64,000 bases of DNA from positions 1 to 64,000 of the forward strand of contig JAILPS010000014.1 in NCBI GenBank assembly GCA_024699325.1, in the 5' to 3' direction. Below the pieces are notes generated by a model. It made no database searches, had not been told where the DNA came from, and saw nothing but the letters and a program-made list of their open reading frames with translations. Source of the DNA: Lachnospiraceae bacterium. GTDB taxonomy: Bacteria; Bacillota; Clostridia; Lachnospirales; Lachnospiraceae. The translations under genes and the position numbers were made by a program. Of the stretch, positions 1-64,000 are shown piece after piece. Each line of letters opens with the position of its first letter. The stretch's first letter is position 1.

Positions 1-172
1 AACAAAAATGGATACCCGTTTGATTATATGTTATATGTATTACCATATACTATGATTTCTGCATACATAAAAATGGTACTGTATCTCGATAATATAGTAC
101 CTTTTTACATGGTTTGATTATAAAATTGTTACCTCATATAACCGCGGGAGTTACCAGTTTGTTTTGTAATTA

Positions 173-1981
173 TTACTGGCGCTTTGCCTTGAGCTCTGTC
201 TCTATCTCGGCAAGCTTCTCCTCGGTCAGGATGTATTTCTTAGCGAATACGATGACCGCAATCACAAGACCTATGATTGGCACGAAGGTCATGACGAATC
301 TAAGGCCGATGACTGAGGAGTTAGAAACCACTGTTGCTCCGTTTGAGACGATGCCGTCCACATAGCTCTTAAGCCCGGCCACGAGGCTTCCGTTAACCGC
401 CTCAAATGTTGTCGCCGAATCGCTTATGTTGAACACCGTCAGGCAGATGGAGGCGATGAAGGCTGAGAGGCCTGACGCCAGCTTGACCACAAATGTCTGC
501 ATGGAGAAGATGACTGATTCATCTCGCCTGTTGTTCTTAAGCTCGCCGTAGTCAACAGTGTTTGCTAAGAATATGGTGACTAAGACGTTTAATATTCCCA
601 CAGCCGCCATGATGAAGAAGCCTGGAACCAGGAACGGATAGACCGTGTTGGTGCCGCTAAATGCCATGACGAGAAGGATTAGATATCCGCCGATGGCTGA
701 GAACACACAGATGTAGAATATCTTCATGGTTGTGAAGAATTTCCTGAGAAGCGGGAAGAATGCCATCATGGCGATAATCTGAATTCCTCCTGCAAATGTG
801 TTGAACAGCGTGTAGTTGCCCTGCCAGTTAGTGCCCGCCAAATCATACTTAAAGAAGTAGATGAGAAGGTTTGAGGTTATGTATGTGGCAGAGTTTACAA
901 GCACGATGGCGATAACCATGGCCATGGCCTGGTCGTTCTGTATGAGCGCCTTAAACATATCGCCGATGCCTGCAGTCTCCATGTCGACTGTTGACTTCTC
1001 CTTAATGCCCAGACATGTGATCAATATGAAGACGAAGAAGAGGATGGCAATGATAAGAGAGAAGTACTTAAAACCTAGGCGCTCAACCTCCTTGGTTGAG
1101 GTCACTGTGGCGCTAAATGAAGAGCCCTCTGAAACCTTCGCGTAGTCCTCTGCGCTGACGCTTATGGTAACGGCTGTGGTGCCGTCAGTGTCCACCCCCA
1201 GATTTAGCGTGGTGTTATCCTGTGTGTAGCTAAGCTCTCCCAGGGTCACTGTAAAGTCTGAGTTACTCTGCGTGTAGGTTGCGGCGCTCTCAAACTCTGA
1301 GCTGCTCGCTGTCACGCTTACAGACGCATCAGCTGTGAGAGTTATGATATTGCCTGTAGGGGTGCTTGCATCGTCGAGCTCAAGCACATATACGGTGGTG
1401 CCATCATATGTCTGTGTCTTGTTATCCTGTGAGTTGGCGCTCGCTCCTGAGCCAAGCGCTGCAACCGCCATGACTGTTATGATGGTCACAATGGCAGAGC
1501 CGACGCCCGCGCAGCTTCTTCCGAGAGCTGACATGCCCTCGCGCTCCTTACCGCTCTTGGTAAATGCGGGAATCATGGACCAGAATGGTATGTCCATCAT
1601 GGTGTAGGTCACGCCCCAGAGGATGTAGGTGAAGGCCGCGTATGCAACCAGACCGCCGCCGTCAAGTGATGGCGGAGCCGCAAACATAAAATATAAAACC
1701 ACAGCATTTAGCGCGGTTCCTATGAAGAGCCACGGGCGGAAGCGTCCAAACTTCGTCTTGGTTTTGGCCACCAGAATGCCCATGATAGGATCGTTGAACG
1801 CGTCGAAAACTCTGGCAATCAAAAGTATCACGCCCATAGCCACAGCGCTGACGCCCAAAACGTCCTGATAGTAGTAGAGTATATATGACGCTGAGAGCAT
1901 ATATACCATGTCCTTGCCCACGGCGCCCAGTCCGTAGGCAGCTTTCTCCTTAAAGGTCAAGCTCATCGAAATGTCCTCCAT
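173..1981 (-). CDS. MFS/GPH-family (MelB-like) sodium/sugar symporter with a ~120-aa Ser/Thr-rich insertion
   Basis: 602-aa ORF; N-terminal KEKAAYGLGAVGKDMVYML and DAFNDPIMGILVAKTKTKFGRFRPWL are typical of GPH symporters; multiple TM segments; non-membrane insertion about residues 180-305. Confidence 0.88.
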   Translation of the reverse strand: MEDISMSLTFKEKAAYGLGAVGKDMVYMLSASYILYYYQDVLGVSAVAMGVILLIARVFDAFNDPIMGILVAKTKTKFGRFRPWLFIGTALNAVVLYFMFAAPPSLDGGGLVAYAAFTYILWGVTYTMMDIPFWSMIPAFTKSGKEREGMSALGRSCAGVGSAIVTIITVMAVAALGSGASANSQDNKTQTYDGTTVYVLELDDASTPTGNIITLTADASVSVTASSSEFESAATYTQSNSDFTVTLGELSYTQDNTTLNLGVDTDGTTAVTISVSAEDYAKVSEGSSFSATVTSTKEVERLGFKYFSLIIAILFFVFILITCLGIKEKSTVDMETAGIGDMFKALIQNDQAMAMVIAIVLVNSATYITSNLLIYFFKYDLAGTNWQGNYTLFNTFAGGIQIIAMMAFFPLLRKFFTTMKIFYICVFSAIGGYLILLVMAFSGTNTVYPFLVPGFFIMAAVGILNVLVTIFLANTVDYGELKNNRRDESVIFSMQTFVVKLASGLSAFIASICLTVFNISDSATTFEAVNGSLVAGLKSYVDGIVSNGATVVSNSSVIGLRFVMTFVPIIGLVIAVIVFAKKYILTEEKLAEIETELKAKRQ

Positions 1982-2141
1982 TTCTTAAAAATATACTGTA
2001 TCCATTATAAGCGAAACTTATAGAAGTGTAAATATTATATTCAATTTTCACAAAAATTTAACGAAAATGCTCGCATTTTAGTGAAAAGTGATATACAATT
2101 ATATGTAAGTGACATAAGAAATGCATTATGAGGAGTTCGAT

Positions 2142-3122
2142 ATGGATATAGACAGGATTAAATGCTTCGCAGAGCTTCATCTGCACCTTGACGGCTCTCT
2201 AAGCGTGGCCGCGGTGAGGGGGCTCTGTGGCTATCTGATGATGGAGGCGCCGGGCGAGGAGGAGATACATTCTAAGCTTTCCGTGAGCGAGGGGTGCAGG
2301 GATTTAAACGAATATCTTGAGAAGTTTGCATACCCCTGCAGTCTGTTGGTGACCTATGAGGGAATCAGATTCGCGGTTAATAACCTCCTTAGGGAGCTTA
2401 AGGGGCTTGGACACATGTACGCGGAGATCAGGTTTGCGCCCTCTAAGCATGTGGGAAAGCTAAGCCAGGAGGAGGTAATTCGCGCGGCCATAGAGGGGCT
2501 TGACGATAATATACTTCCAGCGGGACTGATTCTATGTTGCATGAGGGGAGGAGAGCGCGCGGAAAACTTAGAGACCGTGAGGCTTGCCGGAAAGTATCTT
2601 GGAAGGGGAGTGTGCGCGCTTGACCTTGCAGGGGCTGAGGCGTTGTTTCCGGCTAATCTCTACGAGGAGGAATTTCGGCTTGCGAAGAGTCTTGGCGTTC
2701 CATTTACCATACATGCGGGCGAGGCCTGCGGGCCTAAGAGCATCCGCGCGGCGCTTGATTTAGGCGCCACAAGGATTGGCCACGGAGTTCGCGCTATAGA
2801 GGATGATGAGCTTATGAGGGAGCTTGCCGATAAGAAGATACTGTTAGAGTTTTGCCCAACCTCCAACTTAAACACCTGCGTGTTTAAGTCCTACAGCGAA
2901 TATCCCCTCAGGAAGTTTCTTAGGGCGGGAGTGCCGGTTTGCATTAACACGGACAACATGGCGGTTTCAGACACCACATTGGTTAGGGAGTTTAAGCACC
3001 TGGACGAGTCGCTTGGGCTTAGCGATGGGGAGATTAAGACATTGCTTAAAAACGCGGCCGTATATTCCTTCGCTCCAGAGGATGTCAAGCAGAGGATACT
3101 TGGAGAAATTGAGAGATTATAG
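2142..3122 (+). CDS. add: adenosine deaminase family protein
   Basis: AELHLHLDGSL, FTIHAGEA, RIGHGVRA, CINTDN motifs; ATG at 2142 preceded by AGGAG (ORF track start 2121 is upstream). Confidence 0.88.
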   Translation: MDIDRIKCFAELHLHLDGSLSVAAVRGLCGYLMMEAPGEEEIHSKLSVSEGCRDLNEYLEKFAYPCSLLVTYEGIRFAVNNLLRELKGLGHMYAEIRFAPSKHVGKLSQEEVIRAAIEGLDDNILPAGLILCCMRGGERAENLETVRLAGKYLGRGVCALDLAGAEALFPANLYEEEFRLAKSLGVPFTIHAGEACGPKSIRAALDLGATRIGHGVRAIEDDELMRELADKKILLEFCPTSNLNTCVFKSYSEYPLRKFLRAGVPVCINTDNMAVSDTTLVREFKHLDESLGLSDGEIKTLLKNAAVYSFAPEDVKQRILGEIERL

Positions 3123-3126
3123 CGTG

Positions 3127-3158
3127 AAAAACCCCGAAGCGATGCGCTTCGGGGTTTT
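3127..3158. terminator. bidirectional intrinsic terminator
   Basis: AAAACCCCGAAGC-GAT-GCGCTTCGGGGTTTT between convergent genes. Confidence 0.9.
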
Positions 3159-3160
3159 AG

Positions 3161-3844
3161 TTATGCTGTTGGGTTCTGACCGCAGTACGGGCAGACGCTT
3201 ACTGTAGCTGACACTGTGTTCTGGCAGTGCACGCATACAATATTTACAGGAGCGTTTGTGTTTCCTGTAGAATCAGTCAAATTCTGAGCCTCTAGGTAAG
3301 CCTGATATTCCAGATCATAGTTCGGGTTTTCCTTCTTCTTGCTGGCCGCAATAATCCAGACGATTAAAAGTACTAAAGCGCCTATTCCTATAAACCATGC
3401 ATACTGTCTCAGCGTGTTAAGAAATATTATGAAGAGGATGAGAAGAATGATGATGACAGCGCATCCGCCTGAGCTGGCGTATGGTCTGTAATATCTTCTC
3501 GGCGGTCTGCCATAGTATCCTCTGTAGCCGTAGTAGCGAGGTCTTGGCGTGTATCTGCGTCTTGGCGGTGGTGGTGTAGGTCTTGCGGGTCCTCTGTAAC
3601 CTGCGCTGGGTCTTGGGCCTCTTGAAACTGATCCTCTTGAAACAGATGAGCCCGGTCTCACTCCGCCTGAGCGCGGAGCGCTGTAGCGTGGTGTGCTAGG
3701 TCTTGAAGATCCAACAGGTCTTCCTCCACCTGGTCTTGATGCGCTTGGTCTTGGCGCGCTGGGTCTTGGGCCGCTTGGCCTTCCGCCGCCGACAGGTCTT
3801 CCTCCGCCTGGTCTGGCTCCTCTTGGTCCTGATGGTCCTGGCAT
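3161..3844 (-). CDS. membrane zinc-ribbon protein with Pro/Arg/Gly/Ser-rich N-terminus
   Basis: MPGPSGPRGARPGGGRPVGGGRPSG..., TM segments near the middle, C-terminal CVHCQNTVSATVSVCPYCGQ zinc ribbon; RBS ataggaggagaacaATG supports start at 3844. Confidence 0.75.
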   Translation of the reverse strand: MPGPSGPRGARPGGGRPVGGGRPSGPRPSAPRPSASRPGGGRPVGSSRPSTPRYSAPRSGGVRPGSSVSRGSVSRGPRPSAGYRGPARPTPPPPRRRYTPRPRYYGYRGYYGRPPRRYYRPYASSGGCAVIIILLILFIIFLNTLRQYAWFIGIGALVLLIVWIIAASKKKENPNYDLEYQAYLEAQNLTDSTGNTNAPVNIVCVHCQNTVSATVSVCPYCGQNPTA

Positions 3845-4036
3845 TGTTCTCCTCCTATATAAACATTTTTTAGTGTTTTGTTTTAATACACGGGATAATT
3901 TTACGATAAATGAGCCCAAAATACAATAGTTTTGTGAAAATATAAAGAATATGGAAATATAATCTTAAGAATGCTTGAATGTAAAATTTGAATGTGATAT
4001 ATTTACATGGAAAAATATAAAGGAGGTATTTCTACT

Positions 4037-4744
4037 ATGAAGAAATACATTGCGGAGTTTGTTGGTACATTCGTGCTTATAACAACCGGATGTGGTACTG
4101 CCATGACAGTAGGAGCTGATTCAGCTAACGGATGCGGATATCTGACAGTTGCATTTGCTTTCGGACTTGCGATCGTGGCTATGGCGTACAGCATCGGCAA
4201 CATTTCAGGTTGCCATGTAAATCCTGCAGTTTCGCTTGCCATGTTAATCAACGGTAAGCTCAGTGCTAAGGATTTCGTTGGTTATGTAATTGCACAGGTT
4301 TTAGGAGCTACTCTTGGCTCCCTCGTTCTCTATCTGGTATTCTATCAGATTGGCGGAATGACAGACGCTACAGGCGGTCTCGCATCAAGCGGCGCCGGCG
4401 CCATCGTCACCAAGAATAAGGAGATCGTAGCTCTCATCATGGAGTGTGTTCTCACATTCATATTCCTCATGGCCATCCTTGGTGTTACATCTGATAAGGC
4501 CGGACACGGCTCATTTGGCGGCATCGTTATCGGTCTGTCACTCACACTTGTGCATATCTTAGGTATCGGCACATCAGGCGCAGGCATCAACCCTGCAAGA
4601 TCACTTGGACCTGCTATCATCGCAGCGGCAACAGGTGTCACAACAGACGCTATCGCAGTTGTCTGGGTTTACATCGTAGGACCTCTCGCAGGTGCAGCTC
4701 TCGCAGCGCTCTGCTACAGATTCCTCGAGAAGGAGAACAAGTAA
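4037..4744 (+). CDS. aqpZ: aquaporin / MIP family channel
   Basis: SGCHVNPAVSLAM and GAGINPARSLGPAI NPA motifs; RBS aaaggaggt before ATG 4037. Confidence 0.9.
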   Translation: MKKYIAEFVGTFVLITTGCGTAMTVGADSANGCGYLTVAFAFGLAIVAMAYSIGNISGCHVNPAVSLAMLINGKLSAKDFVGYVIAQVLGATLGSLVLYLVFYQIGGMTDATGGLASSGAGAIVTKNKEIVALIMECVLTFIFLMAILGVTSDKAGHGSFGGIVIGLSLTLVHILGIGTSGAGINPARSLGPAIIAAATGVTTDAIAVVWVYIVGPLAGAALAALCYRFLEKENK

Positions 4745-4755
4745 TAGACATTAGT

Positions 4756-4788
4756 TAGCCCCGGGCCTAAGGGCCAGGGGCTATTTTT
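4756..4788 (+). terminator. intrinsic terminator after aquaporin gene
   Basis: TAGCCCC...GGGGCTATTTTT. Confidence 0.75.
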
Positions 4789-4800
4789 ATAGGAGCAATT

Positions 4801-6168
4801 ATGGTAAGAGATACTGGCAAATACAAGATGGACATGTGCACGGGAGCGCTGCTTCCCAAGATTCTCATGTTCACATTTCCACTAATGTTTTCGAGCATTC
4901 TGCAGCTGCTGTTCAACGCTGCGGATATAGTTGTCGTGGGCAAATTTGCCGGCGATACCGCGCTCGCTGCGGTGGGCTGCACGTCATCTCTTATCAACCT
5001 TATCACCAACCTTTTCATAGGTTTAAGCGTGGGAGCTAACGTCCTCGCCGCCAGATTTTTTGCGGCTAAACGGGAGGACGAGTTATCTGCCACTGTGCAC
5101 ACGTCCATTTTGGTCAGTGTTGTCTGCGGAGTAGTTCTGGCAGTCGTCGGATGTTTTGGCGCATACACCTTCCTTTCGTGGATGGGAACGCCTGAGAATG
5201 TGCACGCCCTGGCCACCACATATCTTCGCATATATTTCCTTGGCATGCCGGCCATGATGCTCTACAACTACGGTGCCAGCATTCTGAGGGCGGTGGGCGA
5301 CACCAGAAGACCGCTCTACTACCTGCTGTTTGCAGGCGTTATAAATGTTTTGCTAAACCTCTTCTTCGTGATTGTTTTGAAGCTCAGCGTAGCCGGCGTG
5401 GCTCTTGCGACCGTCATATCGCAGTGCGTCTCAGCATTTCTTGTCATAAGATGTCTTATGGGGGAACGCGACGGCTTAAGACTGGAGATTAATAAGCTCA
5501 GGATTGATCCGGGCAAGCTTAAGCAGCTCATACAGATAGGGCTTCCGGCGGGAGTTCAGGGCGTGCTCTTCTCACTGTCAAATGTTATAATTCAGGCGAG
5601 CGTCAACTCTTTTGGCGACACGATAATTGCGGGCAACTCCGCCGCGGCTAACATCGAGGGCTTCGTCTGGGTGTCCATGAATGCATTTTCACAGGCGTCC
5701 ATGGCGTTTACCAGCCAGAACTACGGCGCCGGCAAACAGGAGAGAATCAACAAAACTCTGTGGGTGAGCGAGCTGTGCGTAATCGTCACGGGAGTGGTGC
5801 TTGGAAACCTGGTGGTTTTGCTTGCAGGACCGCTTCTCTATATCTACACGGACAGCGCGGATGTTGTGGCCGCGGGAGTTGACAGACTGAATGTGATCTG
5901 TAAAACCTATGCTCTGTGCGGAATGATGGATGTGTGCGTGGGAGCGCTAAGAGGCATAGGCTACTCCATAATGCCTACGATAGTGACGCTTATAGGAGTT
6001 TGCGGACTCAGACTTATATGGATATTCACGGCGTTTCAGACGCCCAGGTTTCACACCACCACATGGCTGTTTATCACATATCCGGCCAGCTGGTTTATAA
6101 CATTTGTCGTGCTTCTGATAGTGTTCATAATTATCAGGCGAAGGCAGCTTCGGGGGGGTATTGGATGA
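4801..6168 (+). CDS. MATE family efflux transporter
   Basis: 455 aa, ALPKILMFTFPLMFSSILQLLFNAADIVVVGKF, 12 TM-like pattern. Confidence 0.9.
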   Translation: MVRDTGKYKMDMCTGALLPKILMFTFPLMFSSILQLLFNAADIVVVGKFAGDTALAAVGCTSSLINLITNLFIGLSVGANVLAARFFAAKREDELSATVHTSILVSVVCGVVLAVVGCFGAYTFLSWMGTPENVHALATTYLRIYFLGMPAMMLYNYGASILRAVGDTRRPLYYLLFAGVINVLLNLFFVIVLKLSVAGVALATVISQCVSAFLVIRCLMGERDGLRLEINKLRIDPGKLKQLIQIGLPAGVQGVLFSLSNVIIQASVNSFGDTIIAGNSAAANIEGFVWVSMNAFSQASMAFTSQNYGAGKQERINKTLWVSELCVIVTGVVLGNLVVLLAGPLLYIYTDSADVVAAGVDRLNVICKTYALCGMMDVCVGALRGIGYSIMPTIVTLIGVCGLRLIWIFTAFQTPRFHTTTWLFITYPASWFITFVVLLIVFIIIRRRQLRGGIG

Positions 6169-8042
6169 TACTGTATGTCTGCGCCCTCTACTGTGAGGCG
6201 AAACCATATATTTTAAAATACGATATGAAGCGCGTGGCCGATTTTAGGCACTACCAGCTGTTTGAGGGAGATGATGTGAGGCTTCTGCTCACAGGCGTCG
6301 GCGCGTTTAGTGCAGCCTGTGCCCTGACAGAGGCGCTTAGCACATATCACGACATAGATTTTGTGGCAAATGTTGGAAGCGCGGGCGCTGTGGGGGACTA
6401 TAGCGGCCTCTACAGAATCGACGCCATAAGAGGGGATGCGGGGGATGTATTTCCGGACGTGTATGTGTCAAAGCTTAGAAGCGCATCCCTTAAAACCGTG
6501 GCGAAGCAGTCCCTGTCAGGCGAGGACGGTTTGGTGGACATGGAGGCCTTGGGCATATACATGGCAGGAAAACATTTCCTTAGATCAAGCGACATGGTTT
6601 TTGTGAAGTTTGTAAGCGATAATGTGGCAGATGATGTAAAGCCTGACGCGAAGGAGATAGAGAGACTGAGCGGATTGTATCTGGAGGATGTGATCCGCGA
6701 GGTGATAGATTCCAGGGCATATGTCGACGCCGTTGGCAGCGCCGATAGGCAGGCGCTGGAGGTTTTTGACAAACTAAAAAACTGTGCGCAGGGGCTTACC
6801 CTAAACCATCCGCTAAGCCAGAGCATGGAGCGCGAGCTCATGGCGGTTTTGAGGGGAATAGCCTGCACGGGCAGGGCAGAAGATGCTGTTAGTGTAATGG
6901 ACGAATACGCAGCGCTCCCCGCAGTTGGCACCAAAAATGCTGACAGAAAAAACTACGCGCATTTCCTGGATTCCCTTAAAAAACTCGCATATGCGGGGGA
7001 TGAGAAGGGTGCTATAAATGAGGCTCATGCAGGAGCATTTACAAGAATATATGTGGAGAAGGGTGTAGAAGACATAGAGCTTACCCGAAAAATCACAGAA
7101 AAACTTAAAAACAGCCGCGTTGTTGGCATCACAAACTACAAGGAAGTGTTTAACAGAAGCGGCCAGAACTACAGGGCACAGAAGACAAGCCCATCCCTCA
7201 TACTTGCAAAAAAGCCGGCGGCTGAGGAGGGGGGATACATGTACAGAGGGGCGCCCGTGTGCCAGGATTTTGGCAACGCCAACTTCTACTATGTGTCCAT
7301 GATCAAAAACTGTGTTTTTGACTGCGAATACTGCTATCTCGCGGGGATGTACCCCGGCGCCAACATAGTCGCATTTGTCAATGTAAACGACTATTTTGAT
7401 GCAATCGCAGGGGAACTTCTGGAGAAGGAGCTGTATCTGTGCGTGTCATTTGACACGGATATGTTAGCCCTTGAGAGCATATTGGGATATGGCAAAATGT
7501 GGTGTGAGTTTGCCACCTGTCATCCAAACTGCAAGGTGGAGATCAGGACTAAGTCAAATGCGGCCGCGTTTTTAAAGAGCATGGAGGGGGAGAATATCCC
7601 TGACAACGTGATCCTTGCATGGACGCTGTCGCCGACGCGCGTCATAGACAGATATGAGCACCACACGGCCTCGCTTGAGGCAAGGCTTGCGGCCATGAGG
7701 CGCGCCCACGAGCTTGGTTTTAAGATAAGGGCGTGTTTTGACCCTGCCATGTACATGGAAGGGTTTGAAGGCATATATGAAGAGCTTATGTCGAGGGTTT
7801 TTGAGGCGGTTAAGCCGGAGTGGCTTGAAGATGCCAGCATCGGAGCGTTCAGGATGGGCAGGGATTACCTCAAAAATGCCAGACAGAACAGGGGTATGTG
7901 CGCACCGCTCTTAAAACCCTATGAGCTTAAGGACGGCGTGTATTCGTATCCCGAAGAGGTGATACATTTTATGACGGATGTGCTAAGGCGTGAGCTCACA
8001 AAATACATAGACGAAGGTAAAATATTTAGTTGGGAAGAATGA
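6165..8042 (+). CDS. nucleoside phosphorylase/MTAN-like domain fused to SPL-family radical SAM protein
   Basis: ATG at 6165 overlaps MATE stop (ATGA); N-term MILYVCALYCEAKPYILK, VGSAGAV, VDMEALG, SDN; C-term NCVFDCEYCYLAGMYPG (CxxxCxxC) and SPL-like sequence. Confidence 0.82.
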   Translation: MILYVCALYCEAKPYILKYDMKRVADFRHYQLFEGDDVRLLLTGVGAFSAACALTEALSTYHDIDFVANVGSAGAVGDYSGLYRIDAIRGDAGDVFPDVYVSKLRSASLKTVAKQSLSGEDGLVDMEALGIYMAGKHFLRSSDMVFVKFVSDNVADDVKPDAKEIERLSGLYLEDVIREVIDSRAYVDAVGSADRQALEVFDKLKNCAQGLTLNHPLSQSMERELMAVLRGIACTGRAEDAVSVMDEYAALPAVGTKNADRKNYAHFLDSLKKLAYAGDEKGAINEAHAGAFTRIYVEKGVEDIELTRKITEKLKNSRVVGITNYKEVFNRSGQNYRAQKTSPSLILAKKPAAEEGGYMYRGAPVCQDFGNANFYYVSMIKNCVFDCEYCYLAGMYPGANIVAFVNVNDYFDAIAGELLEKELYLCVSFDTDMLALESILGYGKMWCEFATCHPNCKVEIRTKSNAAAFLKSMEGENIPDNVILAWTLSPTRVIDRYEHHTASLEARLAAMRRAHELGFKIRACFDPAMYMEGFEGIYEELMSRVFEAVKPEWLEDASIGAFRMGRDYLKNARQNRGMCAPLLKPYELKDGVYSYPEEVIHFMTDVLRRELTKYIDEGKIFSWEE

Positions 8043-9307
8043 TGGAAAAAGCGATATTAGTAGGACTGTGGCTTGACGAAAACGACCATTTTGAGCACTC
8101 CATGGATGAGCTTAGGGAGCTGGCGAAGGCCTGCGATTTCGAGGTCGTGGGGGAGACTACGCAGAAGGCACCAGGGGTCAGCAAAGCATTTTACATAGGC
8201 TCGGGCAAGGTGGAGGAGGTGAAGTTTCTCGCCAAAAACACAGAGGCCGACATAGTTATATTTGACAACGCGCTCTCGCCCATGCAGCTTAGAAACTTAA
8301 ACAACGCCATCGACGTGCCCATAATGGACAGGACGACGCTGATACTTGAGATATTTTCAAGGCGCGCGAGGACCCGCGAGGCCAGACTTCAGGTGGATGT
8401 GGCGGCGCTTCAGTACGCGCTTCCGAGGCTAGTGGGACTGCACGATGCCCTGAGCCGTCAGGGAGGCACCAGCGGCGCCATGTCAAACAGGGGCTCGGGC
8501 GAGAAGAAGATTGAGCTTGACAGAAGGCATATCGAGCAGAGGCTTGCAACCCTCAGGCGCGAGCTTAAGGATGTGGCGCTTGACCGCCAGGTTCAGAGGG
8601 CTAAGAGGCAGAGAAGCTCCATACCCCTTGTAGGGCTTGTGGGCTACACAAATGCCGGCAAATCAAGCATTATGAACGCGCTTGTAAGTAAGTTTGAGGG
8701 GCCTGAGGAGAAGCAGGTTTTCGAGGAGGATATGCTGTTTGCGACCCTTGAGACCACGGTCAGGAAGCTTGAGAGCGAGGATGGCAAGGACTTCTTGCTG
8801 TCTGACACTGTTGGATTTATCGACGAGCTTCCCCACAACCTGGTGGAGGCGTTTAAGTCCACTCTCGAGGAGGTCTGCGAGGCGGATCTGTTGCTCCACG
8901 TGATAGACTTTTCGGACGAGCACCGCGACAGACACATTAAAGTCACGGAGCACACCCTTAAGGAGCTTGGCGCCGGGGACGTGCCCGTTCTGAGGGTTTA
9001 TAATAAGCTTGATAAGGTGGACGGCGGCATATATCCTGTGAAGAGCGACACAGGCGTCTACATATGCGCGAAGGATGCGGCAAGCATTGACCTGTTGACA
9101 GAGGCCATATATGATAAGCTGTTTGGCGACAGAAAAACCTACGACCTAATCATCCCCTACGACAGGGGTGATGTTGTAAATGTTTTGAGCGAGCAGGCGC
9201 AGGTTCTCTTCACGGAGTACTTAGGGGAGGGCACAAGCCTTCGCGTCTGCATGAACGACGAGCTGGCAGGCAGATACAGGCAGTATATTGTAAATGTCTG
9301 CAGCTAA
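8039..9307 (+). CDS. hflX: GTPase HflX
   Basis: GGTSGAMSNRGSGEKKIELDRR, VGLVGYTNAGKSSIMNAL, LLSDTVGFIDELPHNLVEAFKSTLEE. Confidence 0.95.
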   Translation: MMEKAILVGLWLDENDHFEHSMDELRELAKACDFEVVGETTQKAPGVSKAFYIGSGKVEEVKFLAKNTEADIVIFDNALSPMQLRNLNNAIDVPIMDRTTLILEIFSRRARTREARLQVDVAALQYALPRLVGLHDALSRQGGTSGAMSNRGSGEKKIELDRRHIEQRLATLRRELKDVALDRQVQRAKRQRSSIPLVGLVGYTNAGKSSIMNALVSKFEGPEEKQVFEEDMLFATLETTVRKLESEDGKDFLLSDTVGFIDELPHNLVEAFKSTLEEVCEADLLLHVIDFSDEHRDRHIKVTEHTLKELGAGDVPVLRVYNKLDKVDGGIYPVKSDTGVYICAKDAASIDLLTEAIYDKLFGDRKTYDLIIPYDRGDVVNVLSEQAQVLFTEYLGEGTSLRVCMNDELAGRYRQYIVNVCS

Positions 9308-9393
9308 AACAGATGTAAGAATGATTTAAGTTGAAAAAACCTGCCTTTTATGTAAAACTAGTGGCAGAGATTATAATAATACGGAGGTATGAT

Positions 9394-10032
9394 ATGAAGA
9401 TTGCATTGATCAACGAGAACAGTCAGGCTGCGAAGAACGCGGTTATCGAGAAGGCTCTTAAGAAGGTTGTGGAGCCCATGGGACACGAGGTTTTTAACTA
9501 CGGAATGTACGTTGCGGATGACGCATGCCAGCTCACATATGTGCAGATAGGAATACTGGCAGCAGTGTTACTCAACTCAGGCGCAGCTGACTATGTGATC
9601 ACAGGCTGCGGCACAGGCGAGGGCGCCATGCTCGCATGCAACTCCTTCCCGGGCGTTATCTGTGGACATGTCGAGGACGCGCTTGACGCATACACATTTG
9701 CACAGATTAACGACGGCAACGCCATCGCCATTCCATTTGCCAAGGGCTTTGGCTGGGGCGGAGACTTAAACCTGGAGTACATCTTCGAGAAGCTCTTCTG
9801 CGAGGAGAGCGGACAGGGCTACCCAAGGGAGAGAGCGGTTCCTGAGAAGAGAAACAAGAGAATCCTGGATGACTTAAAGAAGGTCACCTACAGACCTCTC
9901 ACAGATATCTTAAAAGACGCTGACGCAGAGCTTGTGAAGGGCGCGTTTGGCGGCGAGAAGTTTAAGGAGCTCTTCTTCGATAACTGTAAGGACGAGAAGA
10001 TTGCAGAGGCAGTTAGAGCTATTCTTGCATAA
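9394..10032 (+). CDS. RpiB/LacA/LacB family sugar-phosphate isomerase
   Basis: MKIALINENSQAAKN..., ADYVITGCGTGEGAMLACNSFPGV; RBS acggaggt before ATG 9394. Confidence 0.85.
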   Translation: MKIALINENSQAAKNAVIEKALKKVVEPMGHEVFNYGMYVADDACQLTYVQIGILAAVLLNSGAADYVITGCGTGEGAMLACNSFPGVICGHVEDALDAYTFAQINDGNAIAIPFAKGFGWGGDLNLEYIFEKLFCEESGQGYPRERAVPEKRNKRILDDLKKVTYRPLTDILKDADAELVKGAFGGEKFKELFFDNCKDEKIAEAVRAILA

Positions 10033-10054
10033 AACTTGACAGGAGGCAGGGCAT

Positions 10055-10828
10055 ATGGTTTACTCAGAGGACTTGGAATTTCATTTGAAGATTAAGGCCG
10101 GGGATGTGGGCAGATATGTCCTGCTTCCCGGAGATCCAGGAAGATGTGAGAGCATCGCAAAATATTTTGACGACGCGAAGCTGGTGGCTTCTAACAGGGA
10201 GTACACCATCTACACGGGAAGCTTAAACGGCGAGAAGGTGAGCGTGTGCTCCACAGGCATCGGCGGGCCAAGTGCCGCCATCGCCATGGAGGAGTTGGCT
10301 CACGTGGGCGCCGACACATTTATAAGAGTTGGAACCTGCGGTGGAATGAAGACGGAAGTCATGGGAGGCGATGTGGTCATCGCGACAGGCGCCATAAGAG
10401 CCGAGGGAACGGGAAGGGAGTACCTCCCGATAGAGTTTCCGGCAGTGGCGGATTTTGACGTGGTTTCGGCGCTAAAAGAGGCTGCCATCAGGGAAAATAA
10501 CCGCTACCATATAGGCGTTGTGCAGTGCAAGGACAGCTTCTACGGCCAGCACGACCCGCTAAGCATGGGCTGCGGCGAGGAGCTCAAATACAAGTGGGAC
10601 GCGTGGATGAGGGGCGGCGCGCTTGGAAGCGAGATGGAGAGCGCAACTCTCATGATAGTTGCCGCGCTTCGAGGCCTCAGAATGGGCACTGTGCTCACGG
10701 TTTTTGCCAACCAGACCAGGCGCGAGCTGGGGCTTGACGACCCGAAGGATTACGACACCGACAGGGCTATAAGGACGGCAGTCACAGCTATGAGGATTCT
10801 TATTGAAAACGACAGGAGTAATGCATGA
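10055..10828 (+). CDS. udp: uridine phosphorylase
   Basis: [44 protein letters not shown]. Confidence 0.9.
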
Positions 10829-13716
10829 ACATAATTGATTTATCCGGAATGTGGAGCTGCAGGCTCGACGCGGCGAAGAAGGGAGTTAAGGAAGGCTACT
10901 ACAACCATCTCTATGATGATATGGTGGAGCTTCCGGGCACTACCTCGCAGGCCCACCTAGGACCTGTAAACATGAAACGTGAGACCGGATTCCTCACGGA
11001 TGAATACGAATTTAGCGGCTGGGCGTGGTTTTCGAAGGACATAGTTTTGGACGATGAGAGCACCGGAAGACCTCTTCGCCTCTATCTTGAGAGAAGCAGG
11101 GTGACCAGAGTCTGGGTTGACGACGTGGAGGTCATGGCGGTGGGTCAGGACAGCTTAAATGCTCCCCACATCTACGATCTCACTGACTATGTGGACGACG
11201 CAGAGTTCAGACTGACCATTATGGTCAGCAACGTGGACTATCCCACCAAGGGCGGTCACATGACAAGCCCCGACACGCAGACCAACTGGAACGGCATCTG
11301 TGGCCGCATGGAGCTTCAGGTATGCGACGACGAATACCTTAAGAATGTGAGAGTTGACGCTGACGCAAAAACGGGCCACATAAGCCTTAAGATGGCATGG
11401 GAGAGCGTTGCGGACACGCCGGGAAGTCTGGGGCTGGAGTTTAAGATTGACACACTTACCCTAAGCACTGAGACAGTTGTGAGAGAGCCATTCGTGATTA
11501 AATGTGGCGATACCGCAACCGACACGCTGAGCGCCGGCATTATTTTAAAGCCTGGCGTCAACGAAAGAGAGCTGGATTTTTCTCTGGGCGAGGGAGTAAA
11601 ACTCTGGAGCGAATACAATCCCGTGCTCTACGAGCTAAGCATTTACGGCAACGAGGGGACCTTCTACGCAAAGACATATTTTGGCTTCAGGGATATCACA
11701 ACTGACGAGCACCATTTTTATGTAAATGGCGTGAAGACCTTCCTTAGAGGCAAACACGACGGAATGATTTTCCCTCTGACAGGTGCGGCGCCTACGGATG
11801 TAGAGAGCTGGGTCAGAGTGTTTAATATCGCCAAGAGCTACGGCATCAACCACTACAGATTCCACACATGCTGTCCTCCTGAGGCGGCATTTACTGCGGC
11901 AGATCTTGTGGGCATCTATCTAAGCCCCGAGCTTCCGTTTTGGGGAACCATCGCGGCGCCTGGCGAGGAGGGCTACAACGAGGAGGAGCAGGAGTACCTG
12001 ATAGCCGAGGGCTTCAGGATGCTGGAGGTTTTCGGAAACCACCCCTCATACGCCTTCATGAGTCTGGGCAATGAGCTGTGGGGAAGCAGCGAGAGACTTA
12101 ACGATATTCTGGCAGGCTACAGGGCGGTTGACAGCAGACACCTGTACACTCAGGGCTCTAACAACTTCCAGTTTGTGCCGTGTATTGTTGATAACGACGA
12201 CTATTTTGTGGGCGTCAGGTTTGGCGACGGCAAGCTTATAAGAGGCTCGTACGCCATGTGCGACGCGCCACAGGGCTTCGTGCAGACTGACAAGCCATCC
12301 ACAAACCACTCCTATGACGATGTATTCAAGCAGTTTGCGGGCGGGGACAGCTCCTCTGGCGAAGAGATAGAGATACAGTATGGCACGGGCACTAAGAAGG
12401 TTAAGGCAAATGCCGGCGGTTCCCTGGTGCTTAATAAGCCCGTGGTCTCACACGAGATAGGCCAGTACGGCGTGTACCCTGACTATAAGGAAATTAAGAA
12501 GTACACGGGAAGCCTAAAAGCCAGAAACCTGGAGATTTTTAAGGAGAGACTAGACGCTGCAGGCCTAACAGACATGGCCAATGACTTCTTCGTATACTCC
12601 GGAAAACTCGCGGTTGCCTGCTATAAGCTAGAGCTTGAGGCGGCCCACAGAAGCAGCATGATGGCGGGCTACCAGATACTTGACATACAGGATTTCTCAG
12701 GCCAGGGAACGGCTCTTGTGGGAATACTTGACGCCTTCATGGACAGCAAGGGCTTAATCACCCCGAAGGAGTGGAGAGGATTTTGCTCTGACGCGGTTCT
12801 TATGGCGCAGTTTGAGGATTTTGTTCTGGAGGCCGGAAGCACATTTGACGCGAAAATTCTACTCTCAGCCTACAGGCCGTCCCTGCTTGACGAGGACAGC
12901 GTGCAGGTCAAATGGAGTCTCTATGAGAGGGGCAGAATTAGCGTCGACTACGACGAGGTGGACGAGATTCTGATAACCGGCGGAACTCTGGAGAAGAAGA
13001 TAACTGAGCTTGGAGTTGTGGATTTTGGAAGCATAAGCGTCGCCATGCCGGAGCTCATACTTCCCGAGAGGCTTAAGCTGGTGCTTGAGATAACCTCAGA
13101 AAACATCGAGAATTCGTACGAGCTCTACGTTTTCCCTAAGAAGAATTCGTATGACATATACCCTGCTGACAGGGAAAATGTTGTGATTGCCCAGACGGTT
13201 GACGACGCGGTGCGCGCCCTACGCGCGGGCAAAAACACGGTTTTGTTTATCAGAACCGAGAAGGAATACATAGAGGGAACCTACTGCACGGACTTCTGGA
13301 ACTACCCTATGTTTAAGGGAATATCAGACTGGATGAAGAAGCCGCGCCCTGTAGGAACCATGGGACTGTCAATTGACGGCTCCAGCCAGGCATTTTCACT
13401 ATTCCCCTCAGAAAACTATTCCACACCGCAGTGGTACAACATTATCACAGGCGCCAGAATGCAGATACTTGACGGCGCGCCAATCGTGCCCATAGTGTCC
13501 GTGATTGACAATGTGGAGCGAAACCATAAGCTTGGATTTATGTGGGAGGCGAAGGTGGAGGACGCAAACCTCTTGGTTGTGGCGAGGCCCATAGGAGAGT
13601 TGGTGGCAACTCTTGAGGGAAAACAGTTAGTTAAGAGCGTTTTGTGCTACGCGGCCACCGAGGATTTTAATCCTCTCGGCACACTTAGCATGGCAGAGTT
13701 TAGAAAACTTGTATAG
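10825..13716 (+). CDS. glycoside hydrolase family 2 protein (beta-galactosidase-like)
   Basis: 963 aa; sugar-binding/Ig/TIM GH2 layout; ...[18 protein letters not shown]..., [17 protein letters not shown] (acid/base NE); ATGA overlap with udp. Confidence 0.85.
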
Positions 13717-13720
13717 AATA

Positions 13721-13752
13721 AATAAGCCTCCGGATCGCTCCGGAGGCTTATT
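13721..13752. terminator. bidirectional intrinsic terminator
   Basis: AATAAGCCTCCGGATCGCTCCGGAGGCTTATT. Confidence 0.9.
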
Positions 13753-13757
13753 TGGTG

Positions 13758-14240
13758 TTATTTGTCATCTGGGATGGTGTTCATCTCTAGGTTGTCGTCC
13801 ATATGCTTAAGCTGAAGGTTCAGTCTGGATATGGATTCCTTAATCTTCTTGCGGCTTGAGAGGGATTCCTTAAGCACTTCCTCATAGGTCTTGGCTGACT
13901 TATAATTAGCCCATGTAGCCTGATATTTGACGCTTGCCGGGTATTTGACAATGGCGAATACCAGAAATGCTACGGCAGCCACCACCATGATTATGAAGCC
14001 CGGAATGTAGATTGTCTGCGGCATGGATTCCTTGGCCATGATAATGAGGCACGAGCACAGTGCACAAAATGCTCCCAGTACCAGATAGACCATAACCTCC
14101 TGGCGCTTGGAATTCTGAGTCTTGATGACTTCCTGTGTGCGTCTGCTCTCCTCATCGAGCTTGACTAAGAGGCTCTCCTTGCGTCCTCTTAAATAGGTCA
14201 GCGGGCTGACCGTTTCGGTTGCGTTGCGTATAACTTCCAT
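13758..14240 (-). CDS. small membrane protein with flanking coiled-coil segments
   Basis: Two hydrophobic segments flanked by charged helices; RBS gggaggaattATG at 14240. Confidence 0.6.
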   Translation of the reverse strand: MEVIRNATETVSPLTYLRGRKESLLVKLDEESRRTQEVIKTQNSKRQEVMVYLVLGAFCALCSCLIIMAKESMPQTIYIPGFIIMVVAAVAFLVFAIVKYPASVKYQATWANYKSAKTYEEVLKESLSSRKKIKESISRLNLQLKHMDDNLEMNTIPDDK

Positions 14241-14262
14241 AATTCCTCCCAGTGTATCTATA

Positions 14263-16185
14263 TTATCGTCGGTCATCCCTTCTGTGAAGTGGATGTTCCT
14301 TCTTTTTGTCGTACATTCTGTCGTCAGCCGTGCGGATAAGCGCGTCTATCGAGAAGTTGTCATCAGGTATCTCATAGGCGTATCCGAAGCTTGCGCTGAC
14401 AGGGTATGGCTTAGGCGTGAGCTTACTTACCTTAGCTACATGCGCCTCAACCCTCCTGACGTAGTCAGAGGCCTCGCTCTCAGGGCTGTCACATAAAAAT
14501 GCGACTGAGAATTCGTCACCGCCAAATCTCGCACATATGGCTCCGGGTGGAGCTTCGGCCTGCAGCGCCTCCGCCACTGTTTTGATGGCGTAATCGCCCT
14601 CCTGGTGGCTGAATGTGTCGTTTAAATACTTGAGACCGTTAAGGTCTATTGAAAATGCAACCAGATATCTGTCAGACGTGCGCCCCTGTGCAATCATATC
14701 ATCTATGAGAGTGTAGAAGCCGCGGCGGTTATACAGGCTTGTGAGATAGTCATGCACAAACACCATCTGAAGGTCTGTAAGAGCCTTGCGCAGATGATAC
14801 TGCGCATGTAAGAGCTCGAGCACCTGGTTGTAGTTTGAATTATATATCTGCAGATGTGTGAACTGATCAAAATCATCCGGCACAACAATAACCATATGTC
14901 CGACCACAATGTCCTGAAAATGAGCAGGAAGTATGAGAACTGTGTTGTTGTCCGAAAACAGTCGCTCAGGGTTTAGCATAAGAGCGCGCGTCTTCATGGT
15001 CTCAACTAGAGGATCCACAGTTTCGCCGTTTTGATAGTTGATTATCATCCTGGAGAACTCGCTGTATCTGCCGCTGTTTTTATCTGTCACATCGTCGTCT
15101 AAATAGTTGTCGCAGGCGTAGAAGGAGAACTCCTTAAGCTTGAGAAATGATGCGTAGCGCCCGAAGTTGATGGTTGGAATATCCGCAGTTTCAGCTGAGC
15201 TCGCCTTGGAAATCATGTTGCTCATAATCTCGTGGAACTCGTTGATGGAAATCATCTGCGAATACAGATCCATAACCCTGTCATTTGCGTTGGTCACGCG
15301 CTTGGGTTTACAGCCACATGACTGTGAAAACACCACATTGTCAGGTATTAAATAATCCTGCGGGCAGCTGTACATATCCCGCCCCTTCTTGACAATGGAG
15401 ACTGCCACCTTCGCCGCATGCTCATAGTCAGTGGCGGCTGTGGTAAGTCTTGGAGTGTGATACCGCTCGGCGTCCACGCCGTCATAGCCTGTGACTATCA
15501 CATCCTCGGGAACTTTTAAGCCGGCGTCCTCCAGACAGCTGCACACTGTCATGGCCATGGTGTCGTTGGCGCAGACTATGGCCTCCGGGACCTCGCCCTT
15601 AGACAACATCTCTCTCATGGCATCCTGTGTAGGCCACTGCCAGAAGTCTCCGTAATATATTCTGTCTTCCTCGACGGGAATGTTATGCTCCTCTAAAACC
15701 TTCTTGTATGAGGCTATTCTCGCATCTGAGTATTCGTTGTTTCGCATGCCCGCCATGAAGTTGATTCTTCTGCAACCGTGGTGCTCCACAACATGTCTCA
15801 CGATGGTCTCCAAGCTGTTCGCATACGTGAAGCGTATGTTGTGGCAGCCAGGAAGTGGATCATCGATGGAGATTACCGGAATGTGGTGCGAGAGCGCCTC
15901 GTTTGCAAGCCTCATGGTAACATCGCCGATTTTGATGGTTCTCGTGGCGATTATCAGGGCATCTAACTTGTCATAGGGGATGAGGGAGTAAACCGCCTCC
16001 TCGCCCTTGTCGTAGGCATCTCTTCGGTAGAGGTCTGTAAATGAGCTGAAAACAAGCAGATTGAAGCCGGAAGCCTTAAGCTCCCTCTGAAGATAGTGTA
16101 GAATTTTCTGCTCTGCCTCGCCGTTTAGATGGGCGATAACCAGCCCGACTATATGTCTGCCGCCGATGTTTAATTCTTCTACCAT
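14263..16185 (-). CDS. LacI-type ligand-binding domain protein fused to GGDEF diguanylate cyclase
   Basis: HIVGLVIAHLNGEAEQKILHYLQRELKASGFNLLVFSS ... VICANDTMAMTVCSCLEDAGLKVPEDVIVTGYDG (LacI/GalR Peripla_BP_3-like), then SIDLNGLKYLNDTFSHQEGDYAIK...RFGGDEFSVAFL; start at MVEELNIG. Confidence 0.85.
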   Translation of the reverse strand: MVEELNIGGRHIVGLVIAHLNGEAEQKILHYLQRELKASGFNLLVFSSFTDLYRRDAYDKGEEAVYSLIPYDKLDALIIATRTIKIGDVTMRLANEALSHHIPVISIDDPLPGCHNIRFTYANSLETIVRHVVEHHGCRRINFMAGMRNNEYSDARIASYKKVLEEHNIPVEEDRIYYGDFWQWPTQDAMREMLSKGEVPEAIVCANDTMAMTVCSCLEDAGLKVPEDVIVTGYDGVDAERYHTPRLTTAATDYEHAAKVAVSIVKKGRDMYSCPQDYLIPDNVVFSQSCGCKPKRVTNANDRVMDLYSQMISINEFHEIMSNMISKASSAETADIPTINFGRYASFLKLKEFSFYACDNYLDDDVTDKNSGRYSEFSRMIINYQNGETVDPLVETMKTRALMLNPERLFSDNNTVLILPAHFQDIVVGHMVIVVPDDFDQFTHLQIYNSNYNQVLELLHAQYHLRKALTDLQMVFVHDYLTSLYNRRGFYTLIDDMIAQGRTSDRYLVAFSIDLNGLKYLNDTFSHQEGDYAIKTVAEALQAEAPPGAICARFGGDEFSVAFLCDSPESEASDYVRRVEAHVAKVSKLTPKPYPVSASFGYAYEIPDDNFSIDALIRTADDRMYDKKKEHPLHRRDDRR

Positions 16186-16345
16186 ATAAACACCCCAATA
16201 CAAACAAGAAACTACCGTATGAAAAACTATTACAATAATTGGATTATAAACTATAATGAAAAAAAGTGCAACTAATATGTCTTTACTGCAAGGATTATTT
16301 AGTATAAAATAGGGCATATTATTTGAGTTGTTTTAGAGGTTTTAT

Positions 16346-16894
16346 ATGGCTGTTATATATATTTATAAAAATCTTATATCTGAAAATCCTGATTATTCCT
16401 CACAGCACCAGGCGGGAGTGGCGTTAAGCGCATACATAAGGCAAAGTTTAGGTATGAGCTACACAAATATCTCCCACAGCGGGCGCTATGTGCTGATAAT
16501 CGGAGGTGACTGCAGGGTGGGCGTTGACGTGGAGCTAAGAGGCCGCGAGGTGAGCCCTCAGGCGGTTTTAAGGTCGCTTTCAGAGGGCGAGAGAGACAGG
16601 TGCAGGGAGGGAGAATTCCTGCGCTACTGGACACTTAAGGAGGCCTACGGCAAATGCATGGGAGTTGGGCTCTTATACGACTACAGGGGCACGGATTTCC
16701 TGATAGAACACGGGGCCGATGAACTTAGAAGGGTTGAGGGCAGGGATAAGAACTACTCCTATGTCAACTATTTCGGGCCTGAGATTGTGTTTAGCGCATG
16801 CTCAGAAAATGCCGGGGAGAGTTTTAGCGTGTGTCAAATCATTGACGGGGAGACGGACGGGGAGTTTGCATTAAAACCCTGGCCTGAAACCTGA
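16346..16894 (+). CDS. 4'-phosphopantetheinyl transferase superfamily protein
   Basis: VGVDVELRGR ... FLRYWTLKEAYGKCMGVGL (GVDVE and WxxKEAxxK motifs). Confidence 0.88.
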   Translation: MAVIYIYKNLISENPDYSSQHQAGVALSAYIRQSLGMSYTNISHSGRYVLIIGGDCRVGVDVELRGREVSPQAVLRSLSEGERDRCREGEFLRYWTLKEAYGKCMGVGLLYDYRGTDFLIEHGADELRRVEGRDKNYSYVNYFGPEIVFSACSENAGESFSVCQIIDGETDGEFALKPWPET

Positions 16895-16933
16895 AATATT
16901 TGGCGCGACTAAAATGAAACCGAAACGAAAACG

Positions 16934-16956
16934 TTTAACGTTTAATGAACGTTAAA
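16934..16956. promoter_or_regulatory. perfect inverted repeat, candidate operator
   Basis: TTTAACGTT-TAATG-AACGTTAAA, 9-bp arms. Confidence 0.5.
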
Positions 16957-17136
16957 ACAATTAAGGTATTATCAACATAAAACATGTAATAAAATTGTCA
17001 CAAATCACGATTTTGATTTCAAAGTCCTTTTGATATATGAATTTGAGACATTTTGTGCTATCCTTTTATAAGAATTTTAGAGTTTGTTTAGTTTTAATTG
17101 ATACTAAAACAAAACGTGTTTAAGGAGGACAACAAA

Positions 17137-18027
17137 ATGTTTATTAAAAAGTTGGCAGCCTGTGCGGCGGCTGCTACACTGACACTTGCCATAGGCGTTG
17201 CGGCTATGGCTGACAGCTATTCATACACTCAGTATACATGGTGGAGTGCGTGGACACCATCCTTCGAGCTTGCAGACGGAGAGACACTCGAGTTTACAGG
17301 TTCATCAAGCTACAATGTGTCCAACGATCAGAGTTCTGAGCCTGGTTTGAAGAACTGGAAGGGCATCAACACAGTTTTGTGTAATGTTCAGACTGACGGT
17401 ACGACAGTACCTTCTGCTGATAATTTCACAGGCTATGCAGAGTACGGCGCCTACAGAGTTGACAACTTCGGCTGGGGAAGCTGCTACGACAGCTCTAATA
17501 ACGAGAGCAACTGGAACTGGGACACATATGCTGATATGATTGCCGACTGTACCTACACATTTACAATATCAAGAAGCGGCAATGTTGTGACTGAGGTCAT
17601 CAACATCACAGGCACTAACGGAAGCAGCGGATACCAGAAGTACGTGAGCACATGTACAGATTCTTCCATCTATGTATTCTTCACAGCTGATGCCGGAGTT
17701 ACATGGAATATTACAGAGGCTGTAGAGGAGACCACAACAGAGGCTGAGACAACCACCGAGGAGGAGACAACCACTGAGGAGGCTACAACAGAAGAGGTTA
17801 CCACAGCAGCAGATGATACCACAGCGGCAGATGATACCACAGCAGCTGATGAGACGACCGAGGCTGAGACCACAACAGAGGAAGAGGCAACAACCGAGGC
17901 TGAGACTACCACTTCAGGCTCAACTGATGCGGCAAATACAGCCGGCTCCATCCCTGCACTTCCTATAATTCTGTTTATGGGAGCGGCTCTTGGAGCACTT
18001 GCTTTCGTATCTAAGAAGAACAACTAA
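17137..18027 (+). CDS. secreted, C-terminally membrane-anchored surface protein with Thr/Glu-rich stalk
   Basis: Signal peptide MFIKKLAACAAAATLTLAIGVAAMA; Trp/Tyr-rich beta-type domain; TTEAETTTEEETT repeats; IPALPIILFMGAALGALAFVSKKNN tail; RBS aaggagg. Confidence 0.8.
   Translation: MFIKKLAACAAAATLTLAIGVAAMADSYSYTQYTWWSAWTPSFELADGETLEFTGSSSYNVSNDQSSEPGLKNWKGINTVLCNVQTDGTTVPSADNFTGYAEYGAYRVDNFGWGSCYDSSNNESNWNWDTYADMIADCTYTFTISRSGNVVTEVINITGTNGSSGYQKYVSTCTDSSIYVFFTADAGVTWNITEAVEETTTEAETTTEEETTTEEATTEEVTTAADDTTAADDTTAADETTEAETTTEEEATTEAETTTSGSTDAANTAGSIPALPIILFMGAALGALAFVSKKNN
17716..17920 (+). repeat. low-complexity coding repeats (T/E/A/D-rich linker)
   Basis: TTEAETTTEEETTTEEATTEEVTTAADDTTAADDTTAADETTEAETTTEEEATTEAETTT. 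Confidence 0.85.
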
Positions 18028-18047
18028 CTACCATGACTATATGACGA

Positions 18048-18080
18048 GGCCCGACGCTTAGCGCCGGGCTTTGTCTATTT
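18048..18080 (+). terminator. intrinsic terminator
   Basis: GCCCGACGCTTAGCGCCGGGCTTTGTCTATTTT, stem with one bulge. Confidence 0.75.
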
Positions 18081-18232
18081 TGGTCAAATATTCAGTCTCT
18101 ATGTTTCAAAAGTGTTACACATAGTTTAAATATCAAATATGCTCTTGAAAATGAAAAATTTAATGATAAAATAACCATATGTTGTAGTGGAAGGGTCTAT
18201 GCTGACCTTTTGACGACATGAAGGAGACTATT

Positions 18233-19963
18233 ATGAAAAGATTGATTAAGGTGATTACAGCGTCAACGCTTCTGTCACTTTCCATGGCTGCAACGGCATT
18301 TGCCACGGATAGCGAAGGCGGAGTTGTTATAATCAACCCGGGCGAGGAGACAACTGCAGTTGACATATCTGTTGACGAGGACCAGATTATCCAGGAGGGT
18401 ATTTATTTTGGCGATGTCGCTGTCGGAGGAATGACAGTGGACGAGGCCAGAAAGGTTATCGCTGAATATGTTGCCAAGGTCGGAGAGATGAACATCAGAC
18501 TCTCCACAGAGACAGGCTACGAGGAGTTGCCGGTTTCTGAACTGAACCCTGTATGTAACAACGAGGAGGAGATGTTAGCCACAGCGGTCGGCGTTAAGCA
18601 TGTCGGAAGCCTCATCTCACAGTACAAGCAGGCTAAGGATCTGGAGTGCAACAGCTTATACATCGACTATGACATAGCATTTTCTATGGATAATGTTATG
18701 GACTTCCTGGTTGAGCATTCAGAGGCCTTCGAGACAGAGCCTGTGAACGCTTCCGTTAAGCTCAATGAGGACGGAACGTTTAAGGTCATCGAGGCTATCA
18801 ACGGCTTCACATTAGACTATGATAAGACATATGACGCTATCAAGGATGTCATCAAGAACTGTGACACATCCCTTGAGTATCTGACATGCCAGGTTGAGGG
18901 AACAACCACTGAGCCACAGTACGGCACAGAGATTTTTGAGGGCTTCGGAGATCTTCTCGGAGAGGCCAGCACGGAGTACAGATGCACCGGCGAGATGGAG
19001 AACAGAGCTATTAACGTAAGGACAGCCATCACGCGTATCAACGGAACGGTTTTATATCCGGGACAGCAGTTCTCATACTGCAGCGCAGTTCAGCCGTTCA
19101 CAATTGAGGGCGGGTACGTTCTCGCGGGAACATACACTTCAACAGGCGTTGAGGATGACTTAGGCGGCGGTATCTGCCAGGTTTCAACAACACTTTACGA
19201 CGCGTGCCTGTGGTCAGAGCTTCAGATTGACTTCAGACGTCCTCACTCTAAGACAGTTGACTATGTTCCATATTCCATGGACGCCATGGTTTATGTCAAG
19301 GGCAATCAGGACTATAAGTTCACCAACAACACAGATCACGCCATCTACATTCAGTATTACTACACAACCATCTCTGACAGCAAGGAGAAGATGACATGTA
19401 AGATTTATGGAACGGAGTACAGACCTGAGAACCGCACCATCGACTACATTTCATACACGGACAGCACATCGACCACTGATCCTCCATACCTTATCACATA
19501 TGATGAGGAACTCGATCCATTCCCAACCTATGAGAAGGATGAGCCTAATTACTTCTACTATATACAGGCGCATATCGGAGCCAAGTCCCACCTCGATAAG
19601 GTTGTATATGTTGACGGCGTTGTCGTGTCAACCACAACCATCAGCAGGGACAGCTACAAGCCTATGCAGGGTGTGTTCACAATCCATCCTGACACGACTA
19701 TCAAGACGCTCGGTCTTGACGAGATTTTGGGTATCGCAGGTCTTCAGTTCTACTTCCCTGAGGAGTTGACAACTGAGGAGGAGACAACCACTCCTGAGGA
19801 GACGACGACGGTTTCTGAGACAACCACAACCCAGGCGGAGACCACCACGGTGGCGGAGACAACCACCACGGCTCCTGCGACTGAGCCGGCTACGGACCCG
19901 GCAACTGACCCGGCTACGGACCCGGCAACTGATCCGGCCACAGAGGGAAATGCTGGCGAATAG
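18233..19963 (+). CDS. VanW family protein with PG-binding-like N-terminal region and TTE/PATDP tail
   Basis: RNVRTAITRINGTVLYPGQQFSYCSAVQPF...GGGICQVSTTLYDACLWS (VanW); RBS aaggag before ATG 18233. Confidence 0.85.
   Translation: MKRLIKVITASTLLSLSMAATAFATDSEGGVVIINPGEETTAVDISVDEDQIIQEGIYFGDVAVGGMTVDEARKVIAEYVAKVGEMNIRLSTETGYEELPVSELNPVCNNEEEMLATAVGVKHVGSLISQYKQAKDLECNSLYIDYDIAFSMDNVMDFLVEHSEAFETEPVNASVKLNEDGTFKVIEAINGFTLDYDKTYDAIKDVIKNCDTSLEYLTCQVEGTTTEPQYGTEIFEGFGDLLGEASTEYRCTGEMENRAINVRTAITRINGTVLYPGQQFSYCSAVQPFTIEGGYVLAGTYTSTGVEDDLGGGICQVSTTLYDACLWSELQIDFRRPHSKTVDYVPYSMDAMVYVKGNQDYKFTNNTDHAIYIQYYYTTISDSKEKMTCKIYGTEYRPENRTIDYISYTDSTSTTDPPYLITYDEELDPFPTYEKDEPNYFYYIQAHIGAKSHLDKVVYVDGVVVSTTTISRDSYKPMQGVFTIHPDTTIKTLGLDEILGIAGLQFYFPEELTTEEETTTPEETTTVSETTTTQAETTTVAETTTTAPATEPATDPATDPATDPATDPATEGNAGE
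19880..19945 (+). repeat. tandem coding repeat encoding (PATD)n
   Basis: CCGGCTACGGACCCGGCAACTGAC repeated, PATDPATDPATDPATDPAT. Confidence 0.8.
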
Positions 19964-19970
19964 AATTATC

Positions 19971-20004
19971 GAGACAGGTCATGCAGACCTGTCTCGTTTT
20001 ACAT
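19971..20004 (+). terminator. intrinsic terminator
   Basis: GAGACAGGTC-ATGCA-GACCTGTCTCGTTTT. Confidence 0.85.
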
Positions 20005-20050
20005 CATAGAAGTCTGAATCTGATGATGTGTAAGTTTTTTATAAAAGTGC

Positions 20051-20079
20051 TTGCAATTTTAAAACTGTTATGCTAAACT
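20051..20079 (+). promoter_or_regulatory. sigma70-type promoter for tRNA-Cys
   Basis: TTGCAA - 17 nt - TAAACT. Confidence 0.6.
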
Positions 20080-20099
20080 CTCCTTTGTTTGACATACAC

Positions 20100-20170
20100 G
20101 GTGACATAGCCAAGCGGTAAGGCGTGGGTCTGCAACACCCTGATCCCCGGTTCAAATCCGGGTGTCACCT
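20100..20170 (+). tRNA. tRNA-Cys (GCA), CCA not encoded
   Basis: GGTGACA/TGTCACC acceptor stem; loop CTGCAAC with GCA anticodon; GGTTCAAATCC T-arm. Confidence 0.93.
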
Positions 20171-20249
20171 CTAGAAGAACTCGGAGATTCTCCGGGTTCT
20201 TTTTCGCATAAGTAGTTTAATCAAGCATATTAGGATATAGGAGAATAAT

Positions 20250-22187
20250 ATGTCATTAGAAGATTACAAGAAGGCCCAGAAGATGGCTATCAGAGAATAC
20301 CACAGCAGGGTGGCAAACGGCAAATACCCCTATCTGCCGGCCCTCATGGATGACATTCTTCCCCAGGGTGAGGCCCTAAGGAAGGTGAATCTCGGCCTTG
20401 TGGATATTCCTCTCGACAGAATAGTTGGAACATATACGGCGGGAAGGCAGAATGCATTTGCAGCTAACTTCATGCCTCTTTTAGATGCCAACACGGAGTT
20501 CTCCGTGAAGTGGATTTCTCTGTGCGAGGCGCATGTGAGCGAGGGCATTCACGATTCTATAATTGCCTACGAATATATGAATTACTTCTATGTTCAGGAG
20601 GGCAATAAGCGCGTGAGCGTGCTTAAATACTTCGAATCCGACAGTTTCCCGGGAACTGTCGTCAGAATCATGCCTGCCAAAAGTGATGACGTGAAGGTCA
20701 GGATCTACTACGAGTTTGTGGACTTCTATGAGCACAGCCAGGTGAACTACATAGAGTTTAGCCAGCCTGGCCGCTATGCGAAGCTCTTAGACCTCTTAGG
20801 CATGAAGCCGGATCACGACTGGACTGACATAGATAAGGAGACCTTCTACTCTGTATACCACAGGTTTAAGGGCGCATTTTTGGCAAGAGGCGGCGGCAAG
20901 CTCCCCATGACTGTGGCGGACGCCCTGCTCTCTTACATAGAGGTTATGGGCTACGACGATGTGAAGAATAAGCTTCCCGGGGAGATCCGGGAGGATTTGG
21001 GACTTATCTGGAGCGAGTTCGTCATCATGAACCAGGAGACCCCTGTGGAGCACCAGCTAGAGCCCAAGGCGCCGTCAAGCGCATCCATAATAACCAAGAT
21101 TATCACGCCGCTTCCGAAGGTTTTGAAGGTGGCATTCATACACGACAAGTCGCCTCTCACCTCCGCGTGGACATACCAGCATGAGCTCGGAAGGGCGCAT
21201 ATCGCCACCACATTTAAAGAGAAGATTGAGACCAGCACCTACAACGATGCGCTCTCAGGCGGCAACCCGACAGATGTGATCGAGAGGGCCATAGAGGACG
21301 GCAACAAGGTTATATTTACCACCACGCCACAGCTCGGCGCAGCGAGCCTGAAGGCGGCTGCAGCCCACCCTGACGTGAGCATCTATAACTGTTCGCTTAA
21401 CTACTCGCACAGCCTGATTAAGACGTATTACGCCAGACTGTACGAGGCGAAGTTTCTGACAGGCGTTATCGCCGGAGCATTGGCTGACCACAACGAGATC
21501 GGCTATGTTGCGGACTATCCGATATTTGGAACCACAGCGGATGTCAATGCATTTGCAATAGGAGCGTCCATGTCAAACCCCAGAGCTAAGATTAAACTCA
21601 AATGGTCAGCGCTTGCGGGAAGCGACCCTGTGAACGAATTCAGGCGCGAGAAGGTTGGCGTCGTCATGGGACAAAACCTGGTCAGACGTGACAACATCCG
21701 CAAGGAGTACGGTCTGTTCACGCTCGACAATAGCGGTGTGACCAATGTTGCGCTCTCGCTGTTTGACTGGGGCAAATTCTATGAGAGAATCATAGACGGA
21801 GTGTTTAAGTCCGGAACCATCAAGGAGGACACCTCCGACGCCAAGAAGTCCTTAAACTACTGGTGGGGACTCGACGCGGGCGTTGTGGACTGTGTGTGCT
21901 CGCTTAAGCTCAGTTTGGGAACCAGGAAGCTTCTAGACCTTCTCAGACAGAATATTACAAGCGGTGTGTTCAGCCCGTTTGAGGGCGAGATTATTGCCCA
22001 GAACGGCGTGGTTATAAACCGCGAGGGCAGACTGACGCCTGAGCAGATGGTGTCAATGGACTGGCTGTGTGAAAACGTAGAAGGGGAGATACCGGCAATC
22101 GAGGATCTGAGACCTGACGCGAGACCTGTTGTCTGGCTTCAGGGTATTGCTCCGGCCGAGAAGACTTCGCTGGGAGAAAACAAATGA
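20250..22187 (+). CDS. cytoplasmic BMP-family substrate-binding domain protein with ParB-like N-terminal region
   Basis: No signal peptide; YFYVQEGNKRVSVLKYF resembles ParB-like domain; VLKVAFIHDKSPLTSAWTYQHELGR...FTTTPQLGAASLKAAAAHPDVSIYNCS resembles BMP/Med domain. Confidence 0.72.
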   Translation: MSLEDYKKAQKMAIREYHSRVANGKYPYLPALMDDILPQGEALRKVNLGLVDIPLDRIVGTYTAGRQNAFAANFMPLLDANTEFSVKWISLCEAHVSEGIHDSIIAYEYMNYFYVQEGNKRVSVLKYFESDSFPGTVVRIMPAKSDDVKVRIYYEFVDFYEHSQVNYIEFSQPGRYAKLLDLLGMKPDHDWTDIDKETFYSVYHRFKGAFLARGGGKLPMTVADALLSYIEVMGYDDVKNKLPGEIREDLGLIWSEFVIMNQETPVEHQLEPKAPSSASIITKIITPLPKVLKVAFIHDKSPLTSAWTYQHELGRAHIATTFKEKIETSTYNDALSGGNPTDVIERAIEDGNKVIFTTTPQLGAASLKAAAAHPDVSIYNCSLNYSHSLIKTYYARLYEAKFLTGVIAGALADHNEIGYVADYPIFGTTADVNAFAIGASMSNPRAKIKLKWSALAGSDPVNEFRREKVGVVMGQNLVRRDNIRKEYGLFTLDNSGVTNVALSLFDWGKFYERIIDGVFKSGTIKEDTSDAKKSLNYWWGLDAGVVDCVCSLKLSLGTRKLLDLLRQNITSGVFSPFEGEIIAQNGVVINREGRLTPEQMVSMDWLCENVEGEIPAIEDLRPDARPVVWLQGIAPAEKTSLGENK

Positions 22188-22846
22188 AAGTTTTAGCCGT
22201 CGCCGACGTTGAATCGAAGGCACTATGGGATTATTTTGAGCAGAGTAAGCTGGACGGCATAGATCTTATAATATCCTGTGGGGATTTAAATCCCCACTAT
22301 CTGTCGTTTCTCGCGACATTTACGAAGGCGCCCGTGATATATGTCCACGGAAACCACGACGCGAGATATGAGGTGGAGGGACCGGACGGCTGCGTCTGCA
22401 TAGAGGACAGAATATTTGTGTACAGGGGCGTGAGATTCTTAGGCCTCGGGGGTTCTATGCGCTATAAGCCGGGACCCTACCAGTACACCGAGCGCCAGAT
22501 GGCGGCCAGAATCAGGAAGATGTGGCCCAAAATCATCAGAAGAAGAGGATTTGACGTGCTGGTTGCCCACTCCCCGGCCTACAAGATAGGCGATGCGGAC
22601 GATCTGCCCCACACAGGCTATCAGTGCTTCGTCAAACTCTTAGACAGATACAAGCCGCAGTTCTTCCTTCACGGCCATGTGCACGCAACCTACGGCGGCA
22701 ACTACAAGCGGGAGAGAAACTATAAGGACCATACAACCATAATCAACGCCTATGAGCGCTTTGTGTTTGAAATACCCGACGGCGACGCGGAGGAGGATTT
22801 ATACACAAGGTACAAGAAGTGGCGCTGGGAACATTTTAGAAGATAG
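22184..22846 (+). CDS. metallophosphoesterase
   Basis: VLAVADVESK, ISCGDLNPHYL, YVHGNHD, FLHGHVHATYGG; overlaps previous stop (ATGA). Confidence 0.88.
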   Translation: MKVLAVADVESKALWDYFEQSKLDGIDLIISCGDLNPHYLSFLATFTKAPVIYVHGNHDARYEVEGPDGCVCIEDRIFVYRGVRFLGLGGSMRYKPGPYQYTERQMAARIRKMWPKIIRRRGFDVLVAHSPAYKIGDADDLPHTGYQCFVKLLDRYKPQFFLHGHVHATYGGNYKRERNYKDHTTIINAYERFVFEIPDGDAEEDLYTRYKKWRWEHFRR

Positions 22847-22860
22847 AATATGAGAACATA

Positions 22861-22903
22861 AAACGGGCAATCCTGATCTTAAGAGACCGGGATTGCCCGT
22901 TTT
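22861..22903. terminator. bidirectional intrinsic terminator
   Basis: AAACGGGCAATCC...GGATTGCCCGTTTT-like inverted repeat. Confidence 0.85.
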
Positions 22904-22907
22904 CATG

Positions 22908-23918
22908 TTATTTAGTTGTAAGTCTCGAAATATGTTTTATGAGCACCGAGATGGTTCCGTCCTCGTTTTCGATGAATTCCACATCCTCACCCTGTGTGTA
23001 CTGCTCCATGGGGATGTTAATCTCTATGCCTGAGTCGGTCACTAAAAACTGCTTCTCAAGCTTCTTAACCGTGGTGGTGGCCTTCGGGCGTATCTCCTCG
23101 TTTTCTATGTGGTATTTGCTGATCTCCTCCGTGAGCCTCTGTCTGGCCTCTGGGTTTGCAGGGTATATCTTCTCCGGAAGCTCTGCGATCACGATGGCGC
23201 CGTCGTCACTTAGCTCCTCCTTGAGCACCTGCTTGACCTCCAGATCCTTCTTGAAATCCTCCGGATAGAACTCCTCGTTGACCTTCTCCATGGCCTTCGT
23301 CACGATGTTCATCTTGGCCTTCTCGTGGACCTTGCCGTGGCAGCCGAAATACATTTTGGAGAGATAATAGTCCTTCTTGCCGTCGATGTCCACCTTCTTC
23401 TCGGCGAGGCGGATAGTGTAATCGGCAAGGTTTATAAGCGCGCCCTCAGAAGGCTTAGAGCTGCCTCCAGGAAGAATTCCTGCCTGGCGCTTCACGGTGT
23501 TTGCAACACCTCCCTCGTCGCTTACAGAGGAGTGCACAAATGCTGTTTTGTAGCCCATCTTTATGATGGCCAGATGAATAACTCCCTCAATCTGGCATGT
23601 GGCGAAGAAGAGGTCGCCGTCAGGGATGGCGGCATTTGCCATCATGAGCTTAAACATTTCCTCGCTCGCAGCCTGACTGAATGCTGTCAGATCCCCCTCG
23701 CCGAAACCGTAGAGCGCCTTAAAAAACTCTGAATTCTCCTCGTCAAAAACGCAGTCCTTCACGTCGTCGTCGCAGGTCAGGTGATAAATCTGTCCCCTTA
23801 ACATATCTGTTATGTCGCTCGTGAGCTCGTGCACGTAGTCGCTCTTAATCGGCCCCTCGGCCGTTGTATCTAAAATGTGGAATATCACATTCCTGATGAT
23901 TATGTCGTTTTTTTCCAT
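22908..23918 (-). CDS. nucleoid-associated protein (NdpA/YejK-like)
   Basis: DIIIRNVIFHILDTTAEGPIKSDYVHELTSDI, FFATCQIEGVIHLAIIKMGYK; RBS ggaggtag upstream of ATG at 23918. Confidence 0.75.
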   Translation of the reverse strand: MEKNDIIIRNVIFHILDTTAEGPIKSDYVHELTSDITDMLRGQIYHLTCDDDVKDCVFDEENSEFFKALYGFGEGDLTAFSQAASEEMFKLMMANAAIPDGDLFFATCQIEGVIHLAIIKMGYKTAFVHSSVSDEGGVANTVKRQAGILPGGSSKPSEGALINLADYTIRLAEKKVDIDGKKDYYLSKMYFGCHGKVHEKAKMNIVTKAMEKVNEEFYPEDFKKDLEVKQVLKEELSDDGAIVIAELPEKIYPANPEARQRLTEEISKYHIENEEIRPKATTTVKKLEKQFLVTDSGIEINIPMEQYTQGEDVEFIENEDGTISVLIKHISRLTTK

Positions 23919-24050
23919 ATCTACCTCCGTATGCCAATAGATAATACCATATATTGTGGATAAAATCAAAGAAATTACAACATTTTCTTTGACAACAGAT
24001 AACTGTGATGCTATCCTTATGTAGTAAAATTATGTTCTTAAGGGGCAAAC

Positions 24051-26111
24051 ATGAAGAAAAATTTTTTGGCGGCTATTTTGTTAACCGCCGGTGTTTTAGT
24101 TAACGGATGTGCGCTTAGATCCGCTGTGGCTGATATCGCGACCACGGCAGATACGATGACTTCAACACAGGTAGAAACTACACAGGACGAGACCACACAG
24201 GAAGCGACAACGAAGGCACCTGTTGTTTTAGAAGATTTAGTATTTGTCAATCAAAGTGTCACGGTTAAGTACGGCGAGACTGTAAACCTTGCGTCTAAGC
24301 TTAGGACTGTTCCTGAGGATTCTGAGGTTTTTGAGCCCATCACGTGGGAGTCATCTGACGAGTCGGTCGCGACAGTCGACGGGGCGGGCACGGTAACTCC
24401 CGTGTCATCGGGAAGCGCCTGTGTCTACGCGAGAAGCGGCGACATAGAGGCAGCGATCCTTGTAAATGTCTATGTGGAGCTGACAGGCGTGTCAGCAAAT
24501 GATGCGCAGGTAAACTACTCTGAGGAGGCGGTCTACGCCCTCGAGTGGAGCCTTCTTCCCGCACAGCCGACCACACACTATAAGCCAATATTTACCTCAA
24601 GCGACGAGAGCGTGCTAACAGTCGACGCTGACGGCAATATCTACACGAAGGGCTTGGGACAGGCGCAGGTTCGCGTGAAGGCAGGCTCCTACGAGGCGGT
24701 TGCAAACATTAATGTAAACCTCCACGCCACCGACATCGTGCTGAACACAGAGTATATAGAGATGTATAGGGGAACCGCAGCCCAGTTAGCCACGGCGCTC
24801 TTCCCGGCTAACACCACGGACACCTTAGGTGAGGTGACATTTACAAGTGCAGATGAAAATATCGCTGTTGTTGGCGCCGACGGCGTCGTGACGGCGGTCT
24901 CATCGGGTACCACAACCATCACCGTGAGCGCAAATGGCTTCTCAAAACAGTGTACCATCTTCGTGCCTGTGGAGCTTAGCGGCATATCCTATGCGGAACC
25001 ATCCATAGTGCTTATAAAGGGCGCGCAGGGACAGGGAACCATAGTGGCAAGCCCCGCCGACTGTAACGAGCAGTACACGTTGCTATACGCAAGCGACAAC
25101 CCGGCTGTTGCATCAGTGGACGCCAACGGCGTCATCACAGCGGTTGGCGCAGGCACCTGCAACATAGTAGCAGCGGCCAAGGATTTCACAACATTTACAA
25201 CAGTCACGGTTCTCTCCCCTCTGCAGGGCATATATTTAAACTACTCAGACGTGACCATATACACGGGAAACCTTCTCCAGCTTGGCGTGGGCTTCCTGCC
25301 CGCAGACACCACGGATGACAGAACCATCACCTGGGCAAGCTCAGATCCTAATGTGGCAACCGTGGACGCAAACGGCTTGGTGAAGGGCATCAGCCGCGGC
25401 TCATGCATTATCGGGGCCTACTGCGGCGGCGCATATGCGGGCTGCACTGTCAATGTCTTCCCGCAGGCTGGTCTGTCCACGCCAAATGCGGCCGGCAACT
25501 ATGTTGTCGTTTTGGACCCTGGCCACGGCGGCGGTGACGGCGGGGCTGTCAGCGCATTTACAGGTGCCCTCGAGAAGAACCTGAACCTCATGGTGGCTCT
25601 ATACTGCCGCGAGTACCTCCTGACCCACTACAGCAACGTGGAGGTCTACATGACCAGGGAGGGCGACTACAGATTCTACGAAAACAACAGGACGGCGGAC
25701 CTCACTGCCCGTGTAAATGTGGGCCTGAATGTGGGCGCCAACATTTTCGTGTCCTTCCACTTTAACAGTGCAGGCAATGGCGCTGGCGGCTCCATGGTCC
25801 TCATTTCCAAGCAGGCCAATGTCTACAACCAGTGTGCGGCGCTTGGCAATAACATCCTGGTTCAGCTTGCCGGCCTCGGCATCAGAAGTAACGGCCTCGT
25901 CATGAGGAATTCTGACTCCAACCCGGCCCTCGACTACTACTTCATCAATCGCCAGTGTGCGGCGTACGGTCTGCCGGGCATCATCATCGAGCACTGTTTT
26001 CTCGACTGTGCCTGCGACGTGCCCTTCTACGACGGTGCTGACGACTACGTCCGCCTCGGCTACGCCGACGCCATCGGCATCGCCAACTACCTGGGCCTTG
26101 CCGCCAAATAA
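24051..26111 (+). CDS. lipoprotein: about five Big_2-like domains plus N-acetylmuramoyl-L-alanine amidase (Amidase_3)
   Basis: Lipobox LLTAGVLVNGC; repeats ending WxSSDESVATVDxxGxVTxVSxG; VVLDPGHGGGDGGAVS...EKNLNL..., VSFHFNS. Confidence 0.9.
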   Translation: MKKNFLAAILLTAGVLVNGCALRSAVADIATTADTMTSTQVETTQDETTQEATTKAPVVLEDLVFVNQSVTVKYGETVNLASKLRTVPEDSEVFEPITWESSDESVATVDGAGTVTPVSSGSACVYARSGDIEAAILVNVYVELTGVSANDAQVNYSEEAVYALEWSLLPAQPTTHYKPIFTSSDESVLTVDADGNIYTKGLGQAQVRVKAGSYEAVANINVNLHATDIVLNTEYIEMYRGTAAQLATALFPANTTDTLGEVTFTSADENIAVVGADGVVTAVSSGTTTITVSANGFSKQCTIFVPVELSGISYAEPSIVLIKGAQGQGTIVASPADCNEQYTLLYASDNPAVASVDANGVITAVGAGTCNIVAAAKDFTTFTTVTVLSPLQGIYLNYSDVTIYTGNLLQLGVGFLPADTTDDRTITWASSDPNVATVDANGLVKGISRGSCIIGAYCGGAYAGCTVNVFPQAGLSTPNAAGNYVVVLDPGHGGGDGGAVSAFTGALEKNLNLMVALYCREYLLTHYSNVEVYMTREGDYRFYENNRTADLTARVNVGLNVGANIFVSFHFNSAGNGAGGSMVLISKQANVYNQCAALGNNILVQLAGLGIRSNGLVMRNSDSNPALDYYFINRQCAAYGLPGIIIEHCFLDCACDVPFYDGADDYVRLGYADAIGIANYLGLAAK

Positions 26112-26117
26112 CCATTC

Positions 26118-26146
26118 CAGGGACCGGACTTGCGGTCCCTGTTTTT
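26118..26146 (+). terminator. intrinsic terminator
   Basis: CAGGGACCG-GACTTG-CGGTCCCTGTTTTT. Confidence 0.85.
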
Positions 26147-26300
26147 GTGCCAGGTTGTATTGGGAGCGCCTTGGCGAGACGGACGGAGCGGAGGAAAACA
26201 TTTTTGGGAGCGGCCGTGGGCTTGATGAGGCGTCTACTAGAGAAAACTTAGGAGGGCCAAGGAGCCCCAAAAGAAAACGTGGCGGGAGTGAAAAAAGTGC

Positions 26301-26329
26301 TTGCAATTTTGGCGGTCTTCTGATAAAAT
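26301..26329 (+). promoter_or_regulatory. sigma70-type promoter for rpsF operon
   Basis: TTGCAA - 17 nt - TAAAAT; shares AAAGTGCTTGCAATTTT with the tRNA-Cys promoter. Confidence 0.6.
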
Positions 26330-26404
26330 GGGACTTCGTGACATAGTATCAATCCTTGCTTCTCACATGATGGGAGGCCAGAGACCAAAAGGAGGTAAAG
26401 ACGC

Positions 26405-26692
26405 ATGAACAAGTACGAATTAGTTGTTGTTTTAAGCGCACAGATCGAGGACGATCAGAGAGCAGCTGCACTGGAGAAGGTGCAGAACTACGTTACACGC
26501 TACGGCGGAGTTATTGAGAACGTAGATGACTGGGGTAAGAAGAGATTAGCTTACGAAATCCAGAAGCAGAAGGAAGCTTTCTATTATGTCGTTAACTTCG
26601 AGGCTGCACCAGACGTTCCAGCTAAGGCAGAGGATAGAATTCGCCTTATGGAGTCAGTACTTCGTTTCCTTATCGTTAAGAAGGAAGCTTAA
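26405..26692 (+). CDS. rpsF: 30S ribosomal protein S6
   Basis: MNKYELVVVLSAQIEDDQRAAALEKVQNYVTRYGGVIENVDDWGKKRLAYEI. Confidence 0.97.
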   Translation: MNKYELVVVLSAQIEDDQRAAALEKVQNYVTRYGGVIENVDDWGKKRLAYEIQKQKEAFYYVVNFEAAPDVPAKAEDRIRLMESVLRFLIVKKEA

Positions 26693-26761
26693 TAGACAAG
26701 CAGATTAGCCCGTCGCCATTGCGGGTGTTTAGCATAGTGGATATGCAGATTGGAGAAAATG

Positions 26762-27229
26762 ATGAACAAAGTGATTTTAGTAGGCAGACTTACAAGAGAC
26801 CCAAATGTAACTTATACACAGGGCGATAACGCTATGGCAGTTGCAAGATTTACAGTTGCAGTTGACAGAAGAGTAAGACGCGATGCTAATAACGGCGAGC
26901 CGACAGCAGATTTTATCGGTTGTGTAGCCTTTGCAAGACAGGGTGAGTTCGCTGAGAAGTATCTTCATCAGGGAACCAAGGTAGTTTTAGAAGGTCGCAT
27001 TCAGACCGGAAGCTACACAAATAAGGACGGACAGCGCGTGTACACAACAGACGTTGTGGCTGAGAACATTGAGTTCGCAGAGAGCAAGGCAGCTGCCGCT
27101 AACAATGGTGGATATGGAAACGGCGGTGGCTATCAGCAGCCGTCTAGACCAAACCCTGAGAACGCCTCTACAGACGGATTTATGAATATTCCGGACGGTG
27201 TTGAGGACGAGGGATTACCGTTTAATTAG
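26762..27229 (+). CDS. ssb: single-stranded DNA-binding protein
   Basis: MNKVILVGRLTRDPNVTYTQGDNAMAVARFTVAVDRR; acidic tip ...DGVEDEGLPFN; between rpsF and rpsR. Confidence 0.97.
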   Translation: MNKVILVGRLTRDPNVTYTQGDNAMAVARFTVAVDRRVRRDANNGEPTADFIGCVAFARQGEFAEKYLHQGTKVVLEGRIQTGSYTNKDGQRVYTTDVVAENIEFAESKAAAANNGGYGNGGGYQQPSRPNPENASTDGFMNIPDGVEDEGLPFN

Positions 27230-27271
27230 GGTATATGATACACCGCTTGGTGTGTCAGGAAGGAGGACGTA

Positions 27272-27535
27272 ATGGCTTTTAATAAGACCGATAAGGCAGA
27301 TAATTTCAAGTTTAAGAGAAATAATATGCGCAGAAAGAAGAAGGTTTGTGTTTTCTGTGGCGCAGATAACGTTATTGATTATAAGGATGCAGCTAAGTTA
27401 AAGAGATATATCTCAGAGAGAGGTAAGATCCTTCCTAGAAGAATCACCGGAACATGCGCTAAGCATCAGAGAGCTCTTACACTTGCAATCAAGAGAGCAA
27501 GACACGTTGCAATCTTACCATTCACAGTAGAGTAA
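27272..27535 (+). CDS. rpsR: 30S ribosomal protein S18
   Basis: [63 protein letters not shown]. Confidence 0.97.
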
Positions 27536-27547
27536 TTGCAGATTTTA

Positions 27548-27579
27548 AGACTCAGGGAATATTCCCTGGGTCTTTTTTT
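27548..27579 (+). terminator. intrinsic terminator after rpsR
   Basis: AGACTCAGGGAATATTCCCTGGGTCTTTTTTT. Confidence 0.88.
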
Positions 27580-27610
27580 GTGCTTTTTTGCAATATTTCT
27601 AAAAAAACTA

Positions 27611-27648
27611 TTTACAAATCACGACAAGTGTACTATTATGCATAGTAC
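27611..27648 (+). promoter_or_regulatory. promoter with perfect inverted repeat over the -10 box
   Basis: TTTACA - 17 nt - TATTAT; GTACTAT-TATGC-ATAGTAC at 27630-27648. Confidence 0.6.
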
Positions 27649-27674
27649 AGATTTCAAATCAGAGGGAGAAGAAT

Positions 27675-29921
27675 ATGGCTTTACTGCAATTAAAGGACAT
27701 AGGCAAAATCTATGTCTCAGATAGTACAGTTGCTGTGGGAATACGAGGTGTCAATCTGAGCTTTGACAGGGGGGAGTTTGTGGCCATAACAGGTCAGTCG
27801 GGCTCAGGTAAGTCAACCCTGTTAAACGTAATAAGCGGCATGGATTCCTATGAGGAGGGCGAGCTCTACATTGAGGGGGAGCAGACTTCACACTACACAC
27901 AGGCTGACTGGGAGAAATACAGGGAGAAGTACATAAGTTTTATTTTTCAGGAGTACAACATTATCGACAGCTTCACTGTTTTGGAAAATGTCGAGCTGTC
28001 CCTGATGCATATCACAAACCCGAAGCTCAGGCGCGAGAGGGCCATGGAGCTCATACGCCGTGTAGGGCTTGAAAATCACGCCCGCCATAAGGGCAGTCAC
28101 CTCTCAGGAGGACAGAAACAGAGAACTGTAATCGCCAGGGCGCTGGCTAAGGACAGCCCCATAATCCTGGCGGACGAGCCAACAGGAAACCTGGATTCTG
28201 AGACCTCGAAGGAGATCATCGCTCTTTTGAAGGAGGTCTCTAAGGACAAGCTCCTCATCGTGGTCACACATAATTTTGATGAGGTGGCAGAGCATGCCAC
28301 CAGAGAGATAAGAGTGTTTGACCACGCTGTGGCATCTGACAGGGAGATTGTAACGAAAAACGCGGCGGAGGGCGAGATAGCTGACACGACTGACGCAAAA
28401 CATAATACCGTTAGGAACAGCTTAGCCCTGGGACTTATTATGTTTAAGTCGAAGCCACGCCTATCGCTATTTATGTGTGTTCTAGTGCTTCTCGCTGGAG
28501 CGGGCCTGTTTATGTTGTTTGGAAGCTTCTGGGAAGAAATCAAGCCGATTATTTATGATCAGCATTATATGTTTGCGAAGAATCCAGGACGTGTCATAAT
28601 AGTCAAAAACGATGGAAGCGTCATGACAGATGAGGAATTAAGCGAGGTTGCGTTAAAAACAGGCGCTGTTGACACCGTGCGTATTGATTACGCTATGGAT
28701 TTGTTTATGGATGATTACTATTGGGAGAATTTTACCCAGAATTACGCCGAGATAAATTACCTAAATGAGAGAATTACTCTTAATGTGCGCTATGACCTCG
28801 ACAATGTTAAGCCGGATGTGGGAAGACTTCCACAGCAGAAAGACGAGGTGCTAATAAGAGTTCCATATTATATGAGAAGCGTTTTTGGAACCGACACTGT
28901 CAAGATTCCTGAAACCACCTACGATCGTGTCATAAAACTAAAAATTGTCGGTGTTGACTATTACTACGATAAGGATGCTAAGGGGGCATTTTATATGACC
29001 AAGGAGGGCCTTTTAGAGTTTTCCAGCTTAGTATTGAATATGAAGTATGGACGAACTGATAATATTTCAGGACTGTATGCAGCTAGCGATGAAACTGAGT
29101 ATTTTTCTTATTATGCGGTTATAGCGGAGGGCATCCCTGTTATAGGTGATGAAAATGTGGCTTCGAACCGACCTGTATTCTACACAGGAGAGGATGCTGC
29201 AGTGCCTGAAAAACTTACCATATGTGGATATTCAGATAGTAAGTCAGATGAGAGTGGAGCTCCCTTAAAAGAATGGACTGGCGTAACTATAGATATGGAT
29301 GACTGTGATGTGGTGTACGGCGGCACCAAGTCTCTTCATGTAAATGCAGACCTGGTATCAGAGTGGGTTGAGGAGCGCCTACATTTGACATATCGCCAGG
29401 CATCGCTGTTCTATTCCTCAGATGCCAAGGCTAAGAAACAGATAGATGTGCTTCAGGATATGGGCTATATGGCAGCTCTCTCCAGCGATGTCTATAAGGT
29501 CAATAATCAGTTTGAGATAATAGAGATATTGATTATGGGCGTAGTATATGGCATAATGTGGGCTTTTATTTTGACATTTATAGCGCTGTTTTTACAGATC
29601 TGTACCAAAAAAAGTATGGACGCGTTTAAGCCTGATATTGCCATAATGCGTTCCATGGGCATAAGAGTCACAGAGATTAAGGCAGCTATTCGCATCCGCA
29701 TGATTATGTGCATGCTTCCGGCAGTGATAATCATTCCGATTGCGGCTACCATACTGTACAGGACTGAATGGGGCGGCAAGAATCTGTCATATGCCAGACT
29801 TCCTGAATATATAATTATTTACATTCTTCTGTTTGTGATTGTGAATAAAGTATCCAAGATACATGTGAAGAGACTGTTTTCGGAGAATGTGCGCAAAGCT
29901 TTGAAGGGAGGGGAGGAATAG
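27675..29921 (+). CDS. ABC transporter, ATPase fused to FtsX-like permease
   Basis: GQSGSGKSTLLNVISGMD, LSGGQKQRTVIARALAKDSPIILADEPTGNLD, then TM/large extracytoplasmic region/3 TM. Confidence 0.92.
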   Translation: MALLQLKDIGKIYVSDSTVAVGIRGVNLSFDRGEFVAITGQSGSGKSTLLNVISGMDSYEEGELYIEGEQTSHYTQADWEKYREKYISFIFQEYNIIDSFTVLENVELSLMHITNPKLRRERAMELIRRVGLENHARHKGSHLSGGQKQRTVIARALAKDSPIILADEPTGNLDSETSKEIIALLKEVSKDKLLIVVTHNFDEVAEHATREIRVFDHAVASDREIVTKNAAEGEIADTTDAKHNTVRNSLALGLIMFKSKPRLSLFMCVLVLLAGAGLFMLFGSFWEEIKPIIYDQHYMFAKNPGRVIIVKNDGSVMTDEELSEVALKTGAVDTVRIDYAMDLFMDDYYWENFTQNYAEINYLNERITLNVRYDLDNVKPDVGRLPQQKDEVLIRVPYYMRSVFGTDTVKIPETTYDRVIKLKIVGVDYYYDKDAKGAFYMTKEGLLEFSSLVLNMKYGRTDNISGLYAASDETEYFSYYAVIAEGIPVIGDENVASNRPVFYTGEDAAVPEKLTICGYSDSKSDESGAPLKEWTGVTIDMDDCDVVYGGTKSLHVNADLVSEWVEERLHLTYRQASLFYSSDAKAKKQIDVLQDMGYMAALSSDVYKVNNQFEIIEILIMGVVYGIMWAFILTFIALFLQICTKKSMDAFKPDIAIMRSMGIRVTEIKAAIRIRMIMCMLPAVIIIPIAATILYRTEWGGKNLSYARLPEYIIIYILLFVIVNKVSKIHVKRLFSENVRKALKGGEE

Positions 29922-29923
29922 AT

Positions 29924-32335
29924 ATGATAAGTCTAAAGAATGTCGATAAATATTTCTTTAAGGGCAGACAGAACGAGATTCATGTCATAGACGATATTTC
30001 CCTTGAGCTTCCTGATAAGGGCATAGTGGCACTGTTTGGACACAGCGGATGTGGCAAAACCACGCTGTTAAACACGATAGGCGGTCTGGATAATATCGGC
30101 AGTGGAAGCATAGAGATTGACGGCCAGAACATTAAGAAAAACACGGATGAGCTCAGAAATCGCTATATAGGTTATATTTTTCAGAATTATAACCTAAACC
30201 TTAAGGTGTCAAACTATGAAAATGTTGCTGAGAGCCTAAGGCTTTTGGGCATGGAGGATGAGGCTGAGATTGAGAAACGCGTCTATGCGGCACTTAAAAA
30301 CGTCGGCATGGACAAATTCGCCCAGAGAATGCCTGACACGCTCTCAGGCGGTCAGAAGCAGAGAATTGCCATCGCCAGAGCGATAGTTAAAAACCCTGCA
30401 ATAGTTTTAGCTGACGAGCCCACAGGTAACCTCGACGAGGCCAACACCATCGCTATTATGAACCTTCTAAAAAGCATTTCGAAGGAACATCTGGTGCTTC
30501 TCGTCACCCACGAGGCGAACCTGGTAGACTATTACTGCGACAGGGTTATAGGGCTTAAGGACGGTCATATTACAGAGATCAGGGATAATTCCGATGCCAA
30601 TGGCTATGTCGCCAAAGACAAAAATGTGGTCTATTTAGGGGACTATGAGAAGAGCGAGACCACTCTTGGACATGTGAAACTGACGCGTTACGGTGATGAT
30701 ATGCCTGAGGATATCTCTGTTAAGATTGTTAACAGAAATGGTTCCATCCTTTTACTGTGCAATTCGCCCAAGGTTAAAGTTTTGGACGATAGCAGTGAGA
30801 TTACATTCAGAGAAGGAACATATAGCGACGAAGAGCGAAGAGCGGAGCAGCAGAGCGCAGTAAACATGGAGGAGCTTCCACCTGTGGAGGGCAAGCGCTT
30901 CGGAACACTGTTCCACTGGAAGAATTCTCTCCGCGAAAGTGTGGAGCAGCTTAGAGCGGTCCAAACCAAAAATAATAAAACATTAAAGCGCGTTATGCAG
31001 TTTTTTACGATTATTATTGTCATGTTAATTGCAGTTTTGTGCAGGAACCTTAAAGATTACATGGATAAGATGGATACCATTGACAAAAATGTGTTTTTGG
31101 TTTCAGGCAGTATTGATAATCTTAAAGACATTTTCTCGCAGGAAGCTGAAACTGTGGGCAGAATAGATGGTATTGCAAGTGATATGGGAAGAGCGTTGGA
31201 AGTTGATGCGGATCTGTTTGAGTCATATTCATATTATGATGGATATGGTGGCAGCGTAGTGTCGGCAAGTGGCGCTACTCTTAATCATAAGCTGGCAGAA
31301 GGTAAAAGAGTTGTTTACGGCAGAGGTCTTGACAATATCGCAAGTGACGAGGTGCTTATCAGCACCTTTATTGCCGAAAAAATGGTGGAGAACTCTAAGA
31401 TAGGCTGCATAAGCGAGGTGTCTGATCTGTTGGGACTTAGCATTCAGAGTCAGAGGATAGTTGGAATTGTTGAGTCTGATGAACCGGAGGTTTATTTTAG
31501 CAACAATTACTTATATTCATCTTTGCTTTCACATACACTAGATAGTAATTGTGATTCATCATACGATGTGGCCGATGGAGAGGTGAGACTGTATGTTAGT
31601 CCTGGAAATGAATACTGTGATAAAAAACCAGGAGACAGCATAACGATTGGAGATAGAACCTTCAAGGTGTGTGATGTGCGAGATGTTCCGTTAGATATAG
31701 AAGGTGATGCTTATTATGAGCTTAAGCTTATCTTTTCGGAGAATGATATGTATAGTCTGTTTGGGGAGAGCATTCCAGGCTACTTTGAAAACTATGAGAC
31801 TTATATAACCTTCCAGGTTCACAGTCAGGATATAGCGGCTACACAGGCATTTTTGAATAGAACAGTTGGAACTAAGTCATCTGTGAGTATCGAGAGCCCT
31901 GAAAAAAGATCTGATGAAATCGCGGGCGAGGCGCTGGATTCGCTGGTAAATATCGGCTTAGTGGTGTTAGTGTTTGTGCTCTTTTTGGCCTTATCCATGT
32001 ACATGGTTATGAGAAGCTCTGTAATGTCACGAATCAAGGAGATTGGTGTGTACCGCTCTATTGGAGTTACTAAGAAGAATCTATATTTCAAGTTTATGGT
32101 TGAGGGTTTAGCGATGGCAACATTATACATCCTGCCAACATTTCTGGTGTTTGTGGGAGTAATCTATTGGATTAACAACTACTCGGGCATCCAGATGCAG
32201 ATATTCTTACCGTGGTATATTGGCATACCGACGCTGCTGTTTATGTATGGTACGGCGGTTGTATGTTCCATTCTTCCTGCATCAGGTGTACTTATCAAAA
32301 CCCCAGCCCAGATTATGGCAAAATACGATGTTTAA
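29924..32335 (+). CDS. ABC transporter, ATPase fused to FtsX-like permease
   Basis: GHSGCGKTTLLNTIGGLD, LSGGQKQRIAIARAIVKNPAIVLADEPTGNLDEAN, C-terminal FtsX permease; 2-nt gap from previous gene. Confidence 0.92.
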   Translation: MISLKNVDKYFFKGRQNEIHVIDDISLELPDKGIVALFGHSGCGKTTLLNTIGGLDNIGSGSIEIDGQNIKKNTDELRNRYIGYIFQNYNLNLKVSNYENVAESLRLLGMEDEAEIEKRVYAALKNVGMDKFAQRMPDTLSGGQKQRIAIARAIVKNPAIVLADEPTGNLDEANTIAIMNLLKSISKEHLVLLVTHEANLVDYYCDRVIGLKDGHITEIRDNSDANGYVAKDKNVVYLGDYEKSETTLGHVKLTRYGDDMPEDISVKIVNRNGSILLLCNSPKVKVLDDSSEITFREGTYSDEERRAEQQSAVNMEELPPVEGKRFGTLFHWKNSLRESVEQLRAVQTKNNKTLKRVMQFFTIIIVMLIAVLCRNLKDYMDKMDTIDKNVFLVSGSIDNLKDIFSQEAETVGRIDGIASDMGRALEVDADLFESYSYYDGYGGSVVSASGATLNHKLAEGKRVVYGRGLDNIASDEVLISTFIAEKMVENSKIGCISEVSDLLGLSIQSQRIVGIVESDEPEVYFSNNYLYSSLLSHTLDSNCDSSYDVADGEVRLYVSPGNEYCDKKPGDSITIGDRTFKVCDVRDVPLDIEGDAYYELKLIFSENDMYSLFGESIPGYFENYETYITFQVHSQDIAATQAFLNRTVGTKSSVSIESPEKRSDEIAGEALDSLVNIGLVVLVFVLFLALSMYMVMRSSVMSRIKEIGVYRSIGVTKKNLYFKFMVEGLAMATLYILPTFLVFVGVIYWINNYSGIQMQIFLPWYIGIPTLLFMYGTAVVCSILPASGVLIKTPAQIMAKYDV

Positions 32336-32461
32336 CTTACAAGGAGGTGTCGCTTCGGCGGCACCTTTTGTTATAAATGCTTTTCAAATGCTTTTAGTTG
32401 TGGTACAATAAATCTATCTTTTGGCTGGTTTTAAGAGACTTCGTTGAAGGGAGAGATAGAT

Positions 32462-34501
32462 TTGAATAAGCATATTTTAAAGCCCACATTCAGAACATAT
32501 CTAAGATGGCCCATATGGATGAGCATTTTCCTAGTTGCCATGCTCATTCCACTTTTTGTGCTGGATATTGTTGCAGGCTGTGTGGCCAGCGGATTCGTGT
32601 TGATATATCTAATCTTTGCGCTGTATTATTACAGGTATTACCGCGACCAGGTTGTCAATGATCTGGTGGATTTTGCCGCGAACTATGCCAGCATTCAGAA
32701 GGATCTTTTGAGGACCATGGATGTTCCGTATGGTCTTTGCAACGAGAACGGTCAGATATTCTGGATGAACAACAGAATGAAGAACCTCTTCTCGGACGTG
32801 GATAAGTCAGGCAGCAATATTTTCCTGATATTTAACGGCATCACACACACGTCCTTCCCGACTGAGGAGGATGAGGAAGTTACCACCAGGGTGGTATATA
32901 ACAACGGCAATTACCGCCTGACTCTTAAGAAGATAGAGTTTGGCGATGCATTTGACGAGCTTGACGAGGAGTTTGTTTCTGATAATGACATGTACGCCAT
33001 GTACATGTACGATGAGACAGAGATACTGACTGCGAGAAGGGAGTTAGAAAACAACAAGATTGTCGCAGGTCTCATATATATGGACAACTACGAGGAGGCT
33101 CTTGAGGATTTGGAGGACGTAAGAAAGTCGCTCCTCATAGCGCTGGTTGACCGTAAGATTACACAGTATTTTGCAAAATATGACTGCATACTTAAGAAGC
33201 TTGAGAAGGATAAGTATCTCTTCGTAATGGCTAACAAATACATGGAGGATATAAGGGAGAAGAAGTTCTCCATCCTCGATGAGACCAAGTCTGTCAATAT
33301 CGGCAATGACATGGCCATCACCATAAGCATAGGCGTCGGACTTAACGGCGATACATTTGCACAGAACTATGAATACGCCAGAATGGCGATGGATCTGGCA
33401 CTTGGACGAGGCGGCGACCAGGTTGTTATCAAGGATCACAATAAGGTTGAGTACTTCGGCGGCAAGAGTCACTCCATGGAGAAGAGCACCAGAGTGAAGG
33501 CGAGAGTGAAGGCTCACGCCCTCAGAGAGCTTATAGAGAGTAAGGACAAGGTCATCATCATGGGCCACCACCTAAGCGACGTGGACTGTATCGGAGCTGC
33601 GATTGGTGTGTACAGAGCGGCTACTATCTCCGGCAAGAAGGCACATATCGTGCTCGACACCGTGATAGAATCCATCAAGCCTCTTATCGACAGATTTAAC
33701 GAGAGCACGGACTATGCCGACGATCTGTTTATCAAGAGCGATAAGGCTCTTGACCTTATGGATGACAGCACGATACTGTGCGTTGTGGACGTAAACCGCC
33801 CTGTTATGACAGAGTGCCCTGAGCTTCTCAAGAAGGCGAAGAATGTGGTCATTCTTGACCACCACCGCCAGACCAACGAGAAGATTGAGAACGCTGTTCT
33901 GTCATATATCGAGCCATATGCGTCAAGCGCTGCGGAGATGGTTGCAGAGGTTCTTCAGTACTATGCCGACGATATCAAGCTCAAGAGCGTGGAGGCTGAT
34001 GCCATGTATGCGGGCATCGTGGTGGACACGGATCATTTTAAGAGTAAGACAGGCATCAGAACATTTGAGGCTTCGGCATTCCTTCGAAGAAACGGAGCTG
34101 ACGTCACACGTGTGCGCAAGATGTTCAGGGAGGATATGAACGATTATAAGGTTCGCGCCACAGCCATCAACAACGCCAAGGTGTTTATGAACAATTTTGC
34201 CATAAGCGTGTGCGAGGGCGAAACCACTGAGAGTATCAATGTTGTTGCGGCCCAGACTGCCAACGAGCTTCTAAACATCAGAGGCGTTCAGGCGAGCTTT
34301 GTCTTGTGCGAGCTTGAGGGCAAGGTTTTTATAAGCGCCAGGTCCATCGACGAGGTGAATGTTCAGATTGTCATGGAGAAGTTAGGCGGAGGCGGCCACA
34401 TGAGCATTGCCGGGGCACAGGTTAAGGACAAGAGCCTGAGAGAAGTCTACGAGCTTCTTGTCACCACTGTGGAGGATATGCGAACTACTGGCGCTATCTA
34501 G
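32462..34501 (+). CDS. gdpP: DHH-family c-di-AMP phosphodiesterase GdpP-like (2 TM, PAS, degenerate GGDEF, DHH/DHHA1)
   Basis: VIIMGHHLSDVDCIGAAIGVYR, VVILDHHRQ, GGGGHMSIAGAQ; TTG start at 32462 likely, with GGGAG upstream. Confidence 0.92.
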   Translation: MNKHILKPTFRTYLRWPIWMSIFLVAMLIPLFVLDIVAGCVASGFVLIYLIFALYYYRYYRDQVVNDLVDFAANYASIQKDLLRTMDVPYGLCNENGQIFWMNNRMKNLFSDVDKSGSNIFLIFNGITHTSFPTEEDEEVTTRVVYNNGNYRLTLKKIEFGDAFDELDEEFVSDNDMYAMYMYDETEILTARRELENNKIVAGLIYMDNYEEALEDLEDVRKSLLIALVDRKITQYFAKYDCILKKLEKDKYLFVMANKYMEDIREKKFSILDETKSVNIGNDMAITISIGVGLNGDTFAQNYEYARMAMDLALGRGGDQVVIKDHNKVEYFGGKSHSMEKSTRVKARVKAHALRELIESKDKVIIMGHHLSDVDCIGAAIGVYRAATISGKKAHIVLDTVIESIKPLIDRFNESTDYADDLFIKSDKALDLMDDSTILCVVDVNRPVMTECPELLKKAKNVVILDHHRQTNEKIENAVLSYIEPYASSAAEMVAEVLQYYADDIKLKSVEADAMYAGIVVDTDHFKSKTGIRTFEASAFLRRNGADVTRVRKMFREDMNDYKVRATAINNAKVFMNNFAISVCEGETTESINVVAAQTANELLNIRGVQASFVLCELEGKVFISARSIDEVNVQIVMEKLGGGGHMSIAGAQVKDKSLREVYELLVTTVEDMRTTGAI

Positions 34502-34519
34502 TCAATATTTGGAGGAATT

Positions 34520-34966
34520 ATGGAAGTTATATTATTAGAGGATGTGAAGGCCCTCGGCAAGAAGGGCGATAAGGTCAAGGTGAGCGATGGCTATGCGAGA
34601 AATGCTCTCCTTCCAAAGAAGCTTGCGGTGGAGGTTAACTCCAAGACGCTCAACGATTTGAAGGCTCAGAAGCTTCACGAGGAGAAGGAGGCCAGAGAGA
34701 GATTAGAGGCCGCACAGGAGCTTAAGACCAGGATCGAGGCTAAGCCTGTGACCGTAAGCGTTAAGACGGGAGAGGGCGGAAGAGTGTTTGGCTCTGTCTC
34801 AACGAAGGAGATCGCCACATCATTTAAGGCGCAGTTTGGTTTTGATATTGATAAGAAGAAGATGCAGCTTGATGAGCCAATCAGGAGTGTCGGAACTACA
34901 ATCGTTCCCGTCAAGCTTCACAAGGATGTTACAGCTCAACTTACAGTTAAGGTATTAGAGGGATAG
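34520..34966 (+). CDS. rplI: 50S ribosomal protein L9
   Basis: [39 protein letters not shown]. Confidence 0.97.
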
Positions 34967-34979
34967 ATTGGAGAGGGCT

Positions 34980-36332
34980 ATGGAAGAGCAGCTGATAAAA
35001 AGAATAATGCCTCACAGCGTCAGCGCTGAGCAGTCCGTCATCGGATCCATGCTCCTCGACAGGGAGGCGATAGCCTCGGCAGCGGAGATAATCAGCGCAG
35101 ATGATTTTTATAATCAGCAGTATGCCGCCATGTTTGAGACCATTTACGAGCTCTATAACGAAGGCAAGCCCGCAGATCCCGTGACACTTCAGGACAGGCT
35201 CCGCGAGAAGGATGTTCCGCCGGAGGTTGGAACAGTCGAGTTTATCAACGACTGTATCTCCATGGTGCCCACATCCCTTAACGTGAAGGAATATGCCACG
35301 ATTGTGTACGAGAAGAGCGTTCTTAGGAAGCTCATCAGGGTCAGCGAGGACATAAGTAACACATGCTACCTGGGCAAGGAGAAGCTGGAGGCAATCCTTG
35401 GCAAGACCGAGAAGGATGTTTTTAACCTCCTGCAGACTAGAAACAGCGGGGAGTTTACGCCTATCGCGGATGTGGTTGCCAACGTAATCGACAACATGGA
35501 CAGGGCCTCAAGAAGCACCAGCTCAGTCACAGGTCTCGCCACAGGCTTCACAGAGCTTGACAACAAGACCAGCGGTCTGCAGAAGTCAGACCTGATACTT
35601 ATAGCTGCCAGACCTTCCATGGGAAAGACAGCATTTGTGCTTAATCTTGCACACCATATAGCGGTTAAGAATAAGCACACAGTAGCCATATTCTCCCTCG
35701 AGATGAACAAGGAACAGCTCGTAAACCGAGTCCTGTCCATGCATTCGGGAGTGGAGAGTACGAAGCTTAGAAATGGTGACCTGACCTCCAACGAGTGGGC
35801 GGACGTCATCCAGGGCGCGGGAGATATTTCAGAATCCAGCATCATTATCGATGACACCTCGGGCATTTCCATCAACGAGCTTCGAAGTAAATGTAGAAAA
35901 CTTAAGCTTGAGAGGAATCTCGAGCTTATCATGATCGATTACCTGCAGCTCATGAGCGGCAGCGGCAAGTCCGACAGCCGTCAGCAGGAAATCTCGGAGA
36001 TTTCAAGATCTCTCAAGTCACTTGCGAGAGAGCTTAACGTCCCCGTTATTGCACTGTCACAGCTCTCGAGAGCGGTTGAGGCCAGAACTGACCACAGACC
36101 TATTCTCTCAGACCTTCGTGAGTCCGGAGCCATCGAGCAGGATGCCGATATCGTAATGCTTCTCTACAGAGATGACTATTACAATAAGGACACGGACAAG
36201 AAGAACGTGGCCGAGGTAATTATAGCCAAGCAGAGAAACGGCCCTATAGGAACCGTAGAGCTTGCCTGGATCCCTGACAAGACCAAGTTTGCAAACCTTG
36301 AGCCTGCGGGAAGACATAACAATCAGAATTGA
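34980..36332 (+). CDS. dnaB: replicative DNA helicase
   Basis: PHSVSAEQSVIGSMLLDREAI, LILIAARPSMGKTAFVLNLA, LIMIDYLQLMSG; ATG 34980 with ggagag RBS. Confidence 0.97.
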   Translation: MEEQLIKRIMPHSVSAEQSVIGSMLLDREAIASAAEIISADDFYNQQYAAMFETIYELYNEGKPADPVTLQDRLREKDVPPEVGTVEFINDCISMVPTSLNVKEYATIVYEKSVLRKLIRVSEDISNTCYLGKEKLEAILGKTEKDVFNLLQTRNSGEFTPIADVVANVIDNMDRASRSTSSVTGLATGFTELDNKTSGLQKSDLILIAARPSMGKTAFVLNLAHHIAVKNKHTVAIFSLEMNKEQLVNRVLSMHSGVESTKLRNGDLTSNEWADVIQGAGDISESSIIIDDTSGISINELRSKCRKLKLERNLELIMIDYLQLMSGSGKSDSRQQEISEISRSLKSLARELNVPVIALSQLSRAVEARTDHRPILSDLRESGAIEQDADIVMLLYRDDYYNKDTDKKNVAEVIIAKQRNGPIGTVELAWIPDKTKFANLEPAGRHNNQN

Positions 36333-36344
36333 CATTAATACAAA

Positions 36345-36381
36345 ACGCCCCGGGAGTGTGTGGACTCCCGGGGCGCTGTTT
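36345..36381. terminator. intrinsic terminator between dnaB and the convergent ferredoxin gene
   Basis: AACGCCCCGGGAGT-GTGTGG-ACTCCCGGGGCG. Confidence 0.85.
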
Positions 36382-36398
36382 AGTTATTCTGTTTTAAA

Positions 36399-36572
36399 TC
36401 AGTCCTTAGGTGAGATTGCGCCTACAGGGCAACCACCCTCGCAAGCTCCGCAATCGATGCAGCTGTCCTCGTCGATTACATACTGTGTGTCGCCCATAGA
36501 GATAGCGCCAACAGGGCATGTGCTCTCGCAAGAACCACAAGAGATACAGGTGTCGTTGATAAAACGTGCCAT
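36399..36572 (-). CDS. 2[4Fe-4S] ferredoxin, 57 aa (absent from ORF track)
   Basis: Reverse-strand translation MARFINDTCISCGSCESTCPVGAISMGDTQYVIDEDSCIDCGACEGGCPVGAISPKD; two CxxCxxCxxxCP motifs; ggagga RBS upstream. Confidence 0.95.
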   Translation of the reverse strand: MARFINDTCISCGSCESTCPVGAISMGDTQYVIDEDSCIDCGACEGGCPVGAISPKD

Positions 36573-36606
36573 AACTAAATCCTCCTTAGATATTAAAATT
36601 ACGTAG

Positions 36607-37395
36607 CTATTCCTGCTTATTCGCAGCCTCTAACGCGTTAAGCTCAGCCTTCTTAACCTTCCATGCGGCAATGATGTTGTTTCTAGCTTCGATTGCATCA
36701 TTGTCTGTGAGGGCAGGAAGACCTTCAAGAGGATACTTAATTCCCATATTGTCGTATTTGTTTTTGCCCATCGTGTGGTACGGCAGACAATCCAGAGCCT
36801 TCACGTTATGGAGGGTGGCAAGAAATTCACCCAGACGCGCCTGCTCTTCCTTATCCTGTGTATATCCCTGGACGATGACATGTCTTATCCAGACAGGGAC
36901 CTCCTTCTCGCTGAGGTATCTGGCAAAATCCAGAATGTTTGTGTTTGGATGGCCGGTGAGCTTAATATGCATGTCATTATCGATTTCCTTGATATCGAGC
37001 ATGACAAGACTCGTGTACTTAAGAAGCTCGTCCACCTTCTTAAGGTATGCTGTGTTAGCCCTGTTAAATGTTATGCCGCTGGTGTCCAGGCATGTGTGGA
37101 TGCCCTTCGCGCGCGCCTTCATGAATAACTCTGTAAGGAAGTCTATCTGGAACATGGGCTCACCGCCTGTGCAGGTGATACCGCCGTTTGTGTAGAATTC
37201 CTTGCCGGAGTCGTATTCGGCTAACAGTTCTTCCGCAGTCATCTGCCTGCCTGAATTAGGTCCGCCTATAGCCCAGGTGTCTGGGTTATGACAGTATAGG
37301 CATCGCATAGGACAACCCTGGAAGAATACAACATATCTGCGACCCGGTCCATCAACAGTTCCAAGTGTTTCTGTTGAATGAATATATCCAACCAT
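36607..37395 (-). CDS. pflA: pyruvate formate-lyase-activating enzyme
   Basis: GYIHSTETLGTVDGPGRRYVVFFQGCPMRCLYCHNPDTW (radical SAM CxxxCxxC). Confidence 0.96.
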   Translation of the reverse strand: MVGYIHSTETLGTVDGPGRRYVVFFQGCPMRCLYCHNPDTWAIGGPNSGRQMTAEELLAEYDSGKEFYTNGGITCTGGEPMFQIDFLTELFMKARAKGIHTCLDTSGITFNRANTAYLKKVDELLKYTSLVMLDIKEIDNDMHIKLTGHPNTNILDFARYLSEKEVPVWIRHVIVQGYTQDKEEQARLGEFLATLHNVKALDCLPYHTMGKNKYDNMGIKYPLEGLPALTDNDAIEARNNIIAAWKVKKAELNALEAANKQE

Positions 37396-37454
37396 AATTA
37401 TACCTCTAAAATTCTAAAAAATAAACCCTCAAAATTAAACTACACTCTAAAAAA

Positions 37455-37483
37455 TAACCCCTGCCCGGATAGAGCAGGGGTTA
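37455..37483 (-). terminator. intrinsic terminator between glycyl-radical ORF and pflA
   Basis: Reverse strand AACCCCTGCTCTATCCGGGCAGGGGTTATTTTTT. Confidence 0.8.
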
Positions 37484-37509
37484 GTAACGTTACTATCTAA
37501 ATTCTAGGA

Positions 37510-37749
37510 TTAGAGAGCCTCGTGGAATGTACGAGAAATAACGTCGTTCTGCTGCTCCTTGGTTAACTTGATGAAGTTAACAGCGTATCCGCTTACACGG
37601 ATTGTGAGCTGTGGGTAGTTCTCAGGATGAGCCTGAGCGTCAAGTAATGTATCTCTGTTGAGTACATTAACGTTAAGATGATAGCCACCTTTCTCAACGT
37701 AGCCATCTAATAATCCAACTAAGTTATCAACCTGCTGTGTACTTGCCAT
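37510..37749 (-). CDS. autonomous glycyl-radical domain protein (GrcA/YfiD-like; C-terminal part of PFL)
   Basis: 79 aa, [27 protein letters not shown]...[35 protein letters not shown]; own RBS (aggaggtaaatcatcATG). Confidence 0.93.
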
Positions 37750-37771
37750 GATGATTTACCTCCTAAATTAA

Positions 37772-37990
37772 TCAGTCTTTCTTGAGTTCGTCGTCCATTC
37801 CCTGCATAAGTGTAGGTGCTTCACAAGGCATAAGCTTGCTTCCGCATGTACTGCAGCCAAATGTCTTGACGTCCTTACATGTAGCGTTAGGATCGTTAAC
37901 ATCTAAGTTAACATGTCCGCCACCTTCGCCCATAAGACCATCTAACATTGAAACAATGTCGTCGATGTTCTGTTCCTTCTTCTGATCCAT
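37772..37990 (-). CDS. 72-aa Cys-rich protein, N-terminus related to the glycyl-radical domain start
   Basis: QNIDDIVSMLDGLMGEGGGHVNLDVND resembles [27 protein letters not shown]; tail CKDVKTFGCSTCGSKLMPCEAP; RBS aggaggtctaccATG. Confidence 0.85.
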   Translation of the reverse strand: MDQKKEQNIDDIVSMLDGLMGEGGGHVNLDVNDPNATCKDVKTFGCSTCGSKLMPCEAPTLMQGMDDELKKD

Positions 37991-38051
37991 GGTAGACCTC
38001 CTAAGGAAATGTCTCCGGGGCGCCTAAGCGCCCGCGGATGTTGTTAATGAA

Positions 38052-40094
38052 TTATTTTGTAAGATCGATATCAAGGTCTCCAGCGAATACCTTGTCGTCC
38101 TTACCAAGAGCACCAGGGATGATTGAGAATGTATTTGAAATACCATCCTGAGCATCCTTGAATGGAATCTTAGCTACTGAAGCAAGAGAAGCTACTGCAC
38201 CGTGTGAATCACGTCCGTGAAGTGGGTTAGCACCAGGAGCGAATGGAGCACCGGCCTTACGTCCATCAGGAGTATTACCTGTAGCCTTGCCGTATGTTAC
38301 GTTAGAAGTGATTGTAAGGATAGATGTTGTAGGAACGCCATCTCTGTATACATAGTTGCTTCTTACGTAGTTCATGAACATTGTAACGATATCAGCAGCG
38401 ATTAAGTCAACTCTGTCATCGTTGTTACCATACTTAGGGAAGTCACCCTCGATCTCGTAGTCAACTGCAAGACCTGTCTCGTCACGGATAACCTTAACCT
38501 TAGCATACTTCATAGCTGAAAGTGAGTCAGCTACGATTGAAAGACCAGCGATACCTGTTGCGAAGTATCTCTTAACAACTCTGTCATGAAGAGCCATCTG
38601 AAGTCTCTCATAGCAGTACTTGTCATGCATGTAGTGGATGATGTTAAGTGTGTTAACATAAAGAGCTGCCTGCCACTTCATCATATCCTTGAATGCTTCC
38701 ATAACCTCATCATAGTCAAGGTACTCAGCTGTGATAGGTCTGTACTTAGGACCAACCTGAACACGTGTCTTCTCATCGATACCACCGTTGATAGCGTAGA
38801 GTAAGCACTTAGCAAGGTTAGCTCTGGCTCCGAAGAACTGCATCTCCTTACCGATAACCATTGAAGATACGCAGCAAGCGATACCGTAGTCATCGCCGTG
38901 ATCGTTTCTCATAAGATCATCGTTCTCATACTGGATAGAAGATGTGTTTACAGATGTCTTAGCGCAGAACTTCTTCCAACCGATTGGAAGTCTTGTAGAC
39001 CAGAGAACTGTCATGTTAGGCTCTGGAGCTGCACCGAGGTTGTTAAGTGTGTTAACGAAACGGAAGCTGTTCTTAGTTACAAGAGTACGTCCGTCTGTAC
39101 CCATACCACCGAGAGACTCTGTTACCCAAACTGGGTCACCAGCGAAGATCTGGTTGTACTCTGGAGTACGAGCGAACTTAACGCAACGAAGCTTCATTAC
39201 GAAGTGATCGATGACCTCCTGAAGATCTGACTCTGTTGCTCTGCCTTCCTTAAGATCACGCTCAGCGTAGATGTCAAGGAATGTAGATGTACGACCAAGT
39301 GACATTGCGGCACCGTTCTGCTCCTTAACTGCTGCTAAGTAACCGAAGTATGTAGCCTGAACTGCCTCCTGGAATGTAACTGCTGGCTTAGAAATATCAC
39401 AGCCATAGATAGCTGCTAACTTCTTTAACTCGCCGAGAGCTCTGATCTGCTCAGAAATCTCCTCACGGTTTCTGATAACGTCTGGAAGCATTGTGCCTGT
39501 TCCGCAGATGTCCTTCTGAACCTTCTTATCCTCGATAAGACGATCAACACCGTAAAGAGCAACTCTTCTGTAGTCACCGATGATACGGCCACGGCCATAT
39601 GCATCAGGAAGACCTGTGATGATGTGGTTTGTACGAGCTACACGCATCTCATCTGTGTAAGCATCGAATACACCTGCATTGTGTGTCTTTCTGTGAATTG
39701 TGAAGAACTCAACGATCTCAGGATCAACCTCATAACCGTTATCTGAGCAAGCCTTCATTGCCATACGGATACCACCGTAAGGCTGCATTGATCTCTTGAA
39801 AGGCTTATCTGTCTGGAAACCAACGATCTTCTCAAGATCCTTGTTTAAATAGCCAGCGCCGTGTGATGTGATTGTAGAAACAACCTTAGTGTCCATATCA
39901 AGAACACCGCCTGCTTCTCTCTCCTGCTTTGTAAGCTCCATAACCTGAGCCCAAAGTGTCTTAGTTGCCTCTGTAGGACCTGCAAGGAATGAATCATCTC
40001 CCTCGTAAGGTGTGTAGTTCTTCTGGATGAACTCTCTTACGTCGATGGTTCTTTCCCACTTACCGCCTACAAAACCATTCCATTCTTCTCTCAT
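38052..40094 (-). CDS. pflB: pyruvate formate-lyase core lacking the C-terminal glycyl-radical segment
   Basis: [37 protein letters not shown]; active-site ACCVSSM; ends ...[24 protein letters not shown] without RVSGY. Confidence 0.94.
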
Positions 40095-40129
40095 GATATC
40101 CCTCCTGGAAATGTAGATTATTATAGTTG

Positions 40130-40146
40130 AAATGCTTATAGCATTT
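40130..40146 (-). promoter_or_regulatory. hairpin predicted near the 5' end of pfl mRNA
   Basis: AAATGCT-TAT-AGCATTT perfect inverted repeat just downstream of predicted -10. Confidence 0.5.
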
Positions 40147-40162
40147 GCGTTCTATTGCATCA

Positions 40163-40191
40163 ATTATCGCATTCAAAATCACCTAAGTCAA
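40163..40191 (-). promoter_or_regulatory. sigma70-type promoter for pfl operon
   Basis: Reverse strand TTGACT - 17 nt - GATAAT. Confidence 0.7.
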
Positions 40192-40207
40192 CACCTTTTT
40201 GCACATT

Positions 40208-40219
40208 ATTGTATACAAT
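40208..40219. promoter_or_regulatory. 12-bp perfect palindrome upstream of pfl -35
   Basis: ATTGTATACAAT. Confidence 0.5.
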
Positions 40220-40399
40220 GTACAACGAAAAACACCGCGAAAATGAAGCGCGCTTAAACATTCTAAAAATCTTCTAAATAAAGGGCTTTGCGTATGTGAA
40301 TAATGAATTCTTTGACCGTTGTGGGTTGCATTTTGAAAACTAATCTGATAGAATGCAATTCGGCATAGAAACAAGCACAACAACCGGAGGTATATATAT

Positions 40400-40663
40400 A
40401 TGGAAATCGAAAAGATACAGGTTGACAAGGACACTCTCATCGGTGAACTTATGGAGATAGATATAACAACAGCGCCCATCCTCATGTCAATAGGAATGCA
40501 CTGCATCGGATGCCCGTCATCCCAGATGGAAACCTTGGAGGAGGCTGCATGGGTTCACGGAATTGATGCTGACGAACTGGTCAACGAAATCAACGCCCAC
40601 CTTCTCAGAAGATACGAGGAGAAGGTTGCCGCAGCCAAAGAGGCAGAGGGCAAGACTGAGTAG
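40400..40663 (+). CDS. DUF1858-domain protein
   Basis: MEIDITTAPILMSIGMHCIGCPSSQMETLEEAAWVHGIDADELVNEINAHL. Confidence 0.85.
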   Translation: MEIEKIQVDKDTLIGELMEIDITTAPILMSIGMHCIGCPSSQMETLEEAAWVHGIDADELVNEINAHLLRRYEEKVAAAKEAEGKTE

Positions 40664-40686
40664 TTATAAGAAGCTTATGAAGTGCG

Positions 40687-40714
40687 AGGAGCCGGACAGT
40701 GTCCGGCTCCTTAT
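40687..40714. terminator. intrinsic terminator
   Basis: GAGGAGCCGGAC-AGT-GTCCGGCTCCTTATTA. Confidence 0.8.
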
Positions 40715-41493
40715 TATTGTCTGAGTTTTTCAAATGCTTTGGCAGAAAAGATACATTTGCAGTGCTCCGCGACAGACGCCCTAATGGTGGGTGAGGACGG
40801 CGCGAAGCGGCCGTAGTCGTTAAGCAGGGCAAAATCCTTCGTAAACTCCCTCACATCCCTGGGGAAGCGGAAGAGAAGATACATTCTCTTGTCCTCTGTG
40901 TTCATGTACAGTGAGGATTTGAGAGGGGCGAAGCGGTCCATGTTTATGGAGTGGATGGCCTGCATCATGTCCTCGTAGGAGGCAAATATTATGACGGCCT
41001 CAGATCCCTTAAACTTCTCAAATGCCAGTCTGCTTGAGGGGTTTCTCCCCTTAAAAAACAGGTTGGGGTCAGGCTTTATCTCTGTCTCCTCATCCTCCTC
41101 GTCAGAAGGGGCACTCTCTAAAACCTCTGGAGAATCCTCCTCTTCATCATCATCTTCCTCCTCGTCGTCTTCTGCAGTGTCGCCCATGTGCAGGGCGTCA
41201 AACATGGACACGGCAAAGGAAGAGAACCTCGGATCCACCTCGTCGGCCTCCTCGAAGGCCTCCAGGCTTATATACAGGTCGCCGTCTTTAAGGGGAGTGA
41301 CCTCTATTCTAAGCGGACGGTCCTCGTGGGAGAAGTCGTGATATGTCTCTAATTCCCTTATTATATGAGCCATGAGTTTTCTATAGGCCTGTGTTCCATA
41401 GGCAAATGTGTCGGCATTAATATTCATGAGCTCTAATTCATCTCTTATAAAATATATTCTGTATTCGTAAGCGCTATCTCTCTCTATCTGCAT
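40714..41493 (-). CDS. mecA: MecA-like adaptor protein
   Basis: MQIERDSAYEYRIYFIRDELELMNIN...; C-terminal domain FASYEDMMQAIHSI...SSLYMNTEDKRMYLLFRFP...LNDYG; acidic central linker. Confidence 0.72.
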   Translation of the reverse strand: MQIERDSAYEYRIYFIRDELELMNINADTFAYGTQAYRKLMAHIIRELETYHDFSHEDRPLRIEVTPLKDGDLYISLEAFEEADEVDPRFSSFAVSMFDALHMGDTAEDDEEEDDDEEEDSPEVLESAPSDEEDEETEIKPDPNLFFKGRNPSSRLAFEKFKGSEAVIIFASYEDMMQAIHSINMDRFAPLKSSLYMNTEDKRMYLLFRFPRDVREFTKDFALLNDYGRFAPSSPTIRASVAEHCKCIFSAKAFEKLRQ

Positions 41494-41686
41494 GTGTATG
41501 TATCCTCCGGATTACTGCATAGTCTATCACAACGCATGAAAGAAATGCAAGACCTGTAAATAAACTATTTTGGTGTGTCATTTTACCAAAAATTAATGTA
41601 AAAAATAGCCAAAATTACAGTTAATTTTTGTGCCTTGTTATGATATAATATACAAAATATGTGGAGGATTGAAAACCGGAGGGATA

Positions 41687-43726
41687 ATGGAAGATTTAAT
41701 TTACAACGGCAAAAGGTACGCTCAGCAGAGTGAGGAAGTACAAAAGGCCCTTGAGGAGATAAACATTTACACATTCAACTACTACCACGAGGACAATCTG
41801 GTGGTTTTTTCTGATGCGTGCGCGAAGCATTTTGGCATAAACCAGTTTTGCTCTAACGCAAACGAGAGCGTGTTCAGAACGCTGGTGTGTGAAGACGACT
41901 TAGTGGGCGTAAGAGAACTGCACAACAAGATATTATCAGGAGTCAACAAGGGCTCAATTGTCATAAGCACAAAACACGGAAGCAAAACGCTTAGAGTCAC
42001 CATGACGGTGATTGAGAGAAATAAAGAGGGCGAGGCCACTGTTATGACAGGCATATTAGAGGACGCTGAGGAGGACATGAGAATCGCCGAGATGGTCATG
42101 GGCTTAAGCCTTAACTACGAATGCGTCTACTATGTGGATTTTGTCAAGAATCAGATAGTTCCGTATAGAATGAGCGATGTTATCAATAAGGAATACGGCT
42201 CATATTTTAACGCGAGACCTCCCTATGAGAAGGCTATAGCGGCTTATATTTCCAGAACTGTTGCAGCGGCCGACCGTGAGGAGATGACCGAGGTCACCAG
42301 GTTTGAAAACATTCAGGAGAAGCTTCTCGACACAAAAACATTTGTGCACGATTACACGGTTTCAAGAAACGATAAAACACTCTACTTCAGAATGAAGGTT
42401 TTCAAGGTCAACAGCGGTGAGACACTCACCAAATGCATCATGGGATTTGGCGATGTCAGCAAGGAGAAGCAGAGAGATCTCGAGAGATACGCCTATGTGG
42501 ACCCTGTGACCGGCGGCGACAACTATAACTTCTTCAAGATTAAGCTTGCGGATGTGCAGATTCCGGGCTTCTTCGTGCTCATGGACATCCACTCGTTCAA
42601 GGTTGTCAACACAGTCTGCGGAATCAGCAGGGGCGATGAGGCACTTAGCGGCATCTGGCAGTGCATCAAGAAGGCACTTAGGAAGAATGACCTGGCAGCC
42701 CATATCAATGCCGACCACTTCGTCATGTTCCTTCAGGGACCGACGGATGAGGAGGTTATATGGCAGTTAAAGGGCCTCACGGAGGAGCTTGCATGGCTTG
42801 CCATCAAGAAGAAGCTTCCAAGGCTTGTGCCATACTTTGGAATAACCAGATGGAACTCCAACAGAAAGGTTGAGCTGGCATACGGCGAGTCAGCCATTGC
42901 CAAACACGAGATTAAGAACAGGAAGGATATCAACTATTATTTCTTCACCCAGGAGAACAACACGAGGCTCATGGAGGAGAAGAAGATGGAGGACTCCTTC
43001 CCGGCAGCCCTCAGAGCACATCAGTTTGAGGTGTGGTACCAGCCTAAGTATGACACCATGAGCGGTCAGATGGTTGGCGCGGAGGCGCTGTGCAGGTGGA
43101 GAAAGATTGACGGAAGTCTGGTATCTCCCGGGGCGTTCATCCCTCTGTTTGAGCAGAACGGTCTCATAAGACAGCTTGACGAATATATTTTCAGAACAAC
43201 ATGCCAGCAGCAGAAGGCATGGCTTGACGCGGGCAAGAATGTTAGGCCTGTGTCAGTCAACCTCTCAAGAGCCAGCATTTACTTCCAGAATGTTGTCGAG
43301 GAGTACAGCGAGATTGTGAAGGAGATCGGAATTGATCCGTCCCTCGTGCCGATAGAGATTACAGAGAGCGTGGCCATAGACAACGACGATATCAAGTCCC
43401 TCGCAGAGAATTTCTATAAGTCGGGCTTCCCGCTTCACGTGGACGATTTCGGAACGGGCTATTCTTCCCTTGTAACGCTAAACATTTTCCACTTTGACAC
43501 CCTGAAGCTTGACAAGAGCTTAATCGACTACATAGGCAACTACGGAGGCGAGAGACTTCTGACTCACACTGTAGCTCTCGCGAAGGAGCTGGGACTAAAT
43601 GTTGTGGCAGAAGGCGTGGAGAAGGATTATCAGGTTGAGTTTTTGAAGAACCTTAAGTGCGACAGCATCCAGGGCTTCTACTTCTCAAGACCACTCTCAC
43701 AGGCAGATTACGAGAAAATGCTTTAA
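41687..43726 (+). CDS. EAL-domain c-di-GMP phosphodiesterase with degenerate GGDEF
   Basis: EVWYQPKYDTMSGQMVGAEALCRW, VDDFGTGYSSLVTLNIFHFDTLKLDKSLI; GGDEF position reads INADHFVMF. Confidence 0.9.
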   Translation: MEDLIYNGKRYAQQSEEVQKALEEINIYTFNYYHEDNLVVFSDACAKHFGINQFCSNANESVFRTLVCEDDLVGVRELHNKILSGVNKGSIVISTKHGSKTLRVTMTVIERNKEGEATVMTGILEDAEEDMRIAEMVMGLSLNYECVYYVDFVKNQIVPYRMSDVINKEYGSYFNARPPYEKAIAAYISRTVAAADREEMTEVTRFENIQEKLLDTKTFVHDYTVSRNDKTLYFRMKVFKVNSGETLTKCIMGFGDVSKEKQRDLERYAYVDPVTGGDNYNFFKIKLADVQIPGFFVLMDIHSFKVVNTVCGISRGDEALSGIWQCIKKALRKNDLAAHINADHFVMFLQGPTDEEVIWQLKGLTEELAWLAIKKKLPRLVPYFGITRWNSNRKVELAYGESAIAKHEIKNRKDINYYFFTQENNTRLMEEKKMEDSFPAALRAHQFEVWYQPKYDTMSGQMVGAEALCRWRKIDGSLVSPGAFIPLFEQNGLIRQLDEYIFRTTCQQQKAWLDAGKNVRPVSVNLSRASIYFQNVVEEYSEIVKEIGIDPSLVPIEITESVAIDNDDIKSLAENFYKSGFPLHVDDFGTGYSSLVTLNIFHFDTLKLDKSLIDYIGNYGGERLLTHTVALAKELGLNVVAEGVEKDYQVEFLKNLKCDSIQGFYFSRPLSQADYEKML

Positions 43727-43737
43727 TAATTACATCA

Positions 43738-43768
43738 CCGGTCTGGCATGTCCAGGCCGGTTTTTTTG
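43738..43768 (+). terminator. intrinsic terminator
   Basis: CCGGTCTGG-CATG-TCCAGGCCGGTTTTTTT. Confidence 0.88.
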
Positions 43769-43914
43769 TATTGGGGCCTGGTTTCACAGTTAGTGAACAG
43801 AAATTTTCACTGACAGTAAAATATAGTATAAAAATCTAAATTATTTAATGAAAAACTATTGATATGGAGGAACTTCTATTATAGTATTTAGTTGGAGTTG
43901 AGAAGGACTAGAAG

Positions 43915-44649
43915 GTGGTGTCGGGCGCTTGTGCAGACGCCTGTTTGGAGGAGAATGTGATACGGATCAAGCGGATGTCGGGTGGGAACGATAGCCGTGA
44001 GGCTAATTTGCTTAGGACTCTGAACCATCCGGGGATACCCAGATTATATGGAATACACAGTGGCATCTTGTATGAATATATGATTATGGAGTATTTTCCG
44101 GGGAGAACACTGGGAGAATATGTGAGAAGGGGAAGAAGGTTTGAGGTCGCAGAGATTGTGGCGATTGGTGTAGCGCTGTGTGGGATTTTGGATCATGTGC
44201 ACAGCGTTCACGGCCGGAATGTCATTCTTACAGATATCCAACCTGACAATCTGGTCTGGCACAGGAATATTCTGAGACTTATAGATCTTGGCGACTACGC
44301 CACAGGCGTTGGTAACCATATTGGGAAATTAAGGGGAACGCCCGGGTTTGTGGCGCCTGAGGTTTATGAGGGAGGAGATATCTGTGAGGCGACAGAGGTT
44401 TTTGCCGTGGGGAGAGTTCTGCAGTACCTCCTTACCGGAAGAACTGTACACGGAGGGAGTATTTGCGCCGCGCGGCACGGCATACGGCGCAGGGGAGGCG
44501 ATGACGTATTCGGCTACGTACGGTATTCGTCACTTGTGAGGATAGTTACTTCCTGTACATGCGCAGATATAGGCAGGAGACCACAATGTGCTAGGGAGCT
44601 TATGGAGAGACTTTTGATGGTTCTTAGGGCTCACTCTCCCGGAAAATAA
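43915..44649 (+). CDS. short Hanks-type protein kinase-like protein, atypical catalytic motifs
   Basis: EANLLRTLNHPGIPRLYGI, MIMEYFPGRTLGEYV, ILTDIQPDNLVW (HRDxKPxN position), LIDLGDYA (DFG position), GTPGFVAPEVY; GTG start; no extracellular domain. Confidence 0.7.
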   Translation: MVSGACADACLEENVIRIKRMSGGNDSREANLLRTLNHPGIPRLYGIHSGILYEYMIMEYFPGRTLGEYVRRGRRFEVAEIVAIGVALCGILDHVHSVHGRNVILTDIQPDNLVWHRNILRLIDLGDYATGVGNHIGKLRGTPGFVAPEVYEGGDICEATEVFAVGRVLQYLLTGRTVHGGSICAARHGIRRRGGDDVFGYVRYSSLVRIVTSCTCADIGRRPQCARELMERLLMVLRAHSPGK

Positions 44650-44804
44650 GGATCTGATTGATACTATGTGCAGCCTCAGGGCAGGCTATAAGATGAGCTG
44701 TCAACCCGCGGGGACAGATAGCGTTTAATGGCGACGCACATGTCAGCCGATCCGGAGGACGGACTGATAGTCATACTGGAATAAAACAATAGGAATTCGG
44801 ATTT

Positions 44805-44838
44805 TTGGCTTTTAATGACAGACAGATTATGCTATACT
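44805..44838 (+). promoter_or_regulatory. promoter for GH18 gene
   Basis: TTGGCT - 17 nt - TATGCT(ATACT). Confidence 0.5.
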
Positions 44839-44849
44839 ATTTTCCGATG

Positions 44850-44878
44850 CACCCACACTTAGGTGTGGGTGTTTTTTT
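44850..44878 (+). terminator. terminator-like hairpin forming the 5' leader of the GH18 gene
   Basis: CACCCACAC-TTAG-GTGTGGGTG followed by TTTTTTT, then RBS GGGAGA and ATG 44891. Confidence 0.75.
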
Positions 44879-44890
44879 AGGGAGAATGAT

Positions 44891-46630
44891 ATGAGCGATA
44901 AAAAGAAACCAAACCGGACCTCGGTGGTAGTGATCGTTATCGTGGCGATTCTTATGCTGGGGGTTTGTATAGGAGCAGTGTGCTACAAGCTTTTGGGGCC
45001 TGTGGGCACATTTGTCAATCTGAAGGTATATCTTGGGCTGTCATCAGCTGACGAATATGCGATAAGCGTAAATATGGTGCAGTCTTCATATAAGGCTAAG
45101 AAGTACGAGGATATGGTGTATCTTCCTCTGGATATGGTGGTTGAGAGCGTGGACGAGAGATTCTACTACGACTCAAGTGTTGGGGCGATACTCTATGCCA
45201 TGCCGACACAGCTTATGACCATCTATCCGAACACGGCTTCCTACGAGGTGGGAGGCGTGAGTATGGACAGCTACTACTGCCCGTTTTTGTTGTCGGGAAG
45301 CGATAAATACATTGCATCAAGCTTCGTGTCAGAGCTGTCAGGCTGTAACATAGGCATCTACGACGATGAGTCCACGGTGGTTTTGTGGGATGTGCCCGAC
45401 ACGCTTAGCGAGATGGAGGTGAGCGTTCTGCCGCTTAAGGGGTCATCAGGCACCATAAGAACGCAGGCGACCATCAGGGGAAGCATAGTCAAGAATGTCA
45501 CGAAGGATGATGTGATATATCTTATAGATACGGAGGACGACTGGCATCTTGTCATGACGGATAAGGGCCTCCACGGCTATATCAAGTCGTCACAGGTCAG
45601 AGCTGACGCCGCGCAGAGCGTGACCATGATCAACAGCGCCAAATACGATTACACAAACATTTCCATGGACGATGATGTGGTTCTGGTGTGGCATCAGGTC
45701 TCATCGCCTGACGCTGCGGCACAGACTGAGGCCATGCAGTCAAGGATTGCAAACACGAGCGGCGTGAATGTGATATCGCCCACGTGGTATTCTCTGGCTG
45801 CTGAGGAGGGATACTATTCAAGCACTGCTTCCGCACAGTACGTGGAGGCTGCCCACAGCATGGGACTTAAGGTGTGGGCGCTTGTGAACAATTTTAATAA
45901 CGAGGTGAATAACTATAAGTTTCTGACCACCTACGAATACAGGCAGCGCTTCATCAAGGGAATAGTTGGAGAGGTTTTAAGCATAGGAGCGGACGGCATA
46001 AACATAGACTTTGAGGCGGGCTCCACGGGCTACGGCGGTATCAATAAGGACTGCGGCCCAGCATTTTTACAGTTCCTTAGGGAGCTGTCCATAGAGTGTA
46101 GGAATAACTCCTTGGTCCTCTCGGTTGACAACTATGTTCCGATGCCCTACAACATGTACTATGACAGGACTGAGCAGGGTAAGATTGTGGACTATGTGAT
46201 TGTTATGGGCTATGATGAGCACTATGCAGGTTCTGACGCGGGCTCTGTCGCCTCCTACGATTTTGTGAAGAACGGCATAGTCAACACGCTGGCTGAGGTG
46301 GATGCGGACAGGGTGATTAACGCCATCCCGTTCTACACGAGAGTCTACAATATCGACGAGGCCGGGGCGGTTTTGTCGAGCGAGGCCAAGAGTATGGCCG
46401 GCATGAACGATATGCTAAGCGCCGCCGGGGCAGAGATTATCTGGGACGATGTGACAAAACAGAACTACTCACAGTTTATATACGAGGATCTGAGGTACGT
46501 GGTGTGGCTTGAAAACGCCCAGAGCGTACAGTGGAAGATGGACCTCATAGAGGAATATAAGTTGGCGGGAGTTGCCTGCTGGAAGTTAGGGCTTGAGACT
46601 ACGGACATGTGGAGTATTATCAATGATTAA
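44891..46630 (+). CDS. membrane-anchored GH18-family (YaaH-like) glycosidase with SH3-like region
   Basis: N-terminal TM; copper-amine-oxidase-like/SH3-like N region; SIGADGINIDFEAG (DGxxxDxE) ; YVIVMGYDEHYAGS. Confidence 0.85.
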   Translation: MSDKKKPNRTSVVVIVIVAILMLGVCIGAVCYKLLGPVGTFVNLKVYLGLSSADEYAISVNMVQSSYKAKKYEDMVYLPLDMVVESVDERFYYDSSVGAILYAMPTQLMTIYPNTASYEVGGVSMDSYYCPFLLSGSDKYIASSFVSELSGCNIGIYDDESTVVLWDVPDTLSEMEVSVLPLKGSSGTIRTQATIRGSIVKNVTKDDVIYLIDTEDDWHLVMTDKGLHGYIKSSQVRADAAQSVTMINSAKYDYTNISMDDDVVLVWHQVSSPDAAAQTEAMQSRIANTSGVNVISPTWYSLAAEEGYYSSTASAQYVEAAHSMGLKVWALVNNFNNEVNNYKFLTTYEYRQRFIKGIVGEVLSIGADGINIDFEAGSTGYGGINKDCGPAFLQFLRELSIECRNNSLVLSVDNYVPMPYNMYYDRTEQGKIVDYVIVMGYDEHYAGSDAGSVASYDFVKNGIVNTLAEVDADRVINAIPFYTRVYNIDEAGAVLSSEAKSMAGMNDMLSAAGAEIIWDDVTKQNYSQFIYEDLRYVVWLENAQSVQWKMDLIEEYKLAGVACWKLGLETTDMWSIIND

Positions 46631-47918
46631 AAGTATCACTATAAAAAACATTTACGGACACTGCAATAAGGATATGGCATATGTGAGCGTTCCGGGCTCT
46701 AAGAGCATCACAAACAGAGCGCTTCTGCTGGCGGCTCTCTCAGATGGGAGATGCAAGCTAAATGGTGTGCTGTTTTCGGACGATTCGAGACATTTCCTAA
46801 AGTGTCTTGTGGACCTGGGCTTTGACGTTTCGATTAACGAGGAGGAGCGGGAGGTTTTGGTACGCGGTCTGGGAGGCGCCATCCCCAAAAGCGAGGGCAG
46901 CGTGTATGTTGGAAGTGCAGGGACTGCGGCCAGGTTTATCGCAGCACTTCTAGGCATAAGCGACGGCGTGTACACTCTGGACTCCTCAGAGCAGATGAAG
47001 AAGCGCCCCATGAAGCCGCTTCTTGCAGCGCTAAGGAGCATGGGAACGGACATAACCTATCACGGTGAGGAGGGGTTCTTTCCCTTTACTTTAGACGGAA
47101 GGGGAGCTGACGCGAGGGAGATTGCCATCGACATAGGCGACAGCAGCCAGTTTTTAAGCGCACTTCTCATATCTTCGGTATGTTTTAAGGACGGGCTCAC
47201 CATACATGTTAAGGGAAGCCACGGCATGAGCTATATCGAGATGACCGTGAAAATGATGGAGCAGTTTGGCGTGAAGGTCTTAAGACCTGATGAGTCAACC
47301 TTCGTGGTGGAGGCAGGACAGCATTATCATCTGGACAGCTACGACATAGAGCCTGACATGAGCGCGGCGGCGTATTTTTATGCGGCGGCTGCCATTCTGA
47401 AAACCTCTACGGTTGTAAGAGGCGTGAAGCGCGTAGGGCTTCAGGGCGATGTGAAGCTGTTTGATGTGTTGGAGAATATGGGCTGCGAGGTACATGAGAC
47501 TGCCGAGGGAGTTTTAGTTAAGGGTCCCGAGGTGCTTAGGGGCGTTGATGTCGACATGAGGGAGTTTTCCGACCAGGCCATAACGGTTGCCTGCACGGCG
47601 GTTTTTGCCACAGGGCAGACTAAGATTACAGGCATCGGCCACATAAGACATCAGGAATCTGACAGAATTCACGGCATAGCCACTGAGCTAAGCCGCATGG
47701 GAATAGAGGTTTTGGAGGGAGATGACTACCTTGTCATAACTCCGGGATGCCCGAAGAGCGCCGCCATAGAGACCTATGACGACCACAGAATGGCCATGGG
47801 CTTCTCCCTTGTGGGACTCAGGGCAGAGGGCATAGAGATACTAAATCCTATGTGCTGCAGGAAAACATTTGAGAACTATTTTGAGGTGTTGGATAAGTTT
47901 ATAGACGATCTTAGATAA
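46623..47918 (+). CDS. aroA: 3-phosphoshikimate 1-carboxyvinyltransferase
   Basis: VPGSKSITNRALLLAALSDG, VGSAGTAARF, RHQESDRI, YDDHRMAM; ATG 46623 overlaps previous stop. Confidence 0.95.
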   Translation: MIKSITIKNIYGHCNKDMAYVSVPGSKSITNRALLLAALSDGRCKLNGVLFSDDSRHFLKCLVDLGFDVSINEEEREVLVRGLGGAIPKSEGSVYVGSAGTAARFIAALLGISDGVYTLDSSEQMKKRPMKPLLAALRSMGTDITYHGEEGFFPFTLDGRGADAREIAIDIGDSSQFLSALLISSVCFKDGLTIHVKGSHGMSYIEMTVKMMEQFGVKVLRPDESTFVVEAGQHYHLDSYDIEPDMSAAAYFYAAAAILKTSTVVRGVKRVGLQGDVKLFDVLENMGCEVHETAEGVLVKGPEVLRGVDVDMREFSDQAITVACTAVFATGQTKITGIGHIRHQESDRIHGIATELSRMGIEVLEGDDYLVITPGCPKSAAIETYDDHRMAMGFSLVGLRAEGIEILNPMCCRKTFENYFEVLDKFIDDLR

Positions 47919-47926
47919 GATAAGAG

Positions 47927-47955
47927 AAGCCTTCGGCGCGCGCCGAAGGCTTTAT
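47927..47955. terminator. intrinsic terminator
   Basis: AGAAGCCTTCGGCG-CG-CGCCGAAGGCTTTATTT. Confidence 0.85.
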
Positions 47956-48000
47956 TTGTGGGATATGCGCTCCGCGATTATGTGCGGGACGAAATATTAA

Positions 48001-48495
48001 CTATCTGTTGTCAACCTTTTCAGGATAGAGGTCGTGCTGGCTTAAGCGCTCAAAAGCGACCTTCTCCCAGACGGTGCCGGGCTTGCCGTAGTTACAGTAG
48101 GGGTCGATTGAAATGCCGCCCCTTGGTGTGAATTTGCCCCAGACCTCTATGTATTTGGGGTCCATGAGCTTGATCAGATCCTCCATGATGATGTTCACAC
48201 AGTCCTCGTGGAAGTCGCCGTGGTTCCTGAAGCTGAACAGATAGAGTTTTAGTGACTTGCTCTCCACCATCTTGATGTTTGGAACATATGATATGTAAAT
48301 GGTGGCAAAATCAGGCTGGCCTGTTATGGGGCAGAGGCTTGTAAACTCCGGACAGTTGAATTTGACAAAATAGTCGTGGTCCGGATGCTTGTTGTCGAAG
48401 GTCTGAAGCATCTCGGGCGCGTAGTCCATGGGGTACTTGACCTTCTGATTGCCTAAAAGGGACACATTGCCCATCTCGTTTTGTTCTCTTGACAT
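48001..48495 (-). CDS. queF: preQ0 reductase
   Basis: [52 protein letters not shown]; start [10 protein letters not shown]. Confidence 0.95.
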
Positions 48496-48503
48496 ATTCT
48501 CTC

Positions 48504-49184
48504 CTATCTTAGCGCCGGGTCGCTCACTCCGTTTAATGCAAATGCTCTGGCTCTGTCGATGCATGTTCCGCACACGCCGCAGGGCTTGTCGTGACCTTCA
48601 TAGCAGCTCCATGTAAGCTCGTAGGGTGCCTTAAGCTTAAGGCCGGTCTTTACAACCTCGGCCTTATTACAGCCGACAAATGGAACCTCTATGTGAAGCT
48701 GTCTGCCGCTTCCCTCGTAGATGGCTGCGTTCATGTGGTCGACGAAGGCCTGTGAGCAGTCAGGGTATGCGTTGCCGGCGGCGTCGTCTGCGTGTGCTCC
48801 GTAGTAGATGACCTCGCAGTCAAGGGAGAGCGCCATGCTCGCGGCTGCTGACAAAAACAGTCCGTTTCTGAAGGGGACATAGGTTGAGACAGGCTTGCCG
48901 TCTGTCTTTTTTAACTGCTCGTCGTAGGATTCCTCGGGAATCTCCTTGTCGGAGTGGGAGAGGAGTGAGCAGTCGCTGTACTGAAACATTTCCGTGAGGT
49001 CTAATGTCAGATGGCGAACACCATAGTAGTCGGTCACCTTCTTTGCAGCCTCCACCTCCTTCGTGTGTTTCTGTCCGTAGTAGATGGACAGGGCAATCAC
49101 GTGGTCGCTGCCGTATTTGTCTATGGCCATGGCCAGGCATGTGGTTGAATCTATGCCACCGCTTGCTAAAACTAATGCGTTCAT
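48504..49184 (-). CDS. queC: 7-cyano-7-deazaguanine synthase
   Basis: [45 protein letters not shown]. Confidence 0.97.
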
Positions 49185-49193
49185 AATACCTCC

Positions 49194-49760
49194 TTAGGCC
49201 TTAACGCGAGCCAAAAGTGCTCCGTCAGTCTTAAAACGACCGCGAAGTGTCTGTGTATATGTCTTGGCATCAGCATTTTTAATGCCTCTTGCAGTCATGC
49301 AGCTGTGGCTTCCGCTGATTAAGACAGCCACGTCCTCACTCTCGGTAACCTCCATGATGATGTCCGCGATATCACGGCCAATGCGCTCCTGAAGCTGAAG
49401 TCGCTTGGCAGCCATCTCGGCAATCCTTGCAATCTTGGACAGGCCGATAACCTTGCCCTTGGGAAGATATGCGACTGTGACCTTCATGTCGTACATGAGC
49501 GCCATGTGGTGCTCGCAGTAGCTGAATACATTGATATCCTTAACCACCACCAGGTCCTCTGTGTCTCCCTCAAATGTAAATGTCTTGCCAAACATCTGGG
49601 CAATCTCGTGGTTTGTGTAGTTCATGCCCTCGAAGACCTCGGCATACATCCTGGCAACTCTGTCAGGGGTATCCTTAAGTCCCTCGCGCTCCGGGTCGTC
49701 GCCGATGGCAATCAACAGCCCTCTTATGTGTTCTCTAATTGCTTTCTGATCTATAGCCAT
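49194..49760 (-). CDS. folE: GTP cyclohydrolase I
   Basis: [62 protein letters not shown]. Confidence 0.97.
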
Positions 49761-49761
49761 T

Positions 49762-50427
49762 TCATACTCCTCTTTTATCGGGGTCCCATATAAACTTGTG
49801 AAGCTGAAGCTGCAGCTTCACGCCGTTTAAGCGGTTCTCCAACATAAATTCAACCATGATCTGGGGATTGATTCTGCCCCAGACAGGGCTTAAATATACC
49901 GCACATCTCTCGTCGAGATGGTACTGTCTTATAATTTCCAGCGCTCTTTGTAAATCCGCCTCGTCGCTGCACACAAACTTCACCGTGTCCATACTCTCGC
50001 ACAGAGCAAAATTCTCCATGCACATGGTGCGCTCCACGCCGCTTCCTGGAAGCTTATAGTCAAGGGTGAAGCTTGGACGGTTCTTGATGCCAAGATAGGG
50101 CTTAATAGGGATGCTTCCGTTGGTCTCAACCTCCACATACAACCTCTCATCCTCTGAGAGCTTCTTAAACAGAAGGTCAATCCCCTTAGAGATTAGCGGC
50201 TCACCGCCGGTTATCGTGACATTTGTTATGCCGTAGGAGAGGATTTTATCGTAAATGTCATCCTCAGTCATGGGGGTAAATGCCACATTTGGCTCAAGGG
50301 CCCACAGCGTGTCGCAGTAGGTGCAGCGCACATTACAGCCGGCAAGCCTTACAAAAACCGCAGGAGCGCCTGCGCGCCTGCTCTCGCCGTTTATGCTTGC
50401 AAATATTTCGACTACCCTAAAAATCAT
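49762..50427 (-). CDS. queE: 7-carboxy-7-deazaguanine synthase
   Basis: [46 protein letters not shown]. Confidence 0.95.
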
Positions 50428-50875
50428 TGTTATCTCCCATGCTCAGAAAATAGCCCTCCTTGGAGTACTGAGCGCAGTTGTTCTCTGTCTCATAGACTAT
50501 GGAGCGGTGTACACAGTAGCCCTTCTCGTTCATTTTGTCATAGAAATATTTCGCGAGATTCTCAGCCGTTGGCCTGAAGGGAACATTTACAATTCTGAAG
50601 CCCTCGTCGATTAGCGCATCGTAGGTGGTCTTCTTAAGGGTACCCTCCTCGATGATGAGGCAGTGGTCCATGTAGTCGCATAACTCCTTAAGGTCCGCCT
50701 TAAGGGAGCCGAAATCCGCAATCATGCCCCTGGTCTGGGTGTCCATATTCAAATTCTCCTGGCTGACCTCGATGATCACGCGCCAGCAGTGTCCGTGGAG
50801 GTTGCTGCATTTGCCCTGATAACCGCTTAGGAAATGCGCCGAATCAAACCTCTGCTCAGTCTTTATAATGTACAT
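50417..50875 (-). CDS. queD: 6-carboxytetrahydropterin synthase
   Basis: RFDSAHFLSGYQGKCSNLHGHCWRVIIEVS, DFGSLKADLKELCDYMDHCLI, PTAENLAKYFYDKM. Confidence 0.95.
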   Translation of the reverse strand: MYIIKTEQRFDSAHFLSGYQGKCSNLHGHCWRVIIEVSQENLNMDTQTRGMIADFGSLKADLKELCDYMDHCLIIEEGTLKKTTYDALIDEGFRIVNVPFRPTAENLAKYFYDKMNEKGYCVHRSIVYETENNCAQYSKEGYFLSMGDNNDF

Positions 50876-50903
50876 AAAAACTCCTTATAATTAAAAACAG
50901 ATG

Positions 50904-50978
50904 CCTTCCATATGGGGCACCCGCACTTATGACAATAGTCAAAATGTATGCGCCCGGTTTTGTTTACAGACTGGAAGG
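50904..50978 (-). promoter_or_regulatory. structured 5' leader of queD operon, candidate riboswitch
   Basis: Perfect 7-bp closing stem CCTTCCA/TGGAAGG around nested GGGCGC/GTGCCC and TGAC-TATT-GTCA hairpins. Confidence 0.4.
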
Positions 50979-51043
50979 TCGATGAACAGTCTCTACATCT
51001 TTATAATGCAAAAATTCCAAAATAGCAACATCTAAAATTGAAA

Positions 51044-51072
51044 TTGACTAAAAACACATATTGTTTTAGAAT
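51044..51072 (+). promoter_or_regulatory. sigma70-type promoter for truA
   Basis: TTGACT - 17 nt - TAGAAT. Confidence 0.65.
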
Positions 51073-51103
51073 TTTAGCAGAGTTTAATTTGAAAAGGAAC
51101 GTT

Positions 51104-51844
51104 ATGAGCGAGAAGAATTACAAGATGACCATCTGCTACGATGGCACGAGATATTACGGCTGGGAGCACCAGCCCGACAGGGATACCATACAGGGCAAGC
51201 TTGAAAATGTCTTAAAGGGCATGACCGGGAGCGAGATAGAGGTGACAGGCGCCGGGCGAACGGACGCCGGAGTGCACGCCAGAGAGATGGTGGCAAACTT
51301 CCATCTGGACACGAGAAGAAGTCCTGAACAGATTAGGGACTATTTTAACAGATATCTCCCCGAGGACATAGCGGTCTTAGAGGTCAGGGAGGCAGCCGAG
51401 CAGTTTCACGCCAGATATAAGGCCGTGGGAAAAACCTACCGCTATACCTGCTATGACGGCCCCGTAAAGCCTGTCTTTGACAGAAAATATGTGAATGTCT
51501 TAGACTTCTCCCCTGATATCGAGGCCATGAGGCAGGCGGCTGCATACCTCACGGGAAAACATGACTACAAGAGTTTTTGCGGTAACTCCAGATTTAAGAA
51601 GTCCTCAGTCCGCGTGGTTGACGCCATCACCATAGATAAGAAGAGGGGCTATATTTACATGACATTTCACGGCACAGGCTTTTTGCAGAACATGGTCAGA
51701 ATTCTTGTGGGAACGCTTTTAGAGGTGGGAAAGGGAAGCTATCCGCCAGAGCATGTGAAGGAAATATTAGAGGCGCTTGACAGAAGTGTGGCGGGACCCA
51801 CCGCGCCAGCCTGCGGGTTGTGCCTTATGAAGGTTGACTACTAA
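51104..51844 (+). CDS. truA: tRNA pseudouridine synthase A
   Basis: YKMTICYDGTRYYGWEHQPDRDTIQGKLE, GAGRTDAGVHAREMVANF, FHGTGFLQNMVRILVGTLLEVGKG. Confidence 0.95.
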   Translation: MSEKNYKMTICYDGTRYYGWEHQPDRDTIQGKLENVLKGMTGSEIEVTGAGRTDAGVHAREMVANFHLDTRRSPEQIRDYFNRYLPEDIAVLEVREAAEQFHARYKAVGKTYRYTCYDGPVKPVFDRKYVNVLDFSPDIEAMRQAAAYLTGKHDYKSFCGNSRFKKSSVRVVDAITIDKKRGYIYMTFHGTGFLQNMVRILVGTLLEVGKGSYPPEHVKEILEALDRSVAGPTAPACGLCLMKVDY

Positions 51845-51868
51845 GAGATGCACACAACACATTGAATA

Positions 51869-51914
51869 ATATGCAGAGGATATGCCAAATAAGGCTGTTC
51901 TCTGCATTTTTGTA
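51869..51914 (+). terminator. intrinsic terminator after truA
   Basis: ATGCAGAG...CTCTGCATTTTTG. Confidence 0.65.
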
Positions 51915-52095
51915 TTACAAATAATAAAACTTATTATTAAAATCATTTGGAGTTTATAAAGGTTTCGTGAAGAATGGGCCGTAATTATTGACACTGAAAA
52001 ACTGCGAGAATATAATCAAATCAGTGTGCAAATTCTGCCTGTTTTTGGGCTTATTTGCCGTTGGATGTGTTATATATGCAGGAGAGCATTTATAT

Positions 52096-53856
52096 ATGGG
52101 CAAAGTGATCGGAATAGATTTGGGAACCACAAACAGCGCTGTGGCCGTCATGGAGGGCGAACAGGCTGTAATAATAACCAACTCTGAGGGGGCTAGAACC
52201 ACCCCCAGCGTTGTCGCGTTCTCAAAAAACGGAGAGCGCTTTGTCGGGGAGAAGGCCAAGAGACAGGCGTCCGTCAACACGGACAGAACCATCTCCTCCA
52301 TCAAGAGACGCATGGGAAGCGACTACCGCGTGCATATAGACGATAAGGAATACTCCCCGCAGGAGATTTCGGCGATGATCTTAAAGAAGCTTAAGAAGGA
52401 CGCCGAAAACTATTTAGGAGAGAGCGTTAATGAGGCGGTCATAACCGTGCCTGCCTACTACACTGACGCGCAGCGCCAGGCCACGAAGGACGCCGGAAGG
52501 ATTGCGGGGCTTGATGTCAAGAGAATAATCAACGAGCCCACAGCCGCGGCGCTTGCATATGGGCTGGACAACGGTGAGTCCCAGAAAATCTTAGTTTACG
52601 ATCTGGGCGGCGGAACATTTGACGTGTCTATAATAGAGCTTGGCGACGACCTGATAGAGGTTTTGTCCACCGCAGGCGACAACCACCTGGGGGGCGACGA
52701 CTTCGACGAGAGGCTCGCGCAGTTCATGGTGGAGCAGTTTCAGAAGTACCAGAAGGTCAAGATCTGCAAGGATGTGACTGCGATGGCGAGGATTCGCGAG
52801 GAGGCGGAGAAGGCCAAGAAGGAGTTAAGCTTTGCAGAGAATTATAATGTGAACCTTCCCTTCATCACCACGAGGAAGGGCGAGCCTGTTCACATGCAGA
52901 TGAACATAACCAGGAAGATGCTTGAGGAGCTTATAAGGGACCTGGTGGACAGAACCGAGACCCCTGTAAGAACCGCACTTAACGATGCGCATCTGACTCC
53001 CATGGATATCGACAGAGTTCTCTTAGTCGGAGGCTCCACGAGAATTCCCATGGTGGTCACGAAGGTTAAAAACATGTTGGGACGCGAGCCCTCTAAGAGC
53101 ATAAACCCTGACGAATGCGTCGCCATAGGCGCAGCCATACAGGGCGGCAAGATGACGACAGGAAGCTATGCGCTGTCGGCGGATTCGAAGGTGAGCCAGA
53201 TAGTCCTGATGGACGTAACTCCGCTGTCTCTCTCAGTTGAGACCATCGGAGGAATAGCAAACAGAATAATAGAGAGAAACGAGACCATCCCTGTAAGGCA
53301 GAGTAAGATTTTCTCCACCGCCATGAATTTCCAGACCACTGTAGAGGTCAAGGTATATCAGGGCGAGAGGAGATTTACCAGGGATAATAAGCTCCTTGCT
53401 TCATTTAAGCTGGAGGGCATCAAGAGGGCGCTCGCCGGAACCCCTCAGATCGAGGTCACATTTGACATAGATGTTAACGGCATACTGAAGGTTTCAGCGA
53501 AGGATTTGGGAACCGGAAGGCAGCAGCAGGTCACCATCACATCCACCACCAACCTGAGTGAGGAGGAGATTGAGAGGGCCTGCGCGGATGCCGCAAGATA
53601 TGAGAGCGAGGAAAACAGAAGATTAGAGCTGGTGGAGATTAGAAACGAGGCGGAGAGCTTAGTTTACAGCGTGGAGGAGAGGCTTGATAAGGCCAAGAGC
53701 TCCATGGACAGAGCAGAGTACAAGCAGATAAGAGCGGATAAGGATGAACTTAAGAAGATGGTGGTGAAGACATCACCTGAGAGGATAACCGAAATGGAGG
53801 CCGGAAGAATTAAGGAGGCCATGGAGGTTTTGAGGGCTTCGTCAGCCCGGCTATAA
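52096..53856 (+). CDS. Hsp70-family chaperone (DnaK-like, short C-terminus)
   Basis: [80 protein letters not shown] aggaga upstream of ATG 52096. Confidence 0.93.
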
Positions 53857-53879
53857 TAATGACAAGGGTGGGTGATCTT

Positions 53880-54287
53880 ATGTTGGCAAAAATCAGGAAT
53901 TCCCTCTGCAATTTCATGCGGGGAAGGTATGGACTTGATACCCTGGGGAATTTTCTTCTGATTATCGGCGTAATTCTGGCTTTTATCAATTTATTTTTAG
54001 GCAATACTGTGGTATGCTTGTGTGCGTGGCTGATGCTTGTGATAGCATATGCGCGAATGTTCTCGAAGAAGTATGAGAAGCGAAACGCAGAGAATGTCTG
54101 GTTTCTGGAGAGAACGACCAGAATCAGAGAGTGGCTTAACAAACATCTGGCAAGAATCCGCATCCGCAGGACACACCACATTTACACATGTCCCGGCTGC
54201 AAGCAGAAAATCAAGATACCCAAGGGCAAGGGTGAGGTTACCATAACCTGCCCTAAATGCAGAATAGAATTTACCAAGAAGAGTTGA
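53880..54287 (+). CDS. small membrane protein with C-terminal zinc ribbon
   Basis: Two TM segments; YTCPGCKQKIKIPKGKGEVTITCPKCRIEF; between Hsp70 and DUF5685-like genes. Confidence 0.75.
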   Translation: MLAKIRNSLCNFMRGRYGLDTLGNFLLIIGVILAFINLFLGNTVVCLCAWLMLVIAYARMFSKKYEKRNAENVWFLERTTRIREWLNKHLARIRIRRTHHIYTCPGCKQKIKIPKGKGEVTITCPKCRIEFTKKS

Positions 54288-54288
54288 T

Positions 54289-55167
54289 ATGTTTGGATAC
54301 ATAGTAGTTAACAAACCGGAGCTTAAGGTCAGGGAGTTTGACAGATATCAGGAATATTACTGCGGACTGTGTCACGCGCTTAAGGATGAATATGGTCAGC
54401 TTGGGAGATTTTGCCTAAGCTATGACATGACATTTCTGGCGATGCTTCTGTGCGGGCTCTATGAGCCTGAGCTGGCGCGCCACGATGACATGTGCCCCCT
54501 GCATCCCATGCAGAAGAGACCGTATCTGTCGGCGGATATTTTTAAATATGTTGCTGACATGAACGTGATTTTGATGTATTATAAATGTTTGGATGACTGG
54601 GAAGACGAGAAGAAGGCGGGAAGAGGCCTGTACGCTCTAAGCCTTAAGAAGGCCATGGAGAGCTTAAGGGAGCGCTATCCGGACAAATGTAAGAAGATTG
54701 CGAAGCTTCTTAGGAAGAACTCCGAGGCCGAGAAGGCGTTTGCGGGAAGGAAGCTCACTTCCAGGGCGCTTGACTATCTGTCAGGGCTCTCAGGGAAGAT
54801 GCTTGCCGAGGTTTTCGCCATGAAGGATGACGAGTGGAACGACGAGCTCAGAAAGCTTGGCTTCTATCTGGGCAAATTCATCTACTTAAGTGACGCGTAT
54901 GCGGACATGGAGGAGGATGATAAGAAGGGACGCTTCAATGCATTTGCAAGCTACAGGGACAGAGAGAATTTTGAAAACTGGGTCCACAGTCTGCTTCTCA
55001 TGAGCGCCACATCGGCGGCGAGATATTTTGAGATGCTGCCCATCATAGAGGATGCACAGATATTGAGAAACGTCATCTACGCCGGCATATGGACCGGCTA
55101 TCAAACAGCTAAAAGGAGAAGAGCGGACCATGACAGATCCTTATCAGATACTGGGCGTCAGTCGTGA
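54289..55167 (+). CDS. DUF5685-like protein
   Basis: MFGYIVVNKPELKVREFDRYQEYYCGLCHALKDEYGQLGRFCLSYDMTFLAMLLCGLYEPE. Confidence 0.72.
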   Translation: MFGYIVVNKPELKVREFDRYQEYYCGLCHALKDEYGQLGRFCLSYDMTFLAMLLCGLYEPELARHDDMCPLHPMQKRPYLSADIFKYVADMNVILMYYKCLDDWEDEKKAGRGLYALSLKKAMESLRERYPDKCKKIAKLLRKNSEAEKAFAGRKLTSRALDYLSGLSGKMLAEVFAMKDDEWNDELRKLGFYLGKFIYLSDAYADMEEDDKKGRFNAFASYRDRENFENWVHSLLLMSATSAARYFEMLPIIEDAQILRNVIYAGIWTGYQTAKRRRADHDRSLSDTGRQS

Positions 55168-55891
55168 CGCGTCGGAGGATGATATCAAGAAGGCTTACAG
55201 AACGCTGAGCCGCAAATATCACCCCGATTCCAATATAGGTAAGAGTGAAGCAGCGCAGAAGGCCGCGGAGGAGAAGTTTAAGGAAGTTCAGAAGGCATAT
55301 AAGGCAATAGTAAGTGGGGAGGCCGCATCGCAGTACGACAACCAGTATGGTCCCGGAAGCAGCAGAGGACAGAGTTCGTACGGTCAGAGCGCCTACGGCG
55401 GTGGATTTTCAGGCTACAGCGGAAACTACTCCTCAAACTATGGAGGTTACGGTCAATATAACTATAATCCCAATGGTCAGGGTGGCTACAGAAGTCCTGA
55501 GCAGTCCAGAAACGAAGCCTACTACACAGCCTGTGCAAACTATCTTCGAAACCGCATGTACATGGAGGCCTACAGAACACTCACCGACATCCCCGACAGG
55601 GATGGCAGATGGTATTATTACAGCGCCATGGCCAATGCCGGCATGGGCAACCAGACAAGCGCGCTGTCTGACATAGAGACTGCGATAATGCTTGAGCCCA
55701 ACAACATGGAGTACAGGCGTTTCGCCGAGAGACTGTCAAACGGAGGCGGCTGGTACACAGAGGTTGGCAAAACTTACGGACAGCCCGACACAAGCGGTTC
55801 GAGCGTATGTGTCAAGATTTGTCTGTTCACGATTTGCTGCGGCTGCAGCGGCGGAAGCTCAGGCTGTTATTTCCCTCTGTTTTGTCTCTAA
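55130..55891 (+). CDS. J-domain protein with Y/G/S/Q-rich linker, TPR-like region and Cys-rich tail
   Basis: MTDPYQILGVSRDASEDDIKKAYRTLSRKYHPDSN (HPD); SSYGQSAYGGGFSGYSGNYSSNYGGYGQYNYNPNGQGGY; tail CVKICLFTICCGCSGGSSGCYFPLFCL. Confidence 0.9.
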   Translation: MTDPYQILGVSRDASEDDIKKAYRTLSRKYHPDSNIGKSEAAQKAAEEKFKEVQKAYKAIVSGEAASQYDNQYGPGSSRGQSSYGQSAYGGGFSGYSGNYSSNYGGYGQYNYNPNGQGGYRSPEQSRNEAYYTACANYLRNRMYMEAYRTLTDIPDRDGRWYYYSAMANAGMGNQTSALSDIETAIMLEPNNMEYRRFAERLSNGGGWYTEVGKTYGQPDTSGSSVCVKICLFTICCGCSGGSSGCYFPLFCL

Positions 55892-55915
55892 AAAAATACA
55901 TATTGTTAAACGATT

Positions 55916-55944
55916 AAGACGAGGCCACAGGCCTCGTCTTTTCT
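55916..55944 (+). terminator. intrinsic terminator
   Basis: AAGACGAGGCC-ACA-GGCCTCGTCTTTTC. Confidence 0.88.
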
Positions 55945-56029
55945 CTTAAACTATTGCATTTGCGAAACCAATAAAGTATAATGTTTTCGCATTAAAGCAT
56001 AAATAATTGTCTTGAAAGGACGTTTCATT

Positions 56030-57607
56030 ATGGCAAAATTAACACAGAGACACGCAGGCATCCTGCTTCATCCCTCGTCACTTCCGTCACCATACGGAAT
56101 CGGCGATTTTGGCAAGGGTGCATACAAGTTTGTCGATTTTTTGGAGAAGGCCGGCCAGAGCATCTGGCAGGTGCTTCCGTTTGGGCCTACGGGCTACGGC
56201 GATTCGCCATATCAGAGCTTCTCGGCATTTGCCGGACAGCCGCTGTTCATATCGCTTGAGGATCTGGTGGACGATGGGCTGTTGTCCTATGGCGACCTCA
56301 CATATGTTCCCAACTTCTCGCCTGACAGCGTGGACTACGGCTATGTGCAGTATTACAAGAAGCCTCTGTACAGGAGGGCGTATGACAACTTCGTGGCGGA
56401 CTGCGCCAAGAAGAAGCCTGTATTAGACCCTGATATCAAGAAGGCGTATAATAACTTCTGCAAGAATAACGCCGAGTGGCTTGACGACTACGCGCTGTTT
56501 ATGGCGGTCAAGGATTCCCAGGGCGGTGTGAGCTTCTTCGACTGGCCTGAGGAGCTTAGAAGACCTTCGATGGAGACTAAGAAGGCGCTGGTTTGCGAGC
56601 ATGAGGCAGCCATCGGCTACTATATGTTCCTGCAGTTTCTCTTCTTCAGACAGTGGGCAGCGCTCAAGGCGTACGCTAACGCCAAGGGCATCAAGATTGT
56701 CGGAGATATCCCAATCTTCGTGTCCATGGACAGCGCAGATGTTTGGGCTAATCCTGAGCTCTTCCAGCTCGATTCTAAGGGCTACCCGACAGTTGTTGCG
56801 GGAGTTCCGCCTGACTACTTCTCAGAGACAGGTCAGCTCTGGGGCAACCCTCTGTATGACTGGAAGTACCACAAGAAGACCGGCTACAAGTGGTGGATTG
56901 CCAGAATTAAGAACCAGCTCACAATATTTGACTATATAAGGATCGATCATTTCAGAGGCTTTGAGGCCTACTGGGCAGTGCCATACGGCGATGAAAACGC
57001 CATAGGCGGCAAGTGGCGCAAGGGTCCTGACCACGACTTCTTCAACACGCTTACGAAGGCGCTGGGCGAGAATCTCCCTATCTGGGCAGAGGATTTGGGC
57101 ATCATCACAGATGATGTGGAGGCTCTCAGAGACGATTACAATCTCCCGGGCATGAAGGTTTTACAGTTTGCGTTCTGCTCAGAGGACGAGAATGACATCT
57201 TCCCTCACAGATTTAAGACCGAGAACTGCATTTGCTACACGGGAACCCACGACAACGACACCACCAGGGGGTGGTACAATGAGCAGGGCGAGAAGCAGAA
57301 GGACAGACTTAGGGTTTATCTCAACTGCAGCGGTGACAATATCCACTGGGACATGATTAGATGCTGTCTGGGAAGCGTTGCCAAATACGCGGTTTACCCT
57401 ATGCAGGATGTGTTGGGTTACGGCTCCGACTGCAGAATGAACACGCCAAGCGTGCCATCCGGCAACTGGCAGTTTAGAGTACGCGAGGAGAATTTTAACG
57501 ATGGGCTGGCAGAGTATCTGAAAATGCTTGCCGGTGTTTATGGACGACTTCCGCTCCCCGAGGAAGAGGAGACAGAGGAAGAAGATATTAAAGTGGAGAG
57601 TGACTGA
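56030..57607 (+). CDS. malQ: 4-alpha-glucanotransferase
   Basis: RHAGILLHPSSLPSPYGIGDFGKGAYKFVDFLEKAGQSIWQVLPFGPTGYGDSPYQSFSAFAGQP; IRIDHFRGFEAYW. Confidence 0.96.
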   Translation: MAKLTQRHAGILLHPSSLPSPYGIGDFGKGAYKFVDFLEKAGQSIWQVLPFGPTGYGDSPYQSFSAFAGQPLFISLEDLVDDGLLSYGDLTYVPNFSPDSVDYGYVQYYKKPLYRRAYDNFVADCAKKKPVLDPDIKKAYNNFCKNNAEWLDDYALFMAVKDSQGGVSFFDWPEELRRPSMETKKALVCEHEAAIGYYMFLQFLFFRQWAALKAYANAKGIKIVGDIPIFVSMDSADVWANPELFQLDSKGYPTVVAGVPPDYFSETGQLWGNPLYDWKYHKKTGYKWWIARIKNQLTIFDYIRIDHFRGFEAYWAVPYGDENAIGGKWRKGPDHDFFNTLTKALGENLPIWAEDLGIITDDVEALRDDYNLPGMKVLQFAFCSEDENDIFPHRFKTENCICYTGTHDNDTTRGWYNEQGEKQKDRLRVYLNCSGDNIHWDMIRCCLGSVAKYAVYPMQDVLGYGSDCRMNTPSVPSGNWQFRVREENFNDGLAEYLKMLAGVYGRLPLPEEEETEEEDIKVESD

Positions 57608-58338
57608 TGATTAGAATAATAATCGTAGGAATATTTTTGGTCCTGTTTTTTATTTTGGGACTCATCCCCATGGGAATCTTCTGGATCATCGGAAGATTCA
57701 ACAAGAACCTGGCCGACAGGCTCAGCAAGGGCTTAGTCATGTGGGCATTTCGCGTCGTAATGTTTTTGTCGGGCGTAAAGCTTGACATCAAGGGCTACGA
57801 AAACATACCTGACGTTCCTGTTTTATATGTTTCAAACCACCAGAGCATTTTCGATATCGTGGTCGGTTATCCCTGCGTGAAGGGGCTGTGCGGCTTCGTT
57901 GCCAAGGTCTCTGTCAAGAAGGTTCCAATCCTCAGAAGATGGATGAACATGCTTCACTGCCTGTTTATGAACCGCGACGATGTGCGCCAGAGCCTGCAGG
58001 TCATCCTCCAGGGCGCTGAGCAAATTAAGTGCGGCATCTCCATGTGGATCTGCCCCGAGGGCACCAGAAACAAAACCCCTGATGAGGTGACCACCATGGA
58101 GTTTAAGGAAGGCTCGCTTAAGATGGCGGAGAAGGCTAAGGCCCCCGTGGTTCCGGTAGCCATCACAGGCACACGAAACATATTTGAGAGACAGTTCCCA
58201 AGACTTAAGGGCGGCAAGGTCACCATAGAATTTGGCAAGCCGTTTATGATAAGCGAGCTGCCGCCAGAGCACAGGAAGGCATCAGGCGCGTACGCGAGAG
58301 ACATTATCGAGCAGATGCTCGCCACACATGAGAAATAG
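57607..58338 (+). CDS. plsC: 1-acyl-sn-glycerol-3-phosphate acyltransferase
   Basis: YVSNHQSIFDIVV (NHxxxxD), CPEGTRNK (EGTR). Confidence 0.92.
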   Translation: MIRIIIVGIFLVLFFILGLIPMGIFWIIGRFNKNLADRLSKGLVMWAFRVVMFLSGVKLDIKGYENIPDVPVLYVSNHQSIFDIVVGYPCVKGLCGFVAKVSVKKVPILRRWMNMLHCLFMNRDDVRQSLQVILQGAEQIKCGISMWICPEGTRNKTPDEVTTMEFKEGSLKMAEKAKAPVVPVAITGTRNIFERQFPRLKGGKVTIEFGKPFMISELPPEHRKASGAYARDIIEQMLATHEK

Positions 58339-58347
58339 TAAATGATT

Positions 58348-58384
58348 AAACCACCCCGTGGGCAGCGCCCGCGGGGTGGTTTGG
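58348..58384 (+). terminator. intrinsic terminator
   Basis: AACCACCCCGTGGGCAGCGCCCGCGGGGTGGTTT. Confidence 0.85.
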
Positions 58385-58444
58385 TTAGTAATATTTATAG
58401 CACAATATACTGATGTGTTCGCAGAGTGACCAGGGACACAAAAA

Positions 58445-58477
58445 AAGAAGCTCGTCTGGGTTAGGACGAGCTTCTTG
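58445..58477 (-). terminator. intrinsic terminator after rpsT
   Basis: Reverse strand AGAAGCTCGTC...GACGAGCTTCTTTTTT. Confidence 0.85.
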
Positions 58478-58493
58478 TATAATTCTTATAAGA

Positions 58494-58757
58494 TTATGCC
58501 ATCTTGTTAACAGCAAGTGAGAGACGAGAAACCTTACGAGAAACTGTGTTCTTGTGGTATACGCCCTTCTTGCAAGCCTTGTCAAGTACGCTTGTAGCCT
58601 CAACTAATGCTGCAGAAGCTGCTGCCTTATCGCCTGCTGCGATAGCTGCATCTACCTTCTTAACATATGTCTTAACCTTAGACTTGATAGCCTTGTTGCG
58701 CTCTGTCTTTGTCTTAATAACAAGAATTCTCTTCTTAGCTGACTTAATATTTGCCAT
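58494..58757 (-). CDS. rpsT: 30S ribosomal protein S20
   Basis: MANIKSAKKRILVIKTKTERNKAIKSKVKTYVKKVDAAI. Confidence 0.97.
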   Translation of the reverse strand: MANIKSAKKRILVIKTKTERNKAIKSKVKTYVKKVDAAIAAGDKAAASAALVEATSVLDKACKKGVYHKNTVSRKVSRLSLAVNKMA

Positions 58758-58932
58758 GTGGCACCTCCATCAAAATATACGAGTTAATGTTTACTGTACA
58801 AGTCGAAAGGAGAGTGACTTTCGCTTATACGATCTGAACAGGATTCTTGACACGGACTTACTGTTCAGACACACTGAGATAGTGTAGCAAACAGAAATAG
58901 TTATGTCAAGAGATAAAATAAACTTTTTGAAG

Positions 58933-58969
58933 GAAAAAGGGCTGACAACAGGTCAGCCCTAACTAAACG
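58933..58969 (-). terminator. terminator of the zinc-finger lipoprotein gene; copy 1 of a ~37-nt repeat
   Basis: GAAAAAGGGCTGACAACAGGTCAGCCCTAACTAAACG. Confidence 0.8.
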
Positions 58970-58989
58970 CCAATCAGGCAATCATTCGC

Positions 58990-60177
58990 TTATTCGACAG
59001 GATTGCATTCCGGACATGGAATGTATCCGCTTCCTCCGCATTCGCACATAACCTTGCCGTTTCCCTCACATTCTCTGCAGACCAAGGTTCCTTCGCCGTT
59101 ACAGTCCTGACAGGTCAGAATACCGCTTCCAGGAGCTGTGCGGTCCTGGCTGTTGGGGTCGCCGCATCTGTGGCAGGTAAAGTGGCAGTTTCCACCGCAC
59201 TGTATACATTTGCCGGTTCCGCCACAGTATACGCAGGTGTCATAACCTACTATAACGCCCGTATCATACCAGGTCTCGCCCTCCTCAGGTCCCGCAGTCA
59301 CTGCCTGAATGCCGGTTCCCTGACAATATGCACAGTTGCCGGTTCCGTTGCAGGCAGCACATGTCTCCGGGTCATATCCGGAACCGCCGCAAAGGTCACA
59401 TACCGTTCCGCCTGTTCCTTCGCATCTGGCACATGTGACTATACCGCTGCCCGCGCAGATTACGCAGGTGCATTCTCCCTCACCGTTACACACAGGACAG
59501 AGAATTTGCCCGCTTCCGTCGCAGGTATGGCAGGCCACCTGAATGTCTGTCTCTGGCTGCGTATCAGGATTATCCGTCTCTGGTTCTGAATTAGGATTAT
59601 CCGGGTTCACAACTGCCGTGAGAAGTGTTACGTCCACTTCATATTCATCCACCACATTCTGTGCAGAAACGCGTGCCACCTCCAGGTTTTCCTGTACTTC
59701 TTCCACCCTGGATTCGTCCACAATGCGCTCCACAGTGATTTCAGCCTCTTCATTGTTTCCGAGGAATCCCTGCTGGTAAGACTCTTCGAAAATCTCCTCG
59801 ATTCCGTCGGCAAATGGAAGGCCGTCCAAGCTTATCTCGGCACATACAGATTCCGCGTCCGCATTCAGGCACTCCACATCCATGATGCACATCTCTTCAT
59901 CGAGATACAGCCTAAACTCCGGATTGATGCGGACAAACACAACCGCGCTGAAATTATATTCTTCAACAGAAGGAATAACTGGCTCCTTAGTGACATCCGC
60001 TTCCTGTGAAAATGTTGTTTCCATGGTTTCACTCTCTGAAACCTCTGCATCAGTTTTGGATGCAGCAGTGGTTACAAGTTCAGAAACATCACCACCTGTG
60101 TCCGGGGTGTTTTCAGAACACGAGGTCATAAGAGCACACGTCAAAATACAACAAACAAGTAACTTTAATTTCTTCAT
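58990..60177 (-). CDS. lipoprotein: RsgI-middle-like domain plus long array of DnaJ-type zinc-finger (CxxCxGxG) repeats
   Basis: Lipobox CILTCALMTSC; FVRINPEFRLYLDEEMCIMDVECLNADAESV...; 10 exact CxxCxGxG motifs plus degenerate ones. Confidence 0.85.
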   Translation of the reverse strand: MKKLKLLVCCILTCALMTSCSENTPDTGGDVSELVTTAASKTDAEVSESETMETTFSQEADVTKEPVIPSVEEYNFSAVVFVRINPEFRLYLDEEMCIMDVECLNADAESVCAEISLDGLPFADGIEEIFEESYQQGFLGNNEEAEITVERIVDESRVEEVQENLEVARVSAQNVVDEYEVDVTLLTAVVNPDNPNSEPETDNPDTQPETDIQVACHTCDGSGQILCPVCNGEGECTCVICAGSGIVTCARCEGTGGTVCDLCGGSGYDPETCAACNGTGNCAYCQGTGIQAVTAGPEEGETWYDTGVIVGYDTCVYCGGTGKCIQCGGNCHFTCHRCGDPNSQDRTAPGSGILTCQDCNGEGTLVCRECEGNGKVMCECGGSGYIPCPECNPVE

Positions 60178-60294
60178 TGGTAATTCCTCCTAAAAAGAGC
60201 TAATCATTAGAATATCACTTAAAAAATGTCTATACACAAATGTATTTTTATAGATACATTATAGCACTATGTGTCAGTCAATTCAACGACAAAA

Positions 60295-60331
60295 GAAAAA
60301 GGGCTGACACTAGGTCAGCCCTAACTTAACG
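60295..60331 (-). terminator. terminator of csp gene; copy 2 of the ~37-nt repeat
   Basis: GAAAAAGGGCTGACACTAGGTCAGCCCTAACTTAACG, about 34/37 identical to copy 1. Confidence 0.8.
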
Positions 60332-60335
60332 TTGA

Positions 60336-60539
60336 TTAAGCGATAGGTGTTACATTGACAGCCTGAAGACCTCTGTTGCCCTCTGCTGTGTCATATGAAA
60401 CCTTCTGTCCGTCCTCAAGAGTCTTGTAACCCTCCTTAGCGATGCCGCTGAAGTGAACGAAAATGTCCTTGCCATCCTCATCATCTGTGATGAAGCCGTA
60501 TCCCTTAGATGCGTTAAACCACTTAACTGTACCTGTCAT
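60336..60539 (-). CDS. csp: cold-shock protein
   Basis: [33 protein letters not shown]. Confidence 0.97.
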
Positions 60540-60725
60540 GGTAACCTCCTTATTTGGTGACTTCTGTCACCTTAAAAATCCGCATATAAAATTAACACAA
60601 AGAAGGAATAATGTCAAGAAATACAGTTAAGTTTCGGTTGAGAAGATTTCGCACTTGTGATACATTTATTATATCATTTTGCGCGCATGTGCGCGGACGT
60701 GAAATGTTTAATCAGAGGATAACAT

Positions 60726-63533
60726 ATGATACTGGATTACAGAGAATACGAGAATACCGCCAGGAAGGCAGTGGCGGAGGGCGTGGTACTGCTTAAGAAT
60801 AAGAAGAAGGCGCTTCCGATCGCCGCGGGCAGTAATATTGCGGTTTTTGGAAGAATGCAGAACCACTATTATAAGAGTGGTACAGGTTCGGGCGGCATGG
60901 TAAATGTCACGAAGGTCTGGGGGATAATGGATGCCCTTAGGCTTGAGGATATCGTGATCAACGAGGCTGTATCGCAGTTTTACAGGGAGTTTGACAAGAG
61001 CCATCCCTTAGATACAGGTGTTGGTTTTGGCAATGAGCCCTGGAGCCAGGAGGAGGCAGCCGTGCCCGCAGAGCTTGTAAGAGCTGCAGCTTCTGAGTCA
61101 GAGCTCGCGCTTGTGATAATCGCGAGAACAGCCGGAGAGGAGCAGGACTACGCAGATGCGCCGGGCGCCTACAGACTAAGCGCGGCTGAGGTGGAGATGC
61201 TTAAAACCGTCAGGGAAGCATTTGACAAGGTTGCCGTTATATTAAATGTCAGCGCGGTCATCGACATGAGCGACATCGAGGTGGTGGCGCCGGATGCCAT
61301 ACTCTATGCATGGCAGGGCGGCGAGATGGGAGGCTTAGGCCTGGCCGACGTGCTCATGGGCAGAGTGAGCCCCAGCGGCAAGCTGGTTGACAGCATCGTG
61401 AAGGATATTAAGCGCGCGCCCGCCTACGAGAATTTCGGGCAGGATGTGGACCGCGACTTCTATAAGGAAGACATATATGTCGGCTACAGATACTACGAGA
61501 CATTTGACAGGGATGCGGTTTTATATCCCTTCGGCTTCGGACTCAGCTACACCACGTTTTATATAGAGCCAATCGATGCGGATTTCTCTGACACTTTGGC
61601 CGTGGGACTTAGCGGCTGCGTGATCGCGAAGGTCACAAACACCGGCAGATATGCGGGCAAGGAGGTCGTCCAGGTCTATGTCAGGGAGCCACAGGGCAAG
61701 CTTGGCAAGAGCGCTCTGAAGTTAGTTGGCTACAAGAAGGTTACAAGCCTGGCGCCGGGCGGTGTGCAGGTGGTCTCAATCAATGTTGAGCCATACACCT
61801 ACGCGTCATTTGACGACAGCGGCGTCACAGGACACAAAAACGCCTATGTTTTGGAGGCGGGAACATATAAGTTCTATGTGGGTAACAGCTCGAGAAACCT
61901 GCAGGAGGTGGGAGAGTTCACCCTCCACAAGACCAGAGTCATAAAACAGCTGACAGAGCAGGCGGCGCCTACTGTTAGCTTTGAGAGAATTCGCCCTGAG
62001 GCATGCGCTACGGGCTATAAGATTGCCTACGAGGACGTTCCTCTTGCCACGGTTATCGACACAGAGGAGGCACACGCGGACAGACCTGAGTGCCTGTCAT
62101 ACACAGGAGACCAGGGCATTAAGCTTGTCGATGTGAGGGATAAGAAGGCCTCCATGGAGGAGTTTTTAGCACAGCTTTCTGACGAGGATTTGTCCTGCAT
62201 CATCAGGGGCGAGGGCATGGGAAGCCCGAAGGTTACGCCCGGAACCGCCGCAGCATTTGGCGGTGTGAGCAAGTCACTTCGCGAGTTTGGAATACCCTGC
62301 GGCTGCTGCTCGGACGGACCAAGCGGCATGAGACTTGACAGCGGTGCGAAGGCATTCTCCCTGCCAAATGGAACGCTTCTCGCGTGCACATTTAGCAGAT
62401 CCATAAACACGAGACTGTACAGGCTCTTAGGAACTGAGATGACTTACAACAAGGTCGACGTTTTGTTGGGACCTGGCATGAACATACACAGGCATCCCCT
62501 GAACGGCAGGAATTTTGAATACTTCAGCGAGGACCCTTATGTGACCGGAACCATCGCGGGGGCTCAGATTGCGGGTCTCAGGCAGGCGGGAGTCACGGGA
62601 ACGCTTAAGCATTTCTGCGCAAATAACCGCGAGAAGAACCGCCACGGCATGAACAGCATAATCTCCCAGAGAGCGCTCAGGGAAATATATCTGAAGGGCT
62701 TCGAGATGGCTGTCAAGCAGGGTGCTAACTCTGTGATGACGACCTACGGCGCGCTAAATGGCGAGTGGACCAACGGACGCCACGATCTGCTCACAAACAT
62801 CCTGAGAGGCGAGTGGGGATTTAAGGGCATCGTCATGACCGACTGGTGGTCAAACATCGGCGACGTCGGCGGAGTGGTTAACAAAACCAACTTTGCAAGA
62901 CTTGTGCTTAGCCAGAACGACTTCTATGCGGTGTGCCCTGACGGCGGCGCAAACACCACGGGGGATAACACTTTAGAAGAGCTGGCGGCGGGCAATATAA
63001 CCAGGGGCCAGTTAGTCAGAAGTGCTTATAATATATGTAACTTCCTCATGCGAACCAACGCCATGAGAAGGATGCTTGGAGAGAATATCGACATAAGCAT
63101 CGAGGGCAGAGATATGGCAGGGGAGGACGATAAGCAGGCTGAGGTTACCTACTACGATGTGGAGGACGGCTCAGAGATCGACCTGAAAAACGTCATATCC
63201 TACAAGGGCGGAAGCTATGTGTTTGGCGTAAATGTCTTAAAGAGGGGCTGCTACTACATGGACATGGTGGGCTCTAGCGAGCTCTCAGAGCTTGCCCAGA
63301 TACCTGTGGCAGTGTTCTTCCAGAGCATTCCGGGCGGAACATTTACCTTCAACGGAACCGGAGGCAGTGACATGACAGTCACGAGGAAGATACTCTTCTC
63401 GGCCAAATACGGCGTTTTGAGACTGAACTTTATAACTGGGGGACCTGATCTTAAGAAGATCAAATTTAGATTTGAAAAGGAAGTAGACAATATGCTGGAC
63501 TGGGGTGAGTTCTCAGAATATATCTACGGTTAA
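60726..63533 (+). CDS. glycoside hydrolase family 3 protein, reversed domain order
   Basis: GH3 C-domain-like region and FnIII-like region come first; catalytic domain (GTLKHFCANNREKNRHG, KGIVMTDWW) is C-terminal. Confidence 0.88.
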   Translation: MILDYREYENTARKAVAEGVVLLKNKKKALPIAAGSNIAVFGRMQNHYYKSGTGSGGMVNVTKVWGIMDALRLEDIVINEAVSQFYREFDKSHPLDTGVGFGNEPWSQEEAAVPAELVRAAASESELALVIIARTAGEEQDYADAPGAYRLSAAEVEMLKTVREAFDKVAVILNVSAVIDMSDIEVVAPDAILYAWQGGEMGGLGLADVLMGRVSPSGKLVDSIVKDIKRAPAYENFGQDVDRDFYKEDIYVGYRYYETFDRDAVLYPFGFGLSYTTFYIEPIDADFSDTLAVGLSGCVIAKVTNTGRYAGKEVVQVYVREPQGKLGKSALKLVGYKKVTSLAPGGVQVVSINVEPYTYASFDDSGVTGHKNAYVLEAGTYKFYVGNSSRNLQEVGEFTLHKTRVIKQLTEQAAPTVSFERIRPEACATGYKIAYEDVPLATVIDTEEAHADRPECLSYTGDQGIKLVDVRDKKASMEEFLAQLSDEDLSCIIRGEGMGSPKVTPGTAAAFGGVSKSLREFGIPCGCCSDGPSGMRLDSGAKAFSLPNGTLLACTFSRSINTRLYRLLGTEMTYNKVDVLLGPGMNIHRHPLNGRNFEYFSEDPYVTGTIAGAQIAGLRQAGVTGTLKHFCANNREKNRHGMNSIISQRALREIYLKGFEMAVKQGANSVMTTYGALNGEWTNGRHDLLTNILRGEWGFKGIVMTDWWSNIGDVGGVVNKTNFARLVLSQNDFYAVCPDGGANTTGDNTLEELAAGNITRGQLVRSAYNICNFLMRTNAMRRMLGENIDISIEGRDMAGEDDKQAEVTYYDVEDGSEIDLKNVISYKGGSYVFGVNVLKRGCYYMDMVGSSELSELAQIPVAVFFQSIPGGTFTFNGTGGSDMTVTRKILFSAKYGVLRLNFITGGPDLKKIKFRFEKEVDNMLDWGEFSEYIYG

Positions 63534-63536
63534 ATA

Positions 63537-64000
63537 ATGAAACAATATAATTCACAGTATGAGACAATGACGCAGGCTCCGGTCTCGAAGCTTGTTGTGC
63601 AACTTGGCATACCCACGACCATAAGCATGCTGGTCACGTCCATCTACAACCTGGTGGACACGTTTTTCGTCGGACAGCTAAACAGCGATTCGGCGACCGG
63701 AGCGGTGGGCGTTGTGTTCTCCTTCATGGCGGTTTTGCAGGCTTTTGGCTTCATGTTTGGACAGGGCGCCGGAAGCAATATTTCCAGACTCCTGGGGGCG
63801 AAGGATAGTAAGAGAGCCAGCGTGTTTGCGGCCACAGGCTTCTACGGCTCCATAGCCATGGGGCTTCTGATATTTCTGATAGGAAGCATGTTTAAGACTA
63901 AGCTTGTGTATCTGCTAGGAAGCACCGAGACCATATTTCCATATGCCAGGGACTATCTGACCAACCTCATATGGGCGGCGCCCTTCGTCATGGGAAGCTT
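63537..64000 (+). CDS. MATE family efflux transporter (truncated by window end)
   Basis: MKQYNSQYETMTQAPVSKLVVQLGIPTTISMLVTSIYNLVDTFFVGQLNSDSATGAVGVVFSFMAVLQAFGFMFGQGAGSNISRLLG; open to window edge. Confidence 0.9.
   Translation, partial: MKQYNSQYETMTQAPVSKLVVQLGIPTTISMLVTSIYNLVDTFFVGQLNSDSATGAVGVVFSFMAVLQAFGFMFGQGAGSNISRLLGAKDSKRASVFAATGFYGSIAMGLLIFLIGSMFKTKLVYLLGSTETIFPYARDYLTNLIWAAPFVMGS

What the first reader, a model, noticed from the sequence alone, without database searches (positions are those of the whole stretch)
58990..60177. Lipoprotein joining an RsgI-like middle domain to a long DnaJ zinc-finger array
Seen: lipobox LMTSC; FVRINPEFRLYLDEEMCIMDVECLNADAESV...GFLGNNEEAEITVERI resembles the extracytoplasmic middle domain of RsgI-type anti-sigma factors; then 10 exact CxxCxGxG motifs (CHTCDGSG, CPVCNGEG, CVICAGSG, CARCEGTG, CDLCGGSG, CAACNGTG, CAYCQGTG, CVYCGGTG, CQDCNGEG, CRECEGNG) plus degenerate ones. 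Known: DnaJ has four such motifs and is cytosolic. Inference: an extracellular metal- or thiol-dependent binding module anchored to the membrane; no TM/anti-sigma helix, so probably not itself an anti-sigma factor.
Basis: partly seen in the sequence, partly recalled or inferred. Interest (0 to 1): 0.78.

Follow-up and report, generated by a model that had tools for sequence, protein, structure and literature searches.

The report
Self-cleaving lipoprotein with zinc-finger array
A gut/rumen-type anaerobic bacterium encodes a membrane-anchored outer-surface protein that joins a self-splitting "stalk" domain, so far studied in membrane-spanning gene-regulating sensors, to a long string of zinc-finger-like units usually found in the inside-the-cell helper protein DnaJ; relatives across at least two bacterial families share this layout, so it is a real, apparently undescribed kind of surface protein.

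Summary
The 395-aa ORF (58990-60177, minus) has a lipobox signal peptide (C20), an RsgI middle domain (Pfam RsgI_M, E 7.9e-14; AlphaFold pLDDT about 70-90 over most of it; the ten best PDB fold matches are all RsgI extracytoplasmic domains) and a C-terminal array of 10 exact CxxCxGxG motifs (0.15 expected in shuffles), whose structural neighbours are DnaJ/BSD2/anti-TRAP zinc domains. It is not an anti-sigma factor: there is no cytoplasmic domain and no transmembrane helix, and the genome has no detectable SigI and no other kind of RsgI_M gene. New here: (1) at least 13 lipoproteins from about ten genera in two families share the three-part layout and fall with four array-less lipoproteins in one clade; (2) the Ile-Asn-Pro site at which RsgI domains cut themselves is invariant in all 13; (3) RsgI_M lipoproteins carry several alternative outer modules (array, PepSY, RHS-like, beta-helix-like, acidic). 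Best explanation: a two-piece, self-cleaved, lipid-anchored stalk that displays a zinc-stabilised binding array and can let go of it. Self-cleavage, zinc and ligand are inferred. New variant of a known kind.

The parts
58990..60177 (-). whole ORF, 395 aa lipoprotein
   Evidence: homologues with the same layout
60118..60177 (-). type II signal peptide and lipobox (LMTSC), lipidated Cys20
   Evidence: PS51257-type rule met; C20 invariant in 8 aligned relatives; LspA in genome
59947..60117 (-). Ser/Thr/Glu-rich linker, residues 21-77, predicted disordered
   Evidence: pLDDT below 50 for nearly all of it
59626..59946 (-). RsgI_M (SEA-like/SEAL) domain, residues 78-184
   Evidence: Pfam E 7.9e-14; pLDDT about 70-90 over most of the domain; Foldseek best match B. 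subtilis RsgI 8t9n, E 1.9e-6, TMt 0.84
59920..59925 (-). Asn85-Pro86, predicted autoproteolysis site
   Evidence: solved C-terminal chains 8her_B, 8heq_B, 8hdj_B begin at the Pro aligned with P86; I84-N85-P86 in 13 of 13 array lipoproteins
59533..59619 (-). linker, residues 187-215, with a two-copy 27-bp repeat (PETDNPD/PETD)
   Evidence: pLDDT below 50; TRF 59549-59603
59005..59532 (-). array of 14 CxxC-type knuckles, 10 of them exact CxxCxGxG, residues 216-391
   Evidence: model of five units has pLDDT 82; nearest folds DnaJ/BSD2/anti-TRAP zinc domains
60258..60286 (-). promoter-like TTGAAT-17-TATAAT with TG before the -10
   Evidence: consensus scan only
60186..60191 (-). ribosome-binding site AGGAGG
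   Evidence: sequence
58938..58960 (-). intrinsic-terminator-like hairpin after the ORF; suggests a single-gene transcript

Best explanation
It is a surface lipoprotein of a Lachnospiraceae-type anaerobe, built as lipid anchor - flexible linker - self-cleaving RsgI/SEAL stalk domain - flexible linker - zinc-finger array. After export and lipidation the stalk domain folds and cuts its own Asn85-Pro86 bond, as RsgI domains do. The anchored piece (about residues 20-85) and the outer piece (86-395) stay together through a shared beta-sheet. The array, folded as a string of DnaJ-type knuckles pairing up to bind about seven zinc ions, is displayed outside the membrane as a binding module for an unknown partner. 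The non-covalent joint acts as a releasable or force-sensitive coupling: pulling on the array frees it and leaves a lipid-anchored stub. Unlike RsgI it does not signal to a sigma factor. Shown here: ORF, lipobox, domain, fold prediction, array, family, invariant cleavage site, absence of SigI/RsgI hits. Inferred: actual cleavage, zinc, partner, release.
For: RsgI_M by Pfam and fold: the top ten Foldseek hits are all RsgI extracytoplasmic domains, from a model built with only three lipoprotein relatives. Solved RsgI C-terminal chains start at the Pro matching P86; the published model for RsgI is autocleavage of the periplasmic domain, then separation of strand beta1 (PMC12203970). INP is 13/13 while the mean domain column conservation is 41%, and I84, N85, P86, N105 and A108 are the only strictly invariant domain residues. 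Lipobox conserved; LspA present. Array 10 vs 0.15 expected; array model pLDDT 82, neighbours DnaJ CRD, BSD2, anti-TRAP. No SigI, RsgI_N or transmembrane RsgI_M gene found in the genome. The array lipoproteins plus four lipoproteins with other outer parts form one clade, SH-aLRT 95, which fits a stalk with exchangeable outer modules.
Against: Asn-Pro is common in RsgI_M generally (104 of 112 TM-type), so its retention could partly be structural. In G418 and G397 a paralogous array-less lipoprotein has GP in place of NP, so cleavage is not needed by every member. The array fold match is weak (best E 0.05), only one of five models was confident (82, then 68, 67, 43, 36), and the full-length model leaves the array unfolded. 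No conserved neighbour hints at a partner. Metal content, localisation and release are untested.
Confidence: 0.5

Rival explanations
1. Extracytoplasmic holdase or thiol-disulfide helper: the array binds unfolded secreted proteins or shuffles disulfides as DnaJ-type zinc domains can, and the RsgI_M domain is only a spacer.
For: DnaJ zinc domains bind substrate (general knowledge); PSA2, a DnaJ-like zinc-finger protein of the thylakoid lumen, is an extracytoplasmic precedent for which disulfide isomerase activity is proposed (PMC4806229). The array's predicted fold neighbours are DnaJ CRDs and the Rubisco chaperone BSD2.
Against: No J domain or DnaJ C-terminal substrate domains. A helper for general folding would be expected to be widespread, but only 7 of 299 family genomes have one. 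A spacer would not explain the 13/13 INP.
Confidence: 0.17
2. Surface metal buffer: about 30 cysteines store or scavenge zinc or other soft metals at the envelope, in the manner of a metallothionein.
For: 30 Cys in 188 residues. Some relatives lie next to metal-linked genes: a Fur-like gene and an MgtE-like gene in L050/L171, a CobW-like GTPase near L159 (read from sequence, not profile-tested).
Against: Conserved glycines and fixed 11-aa spacing indicate a folded scaffold rather than a flexible chelator; no metal gene next to the window gene (rpsT and cspA instead); no shared neighbour overall.
Confidence: 0.13
3. Sensor or decoy feeding another signalling path: the cleaved stub or released array informs a partner receptor, by analogy with RsgI.
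For: RsgI outer domains are ligand sensors (PMC12203970). A separate set of RsgI_M lipoproteins, PepSY-bearing where tested, lies directly beside TM-type RsgI genes in about a dozen genomes, so RsgI_M lipoproteins can go with signalling.
Against: Window genome lacks detectable SigI and TM-type RsgI; the array genes stand alone and lie in another clade than the PepSY set.
Confidence: 0.12
4. Degenerate former RsgI or chance fusion without function.
For: Patchy distribution and atypical codon usage, GC3 0.50 against 0.65-0.67 in four neighbours.
Against: The same layout with invariant lipobox, INP and Cys/Gly pattern recurs in about ten genera at 26-35% identity.
Confidence: 0.03

Closest known systems
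RsgI-family anti-sigma factors (B. subtilis RsgI, C. thermocellum RsgI1-9) and their SEA-like/SEAL domain
   Same: RsgI_M domain by profile and fold, Asn-Pro cleavage dipeptide, flexible linker to a variable C-terminal module
   Different: lipid anchor in place of cytoplasmic SigI-binding domain and transmembrane helix; no SigI found in the genome; outer module is a Cys array, not a carbohydrate-binding or enzyme domain
DnaJ (Hsp40) cysteine-rich domain, PF00684
   Same: CxxCxGxG knuckles, likely paired zinc sites
   Different: 10 exact motifs (14 knuckles) mostly every 11 aa instead of four; below the Pfam cut-off; no J domain or C-terminal domains; exported
BSD2 and anti-TRAP (AT/RtpA)
   Same: compact DnaJ-type zinc domains without a J domain; among the nearest folds to the array model
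   Different: short and intracellular or chloroplast; bind Rubisco or TRAP
PSA2-type DnaJ-like zinc-finger proteins of the thylakoid lumen
   Same: DnaJ-type zinc finger outside the cytoplasm
   Different: plant photosystem I biogenesis factor; no SEAL domain or lipid anchor
Other exported bacterial CxxCxGxG array proteins (e.g. Bacteroidales lipoproteins L198, L223; Clostridia L149, L192, L251)
   Same: exported array with about 11-aa spacing
   Different: no RsgI_M domain

Membership tests
RsgI anti-sigma factor | extracytoplasmic RsgI_M/SEAL domain | tested here: met
RsgI anti-sigma factor | Asn-Pro autoproteolysis site in sequence | tested here: met
   activity itself not testable here
RsgI anti-sigma factor | N-terminal cytoplasmic SigI-binding domain (RsgI_N) | tested here: not met
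   absent from the protein; none in the genome at E 1e-3, though this model missed most RsgI_M genomes
RsgI anti-sigma factor | transmembrane helix between cytoplasmic and outer parts | tested here: not met
   only hydrophobic stretch is the signal peptide ending in a lipobox
RsgI anti-sigma factor | cognate SigI gene | tested here: not met
   no TIGR02895 hit in own genome; neighbours are rpsT and cspA
DnaJ/Hsp40 | J domain (PF00226) and C-terminal substrate domains | tested here: not met
   the ordinary DnaJ-type zinc domain of the genome lies at C7:44010
DnaJ/Hsp40 | four CxxCxGxG motifs with DnaJ spacing (PF00684 over cut-off) | tested here: not met
   14.2 of 32.7 bits
DnaJ-type zinc-knuckle fold | fold like DnaJ CRD, BSD2 or anti-TRAP | tested here: inconclusive
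   highest-ranked hits are of this kind but E 0.05 or worse
DnaJ-type zinc-knuckle fold | zinc bound by Cys pairs | not testable with these tools
   needs ICP-MS or spectroscopy
Bacterial lipoprotein | type II signal peptide with lipobox | tested here: met
   conserved C20; LspA
Bacterial lipoprotein | lipidation and surface location | not testable with these tools
   needs labelling and fractionation

The most novel reading that the evidence does not exclude
RsgI/SEAL domains have left sigma-factor signalling and become a general self-cleaving, lipid-anchored stalk in Clostridia. It is used to display, and release on pulling, exchangeable outer modules (zinc-finger array, PepSY, RHS-like, beta-helix-like): a bacterial counterpart of the SEA-domain stalks of animal mucins.
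Probability: 0.45. Interest if true: 0.78.

Novelty: new variant of a known kind. Interest (0 to 1): 0.6.

Why it matters
The self-cutting RsgI domain is understood as the first step of a membrane-protease cascade. Here it sits where that cascade cannot run, yet the cut site is invariant, so the cut, or the strained joint it makes, should have a use of its own. That makes a clean question testable in one small protein: is self-cleavage a signalling step or a general mechanical release joint? It also places long DnaJ-type zinc arrays outside the cytoplasm, as a recurrent feature of gut and rumen anaerobes.

Tried and rejected
Anti-sigma factor: rejected. Exported DnaJ: rejected, no J domain. 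Conserved operon partner: none among nine relatives; the DnaK/J-domain gene cluster 3-7 kb away in the window is not kept near relatives. Close homologues by peptide pattern in genome contigs and viral contigs: none; the full alignment had no stretch conserved enough to search. Full-length structure prediction left the array unfolded, so five array units were modelled apart with 27 array segments from other proteins. Literature: no paper found joining RsgI, lipoprotein and Lachnospiraceae or on exported bacterial CxxCxGxG lipoproteins; the two key SEAL/autoproteolysis papers (PMC10556640, PMC10328401) are not held, so their content is cited from PMC12203970 and general knowledge. Recent repeat expansion: TRF found no tandem repeat in the array DNA, so the units are old or strongly diverged.

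Full report
What is there. The minus-strand ORF 58990-60177 encodes 395 aa, with AGGAGG upstream, a promoter-like site at 60286-60258 and a terminator-like hairpin at 58960-58938, so it looks like a single-gene transcript between cspA (60336-60539) and rpsT (58494-58757). Order of parts: a signal peptide with lipobox LMTSC (Cys20, PS51257-type rule met); a low-complexity linker; RsgI_M at 78-184 (Pfam PF23750, E 7.9e-14); a second linker; and at 216-391 fourteen CxxC-type knuckles, ten of them exact CxxCxGxG, against 0.15 expected in shuffled tails.

The RsgI_M half. AlphaFold with only three lipoprotein relatives gave pLDDT of about 70-90 over most of residues 78-180, and the ten best Foldseek matches in the PDB are all extracytoplasmic domains of RsgI proteins: B. 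subtilis RsgI 8t9n (E 1.9e-6, TM-score by target 0.84), then C. thermocellum RsgI2, RsgI6, RsgI1 and RsgI9. By sequence too, the first PDB match is an RsgI domain, and the solved C-terminal chains 8her_B, 8heq_B and 8hdj_B begin with the Pro that aligns with Pro86 of this protein. In RsgI the periplasmic domain cuts itself and strand beta1 later separates; then RseP cuts the membrane helix (PMC12203970). Here the matching dipeptide Asn85-Pro86 lies between the first two predicted strands (78-83 and 87-92).

The array half. The full-length model leaves it unfolded. A model of residues 214-271 (five units), with an alignment of 27 array segments from other bacteria and archaea, reached pLDDT 82, though only one of five models was that good. 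Its nearest solved folds are DnaJ-type zinc domains (DnaJA2, E. coli DnaJ 1exk, human DnaJA3), BSD2 and anti-TRAP, at weak E-values of 0.05 and above. If neighbouring knuckles pair as in those proteins, fourteen knuckles would give about seven zinc sites (inference).

A family, not a one-off. Among 299 genomes of the same family, 96 have an RsgI_M match. Reading the ORFs around these matches showed mostly TM-type RsgI proteins and, distinct from them, eight lipoproteins in seven genomes with an RsgI_M domain followed by a CxxCxGxG array. The relatives passed to Pfam that have the array and the domain all exceed the RsgI_M cut-off. An order-level profile search added three members in a second family. 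In a tree of 145 RsgI_M domains, the 13 array lipoproteins and four lipoproteins with other outer parts form one clade with SH-aLRT 95, apart from the TM-type RsgIs and from the PepSY lipoproteins. The tree has few columns and weak inner support, so single or multiple gain of the array inside the clade is open. Several members are near-duplicates (L268/L269, L171/L041, L043/L044).

The cleavage site is kept. In the 13 array lipoproteins I84, N85 and P86 are invariant, as are N105 and A108, while the commonest residue covers on average 41% per column. Asn-Pro is also usual in TM-type RsgI_M (104 of 112). A natural contrast: in two genomes of the second family, a second, array-less lipoprotein has GP where the array lipoprotein has NP, and ends in a long acidic tail.

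No sigma-factor link in this genome. The assembly (98.4% complete) has two RsgI_M genes, both lipoproteins, no RsgI_N match (this model is insensitive) and no SigI match at E 1e-3. The second one (C55) carries a weak pectate-lyase-like stretch, PF20585 E 0.0017, below that model's cut-off. Neighbour genes differ among nine relatives. The gene is patchy (absent by protein search from three genomes of its genus, two of them 71-76% complete) and its GC3 is 0.50 against 0.65-0.67 in four neighbours, which suggests, but does not show, horizontal acquisition.

Mechanism. I take it to be a lipid-anchored, two-piece surface protein: the stalk cuts itself, the halves stay together by a shared beta-sheet, and the array is held out as a zinc-stabilised binding module that can be let go. 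Steps shown by sequence or model: anchor signal, stalk fold, cut site, array, lack of anti-sigma parts, recurrence. Steps inferred: cutting, zinc, ligand, release. Rivals are an envelope folding helper, a metal buffer and a sensor for an unknown path; present data do not separate them well.

Comparison with what is known. It works in part like an RsgI ectodomain but is not an RsgI anti-sigma factor: three defining features were tested and not met. It carries DnaJ-type knuckles but is not a DnaJ. I found no description of SEAL/RsgI_M lipoproteins or of this fusion in the papers searched, a limited library that lacks the two key SEAL papers. I rate it a new variant of a known kind.

Noticed in passing
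L122:2797-3705, L113:1531-2625, L117:3150-4514 and similar places in L101, L106, L108, L110, L116, L120, L123, L128, L132: About a dozen family genomes have an RsgI_M lipoprotein directly beside a TM-type RsgI gene; the three tested with Pfam have the order lipobox, RsgI_M, PepSY. This looks like an unremarked two-gene cassette.
   Followed up: partly
L062/L008 (own genome, contig C55:2888-3268): Second RsgI_M lipoprotein of the same genome, about 654 aa, with a weak pectate-lyase-like adhesive stretch (PF20585, below cut-off) after the RsgI_M domain.
   Followed up: partly
L296:2332-3267 and L297:2159-3154: Paralogue of the array lipoprotein with GP instead of NP at the cleavage site and a very long Asp/Glu tail in place of the array.
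   Followed up: partly
L198, L223, L235, L177, L220, L149, L192, L251: Exported CxxCxGxG array proteins without RsgI_M in Bacteroidota, Actinobacteria and Clostridia; exported DnaJ-type arrays appear to be a wider unexplored group.
   Followed up: no
L005, L279, L292: Ankyrin-like membrane-associated proteins of about 710-740 aa with a long CxxCxGxG array, in the same order.
   Followed up: no
window 51988-55891: Cluster of an HSP70 (DnaK-like) gene, a small zinc-ribbon protein, a DUF5685 protein and a J-domain/TPR-like protein, apparently a second DnaK-J system, not linked to the finding.
   Followed up: no
L270:1399-2877: RsgI_M lipoprotein with a C-terminal RHS-repeat-like part in the same clade as the array lipoproteins.
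   Followed up: partly
window 58990-60177: Codon usage of this gene is atypical for the window (GC3 0.50 against 0.65-0.67), possibly a sign of horizontal transfer.
   Followed up: partly
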